In this document: piece by piece, positions 1 through 64,000 of the stretch
Position numbering within the stretch: the first letter of the stretch is position 1
Layout of the letters: each line of letters starts with the position of its first letter
Source: Brachyspira aalborgi
GTDB lineage: Bacteria > Spirochaetota > Brachyspiria > Brachyspirales > Brachyspiraceae
Length of the DNA stretch: 64,000 nucleotides
NCBI RefSeq assembly: GCF_008016455.1
Contig: NZ_SAXU01000001.1
Coordinates: forward strand, 1,116,001-1,180,000
Direction: 5' to 3'
Notes under the pieces: generated by a model
Told to the model about the DNA's origin: nothing
Databases searched by the model: none
What the model saw: the letters and a program-made list of their open reading frames with translations, nothing else
Translations under genes and position numbers: made by a program

Positions 1-48
1 AATTTGTTTAGTTTCGGCTTCAAAATTAAGTATTTGTTTTTCTGCCAT
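1..48 (-). CDS. htpG: HtpG (Hsp90) chaperone, N-terminal 16 residues only
   Basis: The first 16 codons of a minus-strand gene that leaves the window at base 1. They read MAEKQILNFEAETKQI and follow a strong AAGGAGT ribosome site (54-60). The FEAETKQ stretch just after the start is typical of HtpG, the bacterial Hsp90, whose ATPase domain begins there. Only this short stretch is visible, so the call rests on the N-terminal signature and could be wrong. Confidence 0.55.
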   Translation of the reverse strand, partial: MAEKQILNFEAETKQI

Positions 49-173
49 TTTTAACTCCTTATTATTTATATATTATAAAAAATAAAAGTTGAAATATAAA
101 GCCTTAAATTAAGTAAAAGTTATAAAGTGAAAATATTATAATTTAAATTAAATAAAAAATCAATTCTTTTTAT

Positions 174-950
174 TTATTTATTTGCATAACAATATATGCA
201 TCCGTTTGGGCAAGTATTATAAGTTCCTATATCTACGCTTTTTATACAATTGCAAAGTTTTCTCTGCCCTTTATCTTTATTTTCTTTTATTTTATATCCT
301 AAAATATTTTCTATTCTGTTTTTATCTATGCAAGAAGAATTTTCTATATTATCAAAACTCTGCGAACAGTTTTTTAATATTATATTATTTCTACTAGCGA
401 TTTCTTTTAAATCGTTAATTAAATTTTTACGCTCTTCGATATCGTTATTTATATCTTTAAATACATTTTTTATTTTTGAATATATTTGAACAAAACTAAA
501 TATGCATTCGTCCGTATAATTTTTAAGAGCGTTTGAAATATAAGAAAAATTTTTAATATGATAATTTGAATTAAATTCTTTATTTAAAATAATCGGGTCG
601 TATCTCCAAACTATTTTATCTTTTTTGAATCTATCGCTTATATTAATAAATTTTTTTATTAATAATTCTTTATTTGGAATATTTTTTTCTATATTTTTAT
701 CATAAGCCGTGATAGTGAAATGAATATAAAATTTATATCCCATATTTCTAACTTCTTCCAAAAAATCTATATTCGGATTTTTGCTCCAAAAAACTATTAT
801 ATCTACATTTTCTTTACTCAAATCTACTTTATAGAATTTATTTTTATTAAAAGGATTTTGAACTAAAACATATTTATCCTTTAATTTTTCTAAAAACCAT
901 TTGCAATGAGTCGATGGTATATCGGTTCTTCTGCTTGCGCTTATCATCAT
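174..950 (-). CDS. DUF1848 family protein with C-terminal cysteine cluster
   Basis: A 258-residue protein that opens with the SASRRTDIP signature (residues 4-12) of the DUF1848 family, followed by a VFWSKNP motif near residue 55. The C-terminus holds a Cys cluster, CNC-x12-C-x3-C-x2-C, which looks able to bind an iron-sulfur cluster or another metal. The family has no established reaction that I know of. There are two adjacent ATG codons at the start and no clear ribosome site, so the start is uncertain by one residue. It is transcribed away from yjbQ and stands alone, with no partner gene that hints at its job. Confidence 0.8.
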   Translation of the reverse strand: MMISASRRTDIPSTHCKWFLEKLKDKYVLVQNPFNKNKFYKVDLSKENVDIIVFWSKNPNIDFLEEVRNMGYKFYIHFTITAYDKNIEKNIPNKELLIKKFINISDRFKKDKIVWRYDPIILNKEFNSNYHIKNFSYISNALKNYTDECIFSFVQIYSKIKNVFKDINNDIEERKNLINDLKEIASRNNIILKNCSQSFDNIENSSCIDKNRIENILGYKIKENKDKGQRKLCNCIKSVDIGTYNTCPNGCIYCYANK

Positions 951-978
951 ATTTTTAATTATAATGCAAATAATTTTT

Positions 979-1006
979 TTGACAATTTTTATTTGTTTTG
1001 TATAAT
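979..1006 (+). promoter_or_regulatory. sigma-70 promoter of the YjbQ gene
   Basis: TTGACA at 979-984 and TATAAT at 1001-1006 with a 16-base spacer, about 30 bases before the start codon. Confidence 0.75.
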
Positions 1007-1035
1007 TTAAGAATTATTTTATTTGGAGGAAATAA

Positions 1036-1452
1036 ATGAAATCTTACAGAAAAGTATTGGATATTAATTATCCGAAAAGAAGAGGATATTTAAACATAAC
1101 TCCCGAAGTTCAAAAATGTTTGGAAGAAAGCGGAATTAAGGAAGGATTAATTTTATGCAATGCAATGAATATAACTGCAAGCGTATTTATAAACGATGAC
1201 GAAAGCGGATTACATAGCGATTTTGAAATTTGGCTTGAAAAATTAGCTCCCGAAAAACCGCATAGTCAATATAAACATAACGGATACGAAGATAACGCTG
1301 ACGCTCACATGAAAAGACAAATTATGGGACGCGAGGTAGTCGTTGCAATTACGAATGGCAAACTTGATTTTGGAACTTGGGAACAAATTTTTTACGGAGA
1401 ATATGACGGAAAAAGAAATAAAAGAGTTTTGATAAAAATTATAGGCGAATAA
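1036..1452 (+). CDS. yjbQ: YjbQ/UPF0047 family protein
   Basis: 138 residues, the normal length of this small family. The family signature is visible in the second half: a His/Asn/Asp-rich stretch around [13 protein letters not shown], then [28 protein letters not shown] and a final basic strand. Members are trimeric and are annotated as secondary thiamine-phosphate synthases because an E. coli homologue has weak side activity; the real role is unclear. A TTGGAGG ribosome site precedes the ATG and there is a good promoter upstream. The gene is monocistronic and converges on tcyP. Confidence 0.85.
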
Positions 1453-1480
1453 AAAAGGCAAGGATTTAATCCCTGCCTAA
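1451..1480. terminator. intrinsic terminator between yjbQ and tcyP
   Basis: Stem of 10 positions with one mismatch (1456-1465 with 1469-1478) and a three-base loop. The six A bases at 1451-1456 form a U tract for the minus-strand gene tcyP. It probably also stops yjbQ transcripts, though less efficiently. Confidence 0.7.
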
Positions 1481-1497
1481 AAATAGTTTTCAATAAT

Positions 1498-2889
1498 TTA
1501 TATATTTTCAGAATAGGATGTATATTTAGCGTTAAATTTATCCATATCTACTTCTTTACAAATCTTTCCCGTAACCGCCGCAGTTATCATGCCGTCATTA
1601 ACATTAAGCATAGTTCTTCCCATATCTATAATAGGCTCTATTCCCAAAAGAACGGCAACCAAACCTACGGGAAAATTCAAAGCGGAAAGCGTAATTAAAG
1701 CGGCGTTTGTAGCTCCTCCGCCGACTCCCGCTATTCCAAAACTTCCGATAGCTATTATTATTATAACCTTTATTAAAAAATAAGGCTCAAAAATATTTAT
1801 TCCCAAAGTAGGCGCTATCATAGCGACAACCATAGCGGGATAAATTCCCGCGCATCCGTTTTGTCCTATTGTAACCGCTAGCGAAGCCGATAAATTTGAT
1901 ACTCCTTCGGAAATTCCCATTCCATTTGTTAAAGTAGAAGTAGTTAAAGGCAAAGTTCCCGCACTCGTTCTTGAAGAAAAAGCAAAAGTAAGAACTGCAA
2001 AAGCTTTTGAATAGTATTTAAAAGGATTATATCCGAATATTATAAGTATAATTGTATGAATTAAAAGCATAATAATTACAGCTACATAAGAAGCGATTAA
2101 AAACTGTCCTAATTGAGCGAAAGCATTTAAATCGCTTGAAGCCATAAATTTTGTCATAAGAGCCAATACGCCGAAAGGAGTTAATCTCATAACGAAAGAA
2201 ACTATTTTCATTATAATATCATGTAAAGTTTGCATTATCTTAAAAAAGAAATCGAAAATTTCAGGTTTTTTATTTTTTAAGCCTAAAGCCGAAACTCCGA
2301 TTAAAGCGGAAAAGAATACTACCGATAAAGTCGGCGAGCCTCCAAATCCCGCTAAAGACGAAAAGGGATTTGTAGGAATAATCTCTAATAATTGTTGAGG
2401 AATGGGCTTTGAATTAAAACTTTCAAGTCTGCCTTCGTAATTTGAAGCTCCTTGAGAAATATCGCCAACTAAAGATTGTAATTTTGAAGCGTCTAATCCA
2501 AAACCTTTTGAAACCAAAATTCCAACCAAAGCAGATATTGCGGTTGTTATCATTAATACCGCTATAATGCTGAAAGTCATTTTTTTCAAATTGCTTCCGC
2601 CTTTTATATTAATCAAAGCCATAGTTATAGAAACAAATATAAGAGGCATTACCAACATTTGCAAAAGCCTAACATATCCGTTGCCTACGATATTATACCA
2701 AATTATAGTTTTATTAATTATTTCTATATTTGATGCATATAAGGTTCTTAATAAAAAACCTAAAGCTAAACCCATAATTAACGCGCCTAATACTCTAAAT
2801 GTAAAATCAATATGTTTCTTTTGCATTACATAAAGAATAGCCATTAATACTAAAAATATTATTATATTAATTAAAACATATAAACTCAA
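1498..2889 (-). CDS. tcyP: L-cystine/cation symporter, TcyP/YdjN type
   Basis: 463 residues in the dicarboxylate/amino acid:cation symporter superfamily. The order of segments follows TcyP/YdjN closely: several N-terminal membrane helices, the IVGNGYVRLLQMLVMPLIF helix, a serine-rich TSAGTLPLTTST re-entrant loop, then the transport core NGCAGIYPAMVV and the second hairpin ending in GGGATNAAL. It should import cystine with protons or sodium across the inner membrane. The start is a TTG at 2889, chosen because an AAGGAG site lies eight bases upstream and no ATG fits as well. It sits alone between yjbQ and gpmA. Confidence 0.85.
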   Translation of the reverse strand: MSLYVLINIIIFLVLMAILYVMQKKHIDFTFRVLGALIMGLALGFLLRTLYASNIEIINKTIIWYNIVGNGYVRLLQMLVMPLIFVSITMALINIKGGSNLKKMTFSIIAVLMITTAISALVGILVSKGFGLDASKLQSLVGDISQGASNYEGRLESFNSKPIPQQLLEIIPTNPFSSLAGFGGSPTLSVVFFSALIGVSALGLKNKKPEIFDFFFKIMQTLHDIIMKIVSFVMRLTPFGVLALMTKFMASSDLNAFAQLGQFLIASYVAVIIMLLIHTIILIIFGYNPFKYYSKAFAVLTFAFSSRTSAGTLPLTTSTLTNGMGISEGVSNLSASLAVTIGQNGCAGIYPAMVVAMIAPTLGINIFEPYFLIKVIIIIAIGSFGIAGVGGGATNAALITLSALNFPVGLVAVLLGIEPIIDMGRTMLNVNDGMITAAVTGKICKEVDMDKFNAKYTSYSENI

Positions 2890-2933
2890 GTTAAAAACTC
2901 CTTTAATTAAAAAATATTTTAATTTAATTTTAT

Positions 2934-3680
2934 TTATTTCTTTTTTCCTTGATTTGCCACAGCTTCCATAGCTTTTTTAACCGCTTCAGGGTCGCCTAAA
3001 TATTGTTTATTAATCGCCTTAAAATTATCGTCAAGCTCATAAACTAAAGGCATTCCCGTTGGTATATTTAATTCTGTAATATCCGCATCCGAAATATTAT
3101 CAAGATATTTTACTAAAGCTCTTAAACTATTGCCATGCGCCGCTATTATTATTTTTTTGCCCGCTTTAATATCGGGCAGAATAATATTTTCCCAATAAGG
3201 CACTACTCTTGCAACCGTATCTTTCAAACATTCGGTTAATGGAAGTTCTTTTTCGGTTAAACTTTTATATCTTGCGTCATGTCCTGGAAATCTTTCGTCA
3301 GTTTTTTCCAAAGCTGGAGGCGGGGTGTCATAACTTCTTCGCCAAACTTTAACCTGCTCTTCTCCATATTTTTCAGCCGTTTGAGATTTGTTTAATCCTT
3401 GCAAAGCTCCGTAATGCCTTTCATTTAACTGCCAAGCCTTTTCGACTGGTATCCATAAAAGTCCCATCTCTTCCAAAACTAAATTTAAAGTTTTTATCGC
3501 TCTTGTGAGAGTGGAAGTGTAGGCTTTATCGAAAGTAAATCCCGCTTTTTTTAATTCTTTACCGCCATTTTTAGCTTCTTCAATTCCTTTTTCAGATAGA
3601 GTAACATCAGCCCAACCCGTAAAAAGATTTTCCTTATTCCAAACGCTTTCTCCATGACGAATTAAAACTACTTTTGTCAT
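2934..3680 (-). CDS. gpmA: 2,3-bisphosphoglycerate-dependent phosphoglycerate mutase
   Basis: 248 residues, full length for dPGM. It interconverts 3- and 2-phosphoglycerate in cytoplasmic glycolysis. The phosphohistidine signature LIRHGES is at residues 6-12, followed by [13 protein letters not shown], the substrate loop [14 protein letters not shown] near residue 90, and the second catalytic His in [14 protein letters not shown] near residue 181. A ribosome site (AGGAG) precedes the ATG. The gene is transcribed in the same direction as tcyP but is separated by about 44 bases; cotranscription is possible but not shown. Confidence 0.97.
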
Positions 3681-3784
3681 TAAAAACTCCTATTTAATTA
3701 TTTTTAAATTATTGCAATTATTATACATTAAATATAAAAAATAATAAAGAACAATTTTATAAAATATTTAATAAATAGAAAAAG

Positions 3785-3813
3785 TTGACAAATATTTTTT
3801 ATTTAAGTATAAT
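3785..3813 (+). promoter_or_regulatory. sigma-70 promoter of smpB
   Basis: TTGACA at 3785-3790 and TATAAT at 3808-3813 with an ideal 17-base spacer, 26 bases before the start codon. Confidence 0.8.
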
Positions 3814-3839
3814 TTGAAATTGATATTTAGGAATAGATT

Positions 3840-4319
3840 ATGTCTAAAAAAAATAAAAAAGAAAAAAATAATATTTCTTCTGGCGAGATAGTTAAAAATA
3901 AAAAAGCGCTTTTTAATTATGAGATTATAGAAAAATACGAATCTGGAATAGTTTTGCTTGGAACGGAAGTCAAATCTTTAAGAGAGCGAGCCGTAAATAT
4001 GTCCGATAGCTACGCTTCGTTTAAAAAAGGCGAGCTTTTTATAGTTAATATGCATATATCTCAATATCATTTTGGAAATAGAAATAATCATGAGCCTTTG
4101 CGAGAGCGAAAACTTTTAATGAAAAAAAGAGAATTAAAGCGTTTATTCGGAAAAGTTAAAGAACAAGGACTTACTTTAATTCCAATAAGTTTATATTTTA
4201 GCAAAGGAAAAATTAAAGTTGAAATAGCTTTAGCGAAAGGCAAAAAACTTCATGACAAACGAGAAACTCTAAAAAGAAAAACTTTAGACAGAGAAATGGA
4301 AAGATATATCAAAAGATAA
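3840..4319 (+). CDS. smpB: SsrA-binding protein SmpB
   Basis: 159 residues. SmpB binds tmRNA and takes it to stalled ribosomes in trans-translation. The conserved core is plain: NKKALFNYEIIEKYESGIVL, GTEVKSLRER, MHISQYHFGN, then the RKLLMKKRELKRL block, and a basic tail ending in RKTLDREMERYIKR that enters the ribosomal mRNA channel. An N-terminal lysine-rich extension of about 15 residues is common in AT-rich genomes. The tmRNA gene itself was not found in this window. Confidence 0.97.
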   Translation: MSKKNKKEKNNISSGEIVKNKKALFNYEIIEKYESGIVLLGTEVKSLRERAVNMSDSYASFKKGELFIVNMHISQYHFGNRNNHEPLRERKLLMKKRELKRLFGKVKEQGLTLIPISLYFSKGKIKVEIALAKGKKLHDKRETLKRKTLDREMERYIKR

Positions 4320-4341
4320 TTTTTAAAATTAAAATAAACGC

Positions 4342-4557
4342 TTGATATATTTTTAAAAAGATTGTATAATTATAATTAATAAATATTTAAATTATTTTGT
4401 TGACAAAAATTTTAAATGTTTTATAATATTATTTAATTAATTAAAATAAATAGTTGACAAATTTTTTAAATATTTTATAATATTGTTAAATTAAATTAAT
4501 CAATATTGAAAAAATTTAAAATAAACTATTGACTAATTTTTTTTAATGTTGTATAAT
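4342..4557 (+). promoter_or_regulatory. four tandem promoter-like units
   Basis: Four near-consensus -35/-10 pairs in one direction: TTGATA 4342 with TATAAT 4365 (spacer 17), TTGACA 4400 with TATAAT 4422 (16), TTGACA 4454 with TATAAT 4476 (16), TTGACT 4529 with TATAAT 4552 (17). The last three are embedded in similar flanks (TAAAATAAA-like), so the array looks like a decayed tandem duplication with periods of about 54 to 75 bases. All would drive the short repeat ORF at 4605 and the lipoprotein gene at 4900. Confidence 0.6.
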
Positions 4558-4576
4558 TTAATTGATAAAAATATTT

Positions 4577-4590
4577 GCCGAGAAATCGGT
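4577..4590 (+). other. GNRA-capped hairpin in the leader RNA
   Basis: CCGA-GAAA-TCGG, a four-pair stem closed by a GNRA tetraloop, with an extra G-U pair outside. It lies directly before the GAGG ribosome site (4591-4594) of the short repeat ORF, so it may protect the 5' end or tune initiation. Confidence 0.4.
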
Positions 4591-4604
4591 GAGGAAAGTT
4601 TGAT

Positions 4605-4706
4605 ATGAAAATTACGATAAATAACAATACTGTAAATTTGTTAAGCAAAGCAAAGCAAAGCAAAGCAAAGCAAAGCAAAGCAAAGCAAAGCAAAGCAAAG
4701 CCATAA
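4605..4706 (+). CDS. short ORF built on a pentanucleotide repeat (phase-variable leader)
   Basis: A 33-residue reading frame starting MKITINNNTVNLL, then SKAKQ repeated about four times, ending with Pro and TAA at 4704-4706. The repeats come from 11 copies of CAAAG, so the reading frame changes whenever the copy number changes by one. Four promoter-like units, a hairpin and a GAGG ribosome site ten bases upstream suggest that it is really translated. In the present copy number it stops before the lipoprotein. With one more copy, or two fewer, the frame runs without a stop from 4702 into the lipoprotein gene at 4900. I do not recognise the peptide. Confidence 0.5.
   Translation: MKITINNNTVNLLSKAKQSKAKQSKAKQSKAKP
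4646..4700 (+). repeat. (CAAAG)x11 tandem repeat
   Basis: Eleven perfect copies of CAAAG, preceded by a partial copy (AAG). The unit length of five is not a multiple of three, which makes it a classical slipped-strand contingency repeat when it lies in a translated frame. Confidence 0.95.
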
Positions 4707-4899
4707 TTGTCTTTTAAATAATAATTTTAAATTTTATATATTTCAATTTTTAAAGGCATTTAAATTTTTAAGTGTCTCAATTTTGTTGCATAATTTAGTT
4801 AAAATCTTTTTAACTTTAATCAATTTCGATAGCTTATCAAGGAAAATTAAAAATCCTTGTTTAGTTATAAAAAAATTTTATTCAAAAGGAGTGTGCAAA

Positions 4900-5406
4900 A
4901 TGAAACACACAAAAAACATTCTTAAATCTTTATTAATAACGGTAATGGCTTTATCGTTATTGGCGGTTAGCTGTAGCAAGGACGAAGGCGGAAGCAAACC
5001 TACTAGCCCACAAACCGTAGTAGTTGATGCAGCGACAATGACAAGTGAATTATTGTCAATATTTACTTCAACTGTAGATGTACAAAATTCTAATCTTTTT
5101 GAATTAGATAGCGCTGTTACACCTCAACAAGGTAATGTGACTGTAAAAGCAGTAGCTAATAAACAAATTACAGATATAAAAGACCCATTGAAAAAATCAA
5201 TTGATGAAGTAGCAAGCAAGAATGCTAGTGTAATTAAATTGACTAGCGATGATACTAAACTTGATGCTAATAAAAAATTAACTCTAACAATGGAGCCAGC
5301 AAATGCTAATGTAAAATTCGCTTCAGATGTAACTGATGGTCAAATATATACTTATGATGCTTCTACAGGAAAAGCTACATTAGTAGTAACAATAACCATA
5401 CAATAA
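4900..5406 (+). CDS. small outer-surface-type lipoprotein, function unknown
   Basis: 168 residues. The start at 4900 is chosen because AAGGAGTG lies eight bases upstream and because it places a good signal peptide first: basic MKHTKNILK, a hydrophobic core, then the lipobox LLAVSC with the lipidated Cys near residue 23, followed by a Lys/Asp/Gly-rich tether. The mature part is Thr, Val and Asp rich, with no domain that I recognise; its last 60 residues look like beta strands. The frame is open for 198 bases upstream of the start, all the way to the pentanucleotide repeat, so an N-terminally extended fusion product is possible in another repeat phase. Ends at a strong terminator. Confidence 0.75.
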   Translation: MKHTKNILKSLLITVMALSLLAVSCSKDEGGSKPTSPQTVVVDAATMTSELLSIFTSTVDVQNSNLFELDSAVTPQQGNVTVKAVANKQITDIKDPLKKSIDEVASKNASVIKLTSDDTKLDANKKLTLTMEPANANVKFASDVTDGQIYTYDASTGKATLVVTITIQ

Positions 5407-5459
5407 TTCTATTTTAGAATTTTATTTAAGCTAACTAAAAAACAATAAAGATTTAAGCC

Positions 5460-5500
5460 AAAACCTCTATGTTCAAAAGAGCATAGGGGTTTTATTTTTT
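5460..5500 (+). terminator. intrinsic terminator after the lipoprotein gene
   Basis: Twelve-pair stem (5460-5471 with 5482-5493, one G-U pair), followed by a U-rich tract to 5500. The rest of the gap up to the glyQ promoter shows nothing else. Confidence 0.85.
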
Positions 5501-5611
5501 AATATGTCGTTGTAAACGAAGTAAATCAATCCGCTTTTAATAAAATTCATATATTTAATAAAACCAAATTTTTAAAGTTAACTTTATTAAATGTTGTGAA
5601 ATAAAATATAC

Positions 5612-5639
5612 TTGATATAATATTTTTTTATTGTATCAT
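5612..5639 (+). promoter_or_regulatory. probable promoter of glyQ
   Basis: TTGATA at 5612-5617 and TATCAT at 5634-5639 with a 16-base spacer, about 50 bases before the start codon. The -10 box has one deviation from TATAAT. Confidence 0.45.
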
Positions 5640-5692
5640 ATAAACATTAAAATTTATTAGAAATTTTATGATTAAAAATTTATGGAGAAATT

Positions 5693-6565
5693 ATGACATT
5701 TACCGATTTAATAATGAATTTAAATAAATTTTGGAGCGATAACGGTTGCATAATTCAGCAAGGCTATGATTTGGAAGTTGGAGCTGGAACTTTTAATCCC
5801 GCTACGGCTTTAAGGGCTTTGGGACCAGAGCCTTTCAATGTCGCTTATGTAGAGCCTTCAAGGAGACCGACTGACGGAAGATACGGAGAAAATCCGAATA
5901 GACTTCAACATTATTATCAATATCAGGTTATAATGAAACCTTCGCCCGATAATATTCAAGATTTATATATTGAAAGTTTGGGAGCTTTGGGAATAAATTT
6001 TAAAGACCATGATATTCGCTTTGTTCATGACGATTGGGAATCTCCGACACTTGGCGCTTGGGGATTGGGTTGGGAAGTTTGGCTTGACGGAATGGAAATA
6101 ACTCAATTCACATATTTTCAAGCGGTTGGCGGAATAAACTTAAAACCTATAACGGGCGAGATTACCTACGGACTTGAAAGAATATGCATGTATTTGCAAA
6201 ATGTAGATAATGTTTACGATTTAGAATGGGGACATGGAATAAAATACGGCGATGTTCATTTGCAAGGCGAAAAAGAATTTTCTAAATATAATTTTGAAAT
6301 TGCAGATATCGACATGTATTTTAGACATTTCAAAGAATACGAAGAAGAATGCGATAAATGTCTTGCAAACGGATGCGTTCTTCCAGCTTACGATATGGTT
6401 ATGAAAAGTTCGCATGTTTTTAATATGCTTGATGCAAGAAACGCAATTAGCGTAACGGAAAGAGCGGGCTATATAGCAAGAGTTAGAGAGCTTATGAAAA
6501 AAGTTTCTTCGGCTTATATTTCTTCAAGAGAGGCTATGAATTATCCTCTTATAAAAAATAAATAA
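5693..6565 (+). CDS. glyQ: glycyl-tRNA synthetase alpha subunit
   Basis: 290 residues, full length for the class II catalytic alpha subunit of the bacterial alpha2-beta2 enzyme that charges tRNA-Gly. Motifs are clear: [49 protein letters not shown] (motif 2 region), [55 protein letters not shown] and a [10 protein letters not shown] motif 3. The beta subunit gene glyS, which usually follows, is not here: the next gene is a lone PTS EIIB. The missing subunit must be elsewhere in the genome, since this alpha subunit cannot bind tRNA well alone. Confidence 0.97.
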
Positions 6566-6584
6566 AATTTAAGGATTATAAATT

Positions 6585-6845
6585 ATGGAATTAAATTATA
6601 AAGAATTAGCTACAAAAATAATTGAATTGGTAGGAAAGGAAAATATATCTTCCGTATCTCATTGCGCGACAAGATTAAGATTAATTGTCAAAGATAAAAA
6701 TAAAGTTAATGTTTCTGAAATTGAAAAATTAGAAAAAGTTAATGGAATATTTTTTGATGCTGGACAATATCAAATAATACTTGGCGAAAAAATAACGAAA
6801 TATATTTTTAATGAAATTTCAAATATGGGATATACGATTATATAA
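6585..6845 (+). CDS. stand-alone PTS EIIB domain, glucose family
   Basis: 86 residues that cover just one EIIB domain of the glucose/N-acetylglucosamine/beta-glucoside type. The phosphorylated Cys is Cys27 in the signature SVSHCATRLR, and the fold continues through the VNGIFFDAGQYQIILG segment. EIIB normally passes phosphate from EIIA to sugar bound in EIIC. Here no EIIC or EIIA is adjacent: the gene starts only 19 bases after glyQ. It could serve an EIIC encoded elsewhere, or act as a regulatory phosphocarrier. A GGAT-type ribosome site is weak, but the frame is clean. Confidence 0.85.
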   Translation: MELNYKELATKIIELVGKENISSVSHCATRLRLIVKDKNKVNVSEIEKLEKVNGIFFDAGQYQIILGEKITKYIFNEISNMGYTII

Positions 6846-6860
6846 TTAGTTTTTTATTAT

Positions 6861-8129
6861 TTATCTTTTCATTTTTGAAAATACATTTAAATATATTTTA
6901 GACATTTGCCATTCATATTTTAATTTTAATTTATTTTTTAATTTGAATGCAAAATCCGCGGTTTTATTTTTAGGACAAATCTTAAAACCGTCTCCGTTAA
7001 AATATCGCGCTGTAATCCAACCTTGTTTTCTTTTAGTATAAATAGCGTAAAAACTATCAATATTTTTTATTTTTAATTTTTCTTCTTCGATATTTATGGG
7101 ACTTACAATTATGCTAAATTTTGAATTTTCTGGCGGTATAGAATAATTTTTATTCGCTTCAATTTCGTCTTTTTGAACATTATTATTATTTATAAAATTA
7201 TTAAAATCGTTTGGATGCATTAAAATCATATTGCCGTTATTTTGTAATGCAAATATATATAAATATCCGTTTTTATTAGGATTAAATTTAAGGTTTATAA
7301 AATCTCCTTCGGTAACATTGCCGTTATAATATATTGAATTAGTTCTATTGCCTGAAGATATTTTTTCTATAGTAAAATTAATGTTGATATCGTTTTTTTT
7401 AGGCTCAACCGAATCAAATACTAACTTTGCAAAATATGCTTCCAAATAATCGGATATATTTTGAATAGTTGTCATAGCTTGATTTGAAGAGACTAATTTA
7501 TATTCTTTTAAAATATCGTTTCTTTCAATATCGATAACATTAAAATTATATTTAAGCTCAAATCTTTCTTCTTCATTTTCATTATTATTATTATATCTTT
7601 TTTCGTTTCTTAAATTATTGCTTAAATTCGTATTGTTATTATTAGTAAAAAAAAGATTATTTAAAATAGTATCTTCTACTATTTTATAATTTTCAAATAT
7701 TTGATTAAAAGCGTCTTTCAAATTATTGCTAAATCCAAAATTAGTTCCCGCTTGATTGCTATCTTCAATTTTATTTGTAGCCGTATTATTTGTTATTAAT
7801 ATTCTTTCGCTTTTAATGATTATTGCAATTCTAACATTTAAATTAGAGGCGACAGTTAAACCGTTTTTTAAATTTAATTGATTCGTTCCAAATAAATATT
7901 TTTTTTCTCTATCAACGGATATTGTCATTTTTTGTTTTAAGTAATGATATCTGTTTATAGTTCTAACGATTTCTTTTCTTAAAGGTTTATTTTCCTTAAA
8001 ATGATTATCCAAATCTATAGTGGCGACTTTTAATTTTTTTTCTTTAAATTTTTCTTGAGGATATAAAGATAAATATAATACAAATAATAAAATTATATAT
8101 TTTAAAATATTAGAAATTTTAAATTTCAA
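6861..8129 (-). CDS. DUF4384 domain protein with signal sequence
   Basis: 422 residues. A hydrophobic segment near residues 8-25 looks like a signal peptide or anchor. The middle is Asn-rich and poorly ordered. The C-terminal third carries a DUF4384 domain: the ISSGNRTNSIYYNGNVTEGDFINLKF strand, GYLYIFALQNNGNMILMHPND, then a YSIPPENSKFSIIVSP strand. DUF4384 domains are typical of secreted or envelope proteins and have no known catalytic role. The gene follows parB by eight bases on the same strand, so it belongs to the parAB transcript, which is unexpected for an exported protein. It converges on the EIIB gene. Confidence 0.75.
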   Translation of the reverse strand: MKFKISNILKYIILLFVLYLSLYPQEKFKEKKLKVATIDLDNHFKENKPLRKEIVRTINRYHYLKQKMTISVDREKKYLFGTNQLNLKNGLTVASNLNVRIAIIIKSERILITNNTATNKIEDSNQAGTNFGFSNNLKDAFNQIFENYKIVEDTILNNLFFTNNNNTNLSNNLRNEKRYNNNNENEEERFELKYNFNVIDIERNDILKEYKLVSSNQAMTTIQNISDYLEAYFAKLVFDSVEPKKNDININFTIEKISSGNRTNSIYYNGNVTEGDFINLKFNPNKNGYLYIFALQNNGNMILMHPNDFNNFINNNNVQKDEIEANKNYSIPPENSKFSIIVSPINIEEEKLKIKNIDSFYAIYTKRKQGWITARYFNGDGFKICPKNKTADFAFKLKNKLKLKYEWQMSKIYLNVFSKMKR

Positions 8130-8137
8130 AATATCTC

Positions 8138-9061
8138 CTAATATTCAAGTTTTGGTTTTATCGAATTATTCTCTAAATTAATATTATCGAGAATATCCAT
8201 TATTCTTGATAAATCGTCAGCGCTATAATATTCTATAACGATTTTACCTTCTTTGCCATTTTTATCTATAACATTAACTTTAGTCGAAAATATTTTTTCT
8301 AAATCGTTTTCAAGTTTTTTTATATTTGGGTCCTTTTTACGCGTTTCTTTTTCGTTAGAGATTGATTCTTTTTTTTCTTTCATTTCTTTTACTATTCTTT
8401 CGCATTCTCTAACCGAATAATTTTTTTCAATTATAAGTTTTGCAAAACTCTCTCTCTCTCTTTCGTTTTGTAAAGATAAAATAGCTCTTGCATGTCCTTC
8501 GGTAATTTTTCCTTCTAAAATTAAATTCTGTATATTTTCGCTTAAATCTAATATTCTCATAGAATTTGAAACCGCGCTTCTGCTTTTTCCTACTCTTTTT
8601 GCAAGCTCTTCTTGTTTGATATTTAAATCGTATATTAATTTTTTAAAACTTCTTGCAATTTCTATCGGGTTTAAATCCGCTCTCTGAATATTTTCAACTA
8701 ATGTAAGCTCAAGCATTTTTGAATCGGCAATATTTTTAAGCACTAAAGCTGGAACTTTATTTCTTTCTAAAAATTTAAATGCTCTAAATCTTCTCTCCCC
8801 CGAAATTATCTGATATTTTCCGTCTTTCTCTCTTAATGTTATAGGATTTATAAGTCCGTTTTCTTTTATCGATTCCGCTAATCCTTTTATTTCCGATTCG
8901 TCAAAAATTTTTCTCGGTTGGTCGGGATTCATATCTATAAGTTTAATATCTATTTCAAGAACGCCGTTTTTTTCCGCTTCTTCAACCGCTTTCTTTATAT
9001 CTCTGTCTCCCGAATTTATAAGGGCTTTCATACCCTTTCCTAATCCTCCTTTTTTGCTCAT
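8138..9061 (-). CDS. parB: chromosome partitioning protein ParB
   Basis: 307 residues. ParB binds parS sites, hydrolyses CTP and forms sliding clamps that load SMC and are moved by ParA. Visible in order: a basic N-terminus (KGGLGKGMKAL), the ParB/Srx CTP-binding domain with GERRFRA near residue 97, a helix-turn-helix QEELAKRVGKSRSAVSNSMR near residue 150, and a C-terminal dimer domain ending GKIVIEYYSADDLSRIMDIL. It lies 24 bases after parA. I found no parS palindrome (TGTTTCACGTGAAACA-like) in this window. Confidence 0.96.
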   Translation of the reverse strand: MSKKGGLGKGMKALINSGDRDIKKAVEEAEKNGVLEIDIKLIDMNPDQPRKIFDESEIKGLAESIKENGLINPITLREKDGKYQIISGERRFRAFKFLERNKVPALVLKNIADSKMLELTLVENIQRADLNPIEIARSFKKLIYDLNIKQEELAKRVGKSRSAVSNSMRILDLSENIQNLILEGKITEGHARAILSLQNERERESFAKLIIEKNYSVRECERIVKEMKEKKESISNEKETRKKDPNIKKLENDLEKIFSTKVNVIDKNGKEGKIVIEYYSADDLSRIMDILDNINLENNSIKPKLEY

Positions 9062-9085
9062 ATAATAATTCTCCGAAATTAATTT

Positions 9086-9868
9086 TTATATTTTAATTTT
9101 CTCTTTTTTAGATTTTTCTATAAACTCTCTTGCAAACTCTTTATAACTTCTAGCTCCTATACATTCTTTATCGTAGTCTCCGATAGCCTTACTATATGAA
9201 GGCGCTTCGCTTAAACGGACATTTCTTGGAATCATGGTTTTATAAGTTTTCTCTTTAAAAAAATTAACAACTTCTCTTACAACCTCCGAACTTAATTTTG
9301 TTCTTCCGTCATACATAGTTAAAAGAACTCCCTCTATAAATAAATTTGGATTTAAATTTTCTTTTACAAGCGATATTGTATTATTAAGCTCTACTACTCC
9401 ATCCAAAGCGTAAAATTCGCATTGTATCGGAATAAGAACGGAATCTGCAGCGGTTAATGCGTTTAATGTAAGTATTCCTAAAGTAGGCGGACAATCTATT
9501 AATATATATTCATAATTGTTTTTAATCGATTCTATAGCTTTTTTTAATTTAAACTCTCTTCCTATTTCGCTTACAAGTTCTATTTGAGCGCCAACCAAAT
9601 CGGAATCTGAAGGAATAATATATAAATTTTCTTTATAAGTTTTTATTATAACTTCATTTACTTTAGCGTTTCCTATAAGCAAATCGTATATTCCTTTATT
9701 GGTTTTATCTCTTGAAATTCCTATTCCCAAACAAGTATTTGCCTGCGGGTCAATGTCTATTAAAAGAGTTTTATATCCCATATCCGCTATAGCCGCGCTT
9801 AAATTAACTGCCGTAGTGGTTTTTCCGACTCCGCCCTTTTGATTTACTATAGCTATAATTTTAGACAT
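9086..9868 (-). CDS. parA: chromosome partitioning ATPase ParA (Soj)
   Basis: 260 residues, the size of the chromosomal Soj type without an N-terminal DNA-binding extension. It is a Walker-type ATPase that binds nucleoid DNA and pulls ParB-parS complexes. The deviant Walker A KGGVGKTTT is at residues 11-19, Walker A' follows at LLIDIDPQANTC, and Walker B at YILIDCPPTLG. The C-terminal helix is basic. It is the first gene of a parA-parB-DUF4384 unit with its own promoter. Confidence 0.97.
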   Translation of the reverse strand: MSKIIAIVNQKGGVGKTTTAVNLSAAIADMGYKTLLIDIDPQANTCLGIGISRDKTNKGIYDLLIGNAKVNEVIIKTYKENLYIIPSDSDLVGAQIELVSEIGREFKLKKAIESIKNNYEYILIDCPPTLGILTLNALTAADSVLIPIQCEFYALDGVVELNNTISLVKENLNPNLFIEGVLLTMYDGRTKLSSEVVREVVNFFKEKTYKTMIPRNVRLSEAPSYSKAIGDYDKECIGARSYKEFAREFIEKSKKEKIKI

Positions 9869-9931
9869 AAATTATCCTTAATAATATATAAAAATAAAGT
9901 ATAAAATAAATATTAACCTTGAAATTATTTT

Positions 9932-9959
9932 ATTATATCAAAAGTTCGCATTTTATCAA
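9932..9959 (-). promoter_or_regulatory. sigma-70 promoter of parAB
   Basis: On the minus strand: TTGATA (9954-9959) and TATAAT (9932-9937) with a 16-base spacer, some 65 bases before parA. Confidence 0.7.
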
Positions 9960-9998
9960 GTTTTATTTTACATTATTTATATATCTGCAATATCTATA

Positions 9999-10026
9999 TT
10001 GACAGAAAATTAAAAAATGTTATTAT
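9999..10026 (+). promoter_or_regulatory. sigma-70 promoter of the HMA-domain gene
   Basis: TTGACA at 9999-10004 and TATTAT at 10021-10026 with a 16-base spacer. It lies back to back with the parAB promoter. Confidence 0.7.
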
Positions 10027-10070
10027 ATTCTAACACTTTTAATAATATTTATTTAAGGATAAATTAGATT

Positions 10071-10436
10071 ATGGATAAAATTATAATATTAATTTCGATA
10101 GGAATTATCGCCGTAATTTCGGTTATAAACTATATAAAAAGAATAAAATCGGGAAGCTGTTGCTCGGGCGAAGGAATTTTAAATTCCGAAAAAGTGAAAG
10201 TTAAAGACAAAAATAAAAGCCATTATCAATATAAAAAAGTTTTAAATATTGGAGGAATGACTTGTTCTCATTGCGCAAGAAATATAGAAAACAATCTTAA
10301 TAAAATAAAAAATGTTTATGCAAAAGTCGATTTTGATAAAGAGGAAGCGATTATTTTAACGAAAGAAAAATTAGACAATAAAATATTTGAAGACGCTATA
10401 AAAGATTCGGGATATAGATATTATATAAAAAATTAA
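10071..10436 (+). CDS. membrane-anchored heavy-metal-associated (HMA) protein
   Basis: 121 residues. An N-terminal membrane helix (residues 4-20) is followed by a GSCCSG motif, a charged linker, and one HMA domain whose metal-binding loop reads GGMTCSHCARNIE near residues 61-73. The two Cys of CxxC bind Cu(I) or a similar soft metal. Free HMA proteins are cytosolic copper chaperones; this one is tethered to the membrane and adds a second Cys pair near the membrane surface. No copper ATPase or regulator lies nearby. The PepSY-like gene follows after 59 bases. Confidence 0.8.
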   Translation: MDKIIILISIGIIAVISVINYIKRIKSGSCCSGEGILNSEKVKVKDKNKSHYQYKKVLNIGGMTCSHCARNIENNLNKIKNVYAKVDFDKEEAIILTKEKLDNKIFEDAIKDSGYRYYIKN

Positions 10437-10495
10437 ACGGGAACTTTTTTAAATATTATTCGTCTAAATTTAAAATAGAAAATAAGGATATTAAA

Positions 10496-10915
10496 ATGAA
10501 AAATAAAATTATATTTATATTATTATTTATTTCGGCTGTAATATATTCCAAAACCGTAGTTCCGATTTCTTTAACCGCTTTGCCTAAAAACGCTCAAGAA
10601 TTTATCGAGTGGGTTTATCCGCAAATTCCAGCGGAAGAAATAAAAATGGATAAAGGTATATATACGGTAAAACTTGTAAACAATGCTAAAATATCTTTTA
10701 CTGCGGATGGAAATTGGATAAAAATAGACGGCTATTATAATTATGTTCCAGAAAAAGTATTGCCTGAAGCCGTGATAAATTCAATAAATTCTTTTTTGGC
10801 TAATTCAAAAATAGTCGATATAGAGAAAAAATCGGGCGCTTATAAAATAAGATTTTCCGACAGAAAAGTTATAAGAATAACCGAAAGCGGAAATATTATT
10901 TATCAAGGATTTTAA
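10496..10915 (+). CDS. PepSY-like (DUF2874) periplasmic protein
   Basis: 139 residues with a signal peptide (about residues 1-18). The mature part has two tandem beta-lactamase-inhibitor-like/PepSY-like repeats: LPKNAQEFIEWVYPQIPAEEIKMDKGIYTVKL near residue 30 and VLPEAVINSINSFLANSKIVDIEKKSGAYKIRF near residue 92, each ending in a strand with a Gly-aromatic motif. Proteins of this kind are common in Bacteroides and spirochaetes; no function is established. It ends at an AT-rich hairpin shared with ispG. Confidence 0.75.
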   Translation: MKNKIIFILLFISAVIYSKTVVPISLTALPKNAQEFIEWVYPQIPAEEIKMDKGIYTVKLVNNAKISFTADGNWIKIDGYYNYVPEKVLPEAVINSINSFLANSKIVDIEKKSGAYKIRFSDRKVIRITESGNIIYQGF

Positions 10916-10941
10916 AATTTTAAATTTAAAATATTTTTTTT

Positions 10942-10977
10942 TAATATTCTTAATAAATAAAGAATTAAAGAATATTA
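10942..10977. terminator. probable bidirectional terminator
   Basis: A perfect 10-pair AT-rich stem (10942-10951 with 10968-10977) between two convergent genes, with a T run at 10934-10941 that serves the minus-strand ispG transcript. The low GC content of the stem makes its strength uncertain. Confidence 0.5.
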
Positions 10978-10984
10978 TAAAATA

Positions 10985-12025
10985 TTAAAATTCTTCTATT
11001 TTTTTTGTTATGAAATTTATTATATTTTCTTTTGATATTTTAATCGGTTCGTTTTCTTTTTCAAAATAAATAAAATTTCCATCTCCCGTTCCCGCGACTC
11101 CAAAATCCGCATGCCTCGCCTCGCCAGGTCCGTTTACAACGCAGCCCATAATCGCTATTGTAATATTTTTTTTAATATTTTGAACATGCTTTTCAATATA
11201 GCTTGCAACTTCTTCAACTTCAACTTGACATCTTCCGCAAGTCGGACATGAGATTATTTCTATCGAAGGCTCTTTTCTTAAACCTAAAAATTTTAAAAGC
11301 ATTTTTCCCGCCATAACTTCTTCCACAGGGTCGCCCGTTATAGAATATCTTATTGTGTCTCCGATTCCGTTCATTATGAGATAGGATAGCGCGCTTGTGC
11401 TTTTTATGAGCGAGCTTCTTAAAGTTCCCGCTTCCGTCACCCCCAAATGAATCGGATAATCGTATTTTTTTCTAAATAAAATATTCGCGTCTATCGTAGT
11501 TTTTATATCCGAAGATTTTAAAGAAACTTTTATATTTGTAAAATTTAAATCTTCCATTAATTTTATATGTTCTCCCGCGCTTTTAACCATATTTTCTGGG
11601 CTTACTTCTTTATAAATCGCTCTGTCCAAACTTCCGCCATTAACTCCGACTCTTATTGTCAAATCTCTTGCTTTTGCTTCTTTAATAACTTCTTTAACTT
11701 TTTCTTTATCTTTAATATTTCCAGGATTTAATCTTAAAGCGTCAATTCCATTTTTTATACTTTCTAAAGCGAGTCTATAATCAAAATGAATATCGGCTAT
11801 CAATGGAATTTTAGTTTGCGATTTTATTTCTTTTATAGATTTTGCAGCGTCCATATCCAAAACGGCAAGCCTGACAATATCGACTCCCGCATCTTCAAGA
11901 GATTTTAATTGTCTAACTGTTGATTTTATATCTCTTGTATCTGTATTCGTCATAGATTGAACGGTTATAGGATTTCCGCCGCCTATTAAAATATTTCCTA
12001 CTTGAACGATTTTAGTTTTATTCAT
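10985..12025 (-). CDS. ispG: 4-hydroxy-3-methylbut-2-enyl diphosphate synthase IspG
   Basis: 346 residues from the ATG at 12025, which has an AAGGAAA ribosome site; the frame is open for another 20 codons upstream, overlapping the glycosylase gene, but the family starts at this Met (TKIVQVGNILIGGGNP). IspG is the [4Fe-4S] enzyme of the MEP isoprenoid pathway that makes HMBPP. A TIM-barrel with QSMTNTDTRD near residue 23 and LRLNPGNI is followed by a C-terminal domain holding the cluster ligands SCPTCGRCQ and MGCVVNGPGE. It is the last gene of a run that begins at the TonB-like gene or at thrC. Confidence 0.96.
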   Translation of the reverse strand: MNKTKIVQVGNILIGGGNPITVQSMTNTDTRDIKSTVRQLKSLEDAGVDIVRLAVLDMDAAKSIKEIKSQTKIPLIADIHFDYRLALESIKNGIDALRLNPGNIKDKEKVKEVIKEAKARDLTIRVGVNGGSLDRAIYKEVSPENMVKSAGEHIKLMEDLNFTNIKVSLKSSDIKTTIDANILFRKKYDYPIHLGVTEAGTLRSSLIKSTSALSYLIMNGIGDTIRYSITGDPVEEVMAGKMLLKFLGLRKEPSIEIISCPTCGRCQVEVEEVASYIEKHVQNIKKNITIAIMGCVVNGPGEARHADFGVAGTGDGNFIYFEKENEPIKISKENIINFITKKIEEF

Positions 12026-12059
12026 AATAATTATTTTCCTTAAATCATTATTTATAATA

Positions 12060-12821
12060 TTACTCATTTTTAGAACAAGCTTCATTCATATCACATTTTT
12101 TGCATTCACAATCTTTAAATTTAGGTCTGCAATAATTTCTTCCTATTTCCCAACATACAAAATCTATTAATCCTGGGAATTCTGGATTTAGCTCTCTCGC
12201 CTTGTATATTACCATATCAGGGCTTGCCTCTTTTTCAACAAAACCAAGTCTATATAAAACTCGTCTAATATGGACATCTGGAGATATATCTATACAATAA
12301 TAATCTAACATAGGTATTTTGAATTGCCTAGCTAAAATATTGGCAGCCATAGTCGCTATTTTTATACCGCATCCGTCAAATTCTAAAAATCTATAAACTA
12401 TTGTTGCGCTACTTGGATTATCATTCCATATTTTATCCGCTTTCCCTTCGTATTTATTAATGATATGGCGAACTCCATTATAAAAAATTTCCGAAAATTT
12501 ATCGTTAAATCTATGAAATTTCTTTTTATCAAATAATTCTTCATTATTATTAAATAAATCTTTATAATATTTACAACCTTGCTTTTCAAGTTTATATATA
12601 TCAAAAGTATTAAGTGTTTTATAAATTTTATAAGGTATAGCCCAAGCGCGTTCGGCTTTTATTTGCCTATCCATTAAACAAGCTAAAACAAATGCATGAG
12701 GATAATTTTTTAAATCATTTAAAAATTTATTCTGCTTTTCATCGTTAACAAGATGCACAATAGCTTTATCTTCTTTAAATAGCTTTTTTGATTTTTCTAT
12801 TAATAATTTAATTTTATCCAT
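12060..12821 (-). CDS. HhH-GPD DNA glycosylase-like protein with Fe-S loop
   Basis: 253 residues, divergent from Nth and MutY but with the same layout. The helix-hairpin-helix region reads FDGCGIKIATMAANILAR near residue 155 and contains a Lys at the place of the endonuclease III catalytic Lys. It is followed by the catalytic-Asp strand ISPDVHIRRVLYRLGFV near residue 180. The C-terminus has the four-Cys pattern (CRPKFKDCECKKCDMNEAC) of a [4Fe-4S] cluster. I infer a base-excision repair enzyme that cleaves DNA at damaged bases; the substrate cannot be told. It starts one base after thrC and precedes ispG. Confidence 0.7.
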   Translation of the reverse strand: MDKIKLLIEKSKKLFKEDKAIVHLVNDEKQNKFLNDLKNYPHAFVLACLMDRQIKAERAWAIPYKIYKTLNTFDIYKLEKQGCKYYKDLFNNNEELFDKKKFHRFNDKFSEIFYNGVRHIINKYEGKADKIWNDNPSSATIVYRFLEFDGCGIKIATMAANILARQFKIPMLDYYCIDISPDVHIRRVLYRLGFVEKEASPDMVIYKARELNPEFPGLIDFVCWEIGRNYCRPKFKDCECKKCDMNEACSKNE

Positions 12822-12822
12822 T

Positions 12823-13878
12823 TTATAATCCTATAACTTTTCTTATCTCTTCAATATTATTTTCAACTTTTATCGGAGCGTTTGATATTTTAATCGCGTT
12901 ATCGGGGTCCTTCAAGCCGTTGCCTGTGAGAACGGAAACTATAATATCGCCTTTTTTTAATTTGCCATTTTTATAAGTTTTAATTATTCCCGCCAAAGAC
13001 GCGGCGGACGCTGGTTCTGCAAATATTCCTTCCTCTTTTGCGAGCATAGAATAGGCTTCGAGTATTTCATCGTCCGTTACAGAATCTATAAAGCCTTTAG
13101 ATTCGTTTGCAGCATTAACCGCTAATTTCCAACTTGCAGGATTTCCTATTTTTATCGCTGTAGCCAAAGTTTGAGGATTTTCTATAATTTTATTTTTAAC
13201 GATTGCCGCAGAACCTTCCGCTTCAAAACCTATCATTTTAGGCAAATTAGAAACTATATTTTTATCTTTATATTCTTTAAAACCCATCCAATAAGCGGAT
13301 ATATTTCCCGCGTTTCCAACAGGTATCGCCAAATAATCGGGAGCTTTTCCTAATATATCGCATATTTCAAAAGCTGAAGTTTTTTGTCCTTGAAGTCTGT
13401 AAGGATTAATGGAATTGACGAGAGTTATAGGATAATTATTCGTAATCTCTATAACCGATTTTAACGCTTCGTCAAAATTTCCGTTTATCGCTATAACTTT
13501 AGCGCCATACATTAAAGCCTGCGCCAATTTTCCTAAAGCGATATTTCCATCGGGAATAAGAACTATGCATTGAATATTGCTCCTTGCGGCGTATGCTGCT
13601 GCCGATGCCGAAGTATTTCCTGTAGAAGCGCACATTATAGCTTTAGAGCCTTCTTCCAAAGCTTTAGCTACTGCCATTACCATTCCTCTATCCTTAAAAG
13701 AACCTGTTGGATTTAATCCATCATATTTAAAATATAATTCTATTCCTCCAAGTTTTTTTCCTATTTTTTCGGCTTTTATTAAAGGCGTATTTCCTTCATT
13801 TAAACTTATAAGCGGAGTTTTATCGGTTATCGGTAAATAAGATTTATATTCTTTGAGTAATCCTTTCCATGCTTTCAT
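12823..13878 (-). CDS. thrC: threonine synthase
   Basis: 351 residues, the short form of this PLP enzyme that converts O-phosphohomoserine to threonine. The PLP Lys is Lys62 in the motif [10 protein letters not shown]; the glycine-rich phosphate loop appears as [16 protein letters not shown] near residue 85, and [16 protein letters not shown]-like and [10 protein letters not shown] segments complete the active site. The ATG has a ribosome site within TCAAATT-rich DNA that is only weak. It lies one base upstream of the glycosylase gene, so the two are probably translated from one message. Confidence 0.95.
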
Positions 13879-14009
13879 AATTTGAACCTTTTTACAAAAT
13901 TATTAATATTTTAAGAATATACTTAAATATAAATTTTTTCAATAAGATTATTTTTATTATAAAAATTATTTTAAATAATGGCGTTTGTGATTATTAAAAA
14001 TATTTTAAA

Positions 14010-14900
14010 TTAATCCATGCTAAAATTCTGATATATAAACTTAAACGGTATATACACCTTCCCGTTTTCCGCATAATCTCTAAGTAAGCCTTGAGGTGGC
14101 GGTTTTAATTTTTTAGCGTATTCTATCGCTTTTGAACAGGAATTATCTAAACTGCCTTGTCCAATTTGAGATTTCTTTAAAAACTTTTCAAATAAAATAT
14201 TTCCGTCTTCGTCTATTGAAATTAAAACTTCAACTTCGTCCGTTCTCAAAAGTCCTAAATAATGCGCTTGATTTGGAATCGTTAAATACCAAGAATCTCT
14301 TATTGAACCTACTAAAGAATAAAAATACCAAAAATATTCTTGAGCCTTCGTTCCTAATTGAATGCCTCCCGTTTGGCTCGAAAGAACAACCGCTCTGTCC
14401 GCTCCGTCTTCAAAAGAAGCGGGAATTTTTGTATTTCCTTTAATTCCAGGATTTTTAGGTTTATAAGTTTCAACTTTTTCTCTGCTTATATTTTCGCCTA
14501 ATTCGTTTCTTTTTATATTATTATCGTTATTATTTGGAGATATATTTTCTCTTCTTTCGACTATCGGACTATTTGCTCCGTCTCCGAAAAATGAAAATAC
14601 AGAAGTGTCTGAAAAAGTTTTTGAAGGATTAACATTTATCTGTCCTCTCGACCTTAAAGATTTGTCGGAAGCAAAAAGAGTATCCTCTTCGTTTTTTTCT
14701 TCTTCTTCAATATCGGGCGTTTCGACTAAAAACATATAATCGTCTTTTTTTATATTTTCTTCCAATTCTTCGGCTCTGTCATAGGCAAAAACCGATTTCA
14801 TAATAGAAGTATTTATAAAACTAAAAACAAATATATGCAAAATTAACGAAACTATTATTGCAAAAATCGTGTCTTTTCTTCTGATTATTTTATTTCTCAT
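14010..14900 (-). CDS. TonB-like energy transducer
   Basis: 296 residues with one N-terminal membrane helix (residues 13-34, AIIVSLILHIFVFSF), as in TonB or TolA. It is followed by an acidic stretch (EEEEKNEED), a low-complexity periplasmic linker and a C-terminal TonB-like domain: SWYLTIPNQ, EVLISIDEDGNILFEKFLKKSQIG, then SKAIEYAKKLKPPPQGL. It would couple the inner-membrane proton gradient to outer-membrane receptors or act in envelope maintenance. No exbB/exbD pair lies nearby. It may lead the thrC transcript, with 131 bases between them. Confidence 0.65.
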   Translation of the reverse strand: MRNKIIRRKDTIFAIIVSLILHIFVFSFINTSIMKSVFAYDRAEELEENIKKDDYMFLVETPDIEEEEKNEEDTLFASDKSLRSRGQINVNPSKTFSDTSVFSFFGDGANSPIVERRENISPNNNDNNIKRNELGENISREKVETYKPKNPGIKGNTKIPASFEDGADRAVVLSSQTGGIQLGTKAQEYFWYFYSLVGSIRDSWYLTIPNQAHYLGLLRTDEVEVLISIDEDGNILFEKFLKKSQIGQGSLDNSCSKAIEYAKKLKPPPQGLLRDYAENGKVYIPFKFIYQNFSMD

Positions 14901-15040
14901 ATTATTTTATTATTCAATAAAGTTTGATTATTAATTATAAAATATAAACTATAAAATTTCAAATATGGTTAAAAGATAATTCATAATTGATTATATAAAA
15001 AAATTATATATAGTGTATAATAATAATTAGAGGTTTACAA

Positions 15041-18000
15041 ATGAAATATATTAAGAATAATTATTTTTCCGACAGAGTTTTAAGAGTGGATTTAAAAAAG
15101 TATTTTGACGATGATAAAAATTGCCAAACTGCTTTTGATTATATAAAAAATCTTTATTATAAAAATAATTTAGAAAAGTTAAACGAAAGCCAATTAGAAG
15201 AAAATTTTATAAAACCTATATTAAACGATATATTTGAATATAAATATTTAACTCAAGAAAAAATTACAATATTCGGACAACAATTAAAACCCGATTATAT
15301 TTTATTTCCAAACGAAAAAGCAAAAAAGAATTATATCGATAAGAAAGATTATAAAGATATATTATTAATATTCGAGGCTAAAGAATGGGCAAGAGAGCTT
15401 GACACAAAAACAATAGCGCAATCTCCGCATATGCAACTTGTTCGTTATAATATGTTTATAGGCGTTCGATACGGAATATTGTCAAACGGCAAAGAATGGA
15501 GATTATATGATTTGAAAGATAAAAAGTCAGAAAAAATATTCTTTTCTATAGATTTGGAAGATATTATTAAAAATGACGATTACGAATTTTTTCAATATTT
15601 TTACTATATTTTTAGAAAAAAGTATTTTATAGCCGAAGAAAAAGAAATTGAAAGCAAAGCGGATAAAATAAGCATCATAAACGAAATGGCGATAAATGAA
15701 ATAGAAGAAGATTTAAAAAATATAATATATGGCGACAATTCCATTATAGAAAAAATAGGACAGATTTTATATAGAAATTATAACGATAGAAGTCTAAACG
15801 AGTTGTTTAATCAATCAATAATTATGGCTTATAGATTATTATTCATATCCTATTTTGAAACTAAATACGAAAGTCAATTATTTTATGAACATGACAATTA
15901 TAAAATTAAAGCGTTGTTTACATTGTATAAAAATTTAGAAAAACATTTTAGCGGAGCAAAAGTTAATCCTAAATTAAACGCTTATAAAGAACTATGCGAT
16001 TTATTTAATATTTTAGACGAAGGAAGCGTTCCTTTTAATATTCCTCTTTTAAATGGCGGATTATTTGAAAAGAATAAAGCTCCTTTGCTTCATAATGAAA
16101 AATTATTTACTAACGAGGAGGTATTTGATATTTTAAAAGAACTTTTGCAAATAAGAGATGATAAGAACAAAATAAATATTAGAAATTTTGCGATTATGTC
16201 GGTTACTCATATTGGAAATATTTACGAAGGCTTATTGCAATATAATTTTAGAAAAGCGGGAAACGATAAAACATATTATTTGGAATATAGAGACGATACG
16301 AATAAATCAAAAAACGGTTATTATGATATTCACGATTATCAATTAATGAAAAAGAATAAAAATATAAAAATAGATATTGAAAAAGAAATAGAGCCTAATT
16401 CTATTTATTTGGTTAATAATTCAAACGAAAGAAAAATGAGCGCAAGTTATTATACTCCAGCTTCAATTTCAAATTTTATGGTAAAAGACGCCGTTAATAT
16501 TATTTTAAATGAGAAAAAATACAAGGAAAATATACTTTCTTTAAAAGTTTTAGATAACGCTTGCGGAAGCGGACATTTTTTAGTGGATTTTTTGGACGCT
16601 TTAACGGAAAACATTTATTCGAGAATATTTAACGGAGAGAAAAAAGAGGGAGATTTTTATTATTTATACGATTTTATAATTAAAGAAAAAGATAAAATTA
16701 AAGAGAATTTGAAAAAATACAATTTAGACGATTTGGAAATAGACGAACTTCAAATATTAAAAAGAATTTTATTAAAGAAAATAATATACGGAGTAGATAT
16801 AAATTATTTTTCGGTAGAACTTACCCGTTTAAGTTTGTGGCTTAAAACTTTTATATTTGGAACTCCTTTAAGTTTTATAGAACATCACATTAAAGAAGGC
16901 AATTCATTAATCGGCTCTTCGATAGAGGAAGGAAATAAAATATTCAGCGAAAGCGAAAAATCGGACGAATTTTTTAAAACAAATTTTAAAGAAATATTTG
17001 ACGACTTGAAAAATATATCCGAAAAATTATCATCTTTACCAGATAGCACAACGGAAGAAATTGAAAACTCTAAAAAAATATACTCTGAAGAAATATATCC
17101 AAAACAAAAAAGATTGTCTCAAATACTAGATTTAATAACATATAAAAAATTATCGGCATCTCTCAAAAAGAAAAAAGAAACGGAAATTTTAAGTTTGGAT
17201 ACTTACGGAATTTTTACAAATATTGAAAATTATATCGACTTAGAGAATGAAGACGCTTTATTAGAAGTCGGAAGAATAAAAAATAAATATAAATTTTTTC
17301 ATTACGATATTGAATTTCCAGAAAGTTATAATTACGGTTTCGATATTATTATAGGAAATCCGCCTTGGGATAAAGTAAAATTGGACGATAAAGATTTTTT
17401 CTCAAAATATAGAAGCAATTATAGAACGATGAAAAATAGCGAGAAAAAAGCTACTCAAGATAATTTGCTTAAATACTCTAAAGAAATTAAAGAAGAATAT
17501 TTGAATACGGGAATTTATATAAATACATTGTCGTCATATTATAATAAATATTATCCGCTAAACGAAGGAGCGGGCGATACGAATTTATATAAACTTTTTA
17601 TGGAAAGAAATATAAATTTACTTTCGCAAAAAGGTTCTTTGATTTATATAACTCCTTCTACTTGGAGTTACGAGGAAGGCTCGATTAATTTGAGGAAATA
17701 TATTTTTGACAATATTAAATTTAAATATTTTTATCAATTTGAAAATAGAAATAAAATTTTTAGAGATGTGGATTCGAGATATAAATTCGCGATTTGGAGT
17801 TTGCAAAAATTAAATCCCGACAAATCAAAAGCAGATTTTGACAAATTGCCTTGCTTTTTTATGGAGCTTGAAACCGACAGACTTTATAACGAAAAAATAA
17901 AAGATATATTTTATTCGCTCAATTTTTCAAGAAATTTATTTTACGACTCTTATATGATTCCCGAAATTAGAGACAAAAACGATTTGAAAATATTGCAAAA

Positions 18001-18940
18001 AACTTATTCGGTTGGAAAAATTATCGACACAAATTATATAGATTTTTACAATGAACTTCATTTAACTATTGATAAAGATATATTTTTGGAAGATAGAAAT
18101 AATAACGAAATGTTTCTTTATCAAGGCAGAATGATTAATCAATTCAATTCTTCTTTTGAAAAGCCTCAATATTTTGTGGACGAAAACGAGCTTAAGAAAA
18201 GAATTCTTTCAAAAGAAATTTATAGAATGATACAAAATATTTACGAAGAAAAAAATATAAATAATTTGAAACGAAACAATAAAAGCAAAGAAGCTACAAT
18301 TTTGGAATATTTTAATTTCGATAAAAGAGAGGATTTGGAAAAATATATAGTTTATGATTATAATTTTCCAAGATTGGCTTTTAGAGGAGTAGCGAGCAAT
18401 ACTAATGAAAGAACTTTAATAAGCGCAATTCTTCCGCCAAACTCTACGGCGGGAAATTCTTTATATTTGTCTTATTCAAAAAAATATTATTTGGAAAATA
18501 AAGATATAAAAATAAAGAAAATTCCTTTTGAAAGGCTTTTGTGGGTTAATGCGATTTTCAATAGCGTTATTATAGATTATATAATTCGTTTATATGTAGA
18601 CATGGCGGTTAATAAAATATATTTAATGAAAATTCCTTTGATACATGCATCGGAAGAAGAATTAAAGAAAAATCCTTATAACGAAATAATTGAAAATGCT
18701 TTTGTTTTAAATTTATATAATAATAAAGAATTGAAATCTCTTTATAAAACGAGCGTTGAAATTCCTAAAAACGATAAAGATTATAATATGATTCAAATAA
18801 GAAACGATATTTTGATTGCCAAACTTTATAATATAACTTTCGAGGAATTTGCAAGAATTGTCGATAGTTTTAAAGTTCTTAAAAATAAATACCCAGAATA
18901 TACAAATACTTTAATAGATAAAGCAAGAAGCGAATTATAA
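15041..18940 (+). CDS. type IIG restriction-modification enzyme (Eco57I-like)
   Basis: 1299 residues in one chain. An N-terminal nuclease domain of PD-(D/E)xK type is visible: Pro84-Asp85 in KPDYILF, then Glu112-Ala-Lys114 in LLIFEAKEW. The N6-adenine methyltransferase part has motif I LDNACGSGHFL near residue 504 and the catalytic motif IV NPPW near residue 773. The rest, about 450 residues, should be the target recognition domain. Such enzymes both cut and methylate asymmetric sites and need no partner gene. The nuclease residues seem intact, which argues against a BREX PglX. An AGAGG ribosome site precedes the ATG. It stands alone, with no other defence gene nearby. Confidence 0.85.
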   Translation: MKYIKNNYFSDRVLRVDLKKYFDDDKNCQTAFDYIKNLYYKNNLEKLNESQLEENFIKPILNDIFEYKYLTQEKITIFGQQLKPDYILFPNEKAKKNYIDKKDYKDILLIFEAKEWARELDTKTIAQSPHMQLVRYNMFIGVRYGILSNGKEWRLYDLKDKKSEKIFFSIDLEDIIKNDDYEFFQYFYYIFRKKYFIAEEKEIESKADKISIINEMAINEIEEDLKNIIYGDNSIIEKIGQILYRNYNDRSLNELFNQSIIMAYRLLFISYFETKYESQLFYEHDNYKIKALFTLYKNLEKHFSGAKVNPKLNAYKELCDLFNILDEGSVPFNIPLLNGGLFEKNKAPLLHNEKLFTNEEVFDILKELLQIRDDKNKINIRNFAIMSVTHIGNIYEGLLQYNFRKAGNDKTYYLEYRDDTNKSKNGYYDIHDYQLMKKNKNIKIDIEKEIEPNSIYLVNNSNERKMSASYYTPASISNFMVKDAVNIILNEKKYKENILSLKVLDNACGSGHFLVDFLDALTENIYSRIFNGEKKEGDFYYLYDFIIKEKDKIKENLKKYNLDDLEIDELQILKRILLKKIIYGVDINYFSVELTRLSLWLKTFIFGTPLSFIEHHIKEGNSLIGSSIEEGNKIFSESEKSDEFFKTNFKEIFDDLKNISEKLSSLPDSTTEEIENSKKIYSEEIYPKQKRLSQILDLITYKKLSASLKKKKETEILSLDTYGIFTNIENYIDLENEDALLEVGRIKNKYKFFHYDIEFPESYNYGFDIIIGNPPWDKVKLDDKDFFSKYRSNYRTMKNSEKKATQDNLLKYSKEIKEEYLNTGIYINTLSSYYNKYYPLNEGAGDTNLYKLFMERNINLLSQKGSLIYITPSTWSYEEGSINLRKYIFDNIKFKYFYQFENRNKIFRDVDSRYKFAIWSLQKLNPDKSKADFDKLPCFFMELETDRLYNEKIKDIFYSLNFSRNLFYDSYMIPEIRDKNDLKILQKTYSVGKIIDTNYIDFYNELHLTIDKDIFLEDRNNNEMFLYQGRMINQFNSSFEKPQYFVDENELKKRILSKEIYRMIQNIYEEKNINNLKRNNKSKEATILEYFNFDKREDLEKYIVYDYNFPRLAFRGVASNTNERTLISAILPPNSTAGNSLYLSYSKKYYLENKDIKIKKIPFERLLWVNAIFNSVIIDYIIRLYVDMAVNKIYLMKIPLIHASEEELKKNPYNEIIENAFVLNLYNNKELKSLYKTSVEIPKNDKDYNMIQIRNDILIAKLYNITFEEFARIVDSFKVLKNKYPEYTNTLIDKARSEL

Positions 18941-19114
18941 ATAAAGAGCAGTATAATAAAATAATAGAAATAATTTTTAATGAATTTTATTAAAAGCGTA
19001 TTTTTTTGACTTCTATCCGTTTTACTCTGCGGGCTTTTAGCCTATCGTTGATATAAAGAAAGTAAGTATAAATTTTGACTTTCTTATAATACAAAATAAT
19101 AAACGCATAAAAAA

Positions 19115-19936
19115 TTAAAAATCAAACTCCATAGGGTCAAATCCCGTTCTTTTATTATTATTCATAGAGTCTATTTTTTTTATATCTTCCTCTTCCAAAC
19201 TAAAATCGAATATATCTATATTTTCTTCTATTCTTTCTTTTGTAATAGATTTTGGAATTACCACTATTTTATTTTCTATATTCCATCTTAATATTATTTG
19301 AGCTACCGTTTTATTATATTTTTCGGCTATACTTTCCAATGTTTTATTATCTATGAGTTTTCCTCTTGCAAGAGGCGACCAAGCTTCGATATTCATATTA
19401 TGGCTTTTGCAAAACTCTATTAATTCTTTTCTGTTTAAGTTCGGATGCCTTTCTATTTGATTGATTACGGGAGCGATTACGCAATTAGCAAATATATCGT
19501 TTAAATGTTTTATTTCAAAATTGCTCACTCCGATTGCTCTCGCTTTTTTGATTTGATATATATTTTCTAAAGCTCGCCAAGTGTCTAAATATCTTTCTTT
19601 TTTCTGTCCTGGCCAATGAATTAAAAGCAAATCGACATAATCCATATTTAATTTTTTTAGACTCTCTTCAAAAGATTCTCTAGTAGATTTATATCCTTGA
19701 TTTGTATTCCATATTTTAGTAGTTATAAAAACTTTCTCTCTATCGATTCCAGTTTTTCTTATAGCTTCTCCAAGCTCTCTTTCGTTATCATAGAATTGAG
19801 CCGTGTCAAATTTTCTATATCCCGAATCTATAGCCCATTTTACGGCGTTATACAATTCTTTTTTATCGGTTATTTTATATATTCCAAGTCCTAAAATCGG
19901 CATTTCGATTCCATTGTTTAATTTTACATTTATCAT
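19115..19936 (-). CDS. aldo/keto reductase (2,5-diketogluconate reductase-like)
   Basis: 273 residues, the normal length of the AKR5-type group. It should reduce aldehydes or ketones with NADPH in the cytoplasm. The catalytic tetrad is visible: Asp44 and Tyr49 in FDTAQFYDNE, Lys in FITTKIWNTN near residue 75, and His in LLIHWPG near residue 108. The NADPH-binding end reads IPKSITKERIEENIDIFDF near residue 230. A GGAG ribosome site precedes the start. It is flanked by the restriction enzyme gene and an empty region, with no operon partner. Confidence 0.92.
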   Translation of the reverse strand: MINVKLNNGIEMPILGLGIYKITDKKELYNAVKWAIDSGYRKFDTAQFYDNERELGEAIRKTGIDREKVFITTKIWNTNQGYKSTRESFEESLKKLNMDYVDLLLIHWPGQKKERYLDTWRALENIYQIKKARAIGVSNFEIKHLNDIFANCVIAPVINQIERHPNLNRKELIEFCKSHNMNIEAWSPLARGKLIDNKTLESIAEKYNKTVAQIILRWNIENKIVVIPKSITKERIEENIDIFDFSLEEEDIKKIDSMNNNKRTGFDPMEFDF

Positions 19937-20064
19937 TTTACATCTCCTTTTTTTGATATATTATATAATATTTTAAGAATAAAATAAAATGGTTAAAATT
20001 TTGTTTTTTAACGATATAATAAAATCTATAGGCAAAATAACGGTTTTGACGAAATAGTATAAAA

Positions 20065-20226
20065 ATGTTTTATTTAAAAGAATTGAAAAATATTAGTAAA
20101 TATATTGCTTGTAGATTTCTTTTTATGCATCATAAAGATATTAAAATTGTAAATATTGATAAAATAGGCAAAGTTCAAGTTGTGCTTTGGCAAATCAAAA
20201 AAGAATGTATTATAAAATGTTTGTAA
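20065..20226 (+). CDS. short ORF, 53 residues, unknown
   Basis: Reads MFYLKELKNISKYIACR and continues to a TAA at 20226, directly before a strong terminator in the same direction, which is the main reason to list it. It has no convincing ribosome site. The second half (NIDKIGKVQVVLW) looks like a beta strand of a larger protein, so it may be a gene remnant. The remainder of the 19937-20283 interval shows nothing else. Confidence 0.3.
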   Translation: MFYLKELKNISKYIACRFLFMHHKDIKIVNIDKIGKVQVVLWQIKKECIIKCL

Positions 20227-20233
20227 AAATAGT

Positions 20234-20266
20234 AAAGCGAGTCCTATTAATAGAACCCGCTTTTTT
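20234..20266. terminator. bidirectional intrinsic terminator
   Basis: Fourteen-position stem with two mismatches (20234-20247 with 20250-20263), GC-rich at its base, followed by six T on the plus strand. A-rich DNA on the other side makes it usable by the minus-strand gene at 20284. Confidence 0.8.
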
Positions 20267-20283
20267 AAAATAAAAAATTAAAA

Positions 20284-21132
20284 TTATAATAATTTTTGTT
20301 CTCTCATAGCCTCGTATAAAGTGTCGTATCCTTTAAGCTCTTTCTCGCCCGTAATTATCCACTCGTTCAAGCCTTCCATAGCCATCATTTTTTTTATAAT
20401 AGGATTTTCCTTTTTTTGAGACATAAGCATTTTAACAAAATTATCCGATATTTCAGAATCGATATTTGGCATAACCGTGAAGTTGCAATGACAAAAATCG
20501 GGGCTTGTGTAAAAAGAGATTAAATCTCCGTCAGGATATAATCCTTCTTCCAAAATTCTTATCCAAGTATTAGAGCCTATAGTTCCCGCATCCAAAGAAC
20601 CATTTTTTAAGCCTTCCAATACATCCCATTCGCTTCTGCCTGTATCTCCATGTTTTCCCAAATCGGAATTATATCTTATAATGTTTACGCTTTCGTTATC
20701 TATTTCTAAATTATTAATATCGGATTCTTTAATTTTTAATCCGTTTTTATTTAGATAATAAATAGCCATTATATTAGCTTGAGAAGAATCGGCGCTTCCA
20801 ACTCCAAGTTTTTTGCCTTTCAAATCTTCAATATTTTTTATTTTGCTATCTTTTTTAACTACAAATTTTGTAGACCAATGTAAATCGGTATCTCTCATAG
20901 CTATAGCTTTAGCTTTATTGTCTGTCGCGTATAATGTTCTTATCCAAGCGACATTTGTATTCCAAGCTATATCTATATGTCCTTTTAATAAAGAATCTAC
21001 TTGCCTTTCATAATTTGAAAATAAAACATAATCGAGCTTGCATCCGTATTCGTTGCTATAATCTCTTATTATATCCCAAATTCCAACCACTTTAGGGTCA
21101 TAAGCTACCGCGCCTAATAATATAGTTTTCAT
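20284..21132 (-). CDS. PhnD-like solute-binding-fold protein without signal peptide
   Basis: 282 residues from the ATG at 21132, which has a GGAGAT ribosome site; the frame is open eight codons further upstream. The fold is that of the phosphonate/sulfonate-binding proteins: LKGHIDIAWNTNVAWIRTLY, STKFVVKKDSKIKNIEDLKGKKLGVGSADSSQANI and LKNGSLDAGTIGSNTW. However there is no signal peptide or lipobox, and no ABC permease or ATPase nearby. Related cytoplasmic proteins with this fold are enzymes (MqnA, MqnD, THI5-type), so an enzymatic or ligand-sensing role is more likely than transport. It is the last of three linked genes. Confidence 0.7.
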   Translation of the reverse strand: MKTILLGAVAYDPKVVGIWDIIRDYSNEYGCKLDYVLFSNYERQVDSLLKGHIDIAWNTNVAWIRTLYATDNKAKAIAMRDTDLHWSTKFVVKKDSKIKNIEDLKGKKLGVGSADSSQANIMAIYYLNKNGLKIKESDINNLEIDNESVNIIRYNSDLGKHGDTGRSEWDVLEGLKNGSLDAGTIGSNTWIRILEEGLYPDGDLISFYTSPDFCHCNFTVMPNIDSEISDNFVKMLMSQKKENPIIKKMMAMEGLNEWIITGEKELKGYDTLYEAMREQKLL

Positions 21133-21171
21133 TTTATCTCCTTTTTTTAAAATCAAATTTACTATTTTAAA

Positions 21172-22287
21172 TTAAGAAACTATAGCCTTTCCAAGCCATG
21201 TTTTTAATACATCGATACCAGGAGCCATAACGGGCGCAGCCAAAGCGTCTCTCATATATCTTTCTAACGGAAGCCTTTTTGCATAAGCGTTTCCTCCGCC
21301 CAATTTCATGGCTTTCTGACAAACTTCTACCGCTATTTCAATAGAGTTTATTCTGCAAGCAAATATTTTTAATCCAGAATCGGCTTCGTTATTGTCGAGG
21401 CTTTCGGCTGATGCAAATGTAAACGCTACGGCAGATTGCATTTTTGTATATATTTCGGCTAAATTTACTTGCACCATTTCAATATCGGCTAAAGATTGTC
21501 CGCTTGTATATTTTCTATTTTTTGTATAATCTAAAATGCAATTATAAGCGTTTCTTGCAAGTCCGCTATAAACCGCTCCCAAACCGACAACGAAATAAGG
21601 TAAAACGCTTCCGCATTGATTTTCTCCGTCTCCTTCTTTGCCTATTCTATAAGAAATATCAAGTTCCACATTATCGTAAGCTACGGGCATAGACGCATTT
21701 CCTCTCATTCCTAAACCGTCCCATTTATTTTCTTCATGGGTAATTCCTTTTGAATTATTATGAACGAGCCAATTATTTAATGTTCCCTTATTTTCGCAAG
21801 AATTGGTAAGAGTTAAATAATAGTCGGCAAATAATGCGCTTGTAACGAAACTCTTTCTTCCGTTTAATATTATTCTACTTCCAGATTTAGTTTCCGTCAT
21901 ATCGGGACTTCCAAAATGCGTTCCGCTTCCGCTTTCGCTATATGCCAAAGCTATTGCAACTTCTCCTTTCGCAATTTTAGGCAAGAATTCTTTTTTCTGT
22001 TCTTCAGTTCCGTAATCAATTAAGCATTTAGTTCCAGCGTTATGCATCATATAACATAATCCCGTTGTAGCGCAGTAATTAGCCAATGCATGAACTACTT
22101 CGGCATGCTCTTTAGCTCCTCCGCCCATTCCTCCGTATTCTTTTGGAACTATAAGCCCCATATAGCCTTGTTTTCTTAATTCGTTATAGGCTTCTTTCGG
22201 AAATCTTCCGTTTTTGTCAACCTCTTCCGTATAAGGTTTAACATGCTGTTCTGCAAATTTAATTGCATCTTCAAAAATTTTACTCAT
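21172..22287 (-). CDS. acyl-CoA-dehydrogenase-like flavoprotein
   Basis: 371 residues in the acyl-CoA dehydrogenase fold: an N-terminal helical domain (GYMGLIVPKEYGGMGGG), the beta domain with ALAYSESGSGTHFG and GLGMRGNASMP, and the C-terminal FAD-binding helices (MQSAVAFTFASAES, CQKAMKLGGGNAY). The segment that normally carries the catalytic base (YEGTSEIQ-like) reads MAPGIDVLKTW here, without Glu. That argues against ordinary CoA-ester dehydrogenation and for a monooxygenase, oxidase or other flavin chemistry. It sits between the solute-binding-fold protein (39-base gap) and the diiron protein (56-base gap). A GGAGAAC ribosome site precedes the ATG. Confidence 0.8.
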   Translation of the reverse strand: MSKIFEDAIKFAEQHVKPYTEEVDKNGRFPKEAYNELRKQGYMGLIVPKEYGGMGGGAKEHAEVVHALANYCATTGLCYMMHNAGTKCLIDYGTEEQKKEFLPKIAKGEVAIALAYSESGSGTHFGSPDMTETKSGSRIILNGRKSFVTSALFADYYLTLTNSCENKGTLNNWLVHNNSKGITHEENKWDGLGMRGNASMPVAYDNVELDISYRIGKEGDGENQCGSVLPYFVVGLGAVYSGLARNAYNCILDYTKNRKYTSGQSLADIEMVQVNLAEIYTKMQSAVAFTFASAESLDNNEADSGLKIFACRINSIEIAVEVCQKAMKLGGGNAYAKRLPLERYMRDALAAPVMAPGIDVLKTWLGKAIVS

Positions 22288-22343
22288 TTTTGTTCTCCTT
22301 AAAGTATTTTAATATTTTTTATATATAAATTTTTATTTATATA

Positions 22344-23534
22344 TCACATAAAATTAGGCGTATGTTTTTTCGATATATCCACCGCCAAGTCTTCGTCTAT
22401 TCCTATTTCTGTTAGTCTTTGAACTCTATTTTCATGCATTTGATTTTTAAGTTCGCTTACAAGTTCCATTCCGTTTTTATACTGATTATAAGAAGTTCCG
22501 CCGCCCGCAAGAAAAGCCATAGATTCTATTAATAAAGTCGATTCTCCGTTTAATTCGTCCAAATATTCTTTTCTTTTAAATACCGCTTCTTTTAAAATAT
22601 TCACTTTATTAGGATTATGTTTTAATATTTCTTTAATATGATTCGTTCCGTATCTAACATGTCGAGTTTCGTCTATTCTAACCAATCTTAATAATTTTTG
22701 AGTCGGTTCGTCTTTTGTATATTTTTCTAAAAAACTCAGTAAATCCAAAAAAGTTCCTTCTCCCATTACATGCAACAAAAAGCTCGATTTTATATAATTA
22801 CTTTCGGCGTATAAAGTATATAAAGAATTTTGAGTAATAATCGAAGAATATTGAACTCCCATGCCGTTTATATTCGCTCTTTTAATAAACGCTTCTATAT
22901 GTCTCGCTTCGTCATTAATTAGAGAAGATAAAAATACGGGAATCTCGTAAAAATACGGACTAACTTTTGCTATAAATTTACTTGGCACATATAAAGCTGA
23001 AAATTCGTTTTCTGTTAAATATGTCATAATTTGAGCTATAGCAAATTCCATATCTTTATCGTAATTCGGTATATTATCCCAATCTATATCGACAGAAGTA
23101 TTCCATTGAGTTTTTTTGCTTTCTTCGTAAAGTTTTGAAATATTATTATTCCATAAATCCTCTTTATAATGCAAGTCAAAACCGTAATTTGGAGAGCCTT
23201 CTTCAGGCAAACTATTTCTTGGAGCGAGTCCTATATTTAACGGAGGATTGCTTTCTAAACGATTAATATCAGCTTCAAATTTTGGAAAATTATCGTTCGA
23301 CTTTTTCTTTATATAGTAGCTATATAATTCTTTATTATTTTTCTTATCTAAAAATATTTCGCCTTTAAATATGCAGTAGGATTTTAAATCGTTTTCAAGA
23401 TTATTGTAAAACGAAATTATCTCTATAATATCGTCCTTTTTAGAAACTAAAAGAGCGTTTTCAATCCTAAAGAAAAACGATTTGCCGATGGGAATATCGC
23501 CCAAAAATATACTTTTGCTATGATTATAACTCAT
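22344..23534 (-). CDS. ferritin-like diiron protein, unknown substrate
   Basis: 396 residues. The first 150 residues match nothing that I know. The rest is a four-helix ferritin-like bundle with a complete diiron carboxylate set: Glu177 in TENEF, Glu209 and His212 in NDEARHIEAF, Glu259 in MGEGTFLD, and Glu289 and His292 in IDETRHVRYG. This E-ExxH-E-ExxH pattern is that of ribonucleotide reductase R2, oxygenases and rubrerythrin relatives. Being of this length and having a unique N-terminal domain, it is more likely an oxygenase or oxidase than iron storage. It is the first gene of the three-gene unit, behind a promoter with an inverted repeat. Confidence 0.75.
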   Translation of the reverse strand: MSYNHSKSIFLGDIPIGKSFFFRIENALLVSKKDDIIEIISFYNNLENDLKSYCIFKGEIFLDKKNNKELYSYYIKKKSNDNFPKFEADINRLESNPPLNIGLAPRNSLPEEGSPNYGFDLHYKEDLWNNNISKLYEESKKTQWNTSVDIDWDNIPNYDKDMEFAIAQIMTYLTENEFSALYVPSKFIAKVSPYFYEIPVFLSSLINDEARHIEAFIKRANINGMGVQYSSIITQNSLYTLYAESNYIKSSFLLHVMGEGTFLDLLSFLEKYTKDEPTQKLLRLVRIDETRHVRYGTNHIKEILKHNPNKVNILKEAVFKRKEYLDELNGESTLLIESMAFLAGGGTSYNQYKNGMELVSELKNQMHENRVQRLTEIGIDEDLAVDISKKHTPNFM

Positions 23535-23593
23535 AATGCTATCCTTAAAATAAAATGTAAATAAATTAATTTTTTATAATTAATGATTGATTA

Positions 23594-23631
23594 ATTATAG
23601 GCTAATGTTTTGAATAAACTCACGGTTTATT
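23594..23631 (-). promoter_or_regulatory. promoter with inverted repeat ahead of the diiron gene
   Basis: TATAAT on the minus strand at 23594-23599, with a weak TGAGTT -35 at 23617-23622. A perfect inverted repeat, AATAAAC-N5-GTTTATT (23613-23631), covers the -35 box, which is where a repressor would bind. The remaining part of the 380-base gap (23640-23860) shows no gene. Confidence 0.45.
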
Positions 23632-23861
23632 ATAATGAAATTTTCTGGGGAAATTTATAATCATTAAAAAATAATGTTGATAAAAATGTTTTTAACAATA
23701 ACATAAATTTTCCTCTTTTTGATTATATTTTCTATTTGATAATCGCTTAAATTAATTAACAATTAAAATAATTATATAATATTTTAAATTTTTGTCAAAT
23801 GAAAAGTTTAAATAGATTATTTTTTATAAATCAAATTTTTATTTAGAATTAAGATTTTGTA

Positions 23862-23890
23862 TTTACTTAAATTAAAAAATCGAATATAAT
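23862..23890 (+). promoter_or_regulatory. probable promoter of the GNAT gene
   Basis: TTTACT at 23862-23867 and TATAAT at 23885-23890 with a 17-base spacer. The -35 box is weak. Confidence 0.4.
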
Positions 23891-23914
23891 AAAATTAAAT
23901 TATTAGAGGATTTT

Positions 23915-24472
23915 ATGATAAATTTTTTAGAGATTAAAGATAATTTGGAATATAAAGATTTTGCTCAAAATTTATATAATGAAGCTTTTCCTATAGAAGA
24001 AAGATGGGATTTCAATGCAATTTTAAATAATAACAATAATAAATTTTATGCGATATTGGACGGCGATATTCCTGTTGGAATTACTACGATTTGGGAATTT
24101 TTAGATTTTAATTATATAGAATATTTAGCGATAGATAAAAAATTCAGAGGAAAAAATTACGGCTCAAAAATTTTAACTCAAATTTTAGAATCGTTAAAAG
24201 ATAAATTAATCGTTATAGAAGTAGAACCTTATGATTTAAATGAAATTGCCAAAAAGCGTATAGATTGGTATTTGCGTTTTGGTTTTATACTTGCCGATTA
24301 CGATTATAATATGGCTTGTATAAATGAAAAAAAAGAAGAGGGAACGATAAAAATGAAAATAATGACAACAAGAAAAATTAAAGATAAAGAAGAGCATGAT
24401 AAAATTACAGATTATTTATATAAGAATATTTATAAACCAAGATTAGATAATATTGATAAGCAAAAAATATAA
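23915..24472 (+). CDS. GNAT family N-acetyltransferase
   Basis: 185 residues. The acetyl-CoA pyrophosphate loop is RGKNYGS near residues 79-85, preceded by the strand FNYIEYLAIDKKF and followed by KILTQILESLKDKLIVIEVEPYD. These are the family's motif A and the beta strand that holds acetyl-CoA. The substrate, a small molecule or a protein amine, cannot be predicted. An AGAGGA ribosome site precedes the ATG. The last 40 residues are Lys-rich and may be a variable tail. It stands alone between the diiron gene cluster, transcribed away from it, and hslVU. Confidence 0.85.
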   Translation: MINFLEIKDNLEYKDFAQNLYNEAFPIEERWDFNAILNNNNNKFYAILDGDIPVGITTIWEFLDFNYIEYLAIDKKFRGKNYGSKILTQILESLKDKLIVIEVEPYDLNEIAKKRIDWYLRFGFILADYDYNMACINEKKEEGTIKMKIMTTRKIKDKEEHDKITDYLYKNIYKPRLDNIDKQKI

Positions 24473-24677
24473 AAATTATTATTTTAAAATTTAAATATTT
24501 ATTCATAAAATATAATTTTGCAATATATTTGACTTTACTTTTCATTAAAAAACTATTATTTATAAAAATAATTCTATCAATTAAATAATATGTCAATTAA
24601 TATAAATTTGCATTAATTAAAGCTATATAATACAATATATAAATTATTTTTGAATTAATATTAATAGAGGTTGGTAT

Positions 24678-25208
24678 ATGTTTAAAGGCACTACTATTTG
24701 CGCGGTAAGTAGAAACGGAATTACTGCCATAGCTGGAGACGGACAAGTTACGCTCGGTGAAACCGTTATGAAACCAAATGCCGTAAAATTAAGAAGACTA
24801 TTCGGCGGAAAAATAGTGTCGGGTTTTGCTGGTTCTACTGCGGACGCTTTCACTTTATTTGAAAAATTTGAAAAAAGACTTGAAGAATATTCGGGCGATT
24901 TGACAAGAGCGGCGGTAGAGCTTGCAAGAGAATGGAGAACAGATAAAATGCTTAGAAATCTTCAGGCTTTAATAATAGTGGCAAGCAAAGATAGAATGCT
25001 TTTAATTTCTGGAAACGGAGATGTTATAGAAAGCGATAATAATATACTCGCTATTGGAAGCGGCGGACAATATGCAAAAGCGGCGGCTATAGCGCTTACG
25101 GAAAATACGGATTTGCCTGCAGATATTATAGCTAAAAAATCGCTTGAAATAGCTTCTAATATATGCATATACACTAATAGTAATATTTCTTTGGAGGTTA
25201 TAGAATAA
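24678..25208 (+). CDS. hslV: HslV (ClpQ) peptidase subunit
   Basis: 176 residues. HslV forms the double hexameric proteolytic core of the HslUV protease. The mature N-terminal Thr is in MFKGTTI, so four residues are removed to expose Thr5; [13 protein letters not shown], the Lys33-equivalent region and [11 protein letters not shown] are conserved. The AGAGGTTGG ribosome site precedes the ATG. The stop codon overlaps the hslU start by one base, which indicates translational coupling. Some 205 bases upstream (24473-24677) hold nothing but AT-rich DNA with a TATAAT box at 24626. Confidence 0.97.
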
Positions 25209-26566
25209 TGTCATTTGACGCAAAATTGGAAAGCGAACTTACGCCTAGAAAAATTGTCGAGGCTTTAGACCAATATATAATAGGACAAACCGAAGCTAAA
25301 AGGTCGGTTGCCATAGCTTTAAGAAACAGATACAGAAGAAGACATTTGCCTGACGAATTAAAAGACGAAGTCGCGCCTAAAAATATAATATTAATAGGAC
25401 CTACGGGAGTCGGAAAAACTGAAATTGCAAGGAGACTTGCAAAACTTGTAAAAGCGCCTTTCATTAAAGTTGAGGCTACAAAATATACGGAAGTCGGCTA
25501 TGTTGGACGGGATGTTGAAAGCATGGTTAGAGATTTGGTTAATGCGGCTATATTTGATTTAAAATCGGCTATGATGAAAGAAGTTGAAAAAGAGGCAACG
25601 AATAACGCTTTGGATAGATTAGTGAAACTTCTTTTAAACTCCGATAAAGAAGACGATAAATATTTGTCCGAAAACGAAGCGGAAAAAAAGAAGAAAGCAA
25701 AAGAGCAGATGAAAATTAGAATCGCCAACGGAGATTTTGACGAAACTTATGTCGAGATAAAAGTTAATAGCAATCAAAATAGAATGTTTGGAATAATTCC
25801 AGGAATGGGTTTTGAAGAAAACGATATGATTCAATCTATGGTTGGAAGCATTATGCCCGTTAATAAGAAAAATAAAAGATTAAGAGTTAAAGAAGCTAAA
25901 AAATATTTAATAAGCGAGGCTTCGGAATCTCTTATCGATATGGAAAAAGTAACTTCTGACGCTTTGAGTTTAACTGAAAATATGGGGATAATATTTTTAG
26001 ATGAAATAGACAAAATAGCGAGCGGAAACAAGAGCGACCATGCGGATGTGGCGCGTCATGGAGTTCAAAGAGATTTGCTTCCTATAGTCGAAGGAACAAC
26101 GGTAAATACGAAATACGGACCCGTGAAAACCGACCATATTTTATTTATTGCGGCTGGAGCTTTTCATACAAATAAACCTTCGGATTTGATTCCCGAACTT
26201 CAAGGAAGATTTCCGATAAGAGTGGAATTAAAAGCTTTATCAAAGGAAGATTTTAAAGATATTTTAGTTAATCCAAAAAACGCCATAACTAAACAATATC
26301 AAGAATTATTGAAAACCGAAGGAGTTTCTATAGAGTTTGAAGAAGAGGCTTTAGATAGTATTTCGGATTTGGCTTATAGTATAAATACAAATGTTGAAAA
26401 TATAGGAGCGCGAAGACTTTACACGATAATGGAAAAAGTTTTTGAAGATATTTCATTTACGGCGGACGAACATAAAGGAGAGTTTATTAAAATTAAATCC
26501 GAGAACATAAAAGAAGCTATGAAAGATATAGAAGAGAATAGAGATATTAGCAGATATATTTTATAA
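25208..26566 (+). CDS. hslU: HslU (ClpY) unfoldase ATPase
   Basis: 452 residues. The AAA+ partner of HslV unfolds substrates and feeds them to the peptidase. In order: LTPRKIVEALDQYIIGQTEAKRSVAIALRNR, Walker A GPTGVGKTE near residue 60, the pore loop GYVGRDV, an inserted I domain (about residues 110-235, Lys/Glu rich), Walker B GIIFLDEIDKIA, and sensor motifs GRFPIRVEL and GARRLYTIME. The C-terminal ISRYIL is the tail that docks into HslV. The start overlaps the hslV stop. Confidence 0.98.
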   Translation: MSFDAKLESELTPRKIVEALDQYIIGQTEAKRSVAIALRNRYRRRHLPDELKDEVAPKNIILIGPTGVGKTEIARRLAKLVKAPFIKVEATKYTEVGYVGRDVESMVRDLVNAAIFDLKSAMMKEVEKEATNNALDRLVKLLLNSDKEDDKYLSENEAEKKKKAKEQMKIRIANGDFDETYVEIKVNSNQNRMFGIIPGMGFEENDMIQSMVGSIMPVNKKNKRLRVKEAKKYLISEASESLIDMEKVTSDALSLTENMGIIFLDEIDKIASGNKSDHADVARHGVQRDLLPIVEGTTVNTKYGPVKTDHILFIAAGAFHTNKPSDLIPELQGRFPIRVELKALSKEDFKDILVNPKNAITKQYQELLKTEGVSIEFEEEALDSISDLAYSINTNVENIGARRLYTIMEKVFEDISFTADEHKGEFIKIKSENIKEAMKDIEENRDISRYIL

Positions 26567-26600
26567 AATTCGCGATTATATATTTAAAAATAAAAAATAG

Positions 26601-26628
26601 TTGAAAATATTAAAATTTTTATTATATT
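26601..26628 (+). promoter_or_regulatory. probable promoter of the hemerythrin gene
   Basis: TTGAAA at 26601-26606 and TATATT at 26623-26628 with a 16-base spacer, about 48 bases before the start codon. Confidence 0.5.
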
Positions 26629-26675
26629 TAGTATGAGAACAATTTTTTAATATCACTTTATGGAGAATTTTATTT

Positions 26676-27149
26676 ATGAGAAAGAATAATGCTAATGAGA
26701 CAGAAAACGAAAGCAGAGAGGATGGCGTTTTTATAGAATGGAGTCCTCTATACGATACAAAGCATAAAATTATAGACGAACAGCATAGAGAACTTGTAAA
26801 TATAATTAACGACCTTTACTTATCGACTATAGATAATAAATCAAACAAAAATGAGGCTTTTATTAAAGCGGCGAAAAGATGCATCGATTATACCGATTAT
26901 CATTTTAAGACGGAAGAGAAAATAATGGATATTATAAATTATTCGGATGCGGAAAATCATAAAACTATGCATAAAGATTTTTATAACGAAGTGGTAAAGC
27001 AAATAAGTAGATATCAGGAAGGACAGCCTTTTGTCGCTAATAAATTGGTAAAATACTTAAAAGATTGGCTTTTGGAACATATAGCGTTTAGAGATAAAAT
27101 TTTTGTAGAAGAGTTAATGCGCGTTTTAAGAGAGAGGGAAAATAAATAA
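26676..27149 (+). CDS. bacteriohemerythrin
   Basis: 157 residues with all seven diiron ligands of hemerythrin in order: His37 (DEQHREL), His76 and Glu80 (HFKTEE), His95 and His99 (HKTMH), His135 and Asp140 (HIAFRD). It binds O2 reversibly at a mu-oxo diiron site, which in anaerobes serves oxygen sensing, storage or delivery to oxidases. The N-terminal 15 residues are charged and not part of the fold. It has its own promoter and TGGAG ribosome site, and no chemotaxis domain is fused. Confidence 0.93.
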   Translation: MRKNNANETENESREDGVFIEWSPLYDTKHKIIDEQHRELVNIINDLYLSTIDNKSNKNEAFIKAAKRCIDYTDYHFKTEEKIMDIINYSDAENHKTMHKDFYNEVVKQISRYQEGQPFVANKLVKYLKDWLLEHIAFRDKIFVEELMRVLRERENK

Positions 27150-27368
27150 TTATTAGTTTTTAAATTTATTTATATCTTTAATATAATAAATTTCAAAAAA
27201 TATATTTCTTTAATTCAAAATTTTATTTTACTTTTTTGTGTCCTAATTATATTTTTAGAATATAAAATTATTAAATAGTAAAAAATTAATTTTATATTGA
27301 AACTAATAATAAAATAAAATATAATGATTGTAATTTATAAAATTTAATTGATTGATAAGGTAAAGTAA

Positions 27369-28169
27369 ATGTTTGATTCTCCAATAGCTTTGGCTTTATT
27401 CGGCGGACTTATAACTTGGACTTTTACAAGTTTAGGTTCGGCTTTAGTATTTATTTTTTTCTCTGAAATTAAACCAAAAGTTTTGGCTACTATGTATGGA
27501 TTTGCAGCGGGCGTAATGACTGCCGCAAGTTTTTGGTCTCTGCTTGCTCCTTCGATAGAATTATCTTCAAAAATGGATTTGCCTAAATGGATTATTCCCG
27601 TTTTAGGATTTTTATTCGGAAGTTTTTTTATATGGATATTGGATAAAGTATTACCGCATATGCATATTGTTAATGGGCATGAAGAAAAAGAAGGTCCTAA
27701 AATTCAATTATCAAAAAGCGTATTATTATTTCTTGCTATAACATTGCATAATATTCCCGAAGGCTTGGCTGTCGGAGTTACTTTTGGAGCTTTTTCTATA
27801 GGACAAAGCGGAATAACTTTAGCTTCTGCAATGGCTCTTACTTTAGGTATAGGTTTGCAAAATTTGCCCGAAGGCGCTGCGGTTTCTTTGCCATTAAAAA
27901 CTACGGGCGTTTCAAAATTAAAATCTTTCGCTTTAGGCTCTTTATCGGGTTTGGTAGAACCTATTGCCGCCGTAATCGGAGCATTAACCGTCACAAAATT
28001 AACTTTAATTTTACCTGCGGCTTTATCTTTTTCTGCAGGCGCTATGATTTATGTCGTTATAGAAGAACTTGTTCCCGAAGCGGTTGCCGAAGAACATAAT
28101 CATTTTGGAGTTTTTGGATTTATATTCGGTTTTGCTATTATGATGATTTTAGATATAGCTTTGAATTAA
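27369..28169 (+). CDS. ZIP family metal transporter (ZupT-like)
   Basis: 266 residues with eight hydrophobic segments. The metal path motifs are visible: HNIPEG in helix 4 (near residue 128) and QNLPEG in helix 5 (near residue 165). A His-containing loop (MHIVNGHEEKEG) lies between helices 3 and 4. ZIP proteins bring Zn(II), Fe(II) or Mn(II) into the cytoplasm. A GATAAGGTAAAG sequence gives a ribosome site. The gene has its own space of 220 bases upstream, which is AT-rich and shows no recognisable operator such as a Zur box. It ends at a shared terminator. Confidence 0.9.
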   Translation: MFDSPIALALFGGLITWTFTSLGSALVFIFFSEIKPKVLATMYGFAAGVMTAASFWSLLAPSIELSSKMDLPKWIIPVLGFLFGSFFIWILDKVLPHMHIVNGHEEKEGPKIQLSKSVLLFLAITLHNIPEGLAVGVTFGAFSIGQSGITLASAMALTLGIGLQNLPEGAAVSLPLKTTGVSKLKSFALGSLSGLVEPIAAVIGALTVTKLTLILPAALSFSAGAMIYVVIEELVPEAVAEEHNHFGVFGFIFGFAIMMILDIALN

Positions 28170-28186
28170 TTAATTTTAAATATAAA

Positions 28187-28213
28187 AAAGCCCCGACAAA
28201 ATATCAGGGCTTT
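28187..28213. terminator. bidirectional terminator between the ZIP gene and groEL
   Basis: Stem of ten positions with one mismatch (28187-28196 with 28204-28213), GCCCC core. It has A-rich DNA on one side and T-rich DNA on the other, so it serves both convergent genes. Confidence 0.8.
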
Positions 28214-28242
28214 ATCTTTATAAAAATATTTGAGGCTAATTA

Positions 28243-29898
<1,656 letters not shown>

Positions 29899-29954
29899 TT
29901 AAATATTAATAATTTTTTCTATATTTAAAATATTTTCATTTTAAAATCGTAAAT

Positions 29955-29983
29955 ATTATACGATAAAAAATAAATATTTTCAA
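29955..29983 (-). promoter_or_regulatory. sigma-70 promoter of groEL
   Basis: Minus strand: TTGAAA (29978-29983) and TATAAT (29955-29960) with a 17-base spacer, some 80 bases before the start codon. No inverted repeat of the HrcA/CIRCE type overlaps it. Confidence 0.65.
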
Positions 29984-30000
29984 GTATAGATTGATTAGAT

Positions 30001-30210
30001 TTATAATAAACCTAATCGTCTTTCTTTTTTGATTTTTCTTTTCATTCTTTTAATAGCTTTCTCTCTTTGAAGTTTTTTTTCGAGAGAAGGCTTTTTATAG
30101 AATTGCTTTTCTTTTAATTCCTGTAAAATAGCTTCGTTTTCGCATGCTCTACGAAATCTTTTTATAACGCTTTCTACAGGTTCTCCTTCGTTAGCGAATA
30201 CTCTTACCAA
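30001..30210 (-). CDS. rpsU: 30S ribosomal protein S21
   Basis: 69 residues. S21 is a small basic protein of the 30S platform near the anti-Shine-Dalgarno end of 16S rRNA. The family pattern is visible: VRVFANEGEPVESVIKRFRRACENEAILQELKEKQFYKKPSLE, then a Lys/Arg-rich helix ending RLGLL. It starts some 30 bases after tRNA-Met in the same direction, so the tRNAs and rpsU probably share one transcript. Confidence 0.96.
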   Translation of the reverse strand: MVRVFANEGEPVESVIKRFRRACENEAILQELKEKQFYKKPSLEKKLQREKAIKRMKRKIKKERRLGLL

Positions 30211-30240
30211 TTAACTCACCTTCCTTTTTTATAAAATAAT

Positions 30241-30314
30241 TAGCGGCGAAGGGACTTGAACCCCTGACACTGCGGATATGAGCCGCATGCTCTAACCACC
30301 TGAGCCACGCCGCC
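30241..30314 (-). tRNA. tRNA-Met (CAU), elongator type
   Basis: 74 bases, full cloverleaf: acceptor stem GGCGGCG paired with CGCCGCT, D arm GCTCAGGTGGTTAGAGC, anticodon arm GCGGCTCATATCCGC with anticodon CAU, variable loop AGTGTC, T arm with GGTTCAAGT. The discriminator is A and CCA is not encoded. The first pair is formed, so it is not the initiator. A CAU anticodon could also be lysidine-modified tRNA-Ile; elongator Met is more likely from the GCGGCTCAT core. Confidence 0.9.
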
Positions 30315-30332
30315 GTAAAGTCGTTAGACTAT

Positions 30333-30405
<73 letters not shown>

Positions 30406-30426
30406 ATATTAAATAAATATTCAAAT

Positions 30427-30454
30427 ATAATATATTATTTTATTTTAAAGTCAA
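30427..30454 (-). promoter_or_regulatory. promoter of the tRNA-fMet/tRNA-Met/rpsU unit
   Basis: Minus strand: TTGACT (30449-30454) and TATTAT (30427-30432) with a 16-base spacer, about 20 bases before the initiator tRNA. Confidence 0.65.
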
Positions 30455-30592
30455 GCGTTTTTTTACAAATTCTTTTATTTAATAGTTTGCTACAAATTAT
30501 AAATATCAGTATTTTATTATAATTGAAATATTAATTTAAACTTATAAGTATTATTTTCAATATAGAAAAACTATTTTTTAAAATAAATATTT

Positions 30593-31300
30593 TTATGTTC
30601 CCATATCAATTACGGCATCGTTTAGCATATCGGAATCAGGATACGAAGGAAAATCGTTTGGCGAAGAAGGAACGGTATTATTTCTTGGATTTGTTCTCGC
30701 TTCATATTTTTCAAGTATTCTTGCCGCAACCGATGCGTCCATTAAACTTAAAAGATAAGAGGTTGTGCTATTTCGTCCTTCCGTAGCGGCTATGGAATCC
30801 ATTTCTAAAAGAACATCTATAACCAAATCGTCCGAACCGTTTTGAGCCAACTGATTAAGAAGAGCGACAGAATTTTGAGGAGGCATACTATTAATTTTAT
30901 TTGCCAAATCTGTAAGAACAAGTTGATATTGCGAAGATGCGTCCATAGTAGCCTGATAATTAGACCAAGCGCTTAATAAATTTTGTCTGTCTTGTTCTAT
31001 TAATTCGGACTGTGAATTTAATTCAATCGCCCTGCTTGCAATTAAAGATTCTTGAGCCTCAATATCTTTTTCTCTCAAATTAAAAGATTCTCGCATTTTT
31101 GCTAAATCGTCTCTTGCCAAAAGCGACATATCTTCCACTCTCGGTTTGCTTATAAATCTCGATAAAAGCGGAACATTTGGCGCTATTCTCGTTCGCATTA
31201 AAGTATAATAATTTACAACGCCGAATACATCGAACATATAAAGCAAAGCTATGAAAGCTATTAAATTAACTATAATCAAAATTCCTATCTTCAATTTCAT
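30593..31300 (-). CDS. flbB: periplasmic flagellar collar protein FlbB-like
   Basis: 235 residues. One N-terminal membrane helix (residues 5-26), then a long helical, coiled-coil region (about residues 60-125, rich in Glu, Gln and Asp), then a MgtE_N/MotE-like domain: VLTDLANKINSMPPQNSVALLNQLAQNGSDDLVIDVLLEMDSIAATEGRNS and LSLMDASVAARILEKYEA. This layout is that of FlbB, the spirochaete-specific collar protein around periplasmic flagellar motors, and of MotE chaperones. The C-terminus is Pro/Asn rich. No other flagellar gene lies in the window, so the call depends on layout. Confidence 0.65.
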   Translation of the reverse strand: MKLKIGILIIVNLIAFIALLYMFDVFGVVNYYTLMRTRIAPNVPLLSRFISKPRVEDMSLLARDDLAKMRESFNLREKDIEAQESLIASRAIELNSQSELIEQDRQNLLSAWSNYQATMDASSQYQLVLTDLANKINSMPPQNSVALLNQLAQNGSDDLVIDVLLEMDSIAATEGRNSTTSYLLSLMDASVAARILEKYEARTNPRNNTVPSSPNDFPSYPDSDMLNDAVIDMGT

Positions 31301-31397
31301 AATTTATTATCACCGCCAATATAAATATAATACATGTAAAATAATAATATGTCAACTAATATATTATCGAAATAAAAAAATATTTTGTTATAATTTT

Positions 31398-32555
31398 TTA
31401 ATCGGTTCTTCTTAATAATATCATGCTTATATCGTCAGTGAGAGAATTATTTGAAAAGTATTTTATTTCCCGAATTATATTATCTTTTATTACATTAATA
31501 TTTTTATGCATATTTTTTAAAAATATAGATTTTAATTTTTCATCTCCAAGCATTTTATTATTGTCGTCAAATATCTCGTAAGCGCCATCCGTAAATAAAA
31601 ATAAAGTGTCATTATGAGCAAGTTTTATGCTTGTTTCCGTATATTTGCTTTCTTCAGTCATTCCAATTAAAGGACCGTCAATATCTAAAAAATCAATCTT
31701 ATTAAAAAAATTAGAATAATATAAAGGTTTTGGCGAACCTCCCGAAGAAAATAAAAAATATCCCGTTTCATTATTATAAACGGCGTAAAATACCGAAGCG
31801 AATAAACTTTTATCAAAACCTTCGTCTATAAAAAAATTATTTAATTCTTTCAAAAAAACTGATGGAGAAGTATTTTTTGAATCGATAATCGCATGAGAAT
31901 CAAAAAAAGATTTTATTAAAATTGTAAGCATACTCGCAGCCACGCCATGTCCTGAAACATCGGCAAGCAAAATTGCATAACAACCGTCATTTATCTGCTT
32001 TATTCCGCTATAATCTCCCGATACTTCGTTTGGAGCATAATGATAAATCGCTATATCGTTTTTTGGTATTGAAACATTTCCATAAGAGAGAATGCTTTTT
32101 TGCAATTTTGAAGCGTATTCAATGTCTTTTTTTAATATATCCATATACATTATATTTGATTCAACGGCTTTTTTTAATCTTATATAGGATTTCATTTTTA
32201 ATAAAAAAATATCTATGTCGATTGATTTTTGAAAAAATCCGTCAGCTCCGCATTCAAAAGATTTTATACATTCCGCTTTATTGTCGTTTGCCGTCATAAA
32301 AAGTATAACCGTATTATTTATAAGATTATCCGCGCTTATTCTTTCCGCTAATCTGAAAGCTCCGCCGAAAGGAAGCATATAATCTACAATAATGCAATCT
32401 GGAATTTTCTCATAAGTTAAATTAATCGCTTCTTCATAAGATACGGCAATATAACATAAATATCCGTCTTTTTTTAAGGCGTTTTGTATAAATTTAGCGT
32501 AATCTATATTTGAATCGACTATTAAAATTTTTTCAGTTAAAATATTGCTTTTCAT
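31398..32555 (-). CDS. response regulator with PP2C-type (SpoIIE/RsbU) phosphatase domain
   Basis: 385 residues. The receiver domain (1-130) has the phosphoacceptor Asp58 in DCIIVDYMLPFGG and the Lys in FQKSIDI. A short helical linker with a KDIEYASKLQKSIL stretch leads to a SpoIIE-type serine phosphatase domain: NEVSGDYSGIKQINDGCYAILLADVSGHGVAASMLT with metal-binding Asp residues, and LFLFTDGAYEIFDDNN near the end. Such proteins dephosphorylate anti-anti-sigma (STAS) proteins when phosphorylated. The STAS protein at 57775 in this window is a possible target, but that is inference. Confidence 0.93.
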   Translation of the reverse strand: MKSNILTEKILIVDSNIDYAKFIQNALKKDGYLCYIAVSYEEAINLTYEKIPDCIIVDYMLPFGGAFRLAERISADNLINNTVILFMTANDNKAECIKSFECGADGFFQKSIDIDIFLLKMKSYIRLKKAVESNIMYMDILKKDIEYASKLQKSILSYGNVSIPKNDIAIYHYAPNEVSGDYSGIKQINDGCYAILLADVSGHGVAASMLTILIKSFFDSHAIIDSKNTSPSVFLKELNNFFIDEGFDKSLFASVFYAVYNNETGYFLFSSGGSPKPLYYSNFFNKIDFLDIDGPLIGMTEESKYTETSIKLAHNDTLFLFTDGAYEIFDDNNKMLGDEKLKSIFLKNMHKNINVIKDNIIREIKYFSNNSLTDDISMILLRRTD

Positions 32556-32597
32556 AATTTGAAACTTTATTATAATATATTTTTAAATTGTAAATTA

Positions 32598-33914
32598 TTA
32601 ATGAACATATCTTCTTGCCTCGACATTAAATATAAGCCCTATAGACATTGAAAAAGTTAAAATTGAAGAGCCTCCGCTACTTACGAAAGGCAAAGTTAAT
32701 CCCGTAATAGGCATTATTCCCACAACCATTCCTATATTGATTATAACATGGCATAAAAACATAGCTATTATTCCCGCGACTATTAAAGCTCCGAGTCTGT
32801 CTTTTGCAAAATAAGCGACTGTTATTCCTCTTATAAAAATTATCGCATAAGCTATAACGACTAAAGCGCTTCCTATAAATCCCCATTCTTCGCATATATT
32901 TGAAAAAATAAAATCGTTTACCTGTTGAGGAATAAAATTTAATTGAGATTGGCTTCCGTTTAAAAATCCTTCTCCAAATAATCCTCCGCTTCCAACGGCT
33001 ATTAAAGACTGAATTATATTATAACCCGAACTTAATCTTGTTAATTGAGGATTCATAAATACTAAAAGCCTTTCTTTCTGATAAGTTTTTAATCCTATAT
33101 CGAATACCAAAGCGGCGCACAAGCTTAAAAATAAAACGAAAAACATAAAAGATAATAATTCTATATATTTATTGCTCATATAAAAGTTAATCGTTAAAAG
33201 TAAAACCGCTATAAATAATAATATTCCAGCAAGATAACCTATATAAATTCTTTGAGATAAAAAATTAAAAAGAACATTATTTATATCGTCCGACATTCTT
33301 TTATATTCTAAAAACATTGGAATAGAAAGCCCTATTATTCCTATGCTCATCAAAGCTACAATGTATCTAATGGGAACTCCTCCGACAAAAAGCATAACGA
33401 AAACTATAAAACAATAAACCAAAACAGTTCCCAAATCTGGCTGCATCAAAACGAGAGCTATTGGAATAACTATAAACAAACCCGCAAGAGCAAAATATTT
33501 TTCTTCTTTTATTCTATCTCCTATTTTGTCTAAATATCCTGCTAAAAATATTATCATAATTAATTTTCCAAACTCCGAAGGTTGCATTCCAAAAAGCCAA
33601 CTGCTGCTTCCGTTAATCGTAGTTCCAATATTAGGAATTAAAACTAAAATTAAAAGCGCAATCATTGGAATATATAAAGACATTCTATGCTCGGCTAATT
33701 TTGTATAATTTATAAACATAGTTATGCACATAATAACCAAGCCCGTAAAAGAAAAGAATAAATATTTCAAAAAAAGCCAACTCATTCTGCTCGCTTCAGC
33801 CGAATAAGTGGAAGAATAAACGGCGACTCCGCCAGCTATCATTAAAAATATTATTGAAAGTAATATTCTAAAGTCAAATATAAATAATTTTTTTATCTCT
33901 CTTTTTTCATTCAT
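32598..33914 (-). CDS. rodA: rod-shape-determining peptidoglycan polymerase RodA
   Basis: 438 residues with about ten membrane helices, a SEDS family glycosyltransferase that polymerises lipid II with PBP2. Family motifs: GSSSWLFGMQPSEFGKL near residue 105, YSSTYSA at the first loop, the catalytic-Asp loop MQPDLGTVLV, and the final LPFVSSGGSSILTFSMSIGL. It starts eight bases inside the end of the PBP2 gene, a usual pair. No mreBCD genes are adjacent. Confidence 0.96.
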   Translation of the reverse strand: MNEKREIKKLFIFDFRILLSIIFLMIAGGVAVYSSTYSAEASRMSWLFLKYLFFSFTGLVIMCITMFINYTKLAEHRMSLYIPMIALLILVLIPNIGTTINGSSSWLFGMQPSEFGKLIMIIFLAGYLDKIGDRIKEEKYFALAGLFIVIPIALVLMQPDLGTVLVYCFIVFVMLFVGGVPIRYIVALMSIGIIGLSIPMFLEYKRMSDDINNVLFNFLSQRIYIGYLAGILLFIAVLLLTINFYMSNKYIELLSFMFFVLFLSLCAALVFDIGLKTYQKERLLVFMNPQLTRLSSGYNIIQSLIAVGSGGLFGEGFLNGSQSQLNFIPQQVNDFIFSNICEEWGFIGSALVVIAYAIIFIRGITVAYFAKDRLGALIVAGIIAMFLCHVIINIGMVVGIMPITGLTLPFVSSGGSSILTFSMSIGLIFNVEARRYVH

Positions 33915-35901
33915 ATTTTATCCTATTATCTTCTTCTCTTTTAGATTTTTTTCCGCCTTTTTCTTCGTCATTTTTTTCGCTTTCGCTATTTTCTAAAGCT
34001 TCCAATTCTCTTTGAAGTCTAAATTGCTCGTATATGAGTTGCATTCTATTATATATTGAATTTCTAACATTAATGGCATTCTCGCCCGAAAGTATAGAAC
34101 GCAACATTGCCGTAGCGATTGGTCCCGCCGTGCTTCCTCCTCCGCCTCCGCTATGTTCAAGCATAACCGTAACCGCTACCATATCGTCCGTTGGTCTTTG
34201 ATTATAAGGTCCGAAAATAGTAATCCAAGTATGGTCCTTACCTTGTGCGGTTTGAGCGGTTGAAGTTTTTGCAGCCAATTTAACATAAGGCGACCAAGCT
34301 CCATTTCTTGCAGTTCCGCCGTCTACAGCCATTCTCATTCCTTCTTTAACTATGGTAAATACATTTTGAGGAATATCTAATTTTTTAATTACAACTTTAT
34401 CGTTATTGTATATAACTTCGTCAGTTTGCGAACTTCTTATTTCTTTAACGACATGAGGACGATACATAACGCCATCGTTTATAATTGCCGATGTAGCCAT
34501 ATGAACGGCTATAGGAGTTGCGGACATATAACCTTGCCCAATAGCATATTGCAAAGTATCGCCATCCCACCAATATTCGCCTATTTTCCTTCTCTTCCAA
34601 TCTGCGCTCGGAACTACTCCTATTTTTTCGCCTGGCAAATCTATTCCTGTTGTAGAATTGAAGCCGAATATTTCAGCGTATTTTTTTATAAAATTTGGTC
34701 CAAGTTCATAAGCTAAATTATAAAAATAGGTATTGCATGAATATTGAATCGCTCTATACATATTTACATAACCATGCTCTCCAGTGCATCTATAAAATCT
34801 ATTTTCAAGAGGCATTCCTCCGCCGCAAAATCTTGTAGTGTTTGCAGTAATTCTTCCTTCTGCAAGCGAACCTGAAGACAATATTAATTTAAAAGTTGAG
34901 CCTGGAGGATATCTACCTCTTATAGCTTTATTCCAAAAAGGATTTGCTGGATTATTTATAAGTTCTACATATTTTTCTCTGTCGATTTTTCCTATAAATA
35001 TATTTGGGTCATACCAAGGCGCGCTTACCATTGCAAGAATCTCTCCCGTTGTAGGACGCGATACTATTATAGTTCCAACTTGTCCGTATAATAAATCTTC
35101 GGCGTCTTTTTGAATCTTTGAATCAATGCTTAAAATAAGTTTTTTTCCAGGAATCGGTCTTCCGACTGCAGGACTTATAGTTTCTTTAACTCTATTTCTT
35201 GAGTCAACTATCCATTGAACATATCCGTCAATTCCTCGAAGTTCTCTATCGTAAAATTGTTCGACTCCTTCTTTTCCAATCATGCTATTTCTTCTATAAC
35301 CTTCGGCTCTCTTATCTTCAAATTCTTCTTGCGATATATTTCCTATATAACCCAAAATATGAGTCATAGTCTCGCCAAGCGGATAATTTCTAACAGATTT
35401 ACTTCCGTAATAAACGCCTGGATATTCTTCGGAGCGTTCGGCTAAATAGCTAATCTGCTCCATAGTAATATTGTTAGCTATTTCTATTGATTCGTAACTA
35501 TTTTTAGGAACTTTATCTAAAATAGATTTTATCTGTCCTAAATCTATATCAAATATTTTTGAAACTCTATATAAAAGCTCTTCTCTTTCAAAATAATTTT
35601 TAGGCAAATAAACGGGAATCATATACATAACATAAACTTTTACATTTTCCGCAACCATAACGCCGTTTCTGTCATATATTTCGCCTCTGTGAGCTTCAAT
35701 CGGTATTATTTGTTCTTTATTGTTTCTTGATAAACCGCTATAATATTTATTCTTTATTATTTGCAAATAAAATAATCTTATTAAAAGCAAAGCGGATATA
35801 AAAACGCATACAAAAAGAATAACTAAAAGTTTTCTTCTATATCTAAAATCTTCGCCGACAAATTTTTTATCTTTATTAAAATCTATTTCAAACAAATTCA
35901 T
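33907..35901 (-). CDS. mrdA: penicillin-binding protein 2 (elongation transpeptidase)
   Basis: 664 residues, class B PBP. An N-terminal membrane helix (about residues 25-48) is followed by the pedestal domain with NKEQIIPIEAHRGEIYDRNGVMVAEN, and the transpeptidase domain with the active-site Ser in PPGSTFK, SCN in YSCNTYFYNL and KTSTAQ as the third motif. It crosslinks cell-wall peptides during elongation together with RodA, whose gene overlaps its end. The C-terminus is a charged Glu/Lys tail of about 30 residues that is absent from most PBP2 proteins. Confidence 0.96.
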   Translation of the reverse strand: MNLFEIDFNKDKKFVGEDFRYRRKLLVILFVCVFISALLLIRLFYLQIIKNKYYSGLSRNNKEQIIPIEAHRGEIYDRNGVMVAENVKVYVMYMIPVYLPKNYFEREELLYRVSKIFDIDLGQIKSILDKVPKNSYESIEIANNITMEQISYLAERSEEYPGVYYGSKSVRNYPLGETMTHILGYIGNISQEEFEDKRAEGYRRNSMIGKEGVEQFYDRELRGIDGYVQWIVDSRNRVKETISPAVGRPIPGKKLILSIDSKIQKDAEDLLYGQVGTIIVSRPTTGEILAMVSAPWYDPNIFIGKIDREKYVELINNPANPFWNKAIRGRYPPGSTFKLILSSGSLAEGRITANTTRFCGGGMPLENRFYRCTGEHGYVNMYRAIQYSCNTYFYNLAYELGPNFIKKYAEIFGFNSTTGIDLPGEKIGVVPSADWKRRKIGEYWWDGDTLQYAIGQGYMSATPIAVHMATSAIINDGVMYRPHVVKEIRSSQTDEVIYNNDKVVIKKLDIPQNVFTIVKEGMRMAVDGGTARNGAWSPYVKLAAKTSTAQTAQGKDHTWITIFGPYNQRPTDDMVAVTVMLEHSGGGGGSTAGPIATAMLRSILSGENAINVRNSIYNRMQLIYEQFRLQRELEALENSESEKNDEEKGGKKSKREEDNRIKYE

Positions 35902-36033
35902 TGATTTTATCCTTTATTAAAGAATTTATTTTTAAGAATAATTTAAAATTATATTACAAAAAATACTTTTATCAATACTATAAATAACGGTATTATATAA
36001 ATTAAATTAAAAATTTTTTATCAGAATTTAAAA

Positions 36034-37185
36034 TTAAAATTTTCTTTTCAAAATTATCGCTTTATGCGGGCATAATTCCTGACAACAATAGCAAGTTATA
36101 CATTTATCGTAATAATATTCAGGCGGATAATTTTTACCTTTTTTATTAAAATTAAGCGCAAGCGGAGTGACAGGACAAACTTTAACGCAAACGCCGCATT
36201 TTACGCATTTGCTATATTCTATTACGGGTTTCGGTATCATTATAGCGAATAATCTTTTTATTATTGGAAATGCGCTTAACTTCATTAAACTTCTTCCAAT
36301 TCCGATTCTTTTATGCGGTTTTTTGAAATCATTAACTTTAATGCTTTCAATATTATCTCCGACTATTTCAATATTTTCTTTATTTGAAAATCCGAGTTTA
36401 AATCCCATTTTTATTGTTGGAATTAAATTATAATCGAAAGAGATTATTTGAGATGCGACATAATCTAAAGCGATAGCATCCGAAGATAATAATAAAACAT
36501 TTAATTTTTTTGGGTTTCCGCTTCTTGGACCGTTTCCTTCCATAGCCATAATTCCGTCCATTATATATAATTTCGGATTAATTAATTTATTCAAATCTAA
36601 AAGCATTGTAGAAAAATCGTCAAAATCGGGAAGTTTCAAATGATACTCCGCTTTTCTAAATCCCGGGATGCAACCAAATTGATTTTTTACCGCTCCCGTC
36701 ATAATCGTTAAAGCATGCGATTTTAATTTTGGCAAACTTATTATCGTATCGGCTTCTAAAATCGGTTTTGCAATAGTAAAACTTTTTTCTTTTATTCCTT
36801 CGTTAAAACTTACGCCGATAGGTTCGTCAAAATCTGCATATTCAATATTTAGTTTTTCGGCAACTTCGCTTATTCCCGATTTTTGAGCTACAGAAATTCC
36901 TTTTCCAATTCCAGGAGAATCGCCATAAGAAATTTTTTTAATATTTTTCTTTTCTTTTATTTCTTGCAAAATTGAAATTATAGCTTCAAAAACTACGGGA
37001 TGAGTAGTGACAGATTTTTCTGCAGATTCTGAAGCGAGTAAATTTGGTTTTAATAAAATTTTATCGCCTTCTTTAATAAATAAATCTATTCCGCCGAGCA
37101 AATCGATTCCTCTATTTATAGCCGATTTTACTTCGCTTAATTCGTAATTATCGCATTTTATTAAAGCTACTTTTATTTTATCCAT
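36034..37185 (-). CDS. DUF362 protein with two [4Fe-4S] ferredoxin motifs
   Basis: 383 residues from the ATG at 37185, which follows AGAGG; an upstream TTG in frame is less likely. The DUF362 domain occupies residues 1-300, with ILLKPNLLA, KISYGDSPGIGKG and SLPKLKSHALTIMTGAVKNQFGC. The C-terminus has two 4Fe-4S sites, CVKCGVCVKVCP and CITCYCCQELCP. DUF362-ferredoxin proteins are found widely in anaerobes and probably move electrons to an unknown acceptor. It follows the glycosyltransferase gene by ten bases on the same strand. Confidence 0.88.
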   Translation of the reverse strand: MDKIKVALIKCDNYELSEVKSAINRGIDLLGGIDLFIKEGDKILLKPNLLASESAEKSVTTHPVVFEAIISILQEIKEKKNIKKISYGDSPGIGKGISVAQKSGISEVAEKLNIEYADFDEPIGVSFNEGIKEKSFTIAKPILEADTIISLPKLKSHALTIMTGAVKNQFGCIPGFRKAEYHLKLPDFDDFSTMLLDLNKLINPKLYIMDGIMAMEGNGPRSGNPKKLNVLLLSSDAIALDYVASQIISFDYNLIPTIKMGFKLGFSNKENIEIVGDNIESIKVNDFKKPHKRIGIGRSLMKLSAFPIIKRLFAIMIPKPVIEYSKCVKCGVCVKVCPVTPLALNFNKKGKNYPPEYYYDKCITCYCCQELCPHKAIILKRKF

Positions 37186-37195
37186 AAAATTACCT

Positions 37196-38200
37196 CTAAA
37201 CAATATCGTTTTTATAAAATTTAAATCTATTTTCTTTATAACGAATCGAAATATCTTTTGAAAATATTGAAAATCTTAAATAATTATATCTATATTTTAC
37301 TTTTGAATAATATTCTTTAATCGATGCGGATTCTATTAAATCTATAAATTCTTTAGAAAAATATTTATAATCTTCTTTATCAATATTTTTTATAACTTTA
37401 TTTAAAGTATTTTTTATAATTTCAAAAATTTTTCTTTCGTCTTCTTTATTAAAATTTTTCGTTCTAAATGCAAGAAAAACTTCCTGTTCGATATATTTTG
37501 CAAAAGATAGAGATTTATTTTTCCAAAAATTATATTCGCTATAAAATTCTTCCAAAATCTCAAACCATTTTTTTATCGCTACCGACAATATTTTAGGCTC
37601 TTTAATCGCTCTTTGAGAATCCTGTCCCGCTCTTTTAACATAATGATAATTTGCTTTATACTCAAAACTAACGGTTTTAACGAACATTAAAAGTTTATGC
37701 GAAAAAATTCCATCCTCGCCTGGTTGCACATTTAAAGGATATCTTAAAGTTTTATTTTCTTGTAAAATTTTTCTTTTTATAAACATTGAACAAGTAGGAA
37801 GCGCCGAATGAAAACCATGATTTTTATTTATTCTTTTATCTAAACTCCAAAAACTGCTTAATACTACCAAATCGCTGTCGTTTTTTTTAGCGTTATTATA
37901 AAATTTTTCAAAAAAATCTTCGTCTATATAATCGTCTCCGTCTACGCAAAATAAATATTCTCCGCTCGCTTTTTCAATTCCATCGTTCCTTGCCTCAGAC
38001 ACGCCCGCATTTTTTTTATCGATTATAATTATTCTTTCGTCTATTTCTTTATATTCTTTTAATATTTGCAACGAATTGTCAGTTGAGCCGTCATTTATAC
38101 AAATTATTTCTAAATTTTTATAAGTTTGATTAATTACGCTTTCCAAACAATTTTTTAAATATTTTGATACATTGTAAATTGGTATAATAACTGTTATCAT
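37196..38200 (-). CDS. family 2 glycosyltransferase
   Basis: 334 residues. GT-A fold at the N-terminus: VIIPIYNVSKYLKNCLESVINQTYKNLEIICINDGSTDNS, then the metal-binding DxD motif in LFCVDGDDYID near residue 91, and ARNDGIEKASGEY. It transfers a sugar from a nucleotide donor to a surface glycan acceptor. The C-terminal 130 residues are Lys-rich and helical, without a known acceptor domain. There is no signal peptide, so it acts at the cytoplasmic face of the membrane. It leads a two-gene unit with the DUF362 gene. Confidence 0.93.
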   Translation of the reverse strand: MITVIIPIYNVSKYLKNCLESVINQTYKNLEIICINDGSTDNSLQILKEYKEIDERIIIIDKKNAGVSEARNDGIEKASGEYLFCVDGDDYIDEDFFEKFYNNAKKNDSDLVVLSSFWSLDKRINKNHGFHSALPTCSMFIKRKILQENKTLRYPLNVQPGEDGIFSHKLLMFVKTVSFEYKANYHYVKRAGQDSQRAIKEPKILSVAIKKWFEILEEFYSEYNFWKNKSLSFAKYIEQEVFLAFRTKNFNKEDERKIFEIIKNTLNKVIKNIDKEDYKYFSKEFIDLIESASIKEYYSKVKYRYNYLRFSIFSKDISIRYKENRFKFYKNDIV

Positions 38201-38281
38201 TTTTTTATTATACTAAAATATTGAAAGTTTGTCAAAATAAATTTTATTTAAGAAAATATTTATTTATAATCTACAATAAAG

Positions 38282-38311
38282 AAAGACGACACATTTTCAC
38301 GCATCGTCTTT
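38282..38311. terminator. hairpin terminator after the proline-rich lipoprotein gene
   Basis: Perfect eight-pair stem (38282-38289 with 38304-38311), 14-base loop. It lies after the minus-strand lipoprotein gene. The U tract is weak on both strands. Confidence 0.5.
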
Positions 38312-38348
38312 AATTGCCTTATTCTATATTTTATTTTTTCTATATTTT

Positions 38349-38966
38349 TTATCTAGTCGCCTTAAATATTAAATTTCCTAAAGCTGACACATGCACTTGT
38401 ATAGTATTACCATCAATTTTTACATGAGCAACTTCTTTACCGTCTTTATACAACGCTTTAAAACCATCTCCCCAAGTTTTAGTATAAGGTTTAAGGTTTT
38501 TGTAATCGTAGTCATTGAAAGGTCCGCCGCTCAATGAAACTGCTCCGTTTGCTACCGTAATTGTTACTAAATAATTATTATATTCTTTATATCCTTTAGC
38601 TCCATTAGGGAATGTAATTGGCATATTAGTATTATATCTATGATTTGCTTTATCAGTATAAACTCCGTCTTTGCCTTTAAGTAATGCGGTATCTTCAGTT
38701 ATAGTTTGTTCTGGTTTAACGGGGGCTGGTATTTTTTCCGTGTCTAGCGTAGGGTAAATTGGGGCTGGTATTTTTTCCGTATCTAGCGTAGGGTCAACTG
38801 GGTCTGGATTAATAGGGTCTGGCGCTTTGTTCGTATCAAAATTTTCAGTGTCTGCAATTTGGAATTCAGTAACTGCGGTTGGTTTTTTCTTACAAGCTAC
38901 GGAAATTACGGCTACCATTATAGCTATGGCTATTACATAGAATAAGCGTTTTGTTTGTTTTTTCAT
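38349..38966 (-). CDS. proline-rich lipoprotein with tandem 13-residue repeat
   Basis: 205 residues from the ATG at 38966 (GAGGAG ribosome site). Signal peptide with lipobox AVISVAC, lipidated Cys near residue 25. A Pro/Asp-rich stalk follows, containing PTLDTEKIPAP twice in tandem and degenerate copies before them. The C-terminal domain (about residues 95-205) has beta-strand pattern, GVYTDKANHRYN, GDGFKALYKDGKEVAHVKIDGN, IQVHVSALGN; no family recognised. Likely anchored in the outer membrane with the stalk as a spacer. A TTGACT box on the minus strand near 39045 may be part of its promoter. Confidence 0.75.
   Translation of the reverse strand: MKKQTKRLFYVIAIAIMVAVISVACKKKPTAVTEFQIADTENFDTNKAPDPINPDPVDPTLDTEKIPAPIYPTLDTEKIPAPVKPEQTITEDTALLKGKDGVYTDKANHRYNTNMPITFPNGAKGYKEYNNYLVTITVANGAVSLSGGPFNDYDYKNLKPYTKTWGDGFKALYKDGKEVAHVKIDGNTIQVHVSALGNLIFKATR
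38722..38799 (-). repeat. 39-base in-frame tandem duplication in the lipoprotein
   Basis: Two adjacent 39-base units (38722-38760 and 38761-38799), near identical, each coding 13 residues of the proline-rich stalk. A third, partly decayed unit follows. The length is a multiple of three, so changes vary stalk length without breaking the frame. Confidence 0.85.
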
Positions 38967-39237
38967 AATATGCTCCTCGTTGGATTTACATCTCAACTTT
39001 TTAATTTATTTCTATACTTAAGATAAGAATTATTTTTAAATAGTCAATAACTTTTTATAATTCTTTAATTTTTTTATTTTAAAGATTAGTAAAAATTTTC
39101 ACTTTTAAAATAAGTCGTTTTAATTTATAAAGATATATTAATCGCTATAATAATTTTATTATAAATTCTTTATTGATAAATTTTTAAATTAAAAATATAA
39201 TAAATAAAAAATAAATTTTGAAAATGAGGATAAAAAA

Positions 39238-39720
39238 ATGAGCGTATATGATTATATCGTAAAAGATTATAGCGGAAAAGATGTTAAATTAAGCAAATAC
39301 GAGGGAAAAGTTTTATTAATAGTAAACACAGCGACAAAATGCGGATTTACAAAACAATATCCTGCATTGCAAGAATTATACAAAAAATACAAAAAAGAAG
39401 GTTTTGAGATTTTAGATTTTCCTTGTAATCAATTTGGAGGACAGGCTAAAGAACCTATAGAGGAAATATTAAAAATCAGAGAAGAAAATTACGGAGTTAA
39501 ATTTAAATTATTCGATAAAATAAAAGTCAACGGAAAAGAAGCCGAACCTTTATATCAATATTTAAAAAGCGAAAAACCGACTGAAGAAGGCGTAGAAAAA
39601 ATAAGATGGAATTTCACAAAATTTTTAATAGACAGAAAAGGAAAAATTGCAGGAAGATTTGATTCGAGAGTAAAACCTGAAGAGCTTGACGAAACTATAG
39701 AAAAATTATTAAAAAAATAG
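39238..39720 (+). CDS. glutathione peroxidase family thiol peroxidase
   Basis: 160 residues. Catalytic Cys35 is in NTATKCGFTKQYPALQ, with the Gln of the tetrad in FPCNQFGGQ and Trp/Asn in IRWNFTKFLIDRKG. The Cys form usually uses thioredoxin, not glutathione, as reductant. It removes hydrogen peroxide and lipid peroxides in the cytoplasm. It is a Cys, not selenocysteine, version. A GAGG ribosome site precedes the ATG. It is divergently arranged with the lipoprotein gene across a 270-base AT-rich spacer in which I saw only a TATAAT box near 39147. Confidence 0.95.
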   Translation: MSVYDYIVKDYSGKDVKLSKYEGKVLLIVNTATKCGFTKQYPALQELYKKYKKEGFEILDFPCNQFGGQAKEPIEEILKIREENYGVKFKLFDKIKVNGKEAEPLYQYLKSEKPTEEGVEKIRWNFTKFLIDRKGKIAGRFDSRVKPEELDETIEKLLKK

Positions 39721-39790
39721 TTTTTTCTATAAATTAACTTTAACTTTATTTTATTAAAATTCTAAAAATATAAAATATGATTTAATATTT

Positions 39791-40507
39791 ATGAATAAAG
39801 AAGATTTAATTAAAGCTTTAAAATATTCTTTTCCTATAACCGTTCCCGTTTTAATAGGTTATTTATTTTTGTCTATCGCTTATGGAATATTAATGAAAGC
39901 GAAAGGATTCGAGACTTGGCTTGCGCTTTTTATGAGTTTATTTGCATATTGCGGAAGTATGCAATATATCGCTGCAAATTATTTATTTTTAGCATCGTTT
40001 AATCCAATTTACGCTTTTATATTAACTTTAACCGTAAATTCGAGAATGAGTTTTGAGGGAATATCTATGGTTAGCAAATATAAAAATACGGGAATATTGA
40101 AACCTTTTTTAATATTTTTTATGACGGATGAAACTTTTTCAATTTTATATAGCGCAAAAATTCCAGAAAATATAAATAGAAAATATTTTTTATTTTTAGT
40201 TTCTTTTTTGGATTATTCTTATTGGGTTATCGGAACTTTAATCGGTTGTTTGCTCGGAGAGTTTGTAAAATTTAATACTAAAGGTTTGGATTTTGTTTTA
40301 ACGGCATTATTTATAGTTATATTCACGGAACAATGGCTTGAAAATAAAGGGAGAAAAGCTTCAATAATAGGTTTAATATGTTCAACGCCGATATTAATAT
40401 TTAAAACGAATACTTTTATAATTCTTGCTATGATTTTAATATTTGCGATTATAACAATAATTTATAATATAGAAAAATATAATAAATTACGAGAGAAAAA
40501 TGAATAA
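39791..40507 (+). CDS. azlC: AzlC family branched-chain amino acid exporter subunit
   Basis: 238 residues with about eight hydrophobic segments. AzlC motifs: KYSFPITVPVLIGYLFLSIAYGILM near the start, AYCGSMQYIAANYLF, NSRMSFEGISMVSKYKN and MTDETFSILY. With AzlD it exports branched-chain amino acids or analogues. The azlD gene starts eight bases before the end of this one, so both are translated together. No regulator of the AzlB type is near. Confidence 0.93.
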   Translation: MNKEDLIKALKYSFPITVPVLIGYLFLSIAYGILMKAKGFETWLALFMSLFAYCGSMQYIAANYLFLASFNPIYAFILTLTVNSRMSFEGISMVSKYKNTGILKPFLIFFMTDETFSILYSAKIPENINRKYFLFLVSFLDYSYWVIGTLIGCLLGEFVKFNTKGLDFVLTALFIVIFTEQWLENKGRKASIIGLICSTPILIFKTNTFIILAMILIFAIITIIYNIEKYNKLREKNE

Positions 40508-40829
40508 TAAAGAATTATTAATAACGGCTCTTATAATAGTTTTTGCTACAGTAATAATAAGATTTTTACCTTTTGTAATAATAAGAAAATCGATAGCCGA
40601 AAGAAAATATATAAAATTTTTAGGCGATATGATGCCTTATTCAATGATTGCCTTGCTTGTAATTTATTGTTTGAAAGAAGTTAATTTAATAAAATATCCT
40701 TATGGAATTCCCGAATTAATTTCTATAGCGATTATAATTATCTTGCATATTATTAAAAGAAATGTTTTAATAAGCATTGGAGTTGGAACTGTAATTTATA
40801 TGATTTTAGTTCAAACGATTTTTATTTAA
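40500..40829 (+). CDS. azlD: AzlD small membrane protein
   Basis: 109 residues, four membrane segments: an N-terminal LLITALIIVFATVIIRFLPF, GDMMPYSMIALLVIYCL, and two C-terminal helices. It is the small partner of AzlC and overlaps azlC by eight bases. The C-terminus contains IKRNVLISIGVGTVIYMIL typical of AzlD. Confidence 0.92.
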   Translation: MNNKELLITALIIVFATVIIRFLPFVIIRKSIAERKYIKFLGDMMPYSMIALLVIYCLKEVNLIKYPYGIPELISIAIIIILHIIKRNVLISIGVGTVIYMILVQTIFI

Positions 40830-40849
40830 ATTATATAATTGGAGTAATT

Positions 40850-41260
40850 ATGGGATTATACGAATATTTATCTTCAGGTTTTGGCAAAGCGGAAGATTTA
40901 AATTGTGCCGAAAAAATATTATATGGAGCTAATGAAATATACGATTTGGGAATAGACAAAAACGATTTGAAAATGGCTGCGGGTTTCGGAGGCGGAATGG
41001 GAGTAGGAATTACCTGCGGAATAATAACGGGATGCATAATGGCGTTTTCAAAAGCTTTTATAATAGACAAAGGACATGAAAGTTCATTTTTAAAAGAAAT
41101 AGAATTAGAATTTATAACGAGATTTCAGGAAAAAACGGGAGAGACTAATTGCATTCCTTTAGTTGAAAAATATAGAAGCCCAATAAATGGATGCGATTAT
41201 ATTCTTTTTGAAGCCTGCAAAATTTTTGACGATATTATGAATAGATATTATAAAAAATAA
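40850..41260 (+). CDS. C_GCAxxG_C_C family redox protein
   Basis: 136 residues. The family is named for its Cys spacing: here NCAEKILYG near residue 20, then GGGMGVGITCGIITGCIMAFS near residue 50, and NGCDYILFEACKIF near the end. It has a Gly-rich loop and two helices. Members are thought to bind a metal or act in redox, some being selenoproteins; this one is all Cys, and the canonical GCA motif is partly changed (GITCG). A GGAG ribosome site precedes the ATG and the gene follows azlD by 20 bases, so it may belong to that transcript. Confidence 0.75.
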   Translation: MGLYEYLSSGFGKAEDLNCAEKILYGANEIYDLGIDKNDLKMAAGFGGGMGVGITCGIITGCIMAFSKAFIIDKGHESSFLKEIELEFITRFQEKTGETNCIPLVEKYRSPINGCDYILFEACKIFDDIMNRYYKK

Positions 41261-41261
41261 C

Positions 41262-41290
41262 TTGACTTTTATAATAATTTTTTTTATAAT
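41262..41290 (+). promoter_or_regulatory. sigma-70 promoter of the riboswitch-metE unit
   Basis: TTGACT at 41262-41267 and TATAAT at 41285-41290 with a 17-base spacer, just before the cobalamin riboswitch. Confidence 0.75.
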
Positions 41291-41299
41291 TAAAAGCTA

Positions 41300-41450
41300 C
41301 TTAAACTTAAGGTTTAAAGTATATATTTAGGGGAAATAAGGGTGAAAATCCCTTGCTGGCACGCAACCGTAAAGTCCAAAAATAATTGGCGAAGTCGGAA
41401 TACCTATACAAATAATCGAGTCGAGCGCACTGGATTAGCTCACTCCTTTG
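41300..41450 (+). promoter_or_regulatory. cobalamin (B12) riboswitch
   Basis: The conserved core is plain: AGGGGAAATAAGGGTGAAAA, TCCCTTGCTGGC, then ACGCAACCGTAA, which is the B12-box region of the aptamer, followed by peripheral stems and CACTGG. It sits between a strong promoter and metE. Downstream (41473-41501) an 11-pair AT-rich stem, TAGAATT with AATTCTA at its ends, may be the expression platform that stops transcription or hides the ribosome site. Binding of cobalamin should turn metE off. The exact ends are approximate. Confidence 0.9.
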
Positions 41451-41538
41451 TTTTAATTAAGGATATAATTTATAGAATTTTTTAAATATTAAAGAATTCT
41501 AGAGTTTTATATTAAATTTTTTATTTAAGGAGTTGCCT

Positions 41539-43782
41539 ATGAGCAATATAATCGGATTTCCAAGAATCGGACAAAACAGAGAATTAAAAAAGACATTAGA
41601 AGCTTTTTGGAGCAATAAAGTCAATGAAAACGAATTAGAAAAAGTTTCTAAAGACTTGAGAGCAAAACATTGGAGTTTACAGAAAAATTTAGATTTCGTA
41701 TGCGTCAATGATTTTAGTTTATACGATAATATGCTTGATATAGCGTATTATCTTGGTGCTAAACCTTCAAGGTTTAAAGATTTAGAGGGTTTAGAATTGT
41801 ATTTTGCAATGGCAAGAGGACATAAGAATGGAGCGGCTTGCGAGATGACAAAATGGTTTAATACAAATTATCATTATGTCGTTCCTGAATTAAGCGTTAA
41901 TGATAATTATAAAATAAATCCAAATCCAATAATTGAGCAATATAAAGAAGCTAAAGAATTAGGATATAAACCAAAAATATGTCTCATAGGACTTTTTACT
42001 TTTATAGCGCTCAGTAAATTTGACTCTAATGATTTTGATACAATTTTTGAGAAAGTAAAAAACGCATATTTTTTATTACTTGACGAAATAGTTAAATTAG
42101 ATTCAAATATAATAGTTGAATTTAGCGAACCGATATTCGTGAAAGGAGAAGATAAAAGATTTTTTGGTAAAATTAAAGAAGTATATAATCAAATTAGCGC
42201 AAAAGGCATTAAGGCTATTGTCAGCACATTTTTTGAACATAGTAACGAATCAAGCGAGATTTTACTCAAAAGCGATATTTATGCTTTAGGTTTAGATTTT
42301 GTAGCTGGAAATAAAAATTTTGATATTCTTCAAAAATTTTCTAAAAGCGATAAAATCCTTTACGCTGGCATTATAGACGGTAGAAATATCTGGATAGCAA
42401 ATATAGAATATAAACTTGAATTGCTTGAAAAAATCGGCAGTATTATTACGAAAGACAATATTGTAGTAAGTTCGTCTTGTTCGCTTTTGCATACGCCTTT
42501 TAGTAAAGATAACGAAGATAAAATAGACGAAGAAATATTATCTTGGTTTAGTTTTGCCAAAGAAAAAATTGAGGAGATTATAATTTTAGAAGAAGTTTTT
42601 AAAAACGGAATAAACTCTAAAGTAAAAGACTTTTTAGAAAAAAATAAACAAATTAATTTATCTCGTTCTAGTTCCGATAAAACCAATAATAAATTTATTA
42701 GAGAGCGAATAAATAAAATAAATCAAAAAGAGCGTTCGCTTCCATATAGAGAGCGTATAAAAATACAACATAAAGAGTTAGGATATTCAAATTTATCAAC
42801 CACTACGATTGGTTCATTTCCTCAAACTCCAGAAATTAGAGCTTTACGATTAGGATATAAAAAAGGCGATATAGCCGAAAAAGAATATAAAGACGGTATA
42901 AAAAATTATATTAAAGACTGCGTTACTTTTCAAGAGGATATTGGATTAGATATATTGGTGCATGGCGAACCAGAGCGAAACGATATGGTAGAATATTTTG
43001 GCGAACAAATGGAAGGTTTTGTATTTAGTAAGAATGCATGGGTGCAAAGTTATGGCAGTCGCTGCGTAAAACCACCTATTATTTACGGAGATATATCTCG
43101 TCCAAAAGCAATGACGGTAGAATGGATAACTTACGCTCAAAGTCTTACAAAAAAGATTATGAAAGGTATGCTTACGGGACCGGTTACAATATTAAATTGG
43201 AGTTTTGTTAGAGACGATATTAGCAGGGAATCTGTATGTAAACAAATAGCTCTTGGCATTATGGACGAGATTGACGATTTACAAAAAGCGGGAATTAAGA
43301 TTATTCAAGTCGATGAAGCCGCTTTTAAAGAAGGCTATCCTCTACGAACCGAAAATATTAAAGAATACGAAAAATGGGCGTTAGAATGTTTTAAAATTGC
43401 CACAGCTATAGCAAAACCAGAGACTCAAATTCATACTCATATGTGTTATAGCGAGTTTAACGATATTATTAAAACGATTGAAAAACTTGACGCCGATGTA
43501 ATAAGTATAGAGACGACAAGAAGCGGAAACGAATTGCTTAAAGTATTCAAAAAAATCGGCTATACTCATGAAATCGGACCTGGCGTATATGATATTCATA
43601 GCCCAAGAATACCAAGCGTTGAAGAAATCAAAAATCAAATTAAAGCTTTGTTAGAAGTTTTGCCGAAAGAACAACTATGGATAAATCCAGACTGCGGATT
43701 AAAAACTCGCAAATGGGAAGAAATTAAACCGAGTCTAAAAAATATAGTAGAAGCTACTCAATCGATACGACAAAGCATATAA
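41539..43782 (+). CDS. metE: cobalamin-independent methionine synthase MetE
   Basis: 747 residues from the ATG at 41539 (AAGGAG seven bases upstream; a TTG two codons earlier is in frame but less suitable). Two TIM-barrel halves: the N-terminal domain begins SNIIGFPRIGQNRELKKTLE; the catalytic half begins near residue 420 with SNLSTTTIGSFPQTPEIR. Zinc ligands are in HTHMCYSEF and NPDCGLKTR, and VDEAAFKEG with the conserved Asp is present. It transfers methyl from 5-methyltetrahydrofolate to homocysteine without B12. The riboswitch shows that the organism uses B12 when it can and makes MetE only when B12 is short. Confidence 0.97.
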   Translation: MSNIIGFPRIGQNRELKKTLEAFWSNKVNENELEKVSKDLRAKHWSLQKNLDFVCVNDFSLYDNMLDIAYYLGAKPSRFKDLEGLELYFAMARGHKNGAACEMTKWFNTNYHYVVPELSVNDNYKINPNPIIEQYKEAKELGYKPKICLIGLFTFIALSKFDSNDFDTIFEKVKNAYFLLLDEIVKLDSNIIVEFSEPIFVKGEDKRFFGKIKEVYNQISAKGIKAIVSTFFEHSNESSEILLKSDIYALGLDFVAGNKNFDILQKFSKSDKILYAGIIDGRNIWIANIEYKLELLEKIGSIITKDNIVVSSSCSLLHTPFSKDNEDKIDEEILSWFSFAKEKIEEIIILEEVFKNGINSKVKDFLEKNKQINLSRSSSDKTNNKFIRERINKINQKERSLPYRERIKIQHKELGYSNLSTTTIGSFPQTPEIRALRLGYKKGDIAEKEYKDGIKNYIKDCVTFQEDIGLDILVHGEPERNDMVEYFGEQMEGFVFSKNAWVQSYGSRCVKPPIIYGDISRPKAMTVEWITYAQSLTKKIMKGMLTGPVTILNWSFVRDDISRESVCKQIALGIMDEIDDLQKAGIKIIQVDEAAFKEGYPLRTENIKEYEKWALECFKIATAIAKPETQIHTHMCYSEFNDIIKTIEKLDADVISIETTRSGNELLKVFKKIGYTHEIGPGVYDIHSPRIPSVEEIKNQIKALLEVLPKEQLWINPDCGLKTRKWEEIKPSLKNIVEATQSIRQSI

Positions 43783-43809
43783 ATTATTTTTATATTGATT
43801 TTAATTATT

Positions 43810-43855
43810 AAAGAGGTTTTGAATATTTATATTATTTAAAAGCCTCTTTTATTTA
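43810..43855 (+). terminator. intrinsic terminator of metE
   Basis: Stem AAAGAGG with CCTCTTT extended by four more pairs (43810-43820 with 43838-43849), followed by TTTTATTTATTTTT. Confidence 0.85.
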
Positions 43856-43871
43856 TTTTTATAAAAACAAC

Positions 43872-43899
43872 TTGACAAAATAATATTTTATTATATAAT
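43872..43899 (+). promoter_or_regulatory. promoter ahead of the heptanucleotide repeat
   Basis: TTGACA at 43872-43877 and TATAAT at 43894-43899 with a 16-base spacer. A second TATAAT lies at 43915. The predicted transcript starts next to the ATG of the short repeat ORF. Confidence 0.7.
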
Positions 43900-43908
43900 T
43901 TATTTATT

Positions 43909-43983
43909 ATGTTATATAATCGTTTATCTTATAACTGTGTGACCGTCAACCGTCAACCGTCAACCGTCAACCGTCAACGCTAA
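43909..43983 (+). CDS. short ORF containing the heptanucleotide repeat
   Basis: 24 codons, MLYNRLSYNCVTVNRQPSTV and so on, ending at TAA 43981. It begins within about ten bases of the predicted transcription start, so the message would be nearly leaderless. The seven-base repeat shifts its frame with every copy change. It does not reach the glycosyltransferase start at 44060 in any frame that I followed: the frame of that gene has a TAA at 44024. It may only tune expression. Confidence 0.3.
   Translation: MLYNRLSYNCVTVNRQPSTVNRQR
43942..43976 (+). repeat. (ACCGTCA)x5 tandem repeat
   Basis: Five perfect copies of a seven-base unit, plus a partial one. It lies in the 5' leader of a glycosyltransferase gene. 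Its GC content stands out from the AT-rich surroundings. Confidence 0.95.
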
Positions 43984-44059
43984 AATTATGTTTATTTAAT
44001 TTTTTCTATTGCATAAAATTATTTAACGCATTGTTAAAAATATATTCAAGGTATGTATT

Positions 44060-44968
44060 ATGAATATAGTAATAATACATATGGGATTTGCTAAATATTT
44101 GCTATATGTTTTAAGACAAATAAAAATAACAAATCCAAACTCCGAAATATTTTTAATATCCGATAAAGAAAATAAAAAATATTCTAAATATTCCACTTTT
44201 GTTGATATATCTAAAATACAAAGTTTAGAATCTAAAAGTTTTAAAGAAAATTATATTCATCTTGGAAAAAGCGCTCCTAATTACGAAATGTTTTGTATGT
44301 TAAGATGGATTATATTGAGAGATTTTATGAGAGAATATAATATAAAAGAATGTTTGCATATCGATAGCGACATTTTAATATTTTCCGATTTGAATAAAGC
44401 TTTAAATCCATTTTCAAATTATAAAATATCTCTCGCTCATAATTTGGCTTTAACTATGCATATTAAAGATATTGAAATTTTAGACGAATTTTCAAAATAT
44501 TTATTATTCAAATATACTAACGAAAACGAACTTAATAAATTAAAAGATATGTATTATAAAGCCGACAGAATAAATAATGGAGTTGTGGGAAGTATTTCGG
44601 ATATGGATATATCGAGAGAATTTTTTTCGAGCATAAAAGATCCGATTGGAGATTTAAGCGAAATTGTAAACGATTCTATTTTTGATTCTGCAATAGTTTA
44701 TGGAGAGCCTGAATTTGAAATGCTGAAAAAAGGAAAATACAAATTGAAGAAAATATTTTTTGAAAATAAAATTCATTTTTGTAATTATAGATTAAACGGA
44801 GAAAATAAAAAAATTAAATTTCATTCTTTGCATCTTTTAACTTGGACAAAATTATTTATTAAAAAATTATCGAATTGCAAAGATTTAGATTTTAATCCTT
44901 ATTTTATAAATATATATAGAGAATTTACAGTTTTCAAGTCAAAAATTAGAAAGTACATAAATAAATAA
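44060..44968 (+). CDS. glycosyltransferase, GT-A fold (GT8-like)
   Basis: 302 residues. The nucleotide-sugar site is the DxD motif in CLHIDSDILIFSDLN near residue 103. The N-terminus MNIVIIHMGFAKYLLYVLRQI starts a Rossmann-like strand, and HFCNYRLNG and KFHSLHLLTW near the C-terminus contribute His residues as in GT8 and related families. I infer transfer of a sugar to a surface polysaccharide or protein. The gene stands alone behind a promoter and a variable heptanucleotide repeat. No good ribosome site is seen besides AAGGTATG. Confidence 0.75.
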   Translation: MNIVIIHMGFAKYLLYVLRQIKITNPNSEIFLISDKENKKYSKYSTFVDISKIQSLESKSFKENYIHLGKSAPNYEMFCMLRWIILRDFMREYNIKECLHIDSDILIFSDLNKALNPFSNYKISLAHNLALTMHIKDIEILDEFSKYLLFKYTNENELNKLKDMYYKADRINNGVVGSISDMDISREFFSSIKDPIGDLSEIVNDSIFDSAIVYGEPEFEMLKKGKYKLKKIFFENKIHFCNYRLNGENKKIKFHSLHLLTWTKLFIKKLSNCKDLDFNPYFINIYREFTVFKSKIRKYINK

Positions 44969-45046
44969 TAATAATTAATTAGTGAAATTATTATATCTAA
45001 AATTAATAATATAAATAAAATTATTATTAATAAACAATAATATAGC

Positions 45047-45075
45047 TTGACTAAGTATCTATTTTGCACTATAAT
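45047..45075 (+). promoter_or_regulatory. sigma-70 promoter of nox
   Basis: TTGACT at 45047-45052 and TATAAT at 45070-45075 with a 17-base spacer, 51 bases before the start codon. Confidence 0.8.
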
Positions 45076-45126
45076 ATTAATTAAATGTAAACTTATATTT
45101 CAAAAAAAATTAAAGGGGTTAAGTTC

Positions 45127-46485
45127 ATGAAAGTTATAGTAATAGGCTGCAACCATGCTGGAACATGGGCGGCAAAAACATTGAAGGCGGTTGACTCAAG
45201 CACTACCGTAGTAACTTACGACAGAAATGATAATATATCGTTTTTGGCATGCGGTATCGCTCTTTGGGTAGGCGGCGTAGTAAAAGACCCGAAAGGATTA
45301 TTCTATGCAAATCCTGAAGGCTTAAAATCAGAAGGCATAGATGTTCATATGGGACATGAGGTAGTTAAAATCGATTGGGCTAACAGAAAATTAACGGTTA
45401 GAGAATTGATAACGGGTAAGGAGTTTGAAGATAATTACGATAAACTTATACTTGCCACAGGTTCTTGGCCAGTAACTCCTCCTATAGAAGGTTTGATGCA
45501 ACCTGGAACAAAATACGGTTTGAAAGAGGGAATTTTCTTCTCTAAACTTTTCCAACAAGGACAAGAAATAATTGACGAGATTAAAAGACCCGAAGTTAAA
45601 AGAGTTATGGTTGTAGGCGCTGGTTATATAGGCGTTGAGTTGGTAGAAGCTTTCAAAAATCATGGCAAAGAAGTTATATTAATGGAAGCTATGCCAAGAG
45701 TTATGGCAAACTATTTCGACAAAGAAATTACAGACGAAGCGGAAAAAAGAATTAAAGAGGCTGGCATAGAATTACATTTAGGCGAAACGGTTAAAAAATT
45801 TGAAGGTTCTGTTAGAGTTCAAAAAGTTGTAACCGATAAAGGCTCTTACGATGTAGATATGGTAGTTATGTCGGTAGGATTTAGACCAAATAGCGAATTG
45901 TATAAAGATTATCTTGAAACTCTTCCTAACGGTGCTATAGTAGTAGACACTACAATGAAGACGACAAAAGACCCTAATGTATTTGCAATAGGAGACTGTT
46001 CTACCGTATATTCAAGAGCTTCTGAAAAACAAGATTATATCGCTTTGGCTACAAACGCCGTTAGAATGGGAATAGTAGCCGCCAATAACGCTTTGGGAAG
46101 ACATGTGGAATATTGCGGAACTCAAGGCTCTAATGCGATTTGCGTATTCGGTTATAATATGGCTTCAACGGGCTGGTCTGAAGAAACGGCAAAGAAAAAA
46201 GGCTTAAATGTAAAAAGCAATTTCTTTAAAGACGCCGAAAGACCTGAGTTTATGCCTACTTACGAAGATGTATTAGTAAAAATAATATACGAAGAAGGAA
46301 GCAGAAGAATGATAGGAGCGCAAATAGCTTCAAAACATAATCATGCCGAAGCGATTCATGCATTCTCGCTTGCAATACAAAACGGTATGACTGTAGACCA
46401 GTTTGCATTATCAGATTTCTTCTTCTTGCCTCACTATAATAAACCTTTGTCTTGGATGACAATGGTTGCTTATACTGCAAGATAA
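45127..46485 (+). CDS. nox: water-forming NADH oxidase (Brachyspira marker gene)
   Basis: 452 residues. FAD-binding site at the start, VIVIGCNHAGTWAAKTL; redox-active Cys42 in FLACGIALWVGG; NADH-binding site VMVVGAGYIGVELVEAF near residue 160; second FAD motif NVFAIGDCSTVY near residue 280. It reduces O2 to water with NADH and is the main oxygen-removing enzyme of Brachyspira. The whole sequence follows the one used to type this genus. A strong promoter and an AAGGGGTT ribosome site suit high expression, and codon use is tidier than that of its neighbours. Confidence 0.97.
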   Translation: MKVIVIGCNHAGTWAAKTLKAVDSSTTVVTYDRNDNISFLACGIALWVGGVVKDPKGLFYANPEGLKSEGIDVHMGHEVVKIDWANRKLTVRELITGKEFEDNYDKLILATGSWPVTPPIEGLMQPGTKYGLKEGIFFSKLFQQGQEIIDEIKRPEVKRVMVVGAGYIGVELVEAFKNHGKEVILMEAMPRVMANYFDKEITDEAEKRIKEAGIELHLGETVKKFEGSVRVQKVVTDKGSYDVDMVVMSVGFRPNSELYKDYLETLPNGAIVVDTTMKTTKDPNVFAIGDCSTVYSRASEKQDYIALATNAVRMGIVAANNALGRHVEYCGTQGSNAICVFGYNMASTGWSEETAKKKGLNVKSNFFKDAERPEFMPTYEDVLVKIIYEEGSRRMIGAQIASKHNHAEAIHAFSLAIQNGMTVDQFALSDFFFLPHYNKPLSWMTMVAYTAR

Positions 46486-46510
46486 GTAAAATATTATTAT
46501 TCATGTTAAA

Positions 46511-46545
46511 TCCTCCGATAAATTTTATATTTGTCGGGGGTTTTA
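46511..46545 (+). terminator. intrinsic terminator of nox
   Basis: Twelve-position stem TCCTCCGATAAA with TTTGTCGGGGG (two G-U pairs), followed by TTTTATTTTA. Confidence 0.8.
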
Positions 46546-46690
46546 TTTTACTTCTGTTAGATTTAATAATTTTTTTAACAAAAAATAACATTTAAAAGTT
46601 GACTATTAAATTTATATATGTTAAAATACTTAAAATTATTCGCTTAAATTTTATAATATAAATTAAAGCGCCAATTTGAAGGTGGTATTT

Positions 46691-48619
46691 ATGTCAAAAA
46701 TTAATTTTTCAGGGCAATCCTACGATATGCCTAAAGAAATGTCTTTATTAGACTTTATTAAGCAAAACGCTAAAAAAGAATCAAAAGATACAATCGCCGC
46801 TAAATTTAATGGGCAAGAAGTAGATTTAACATATATACCAGAAACTGACGGAGATTTAGAATTGATATTTACGACAACGAATGAAGGACTTGAAATATTA
46901 AGACATTCTACGAGTCATTTGATGGCTCAAGCGGTTAAAAGACTTTATCCAAATGTTCAAGTTACAATAGGTCCTGCAATTAAAGACGGTTTTTATTACG
47001 ATTTCGATACCGACAAACCTTTTACTGACGAAGATTTGCCTAAAATTGAAGCGGAAATGAAAAAAATAATAAAAGAAAATATTCCCGTAGTTAGAAAGAT
47101 AATGACTAAAAAAGACGCTATAGAATATTTTAAGAAAAATAACGAACCTTATAAAGTCGAAATAATAGAAGATATTGACGCCGATACGGTTTCTTTTTAT
47201 GAACAGGGAGATTTTATCGATTTATGCAGAGGTCCGCATGTTCCATCTACGGGTTATTTAAAATCTTATAAACTCATGTCTGTTGCGGGAAGTTATTGGC
47301 GAGGCGATTCAAATAATAAAATGCTTTCTAGAATATACGGCACGGCTTTTGAAAGTAAAGAATCTTTGGATAATTATTTGAAAAAACTTAAAGAAGCAAA
47401 AGAGAGAGACCATAGAAAATTAGGAAAAGAATTAAATTTATTTAGTTTTCATGATGAAGGACCTGGTTTTCCTTTTTGGCATCCAAGAGGAATGATTATT
47501 TATAAAGAAGTTGAATCTTATATAAGAAAAGAAAATGAAAAGCGAGGATATGTCGAAATAAAAACTCCCGCGATTCTAAACGAAGAATTATGGCATAGAA
47601 GCGGACATTGGGATAATTATAAAGAAAATATGTATTTTACCGAAATAGACGAAACCAAATTTGCAATTAAGCCTATGAATTGTCCTGGCGGTTTAATAGT
47701 TTATAATTCTAATATTCACAGTTATAGAGATTTGCCTTTAAGAGTCGCAGAATTGGGTTTTGTTCACAGGCATGAACTTTCGGGAGCTTTGCATGGACTT
47801 TTTAGAGTTAGAGCTTTCACTCAAGATGACGCTCATATATTCTGCACCGAAGAACAACTTGCGGATGAAATTATAAATACGATAGATTATTATTTGTCGG
47901 TTTATAAAGATTTTGGATTTAAGAATTTTGAAATATTTGTTTCTACGCGTCCTGCAAAATCTATAGGCACTGAAGAAGCTTGGGAACTTGCCACAAATTC
48001 TCTTATTAACGCTTTGGATAAATTAAATATCACTTATAAAATCAATGAAGGAGACGGAGCTTTTTACGGACCGAAAATTGATTTTAATATTAAAGATGTT
48101 TTAGATAGAAATTGGCAATGCGGAACTTTGCAGGTTGATTTTTCTCTTCCAATACGTTTTGAAATAAGCTATGAAGGAAAAGACGGAAGAAAACATACTC
48201 CCGTTATGTTGCATAGAGCGATATTGGGTTCTATGGAAAGATTTATTGGAATATTAACCGAACACTATAATGGAAAATTTCCTTTATGGTTGTCGCCTTT
48301 ACAAGTCGCTATAGTAAATGTTTTGAATGATAAAAATCAAATAGAGAGAGTTAAGGAAATAGCAAACGCTTTTAAAAACGAAAATTTTAGAGTTGAAATT
48401 GACGATGGAAACGATAATTTGGGAACTAAAATTAAAAAATACCGCTTGCAAAGAACTCCATATACGGTTATAATAGGAGCGGAAGAATTATCAAGCGGAA
48501 AGTTATCCGTTAGAACCCGTTCTTCCAAAGAATTAAAGGATATAGATTTAATTGAGTTTATAGAAAAACTTAAAAAGGAATCTAAGGAGAGAATGAATGA
48601 TTCTATATTTTCTACATGA
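46691..48619 (+). CDS. thrS: threonyl-tRNA synthetase
   Basis: 642 residues from the ATG at 46691 (GAAGGTGG upstream; an in-frame TTG five codons before is not used in the family). Order: TGS domain (1-60), the editing domain with HSTSHLMAQAVKRLYP and the HxxxH-type site, DFIDLCRGPHVPSTG with its zinc ligand, catalytic motif 2 FRVRAFTQDDAHIFC, and a C-terminal anticodon-binding domain starting LPLWLSPLQVAIV-like. It charges tRNA-Thr and corrects Ser-tRNA. It is the first gene of the conserved thrS-infC-rpmI-rplT unit. In many bacteria thrS is regulated separately; no leader structure was seen. Confidence 0.97.
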   Translation: MSKINFSGQSYDMPKEMSLLDFIKQNAKKESKDTIAAKFNGQEVDLTYIPETDGDLELIFTTTNEGLEILRHSTSHLMAQAVKRLYPNVQVTIGPAIKDGFYYDFDTDKPFTDEDLPKIEAEMKKIIKENIPVVRKIMTKKDAIEYFKKNNEPYKVEIIEDIDADTVSFYEQGDFIDLCRGPHVPSTGYLKSYKLMSVAGSYWRGDSNNKMLSRIYGTAFESKESLDNYLKKLKEAKERDHRKLGKELNLFSFHDEGPGFPFWHPRGMIIYKEVESYIRKENEKRGYVEIKTPAILNEELWHRSGHWDNYKENMYFTEIDETKFAIKPMNCPGGLIVYNSNIHSYRDLPLRVAELGFVHRHELSGALHGLFRVRAFTQDDAHIFCTEEQLADEIINTIDYYLSVYKDFGFKNFEIFVSTRPAKSIGTEEAWELATNSLINALDKLNITYKINEGDGAFYGPKIDFNIKDVLDRNWQCGTLQVDFSLPIRFEISYEGKDGRKHTPVMLHRAILGSMERFIGILTEHYNGKFPLWLSPLQVAIVNVLNDKNQIERVKEIANAFKNENFRVEIDDGNDNLGTKIKKYRLQRTPYTVIIGAEELSSGKLSVRTRSSKELKDIDLIEFIEKLKKESKERMNDSIFST

Positions 48620-48631
48620 GGTAGAGAAATA

Positions 48632-49216
48632 ATGGCAACCGTAAGAAAAGAAGGAGAGAGAATTAATCAATTTATTACGGCTAAAGAAGTCAGGGTAGTG
48701 CATGATAAAAGAGGAAGTTTAGGTATTATGAATACTAAAGAGGCTCTTGCTATCGCTAGAGAAGAGAATTCGGATTTAGTGGAAATAGTGCCTAATGCCG
48801 AGCCTCCCGTTTGTAAGATAATAAATTACGGTAAGTATAAATTTGAGCTTCAAAAGAAAAATAAAGAAGCTAAAAAGAAACAGAAACTTGCGCAACTTAA
48901 AGAGATTAAGATGCGTCCGCAAATAAGCGTTCATGATTATAACTTTAAAATGAGACATATTCATGAATTCTTAAGCGAAGGAAATAAAGTTAAAATTACG
49001 ATAATGTTTAGAGGCAGAGAAATGGCTCATACGGAATTTGGGCATGACCTTATCGCTAAAATTATGAAAGATTTGGAAAACGAAGCCACTACTGAAAAGC
49101 CTCCAAAATTGGAAGGAAAAAATTTATCTACGGTTTTAAATCCCGTTAAAGTTAAAAAAACTTCTTCGGATATTGGTAAATCGGATAAAAAAGAAAATAA
49201 GGAAAATATAGAATAA
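48632..49216 (+). CDS. infC: translation initiation factor IF-3
   Basis: 194 residues. IF-3 keeps the 30S subunit free and checks the initiator tRNA. N-terminal domain from INQFITAKEVRVVHDKRGSLGIM, Lys-rich linker FELQKKNKEAKKKQKL, C-terminal domain LKEIKMRPQISVHDYNFKMRHIHEFL to the REMAHTEFG motif. The start is an ordinary ATG, not the rare AUU seen in E. coli, so autoregulation by start-codon choice is not expected. A charged tail of about 25 residues extends beyond the usual end. Confidence 0.97.
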   Translation: MATVRKEGERINQFITAKEVRVVHDKRGSLGIMNTKEALAIAREENSDLVEIVPNAEPPVCKIINYGKYKFELQKKNKEAKKKQKLAQLKEIKMRPQISVHDYNFKMRHIHEFLSEGNKVKITIMFRGREMAHTEFGHDLIAKIMKDLENEATTEKPPKLEGKNLSTVLNPVKVKKTSSDIGKSDKKENKENIE

Positions 49217-49299
49217 TTAAGCCCACTAACTATGCATACTTATCATATGTATAGACGAGCATAAATTAAAATTAAAAAATGAATTAAAGAGGAAAAACT

Positions 49300-49503
49300 A
49301 TGAGAAATAAGTTGAAAACTAAAAGCGGAGCAAAAAAGCGTTTTAGATTTTCTAAAAGCGGAAAAGTGAAATTTGCTCATGCATTCGGAAGTCATAAATT
49401 TTTACATAAAAGACCCGATACGAAGAGAAAATATCGCAAAGCTAAAATAGCGGACGATACAAATATGGCTGAAATGCCAAGATTAATGCCTTATGGCGGA
49501 TAA
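49300..49503 (+). CDS. rpmI: 50S ribosomal protein L35
   Basis: 67 residues, highly basic, with KLKTKSGAKKRFRFSKSGKVKFAHAFGSHKFLHKRP. It binds 23S rRNA in the large subunit. The 83 bases between infC and rpmI hold a seven-pair stem (ATGCATA with TATGTAT around 49230-49250), perhaps a remnant or a weak L20-binding leader. Ribosome site AGAGGAAA. Confidence 0.96.
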   Translation: MRNKLKTKSGAKKRFRFSKSGKVKFAHAFGSHKFLHKRPDTKRKYRKAKIADDTNMAEMPRLMPYGG

Positions 49504-49517
49504 TAAAGGAGATAAAA

Positions 49518-49871
49518 ATGAGAGCAGTCAGCGGAACGGTAAGAAAACATAAAGTTAAAAAAATATTAAAAATGGCTAAAGGCTATTACGGTTCTCACAG
49601 TAAGCAAATGAAACAAGCTAAAGAAGCCGTAATAAGAGGATTAAAATACGCTTATAGAGATAGAAGACAGAAAAAAAGAATGATGCGAAGATTATGGACA
49701 TTGCGTATTAATGCGGCTTGCAGACCTTTGGGAATATCTTACAGTAAATTTATAAACGGCTTAAAAAAGGCTAATATTATAATAGACAGAAAAGCTTTAT
49801 CCAATTTGGCGATAGACGATTATAAAGCTTTTGAAGCTGTGGTTGAAGCGGCTAAAAAATCTCTAGCATAA
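49518..49871 (+). CDS. rplT: 50S ribosomal protein L20
   Basis: 117 residues, full length. RAVSGTVRKHKVKKILKMAKGYYGSHSKQMKQAKEAVIRGLKYAYRDRRQKKRMMRRLW, then SYSKFINGLKKANIIIDRKALSNLAIDDYKAFEAVVEAAK. It is an early assembly protein and in other bacteria represses its own operon. It is 15 bases after rpmI and ends at a strong terminator. Confidence 0.97.
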   Translation: MRAVSGTVRKHKVKKILKMAKGYYGSHSKQMKQAKEAVIRGLKYAYRDRRQKKRMMRRLWTLRINAACRPLGISYSKFINGLKKANIIIDRKALSNLAIDDYKAFEAVVEAAKKSLA

Positions 49872-49895
49872 TAATAAACTTCTTAAATAAATTTT

Positions 49896-49927
49896 AACCG
49901 TTCGTAAAAATTTACGGACGGTTTTTT
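49896..49927 (+). terminator. intrinsic terminator of thrS-infC-rpmI-rplT
   Basis: Thirteen-pair stem AACCGTTCGTAAA (49896-49908) with TTTACGGACGGTT (49911-49923), one G-U, followed by six T. Confidence 0.92.
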
Positions 49928-49968
49928 ATTTTAAAATTATCAAAAATAATTAAAAATTTATTATAATA

Positions 49969-50097
49969 TTGCATATAACAAAATTAATAACCGAAGATAT
50001 TTTAGAACTTTGTAAATATTTAAATATGAATGTAATAGAATATCATGATATAGACGATTGCCGTAAAGACGGTTTTATAATAGTTATACAAAAGTAA
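49969..50097 (+). pseudogene. C-terminal gene fragment, possibly a methyltransferase
   Basis: An open stretch of 42 codons ends LELCKYLNMNVIEYHD, then DDCRKDGFIIVIQK and TAA. It has the look of the last helix and two strands of a larger enzyme, such as a SAM-dependent methyltransferase, whose front part is absent. There is no proper start or ribosome site. The rest of the 49872-50204 gap holds the L20 terminator and nothing else. Confidence 0.35.
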
Positions 50098-50204
50098 ATT
50101 AAAAGCTACTATATATTATAAAATCGGACAGAAGCCAATTATATAAAACTAACTTCTTACCCGAAATTTATAACATATGAAAAATTAAAACAAATAATTT
50201 AAAA

Positions 50205-51380
50205 TTATATTTGAACATCCTCGCTATAATCTATTCCATCTATTTCAAAACCATGCATATTCATATAATCGCATCTAAATAAAGACATATCCGCCAATTC
50301 TTTAACATTATCTTTATTTAATTTATTCCAATCTTCTAAAACTTCTTTTTGAACATCGTCTCTCAATTCCCAATCGTCAAGTCTTATTCTATTTTCATTG
50401 TCAAGCGGAACATTTTTACCTGAAAATAATTTTTCGCTTAATAATCTATACATTTGCTCTATGCATCCTTCATGAAGTCCTCTTTTTTTCATTATTCTAA
50501 ATAATATTCCAATATATAAAGGAACTGTCGGAATTACGGCGGAGGCTCTCGTCACAACGGCTTTATTAACCGAAACATAAGCATTCCCTTTTATTTTCTC
50601 TTGCATTTTTTTATCCAAATCATGAGCCGTTTTTTCCAAATCGTCTTTCGCCTTTCCGATTGTTCCGTCTCTATAAACCGCTTTAGTCATTTCTGGACCT
50701 ATATAAGAATATGCAATATTTATAGCGTTTTTTGAAAGCATATCGGCGTCAATCAAAGCATCAGTCCATAATTGCCAATCTTCTCCTCCCATAACTTTTA
50801 TAGTATTTTTTATATCTTCTTCGTTTGCTGGCTCAATCGAAACATTTAATAATTCTTCAGTCATAAAATCTATTCCCATTCCGTTATAAGTTTTTCCGAT
50901 TGGTTTAAGAGTAGAACGATAAAGTATTCCCGTTTTTTCGTCCATTCTCACGGGAGCGGCTAAACTATAAATAAACAAATCTATTTTTCCGTCAAAAAAA
51001 GATTTCGCTTCTTTTATAACTTCTTCTTTTGAAGCGTTTAAAAAAGCGTCCAATATTAAAGTTTTCTCTTCAATTCCGTCTTTTTTTGCAAACTCGCTAA
51101 AAGCCTCGTTATTATACCAACCTGGCGTAGCCGTTCTTCTCTCTGTCGCTGGTTTTTCAAAAGAAACTCCAATAGTTTTTGCGCCAAGTCCATAAGCTAT
51201 CGCTATTCTGCTTGCAAGTCCATATCCGCCCGATGCTCCAAGTATCAAAGCGTTTTTTACATTAGATTTTATTTTTGCTTGAGATTTCACATAATTAATT
51301 TGATTTTCAACTTCTTTTTTACAACCCAAAGGATGAGCGCTAATGCATATATTATTTAAAATTTTAGGTTCTACTATCAT
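50205..51380 (-). CDS. fabV: trans-2-enoyl-CoA/ACP reductase FabV
   Basis: 391 residues, the length of the FabV/TER family. The NADH site is ALILGASGGYGLASRIAIAYGLG near residue 45; the catalytic motif Y-x8-K is at the region YSYIGPEMTKAVYRDGTIGKAKDDLE near residue 235; SLAAPVRMD and TATPGWYNNEAF also match. It reduces the double bond in the last step of fatty acid synthesis or in butyrate-type fermentation in spirochaetes. It follows atpG by 83 bases on the same strand. The ribosome site is GGAGATAAAA. Confidence 0.95.
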   Translation of the reverse strand: MIVEPKILNNICISAHPLGCKKEVENQINYVKSQAKIKSNVKNALILGASGGYGLASRIAIAYGLGAKTIGVSFEKPATERRTATPGWYNNEAFSEFAKKDGIEEKTLILDAFLNASKEEVIKEAKSFFDGKIDLFIYSLAAPVRMDEKTGILYRSTLKPIGKTYNGMGIDFMTEELLNVSIEPANEEDIKNTIKVMGGEDWQLWTDALIDADMLSKNAINIAYSYIGPEMTKAVYRDGTIGKAKDDLEKTAHDLDKKMQEKIKGNAYVSVNKAVVTRASAVIPTVPLYIGILFRIMKKRGLHEGCIEQMYRLLSEKLFSGKNVPLDNENRIRLDDWELRDDVQKEVLEDWNKLNKDNVKELADMSLFRCDYMNMHGFEIDGIDYSEDVQI

Positions 51381-51463
51381 TTTTATCTCCGATTAATTAT
51401 TTTTTATTTATTTTCTATATATTATAAATTTATAATAGAATTAATTTTTTTTCAATCGTTTAT

Positions 51464-52345
51464 TTAATCAATAGCTTCAGAACCGCCTATAATATCCAAA
51501 AGCTCGTTTGTAATATTTTCCTGTCTCGCTCTATTAGCTTTATTTTTAAGTTCGCTTAAAAGTCTTTCGGCGTTATCTGTGGCGTTTCTCATAGCAATCG
51601 AACGCTCGGCATTTTCGGATAAAAAAGAAGTTATTATCATAAAATAAAAATAAGTCTTTATAGCCAAAGGCACAATTTCTTTTAAGACGGAATCTCTATC
51701 TGGTTCTATTAAATATTCAAGATTCTTTTTACTTTTATGTCCTTCTATATCCTCTTCATCTGGAATCATTGGAATCAAACTCTTTATTTTAGGCATATGA
51801 ACGACTCTCGTATAATAACGCATATATATAACTTCGACTCTTGAAGATTTATCCGTAGCGTAATCATGCATAAATCTTTGAACTACTGCGGCGCAATCGT
51901 CAAAAGTGGATTCTTCATCTATACGCGGATATTTTCTAGCGATTGGAATTTTTTGTTTTTCAAAATAAGCCTCGCCTTTTTTACCCAAAACATGCAATTC
52001 AACTTCTCTGCCATGTCTATGATGATGTCTTATTCTCTCCATAGCTTCGTCTAAAATTTTTGTATTATAAGAACCGCATAAACCTCTCGTTGAGGTTATT
52101 ACAAACAATGTTATATTTTTTATATTTTTTTTCTTTTTAAGCAAAGGATGTAAATTATCTAAATCGGTATGCGAAAGCTCTTCTATTATTCTGTTTAATT
52201 TTTGAGTATAAGGACGCATTCCCTGTTCGATAGAGAGAATTTTTGCCGTTCTTGAGCGGGAAATCATATCCATAGTTTTAGTTATTTTATGCGTTCCCGT
52301 TATAGCTTTTATTCTTGCCTTTAATACATTTAATTTTTCAGCCAT
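51464..52345 (-). CDS. atpG: ATP synthase gamma subunit
   Basis: 293 residues. The central rotor shaft of F1: N-terminal helix LKARIKAITGTHKITKTMDMISRS and C-terminal helix SIAMRNATDNAERLLSELKNKANRARQENITNELLDIIGGSEA. Between them is a Rossmann-like domain with ITSTRGLCGSYNT. It should be followed by atpD and atpC, but here fabV comes next. An intervening glycosyltransferase gene separates it from atpA. Confidence 0.96.
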   Translation of the reverse strand: MAEKLNVLKARIKAITGTHKITKTMDMISRSRTAKILSIEQGMRPYTQKLNRIIEELSHTDLDNLHPLLKKKKNIKNITLFVITSTRGLCGSYNTKILDEAMERIRHHHRHGREVELHVLGKKGEAYFEKQKIPIARKYPRIDEESTFDDCAAVVQRFMHDYATDKSSRVEVIYMRYYTRVVHMPKIKSLIPMIPDEEDIEGHKSKKNLEYLIEPDRDSVLKEIVPLAIKTYFYFMIITSFLSENAERSIAMRNATDNAERLLSELKNKANRARQENITNELLDIIGGSEAID

Positions 52346-52436
52346 AAATTTTCCTATAATTAATTTTCTATCTTTTTATATAATTTATCTATTATATCGT
52401 TGTCAATCTTTTCGTCAAACTTTCGAGCAAATAGAT

Positions 52437-53186
52437 TTACCCTCCCCGTATGAAATTATCATAGTCGTTCAATTTAAAAACTATAGGAGCGCCGCCTTGC
52501 CAAATAAGATATCTTAAACAATTATTTTCGCATTTATCTTTTAAGTAGCTTTGTAGAAGAATCGATTGAAAAAAGAATTCATCGCTTCCCCAAGTATATT
52601 TAAATCTTTCTAAATAATTTTGATTTTCACCGACAAATTTTAAAATATAAGAAATGGCATTTTTCGTCAAATTCCACCAACTCGAACCGTAATAAATATT
52701 TTCTGGAGTTTGTCTCTTTATAAAAGGAATTTTAGAAACAATCTCTCTAATTTTTCTGCTTAATAATTTTCTATACCAAAATCCAAAATTATAAGCGTTG
52801 AGTCGAAAAGACATTTCTTTATAAAGCCCTTCGTTATTTCTAATATTTTCGTAACTTAAATATTCTCTATCGTTATTTTCAAAAAAATCTTTTATCTCAA
52901 AATTATTTTTTAGAGGAATATCTTGAGCGCTTATAAAAATATATCTATCATAATTATTTTTTATAGCTTCTTCCATTAAAAATAAAGTCGTAACGATTTG
53001 ACTAAATCCGCCATGATAAACTTTAAATTTTTTATAAACTTTGACATTTTCAAAACTGTCAATTTTCAATGCGCTTTTTTTATCTATATGAACGAATAAA
53101 TCAAAATCTTTTTTCAAATAATTTATTAATCTCATAGTTTGATTATAATTTTTATGCGCCGCAATCAAAAAACAAATCTTACTCAT
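52437..53186 (-). CDS. GT14-like (core-2/I-branching) glycosyltransferase inside the atp operon
   Basis: 249 residues. It begins CFLIAAHKNYNQTMRLINYL, then DLFVHIDKKSA, FISAQDIPLKNNFEIKDFF and, near residue 165, IYYGSSWWNLTKNAI, which is the Branch (GT14) pattern. DxD is replaced by a QD motif, as in other GT14 enzymes that need no metal. It probably adds a GlcNAc or xylose-type branch to a surface glycan. It lies on the same strand between atpA (19 bases upstream) and atpG (91 bases downstream), so it must be read in the same transcript. It is unrelated to ATP synthesis and looks like an insertion. Confidence 0.8.
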   Translation of the reverse strand: MSKICFLIAAHKNYNQTMRLINYLKKDFDLFVHIDKKSALKIDSFENVKVYKKFKVYHGGFSQIVTTLFLMEEAIKNNYDRYIFISAQDIPLKNNFEIKDFFENNDREYLSYENIRNNEGLYKEMSFRLNAYNFGFWYRKLLSRKIREIVSKIPFIKRQTPENIYYGSSWWNLTKNAISYILKFVGENQNYLERFKYTWGSDEFFFQSILLQSYLKDKCENNCLRYLIWQGGAPIVFKLNDYDNFIRGG

Positions 53187-53205
53187 TTTAAAATTAAATT
53201 AATAT

Positions 53206-54705
53206 TTAGAATTTGGATTTAAACTCTTCCAAAGCCTTATTAAGCTCCTCAATATTTTCTATATCTTTTTTCTCTCTTATATCGTCTAATATATATTGTT
53301 TATCCGCTCTCATATATTGAAGTAATCGCCATTCAAATTCATGAACTCTTTCAATTTCAACATTATCTAAAAAGCCTTTCGTGGCTGCAAATAATATTAC
53401 TATCTGCTCTTCTACGGGCATTGGGCTATATTGTTTTTGTTTTAATAATTCAACCATTTTAGCGCCTCTATCAAGTTGCGATAAAGTGGCTTTGTCTAAT
53501 CCTATTCCTAATTGAGAGAAAGCTTCCAAAGACCTATAAGAAGCCAAATCAAGCCTTAAAGTTCCCGAAACTTTTTTCATAGCTTTAGTTTGAGCGTTTC
53601 CTCCCACTCTTGAAACCGAAATTCCAACATCGATTGCGGGACGAACTCCGCTCATAAATAAACTTGGAAGCAAATATATCTGCCCATCCGTAATAGATAT
53701 AACATTTGTAGGAATATATGCGGAAACTTCATTATCTTGCGTTTCAATTATAGGAAGCGCCGTCAAAGAACCTCCGCCCAAATCATCGCTTAATTTAGCC
53801 GCCCTTTCAAGCAATCTTGAATGCAAATAAAATACATCGCCAGGAAAAGCTTCTCTTCCAGGAGGACGCCTTAATAAAAGAGAAATTTGTCTATAAGCGT
53901 TTGCCTGTTTTGATAAATCATCATAAACTACCAAAGTGTCTTTTTTTTCTTCATACATAAAATATTCAGCCATCGCGCATCCCGAATAAGGAGCTATATA
54001 TTGCAAAGGCGCAGAGTCCGAAGCCGTTGCCGTCACTATTATAGTATATTCTAAAGCGCCATATTGTCTTAAAGTATTAACGACTCCAGCGACTGTGGAA
54101 GCCTTTTGTCCTATAGCGACATATACGCATATAACATTTTTTCCTTTTTGATTTATTATCGTATCCAAAGCTATAGAAGTTTTTCCCGTGCTTCTATCTC
54201 CAATTATAAGCTGTCTCTGTCCTCTGCCAATAGGCGTCATAGAATCTACCGCTTTAATTCCCGTTTGAAGAGGCTCTTTTACCGCTTGTCTATCGGCTAT
54301 TCCAGGAGCTGGAAATTCTATTATTCTTCTTTTATCGGTTTTAATCTCGCCTCGTCCATCTATAGGAATTCCCAAAGGATTAACGACTCTTCCTAAAAGC
54401 TCTTCGCCAACGGGAACTTCCAAAATTCTTTTAAGACGACTTACTTTACTTCCTTCTTTTATTTCCGTATAATCTCCAAGAACTATAGCGCCTATAGTTT
54501 CCTCTTCCAAGTTAAAAGCGATTCCTGTAGAACCGCACTCGAATGTTATCATTTCATTAGCCATTATATGAGGAAGCCCCATAACTCTCGCTATTCCGTC
54601 TCCAACCTCGACTACGACTCCAACCTCGTTTGGAGAAAAATCCGCTTTATAATTTTTAATCTTTTCTTTTAAGACAGTAGCAATTTCATTAGCGTTTATA
54701 TCCAT
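53206..54705 (-). CDS. atpA: ATP synthase alpha subunit
   Basis: 499 residues from the ATG at 54705 with GAGGTG before it. Walker [17 protein letters not shown] near residue 168, the Arg finger region [17 protein letters not shown], and [10 protein letters not shown] match. It is the non-catalytic nucleotide-binding subunit in F1, alternating with beta, whose gene is absent from this operon. It follows the second delta gene by 20 bases. Confidence 0.97.
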
Positions 54706-54725
54706 AAAATACACCTCAAAATAAT

Positions 54726-64000: not shown

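Follow-up and report, generated by a model that had tools for sequence, protein, structure and literature searches.

A three-gene unit of Brachyspira aalborgi that may encode a soluble redox pathway, with a TusA-like diiron protein and a related gene pair in mycobacteria

Three adjoining genes of Brachyspira aalborgi form a real, travelling unit, and on balance they probably encode one soluble, self-contained redox pathway acting on a small cytoplasmic metabolite. All coordinates refer to the window, which is the whole 64,000-nt stretch of DNA analysed (NZ_SAXU01000001.1, positions 1,116,001–1,180,000), and all features described here are on its minus strand. The first gene, DIIR (22344–23534), encodes a 396 aa protein with a TusA-like and a ferritin-like diiron domain, as assigned from the open reading frame, profiles and structure comparison. 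The second, ACAD (21172–22287), encodes a 371 aa flavoprotein of the acyl-CoA-dehydrogenase fold, assigned from family profiles and alignment. The third, SBP (20284–21132), encodes a cytoplasmic PhnD-fold protein, assigned from profiles, alignment and structure comparison; its length of 282 aa is counted from the ATG, and an alternative TTG start would add 8 aa. The open reading frame positions confirm the arrangement given in an earlier note on this DNA, with gaps of 56 bases between DIIR and ACAD and 39 bases between ACAD and SBP. The dN/dS values of the unit genes (0.04–0.13 in 12 comparisons) indicate purifying selection, therefore the three are not chance open reading frames.

In a whole-genome collection from which loci were retrieved via the SBP gene, the order DIIR-ACAD-SBP is found in 38 of 43 loci. 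The grouping seen in the earlier note therefore co-occurs far beyond close relatives, the carriers of the full unit being Brachyspira, Campylobacterota (Helicobacter and Arcobacter), Paenibacillaceae (Paenibacillus) and Armatimonadota. Poseidonibacter lekithochrous, an environmental relative of Arcobacter, and Cohnella are among the non-pathogenic carriers. In a Helicobacter genus sample of 19 genomes, DIIR and SBP are present in the identical 11. The distance matrices of the unit proteins correlate at 0.82–0.92, compared with at most 0.37 in 999 permutations, with common descent inflating these values. The Brachyspira copy is sister to Helicobacter-like copies and was therefore probably acquired by transfer. 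No convincing recurring neighbour that could name the pathway was found beside the trio in the collection loci. Likewise, no transporter family recurs there as a set, one ATPase-like group occurring at four single loci and at varied distances, and the binding-fold protein is absent from any recurring ABC operon. Neither outcome that the earlier note would have counted against the unit was thus observed. Locus L021 is the only one in which the unit, inspected by eye, adjoins a thiosulfate-uptake-like gene pair.

The terminator and promoter said to flank the unit were both located. The promoter-like site, TTGACA-16-TATAAT (23771–23798), matches 12/12 consensus positions, and a terminator-like hairpin of 13 pairs, 5 of them G-C, follows SBP (20234–20263). 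The terminator scan returned 2 sites against 2.0 by chance, so the case for this terminator is its stem length rather than the count. The operator-like repeat is real as a perfect inverted repeat (23575–23599), present in the window and in L011, but its conservation does not hold, as it is missing from L012 and L013. The conserved leader element is a distinct hairpin, AATAAAC-CGTGA-GTTTATT (23613–23631), which has a CGUGN loop and is recognised by its conservation and covarying stem. RNA folding of the window leader does not favour it (z -0.35). This leader hairpin is previously unreported and is dedicated to the unit. A role as an element of a wider regulon was rejected because its core has a single copy in its own genome and the low-E matches in 19 Helicobacter genomes are linked to the unit, with nine of the 10 matches below E 0.27 at the unit and one at a broken unit. 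The same genomes gave 15 weaker matches, among them one unit leader (E 1.0); the others were left out of the tally of copies. A leader open reading frame of 24 codons ending in FPQKISL (23630–23704) is preceded, 7 bases ahead of its start, by the Shine-Dalgarno-like AGAGG, and is open in five Brachyspira lineages with an identical stop position. At gathering score no riboswitch family was found in the window or in sets of 12 and 8 loci, where only tRNAs and one antisense RNA were seen.

SBP shares its fold over the whole chain with the phosphonate/phosphite binding proteins PhnD and PtxB. Within the best 50 matches listed, the best Foldseek match is 5lq5 (E 2.3e-21) and the structure comparison gives 7s6g (Z 23.9, rmsd 3.7, 258 aligned); the closest folds among the matches listed are PhnD1, PtxB, XAC2383 and ArrX. 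MqnA/MqnD, THI5 and DszB are not among the best 50 matches of either SBP structure comparison. The best family by far is NF049985 (Rv1680), which all 33 members of the SBP set (A2) match at E<=0.001, although the 400-bit cut-off is not reached by SBP (296.3). The earlier description of the protein as signal-less is borne out by an alignment of 30 sequences and a model, inspected by eye, as in every aligned relative the chain opens directly with the first strand, leaving no room for a signal peptide or lipobox. Unlike PhnD and PtxB, SBP is cytoplasmic and has no ABC genes. Its features suggest an enzyme or carrier of the cytoplasm and not a transporter subunit.

ACAD scores above the cut-off for the Pfam acyl-CoA dehydrogenase domains and matches the fold and FAD-domain families. 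The position of the YEGT glutamate is Ala355, in 22/22 relatives, as expected of a flavoprotein that had been described as Glu-less. An alternative helix-G glutamate is not conserved, segment 224–242 having Glu in 1/22 rows (L038). ACAD is unlikely to work as an ordinary acyl-CoA dehydrogenase, in agreement with the earlier view of it. Its best family is NF049984 (Rv1679/FadE16), at 270.2 bits against a 600-bit cut-off that is not reached.

The models that ACAD resembles also include 3-sulfinopropanoyl-CoA desulfinase and SfnB/DszC, and Cys216 is invariant in the SBP pocket. Both fit a Dsz-like scavenging of organosulfur compounds, in which DIIR and a DszC-like ACAD would oxygenate the substrate and SBP, as a DszB-like desulfinase, would free sulfite via its cysteine. 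DszB has a binding-protein fold. A catalytic cysteine of DszB is reported (PMC6100217). However, DszB is missing from the best 50 structure matches of SBP, neither a sulfite reductase nor a sulfonate transporter recurs beside the unit, and ACAD scores are higher for the Rv1679 and acryloyl-CoA reductase models. Such scavenging is rather unlikely.

The ferritin-like diiron domain of DIIR (residues ~130–391) has retained its putative metal ligands across the family. E177, H212, E289 and H292 are present in 33/33 sequences, E209 in 32/33, the exception being a Lys at this position in L017, and E259 in 32/32 readable rows. The four Glu and two His ligands of the diiron protein proposed earlier are thus present in the alignment. 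The catalytic domain is, as judged from sequence, of the R2lox/VlmB type with six predicted metal ligands complete. It has the ferritin-like diiron fold and full ligand set in common with R2lox, VlmB azoxy synthase and aldehyde-deformylating oxygenase, with an identity of 13–17% across the matched region for most rows, and misses the NCBIfam R2lox cut-off (38.7 vs 194 bits). DIIR differs from all three in its N-terminal TusA-like domain and its fixed ACAD and SBP partners. The R2-like ligand-binding oxidase carries a Tyr-Val ether crosslink and a bound fatty acid.

The top rows of the DIIR structure comparison are VlmB/protein 60 (VIA Z 22.9, 257 aligned, rmsd 3.0), and the AurF N-oxygenase family is matched by 28/33 DIIR members at E<=1. 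VlmH, the valanimycin N-hydroxylase, has an ACAD-like fold. By analogy with VlmB and VlmH of valanimycin, the unit might carry out N-oxidation or N-N chemistry with an azoxy, nitroso or similar product. However, the R2lox and aldehyde-deformylating oxygenase rows lie within ~1.5 Z of VlmB, and inspection by eye showed neither a carrier nor a tRNA ligase nor a resistance gene near the unit. This role is quite unlikely.

The closest folds of SBP also raise the possibility that it genuinely binds phosphonates or oxyanions, in scavenging, sensing or as a degenerate transporter part, with neighbours that are merely co-regulated. The PhnD pocket residues, with the site taken from PMC5700983, were mapped onto SBP. 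Tyr41 of this site is retained in 33/33 family members, in favour of such a binder. The rest is lost: the STS part of the STS-H oxyanion motif reads S-[AGSP]-[QH] in readable rows, the H158 position is Glu in 30 and Asp in 3, and the Asp-Tyr cap has become His-Cys, with D205 replaced by His215 (32/32 readable rows) and Y206 by Cys216 (33/33). With no signal sequence, no recurring ABC genes and a strict linkage to two redox enzymes, a binder of this kind is very improbable. THI5 HMP-P synthase has an active-site Lys/His and a Cys motif. An O2-dependent THI5-like thiamine pyrimidine route replacing ThiC could account for the distant NMT1/THI5 likeness of SBP (E 2.4e-7), the lack of ThiC in Brachyspira (present in 0/26 genomes) and the TMP-TENI family gene in the window's genome, but as a general role it is contradicted by ThiC in 19/19 Helicobacter genus genomes, all 11 unit carriers included, and with ThiC missing from Brachyspira both with and without the unit, and no riboswitch found in the loci or window, it has next to no likelihood.

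The N-terminal domain of DIIR (residues ~1–80; 23295–23534) had been called new, but Pfam profile and alignment place it as TusA-like. Pfam TusA is matched by 16/33 DIIR members at E<=1 (best E 2.6e-9), and one isolated N-domain exceeds the cut-off (34.5 vs 28.6 bits). While fold and sequence resemble the TusA sulfur carrier, the domain is fused to an oxidase and lacks the CPxP persulfide cysteine in 33/33 cases; in L034 and L036 a Cys stands five positions before that site.

In Actinobacteria, both soil and tubercle-type, a related ACAD-SBP pair adjoins a different partner, in mycobacteria as Rv1679 (FadE16)-Rv1680-Rv1681 (MoeX; NCBIfam NF049984, NF049985 and NF049973). In Mycolicibacterium vanbaalenii JOB5 the ACAD, SBP and radical-SAM genes lie on a plasmid. 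Identity between the window type and the actinobacterial version is 37–44% for SBP and 31–33% for ACAD. The actinobacterial partner is a radical-SAM protein encoded after SBP, whereas the Brachyspira-type partner is the diiron protein, encoded first. A further membrane protein, Rv1678, often accompanies the actinobacterial version, which need not be the same pathway. An Rv1681-type gene adjoins SBP in 3 of the 43 loci, with ACAD in view in two of these, and SBP and ACAD lie upstream of Rv1681 in 3/3 genomes with an above-cut-off Rv1681. The N-termini of Rv1681-type proteins match TusA in 4/4 of those tested, from a set of 6, at E 0.0055–0.17, and TusA is the sole family in three of the four. 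Comparison of the DIIR and Rv1681 N-domains by hhalign gave a score of 23.9 in the same register (P 5e-4), the best of 47 unrelated windows reaching 11.9, with probabilities of 31% and 22.5% that are weak in absolute terms; the Rv1681 N-domain against one TusA sequence gave no score. On these profile comparisons Rv1681 and DIIR appear to have one TusA-like domain in common, and an exchange of diiron and radical-SAM catalytic domains between versions of the unit is likely.

No paper naming two of Rv1678, Rv1679 and Rv1680 was found in a literature search, in which Rv1680 occurs in 3 papers and FadE16 in 7. In the portions of the literature available to the searches, no function was found for Rv1681, Rv1676, DsbF or MoeX, nor for the combination of TusA, radical SAM and ferritin-like domains. 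A table row in PMC8562490 labels Rv1680 a putative phosphonate transporter part, and Cmr, divergent to rv1676-dsbF, responds to redox and nitrosation (PMC5499769). Thiol genes on a Mycolicibacterium plasmid near the actinobacterial version are a lead only, as are the SelD, DUF2064 and CMD genes of Miltoncostaea, with a possible arsenosugar or selenium link.

In the favoured soluble redox pathway, DIIR would use a diiron (or Mn/Fe) site to activate O2 for attack on an unactivated C-H bond or a heteroatom, its Cys-less TusA-like domain serving as a docking part. ACAD would perform a flavin redox step other than the usual acyl-CoA alpha,beta-dehydrogenation, and SBP would close over the substrate as enzyme or carrier, using the Cys216-His215 pair; this order of steps is itself conjectural. 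In Actinomycetota the related ACAD and SBP would work with the Rv1681 radical-SAM protein, so that one step would be solved with O2 by the diiron domain and without O2 by the radical-SAM domain. The best guess, suggested by the TusA-like domain, by the cysteine in the SBP pocket and by thiol-redox genes that adjoin the mycobacterial version, is small-molecule sulfur chemistry, with a sulfur (or selenium) compound as substrate.

A broader reading is put forward tentatively, as a possibility of somewhat less than even chance. One undescribed pathway would exist in two forms, with a Glu-less ACAD-fold flavoprotein and a binding-fold enzyme with a cysteine in its active site common to both, and a Cys-less TusA-like adaptor on a diiron or a radical-SAM domain for the same C-H step. 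The diiron form would be under the control of its own leader RNA, the CGUGN-loop hairpin, which may sense the product. The O2-dependent form would be that of Spirochaetota, Campylobacterota and Bacillota, and the O2-independent form that of Actinomycetota, including M. tuberculosis. Rv1679-Rv1681 are part of the reference gene set of the tubercle bacillus, and environmental bacteria that have the diiron form and are easy to grow offer a route to the function of these genes. If true, the exchange of diiron and radical-SAM domains behind one conserved adaptor would give a clear new case of O2-dependent/O2-independent substitution. It would also bring in a binding-fold enzyme of the cytoplasm and a leader RNA hairpin dedicated to the unit, and would account for the O2-using enzyme kept by a gut spirochaete.

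The three genes of the unit are all on the minus strand of the window: DIIR, which has TusA-like and diiron domains, at 22344–23534, ACAD, an acyl-CoA-dehydrogenase-fold flavoprotein, at 21172–22287, and SBP, a binding-fold protein, at 20284–21132. They are separated by gaps of 56 bases (DIIR/ACAD) and 39 bases (ACAD/SBP), with a perfect promoter match upstream of the unit and a terminator-like stem downstream. Judged by the unit genes, Brachyspira catarrhinii is the nearest named relative of this 2.50 Mb genome (protein identity 91–96%), and dN/dS is 0.043–0.131 in 12 comparisons of the window unit with four Brachyspira loci. Also in the window is an ORF of 1299 aa containing an NPPW motif (15041–18940, plus strand) that, judged by eye, is presumably an Eco57I-type restriction-modification enzyme.

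A scan of the genome collection with SBP as the query identified 43 loci, in which gene order was mapped by ORF and tblastn. The order DIIR-ACAD-SBP is present in 38 of these: 5 are from Brachyspira, and the other 33 come from Campylobacterota, Paenibacillaceae, an Armatimonadota bin and a bin with the label 'Clostridia'; among the 38, frames are broken in L033 and L043, L014 enters masked bases and L048 is truncated within SBP. SBP is followed by a radical-SAM gene in L045, L046 and L050, the last contig starting at SBP. The Myxococcales locus L052 has an SBP relative and then a core-MetE-like gene (locus positions 506–2466), its upstream genes being hidden by the contig start. No neighbour family beyond the trio recurs convincingly among the SBP loci, ORF calling being poor in the G+C-rich ones. 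DIIR is found in 8 out of 26 Brachyspira genomes, in one of them degraded; within the 19 also searched with the model for Rv1680, the mycobacterial SBP counterpart, SBP is present in exactly the five with intact DIIR. The Helicobacter genus sample has DIIR in 11 out of 19 genomes and full SBP in the same 11; G083 has no more than an SBP scrap. Protein distance matrices of the three genes correlate at 0.914, 0.916 and 0.818 (29 loci), against a permutation maximum of 0.37 (n = 999). Broken remnants of the unit are seen in L104 (G083), L008 (G016) and L053, the last having only differently arranged scraps; the leader hairpin of the first two has survived longer than their unit genes. Downstream of the unit in L021 (9088–10551) are a transporter gene that by eye is YeeE-like, and a TusA gene with Pfam E 2e-21, possibly a thiosulfate-uptake pair.

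In a concatenated three-protein tree of 29 loci, made by a quick method with Bacillota and Armatimonadota as the outgroup, the five Brachyspira rows are the sister group to nine Helicobacter-like rows within Campylobacterota (SH-aLRT 100). Transfer of the unit into Brachyspira is therefore likely. The bin L022, labelled 'Clostridia', is placed among the Helicobacter-like rows and is probably mislabelled.

Residues 1–80 of DIIR are TusA-like. Pfam TusA matches 16 of the 33 members (best E 2.6e-9), one isolated N-domain exceeds the Pfam cut-off (34.5 against 28.6 bits), profile search with DIIR retrieves TusA chains (E 0.02), and the modelled secondary-structure order is b-a-b-a-b-b. The CPxP cysteine of TusA is absent from all 33. 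After a linker of low model confidence (84–129), residues 130–391 form a ferritin-like diiron domain. In the VIA-align comparison of the model, VlmB and protein 60 rank highest (Z 22.9, rmsd 3.0, 257 aligned); R2lox and the aldehyde-deformylating oxygenases are about 1.5 Z or less behind. All six expected metal ligands are conserved, except in the Helicobacter locus L017, where Lys replaces the metal-binding Glu at 209; the leader hairpin loop there is altered to TGTAT, and this copy is perhaps decaying.

ACAD has Pfam acyl-CoA-dehydrogenase domains above cut-off, and its top NCBIfam model is Rv1679/FadE16 (270 bits against a cut-off of 600). At the position of the YEGT motif in 5ol2 it has MAP and then Ser, Thr or Gly; Ala355 and Pro356 are present in 22 out of 22 relatives, and the helix-G segment of these relatives contains no conserved Glu. 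From these residues we infer that ACAD is not an ordinary acyl-CoA dehydrogenase.

The top NCBIfam model for SBP is Rv1680 (296 bits against a cut-off of 400), and its predicted model (pLDDT 94) matches the fold of PhnD1, PtxB, XAC2383 and ArrX. Its pocket was mapped through a profile alignment of 33 members onto the residues of Prochlorococcus PhnD that are given in PMC5700983 (Tyr46, Ser126-Thr127-Ser128, His158, Asp205 and Tyr206). Tyr46 is retained as SBP Tyr41 (33/33). The Ser-Thr-Ser run is replaced by Ser-[Ala/Gly/Ser/Pro]-[Gln/His], and His158 by Glu (30) or Asp (3); at the positions of Asp205 and Tyr206, SBP has His215 (32 of 32 readable rows) and Cys216 (33/33). With these residues replaced, the phosphonate-defining site is lost, and a Cys-His pair lines the predicted ligand space.

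The arrangement ACAD-SBP-Rv1681, in which Rv1681 (MoeX) is the radical-SAM protein, is found on Mycolicibacterium and Rhodococcus plasmids and in three genomes; in the Rhodococcus case the frame of the radical-SAM gene extends into the end of the plasmid record. Rv1681 above its curated cut-off is rare (3 out of 246 genomes sampled from the actinobacterial phylum), and SBP and ACAD lie upstream in all three, ACAD being only partly visible in these short loci. In Miltoncostaea, DUF2515 and a different radical-SAM gene come after ACAD-SBP. The consecutive genes on the Miltoncostaea plasmid (L062, 1–10850) are SelD, CMD, an Rv1681-like radical-SAM gene lacking the TusA part, GT2, DUF2064-NUDIX, ACAD, SBP, DUF2515 and a SPASM radical-SAM gene. 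In Rv1681-type proteins, residues 1–60 have weak TusA matches in 4 out of 4 tested (E 0.0055–0.17), with no match of the Rv1681 N-terminus to one single TusA sequence. This N-terminus aligns without gaps to the TusA-like domain of DIIR (hhalign P 5e-4, score 23.9 against 11.9 for the best of 47 control windows), at an hhalign probability of just 31%. It is rather probable that DIIR and Rv1681 have a common adaptor and exchanged catalytic domains.

The leader hairpin 5' of DIIR is at 23613–23631 (minus strand) with a CGUGN loop. Of 37 regions, each comprising the 150 bases before DIIR, 17 have a hairpin of at least 5 pairs with this loop (mean 0.07, maximum 1 in 200 dinucleotide shuffles); the runner-up loop, the Arcobacter-type AGGT, occurs in 7. 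In 24 hairpins taken by reference, 119 out of 120 cells are paired, a percentage biased by selection of the hairpins for pairing, the loop and the genome scan being less so. Each of the 5 pairs varies on both sides somewhere, and pairing falls to 54% when the partner is shifted by one column. An earlier, 18-row model scanned over the Helicobacter genus genomes, some of which had contributed training rows (L098–L102, L104 and L107 matched none), recovers the unit leader in 10 of the 11 unit-bearing genomes, nine below E 0.27 and one at 1.0. The sole further match below E 0.27 is the leader ahead of the broken DIIR start in G083. A DNA operator would fit less well than an RNA element, because the stem sequence varies while pairing persists; the hairpin is not favoured when the window's leader itself is folded as RNA. 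Directly before the hairpin, Brachyspira leaders have an ORF of 23–25 codons (23630–23704, minus strand, in the window) with a conserved end FP[EQ]x[IL]SL, also in L005, L011, L012 and L013, which could encode a leader peptide or small protein. In L005 the same Ser-Leu end is encoded by different codons. In the Arcobacter leaders before DIIR (L028–L033 and L047), a -10-like box is closely followed by a hairpin of another kind, with loop GGT or AGGTT; these leaders also have a second, apparently covarying stem (CCATC/GATGG, CTACAC/GTGTAG).

Beyond the observed unit, its domain make-up, residues and leader element, DIIR, ACAD and SBP may act in one pathway, in which the TusA-like domain would be the adaptor and diiron and radical-SAM domains would have been swapped between the two forms of the gene set. 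That the unit performs sulfur chemistry is a guess. Genes for CcdA, a protein disulfide oxidoreductase, a glutaredoxin-domain protein and a deiodinase-like protein adjoin the mycobacterial form, and PMC5499769 describes redox control by Cmr on the Rv1676-dsbF side; these thiol-redox associations point toward sulfur chemistry and prove nothing for the diiron form. Each fold of the unit is known, the Rv1678–Rv1681 families (Rv1678 being an extra membrane protein) have been named by NCBI without a function, and no published account of this three-gene unit, of the diiron form or of its leader hairpin was found in the literature searched. The unit is therefore regarded as a new version of a gene set already known but uncharacterised.
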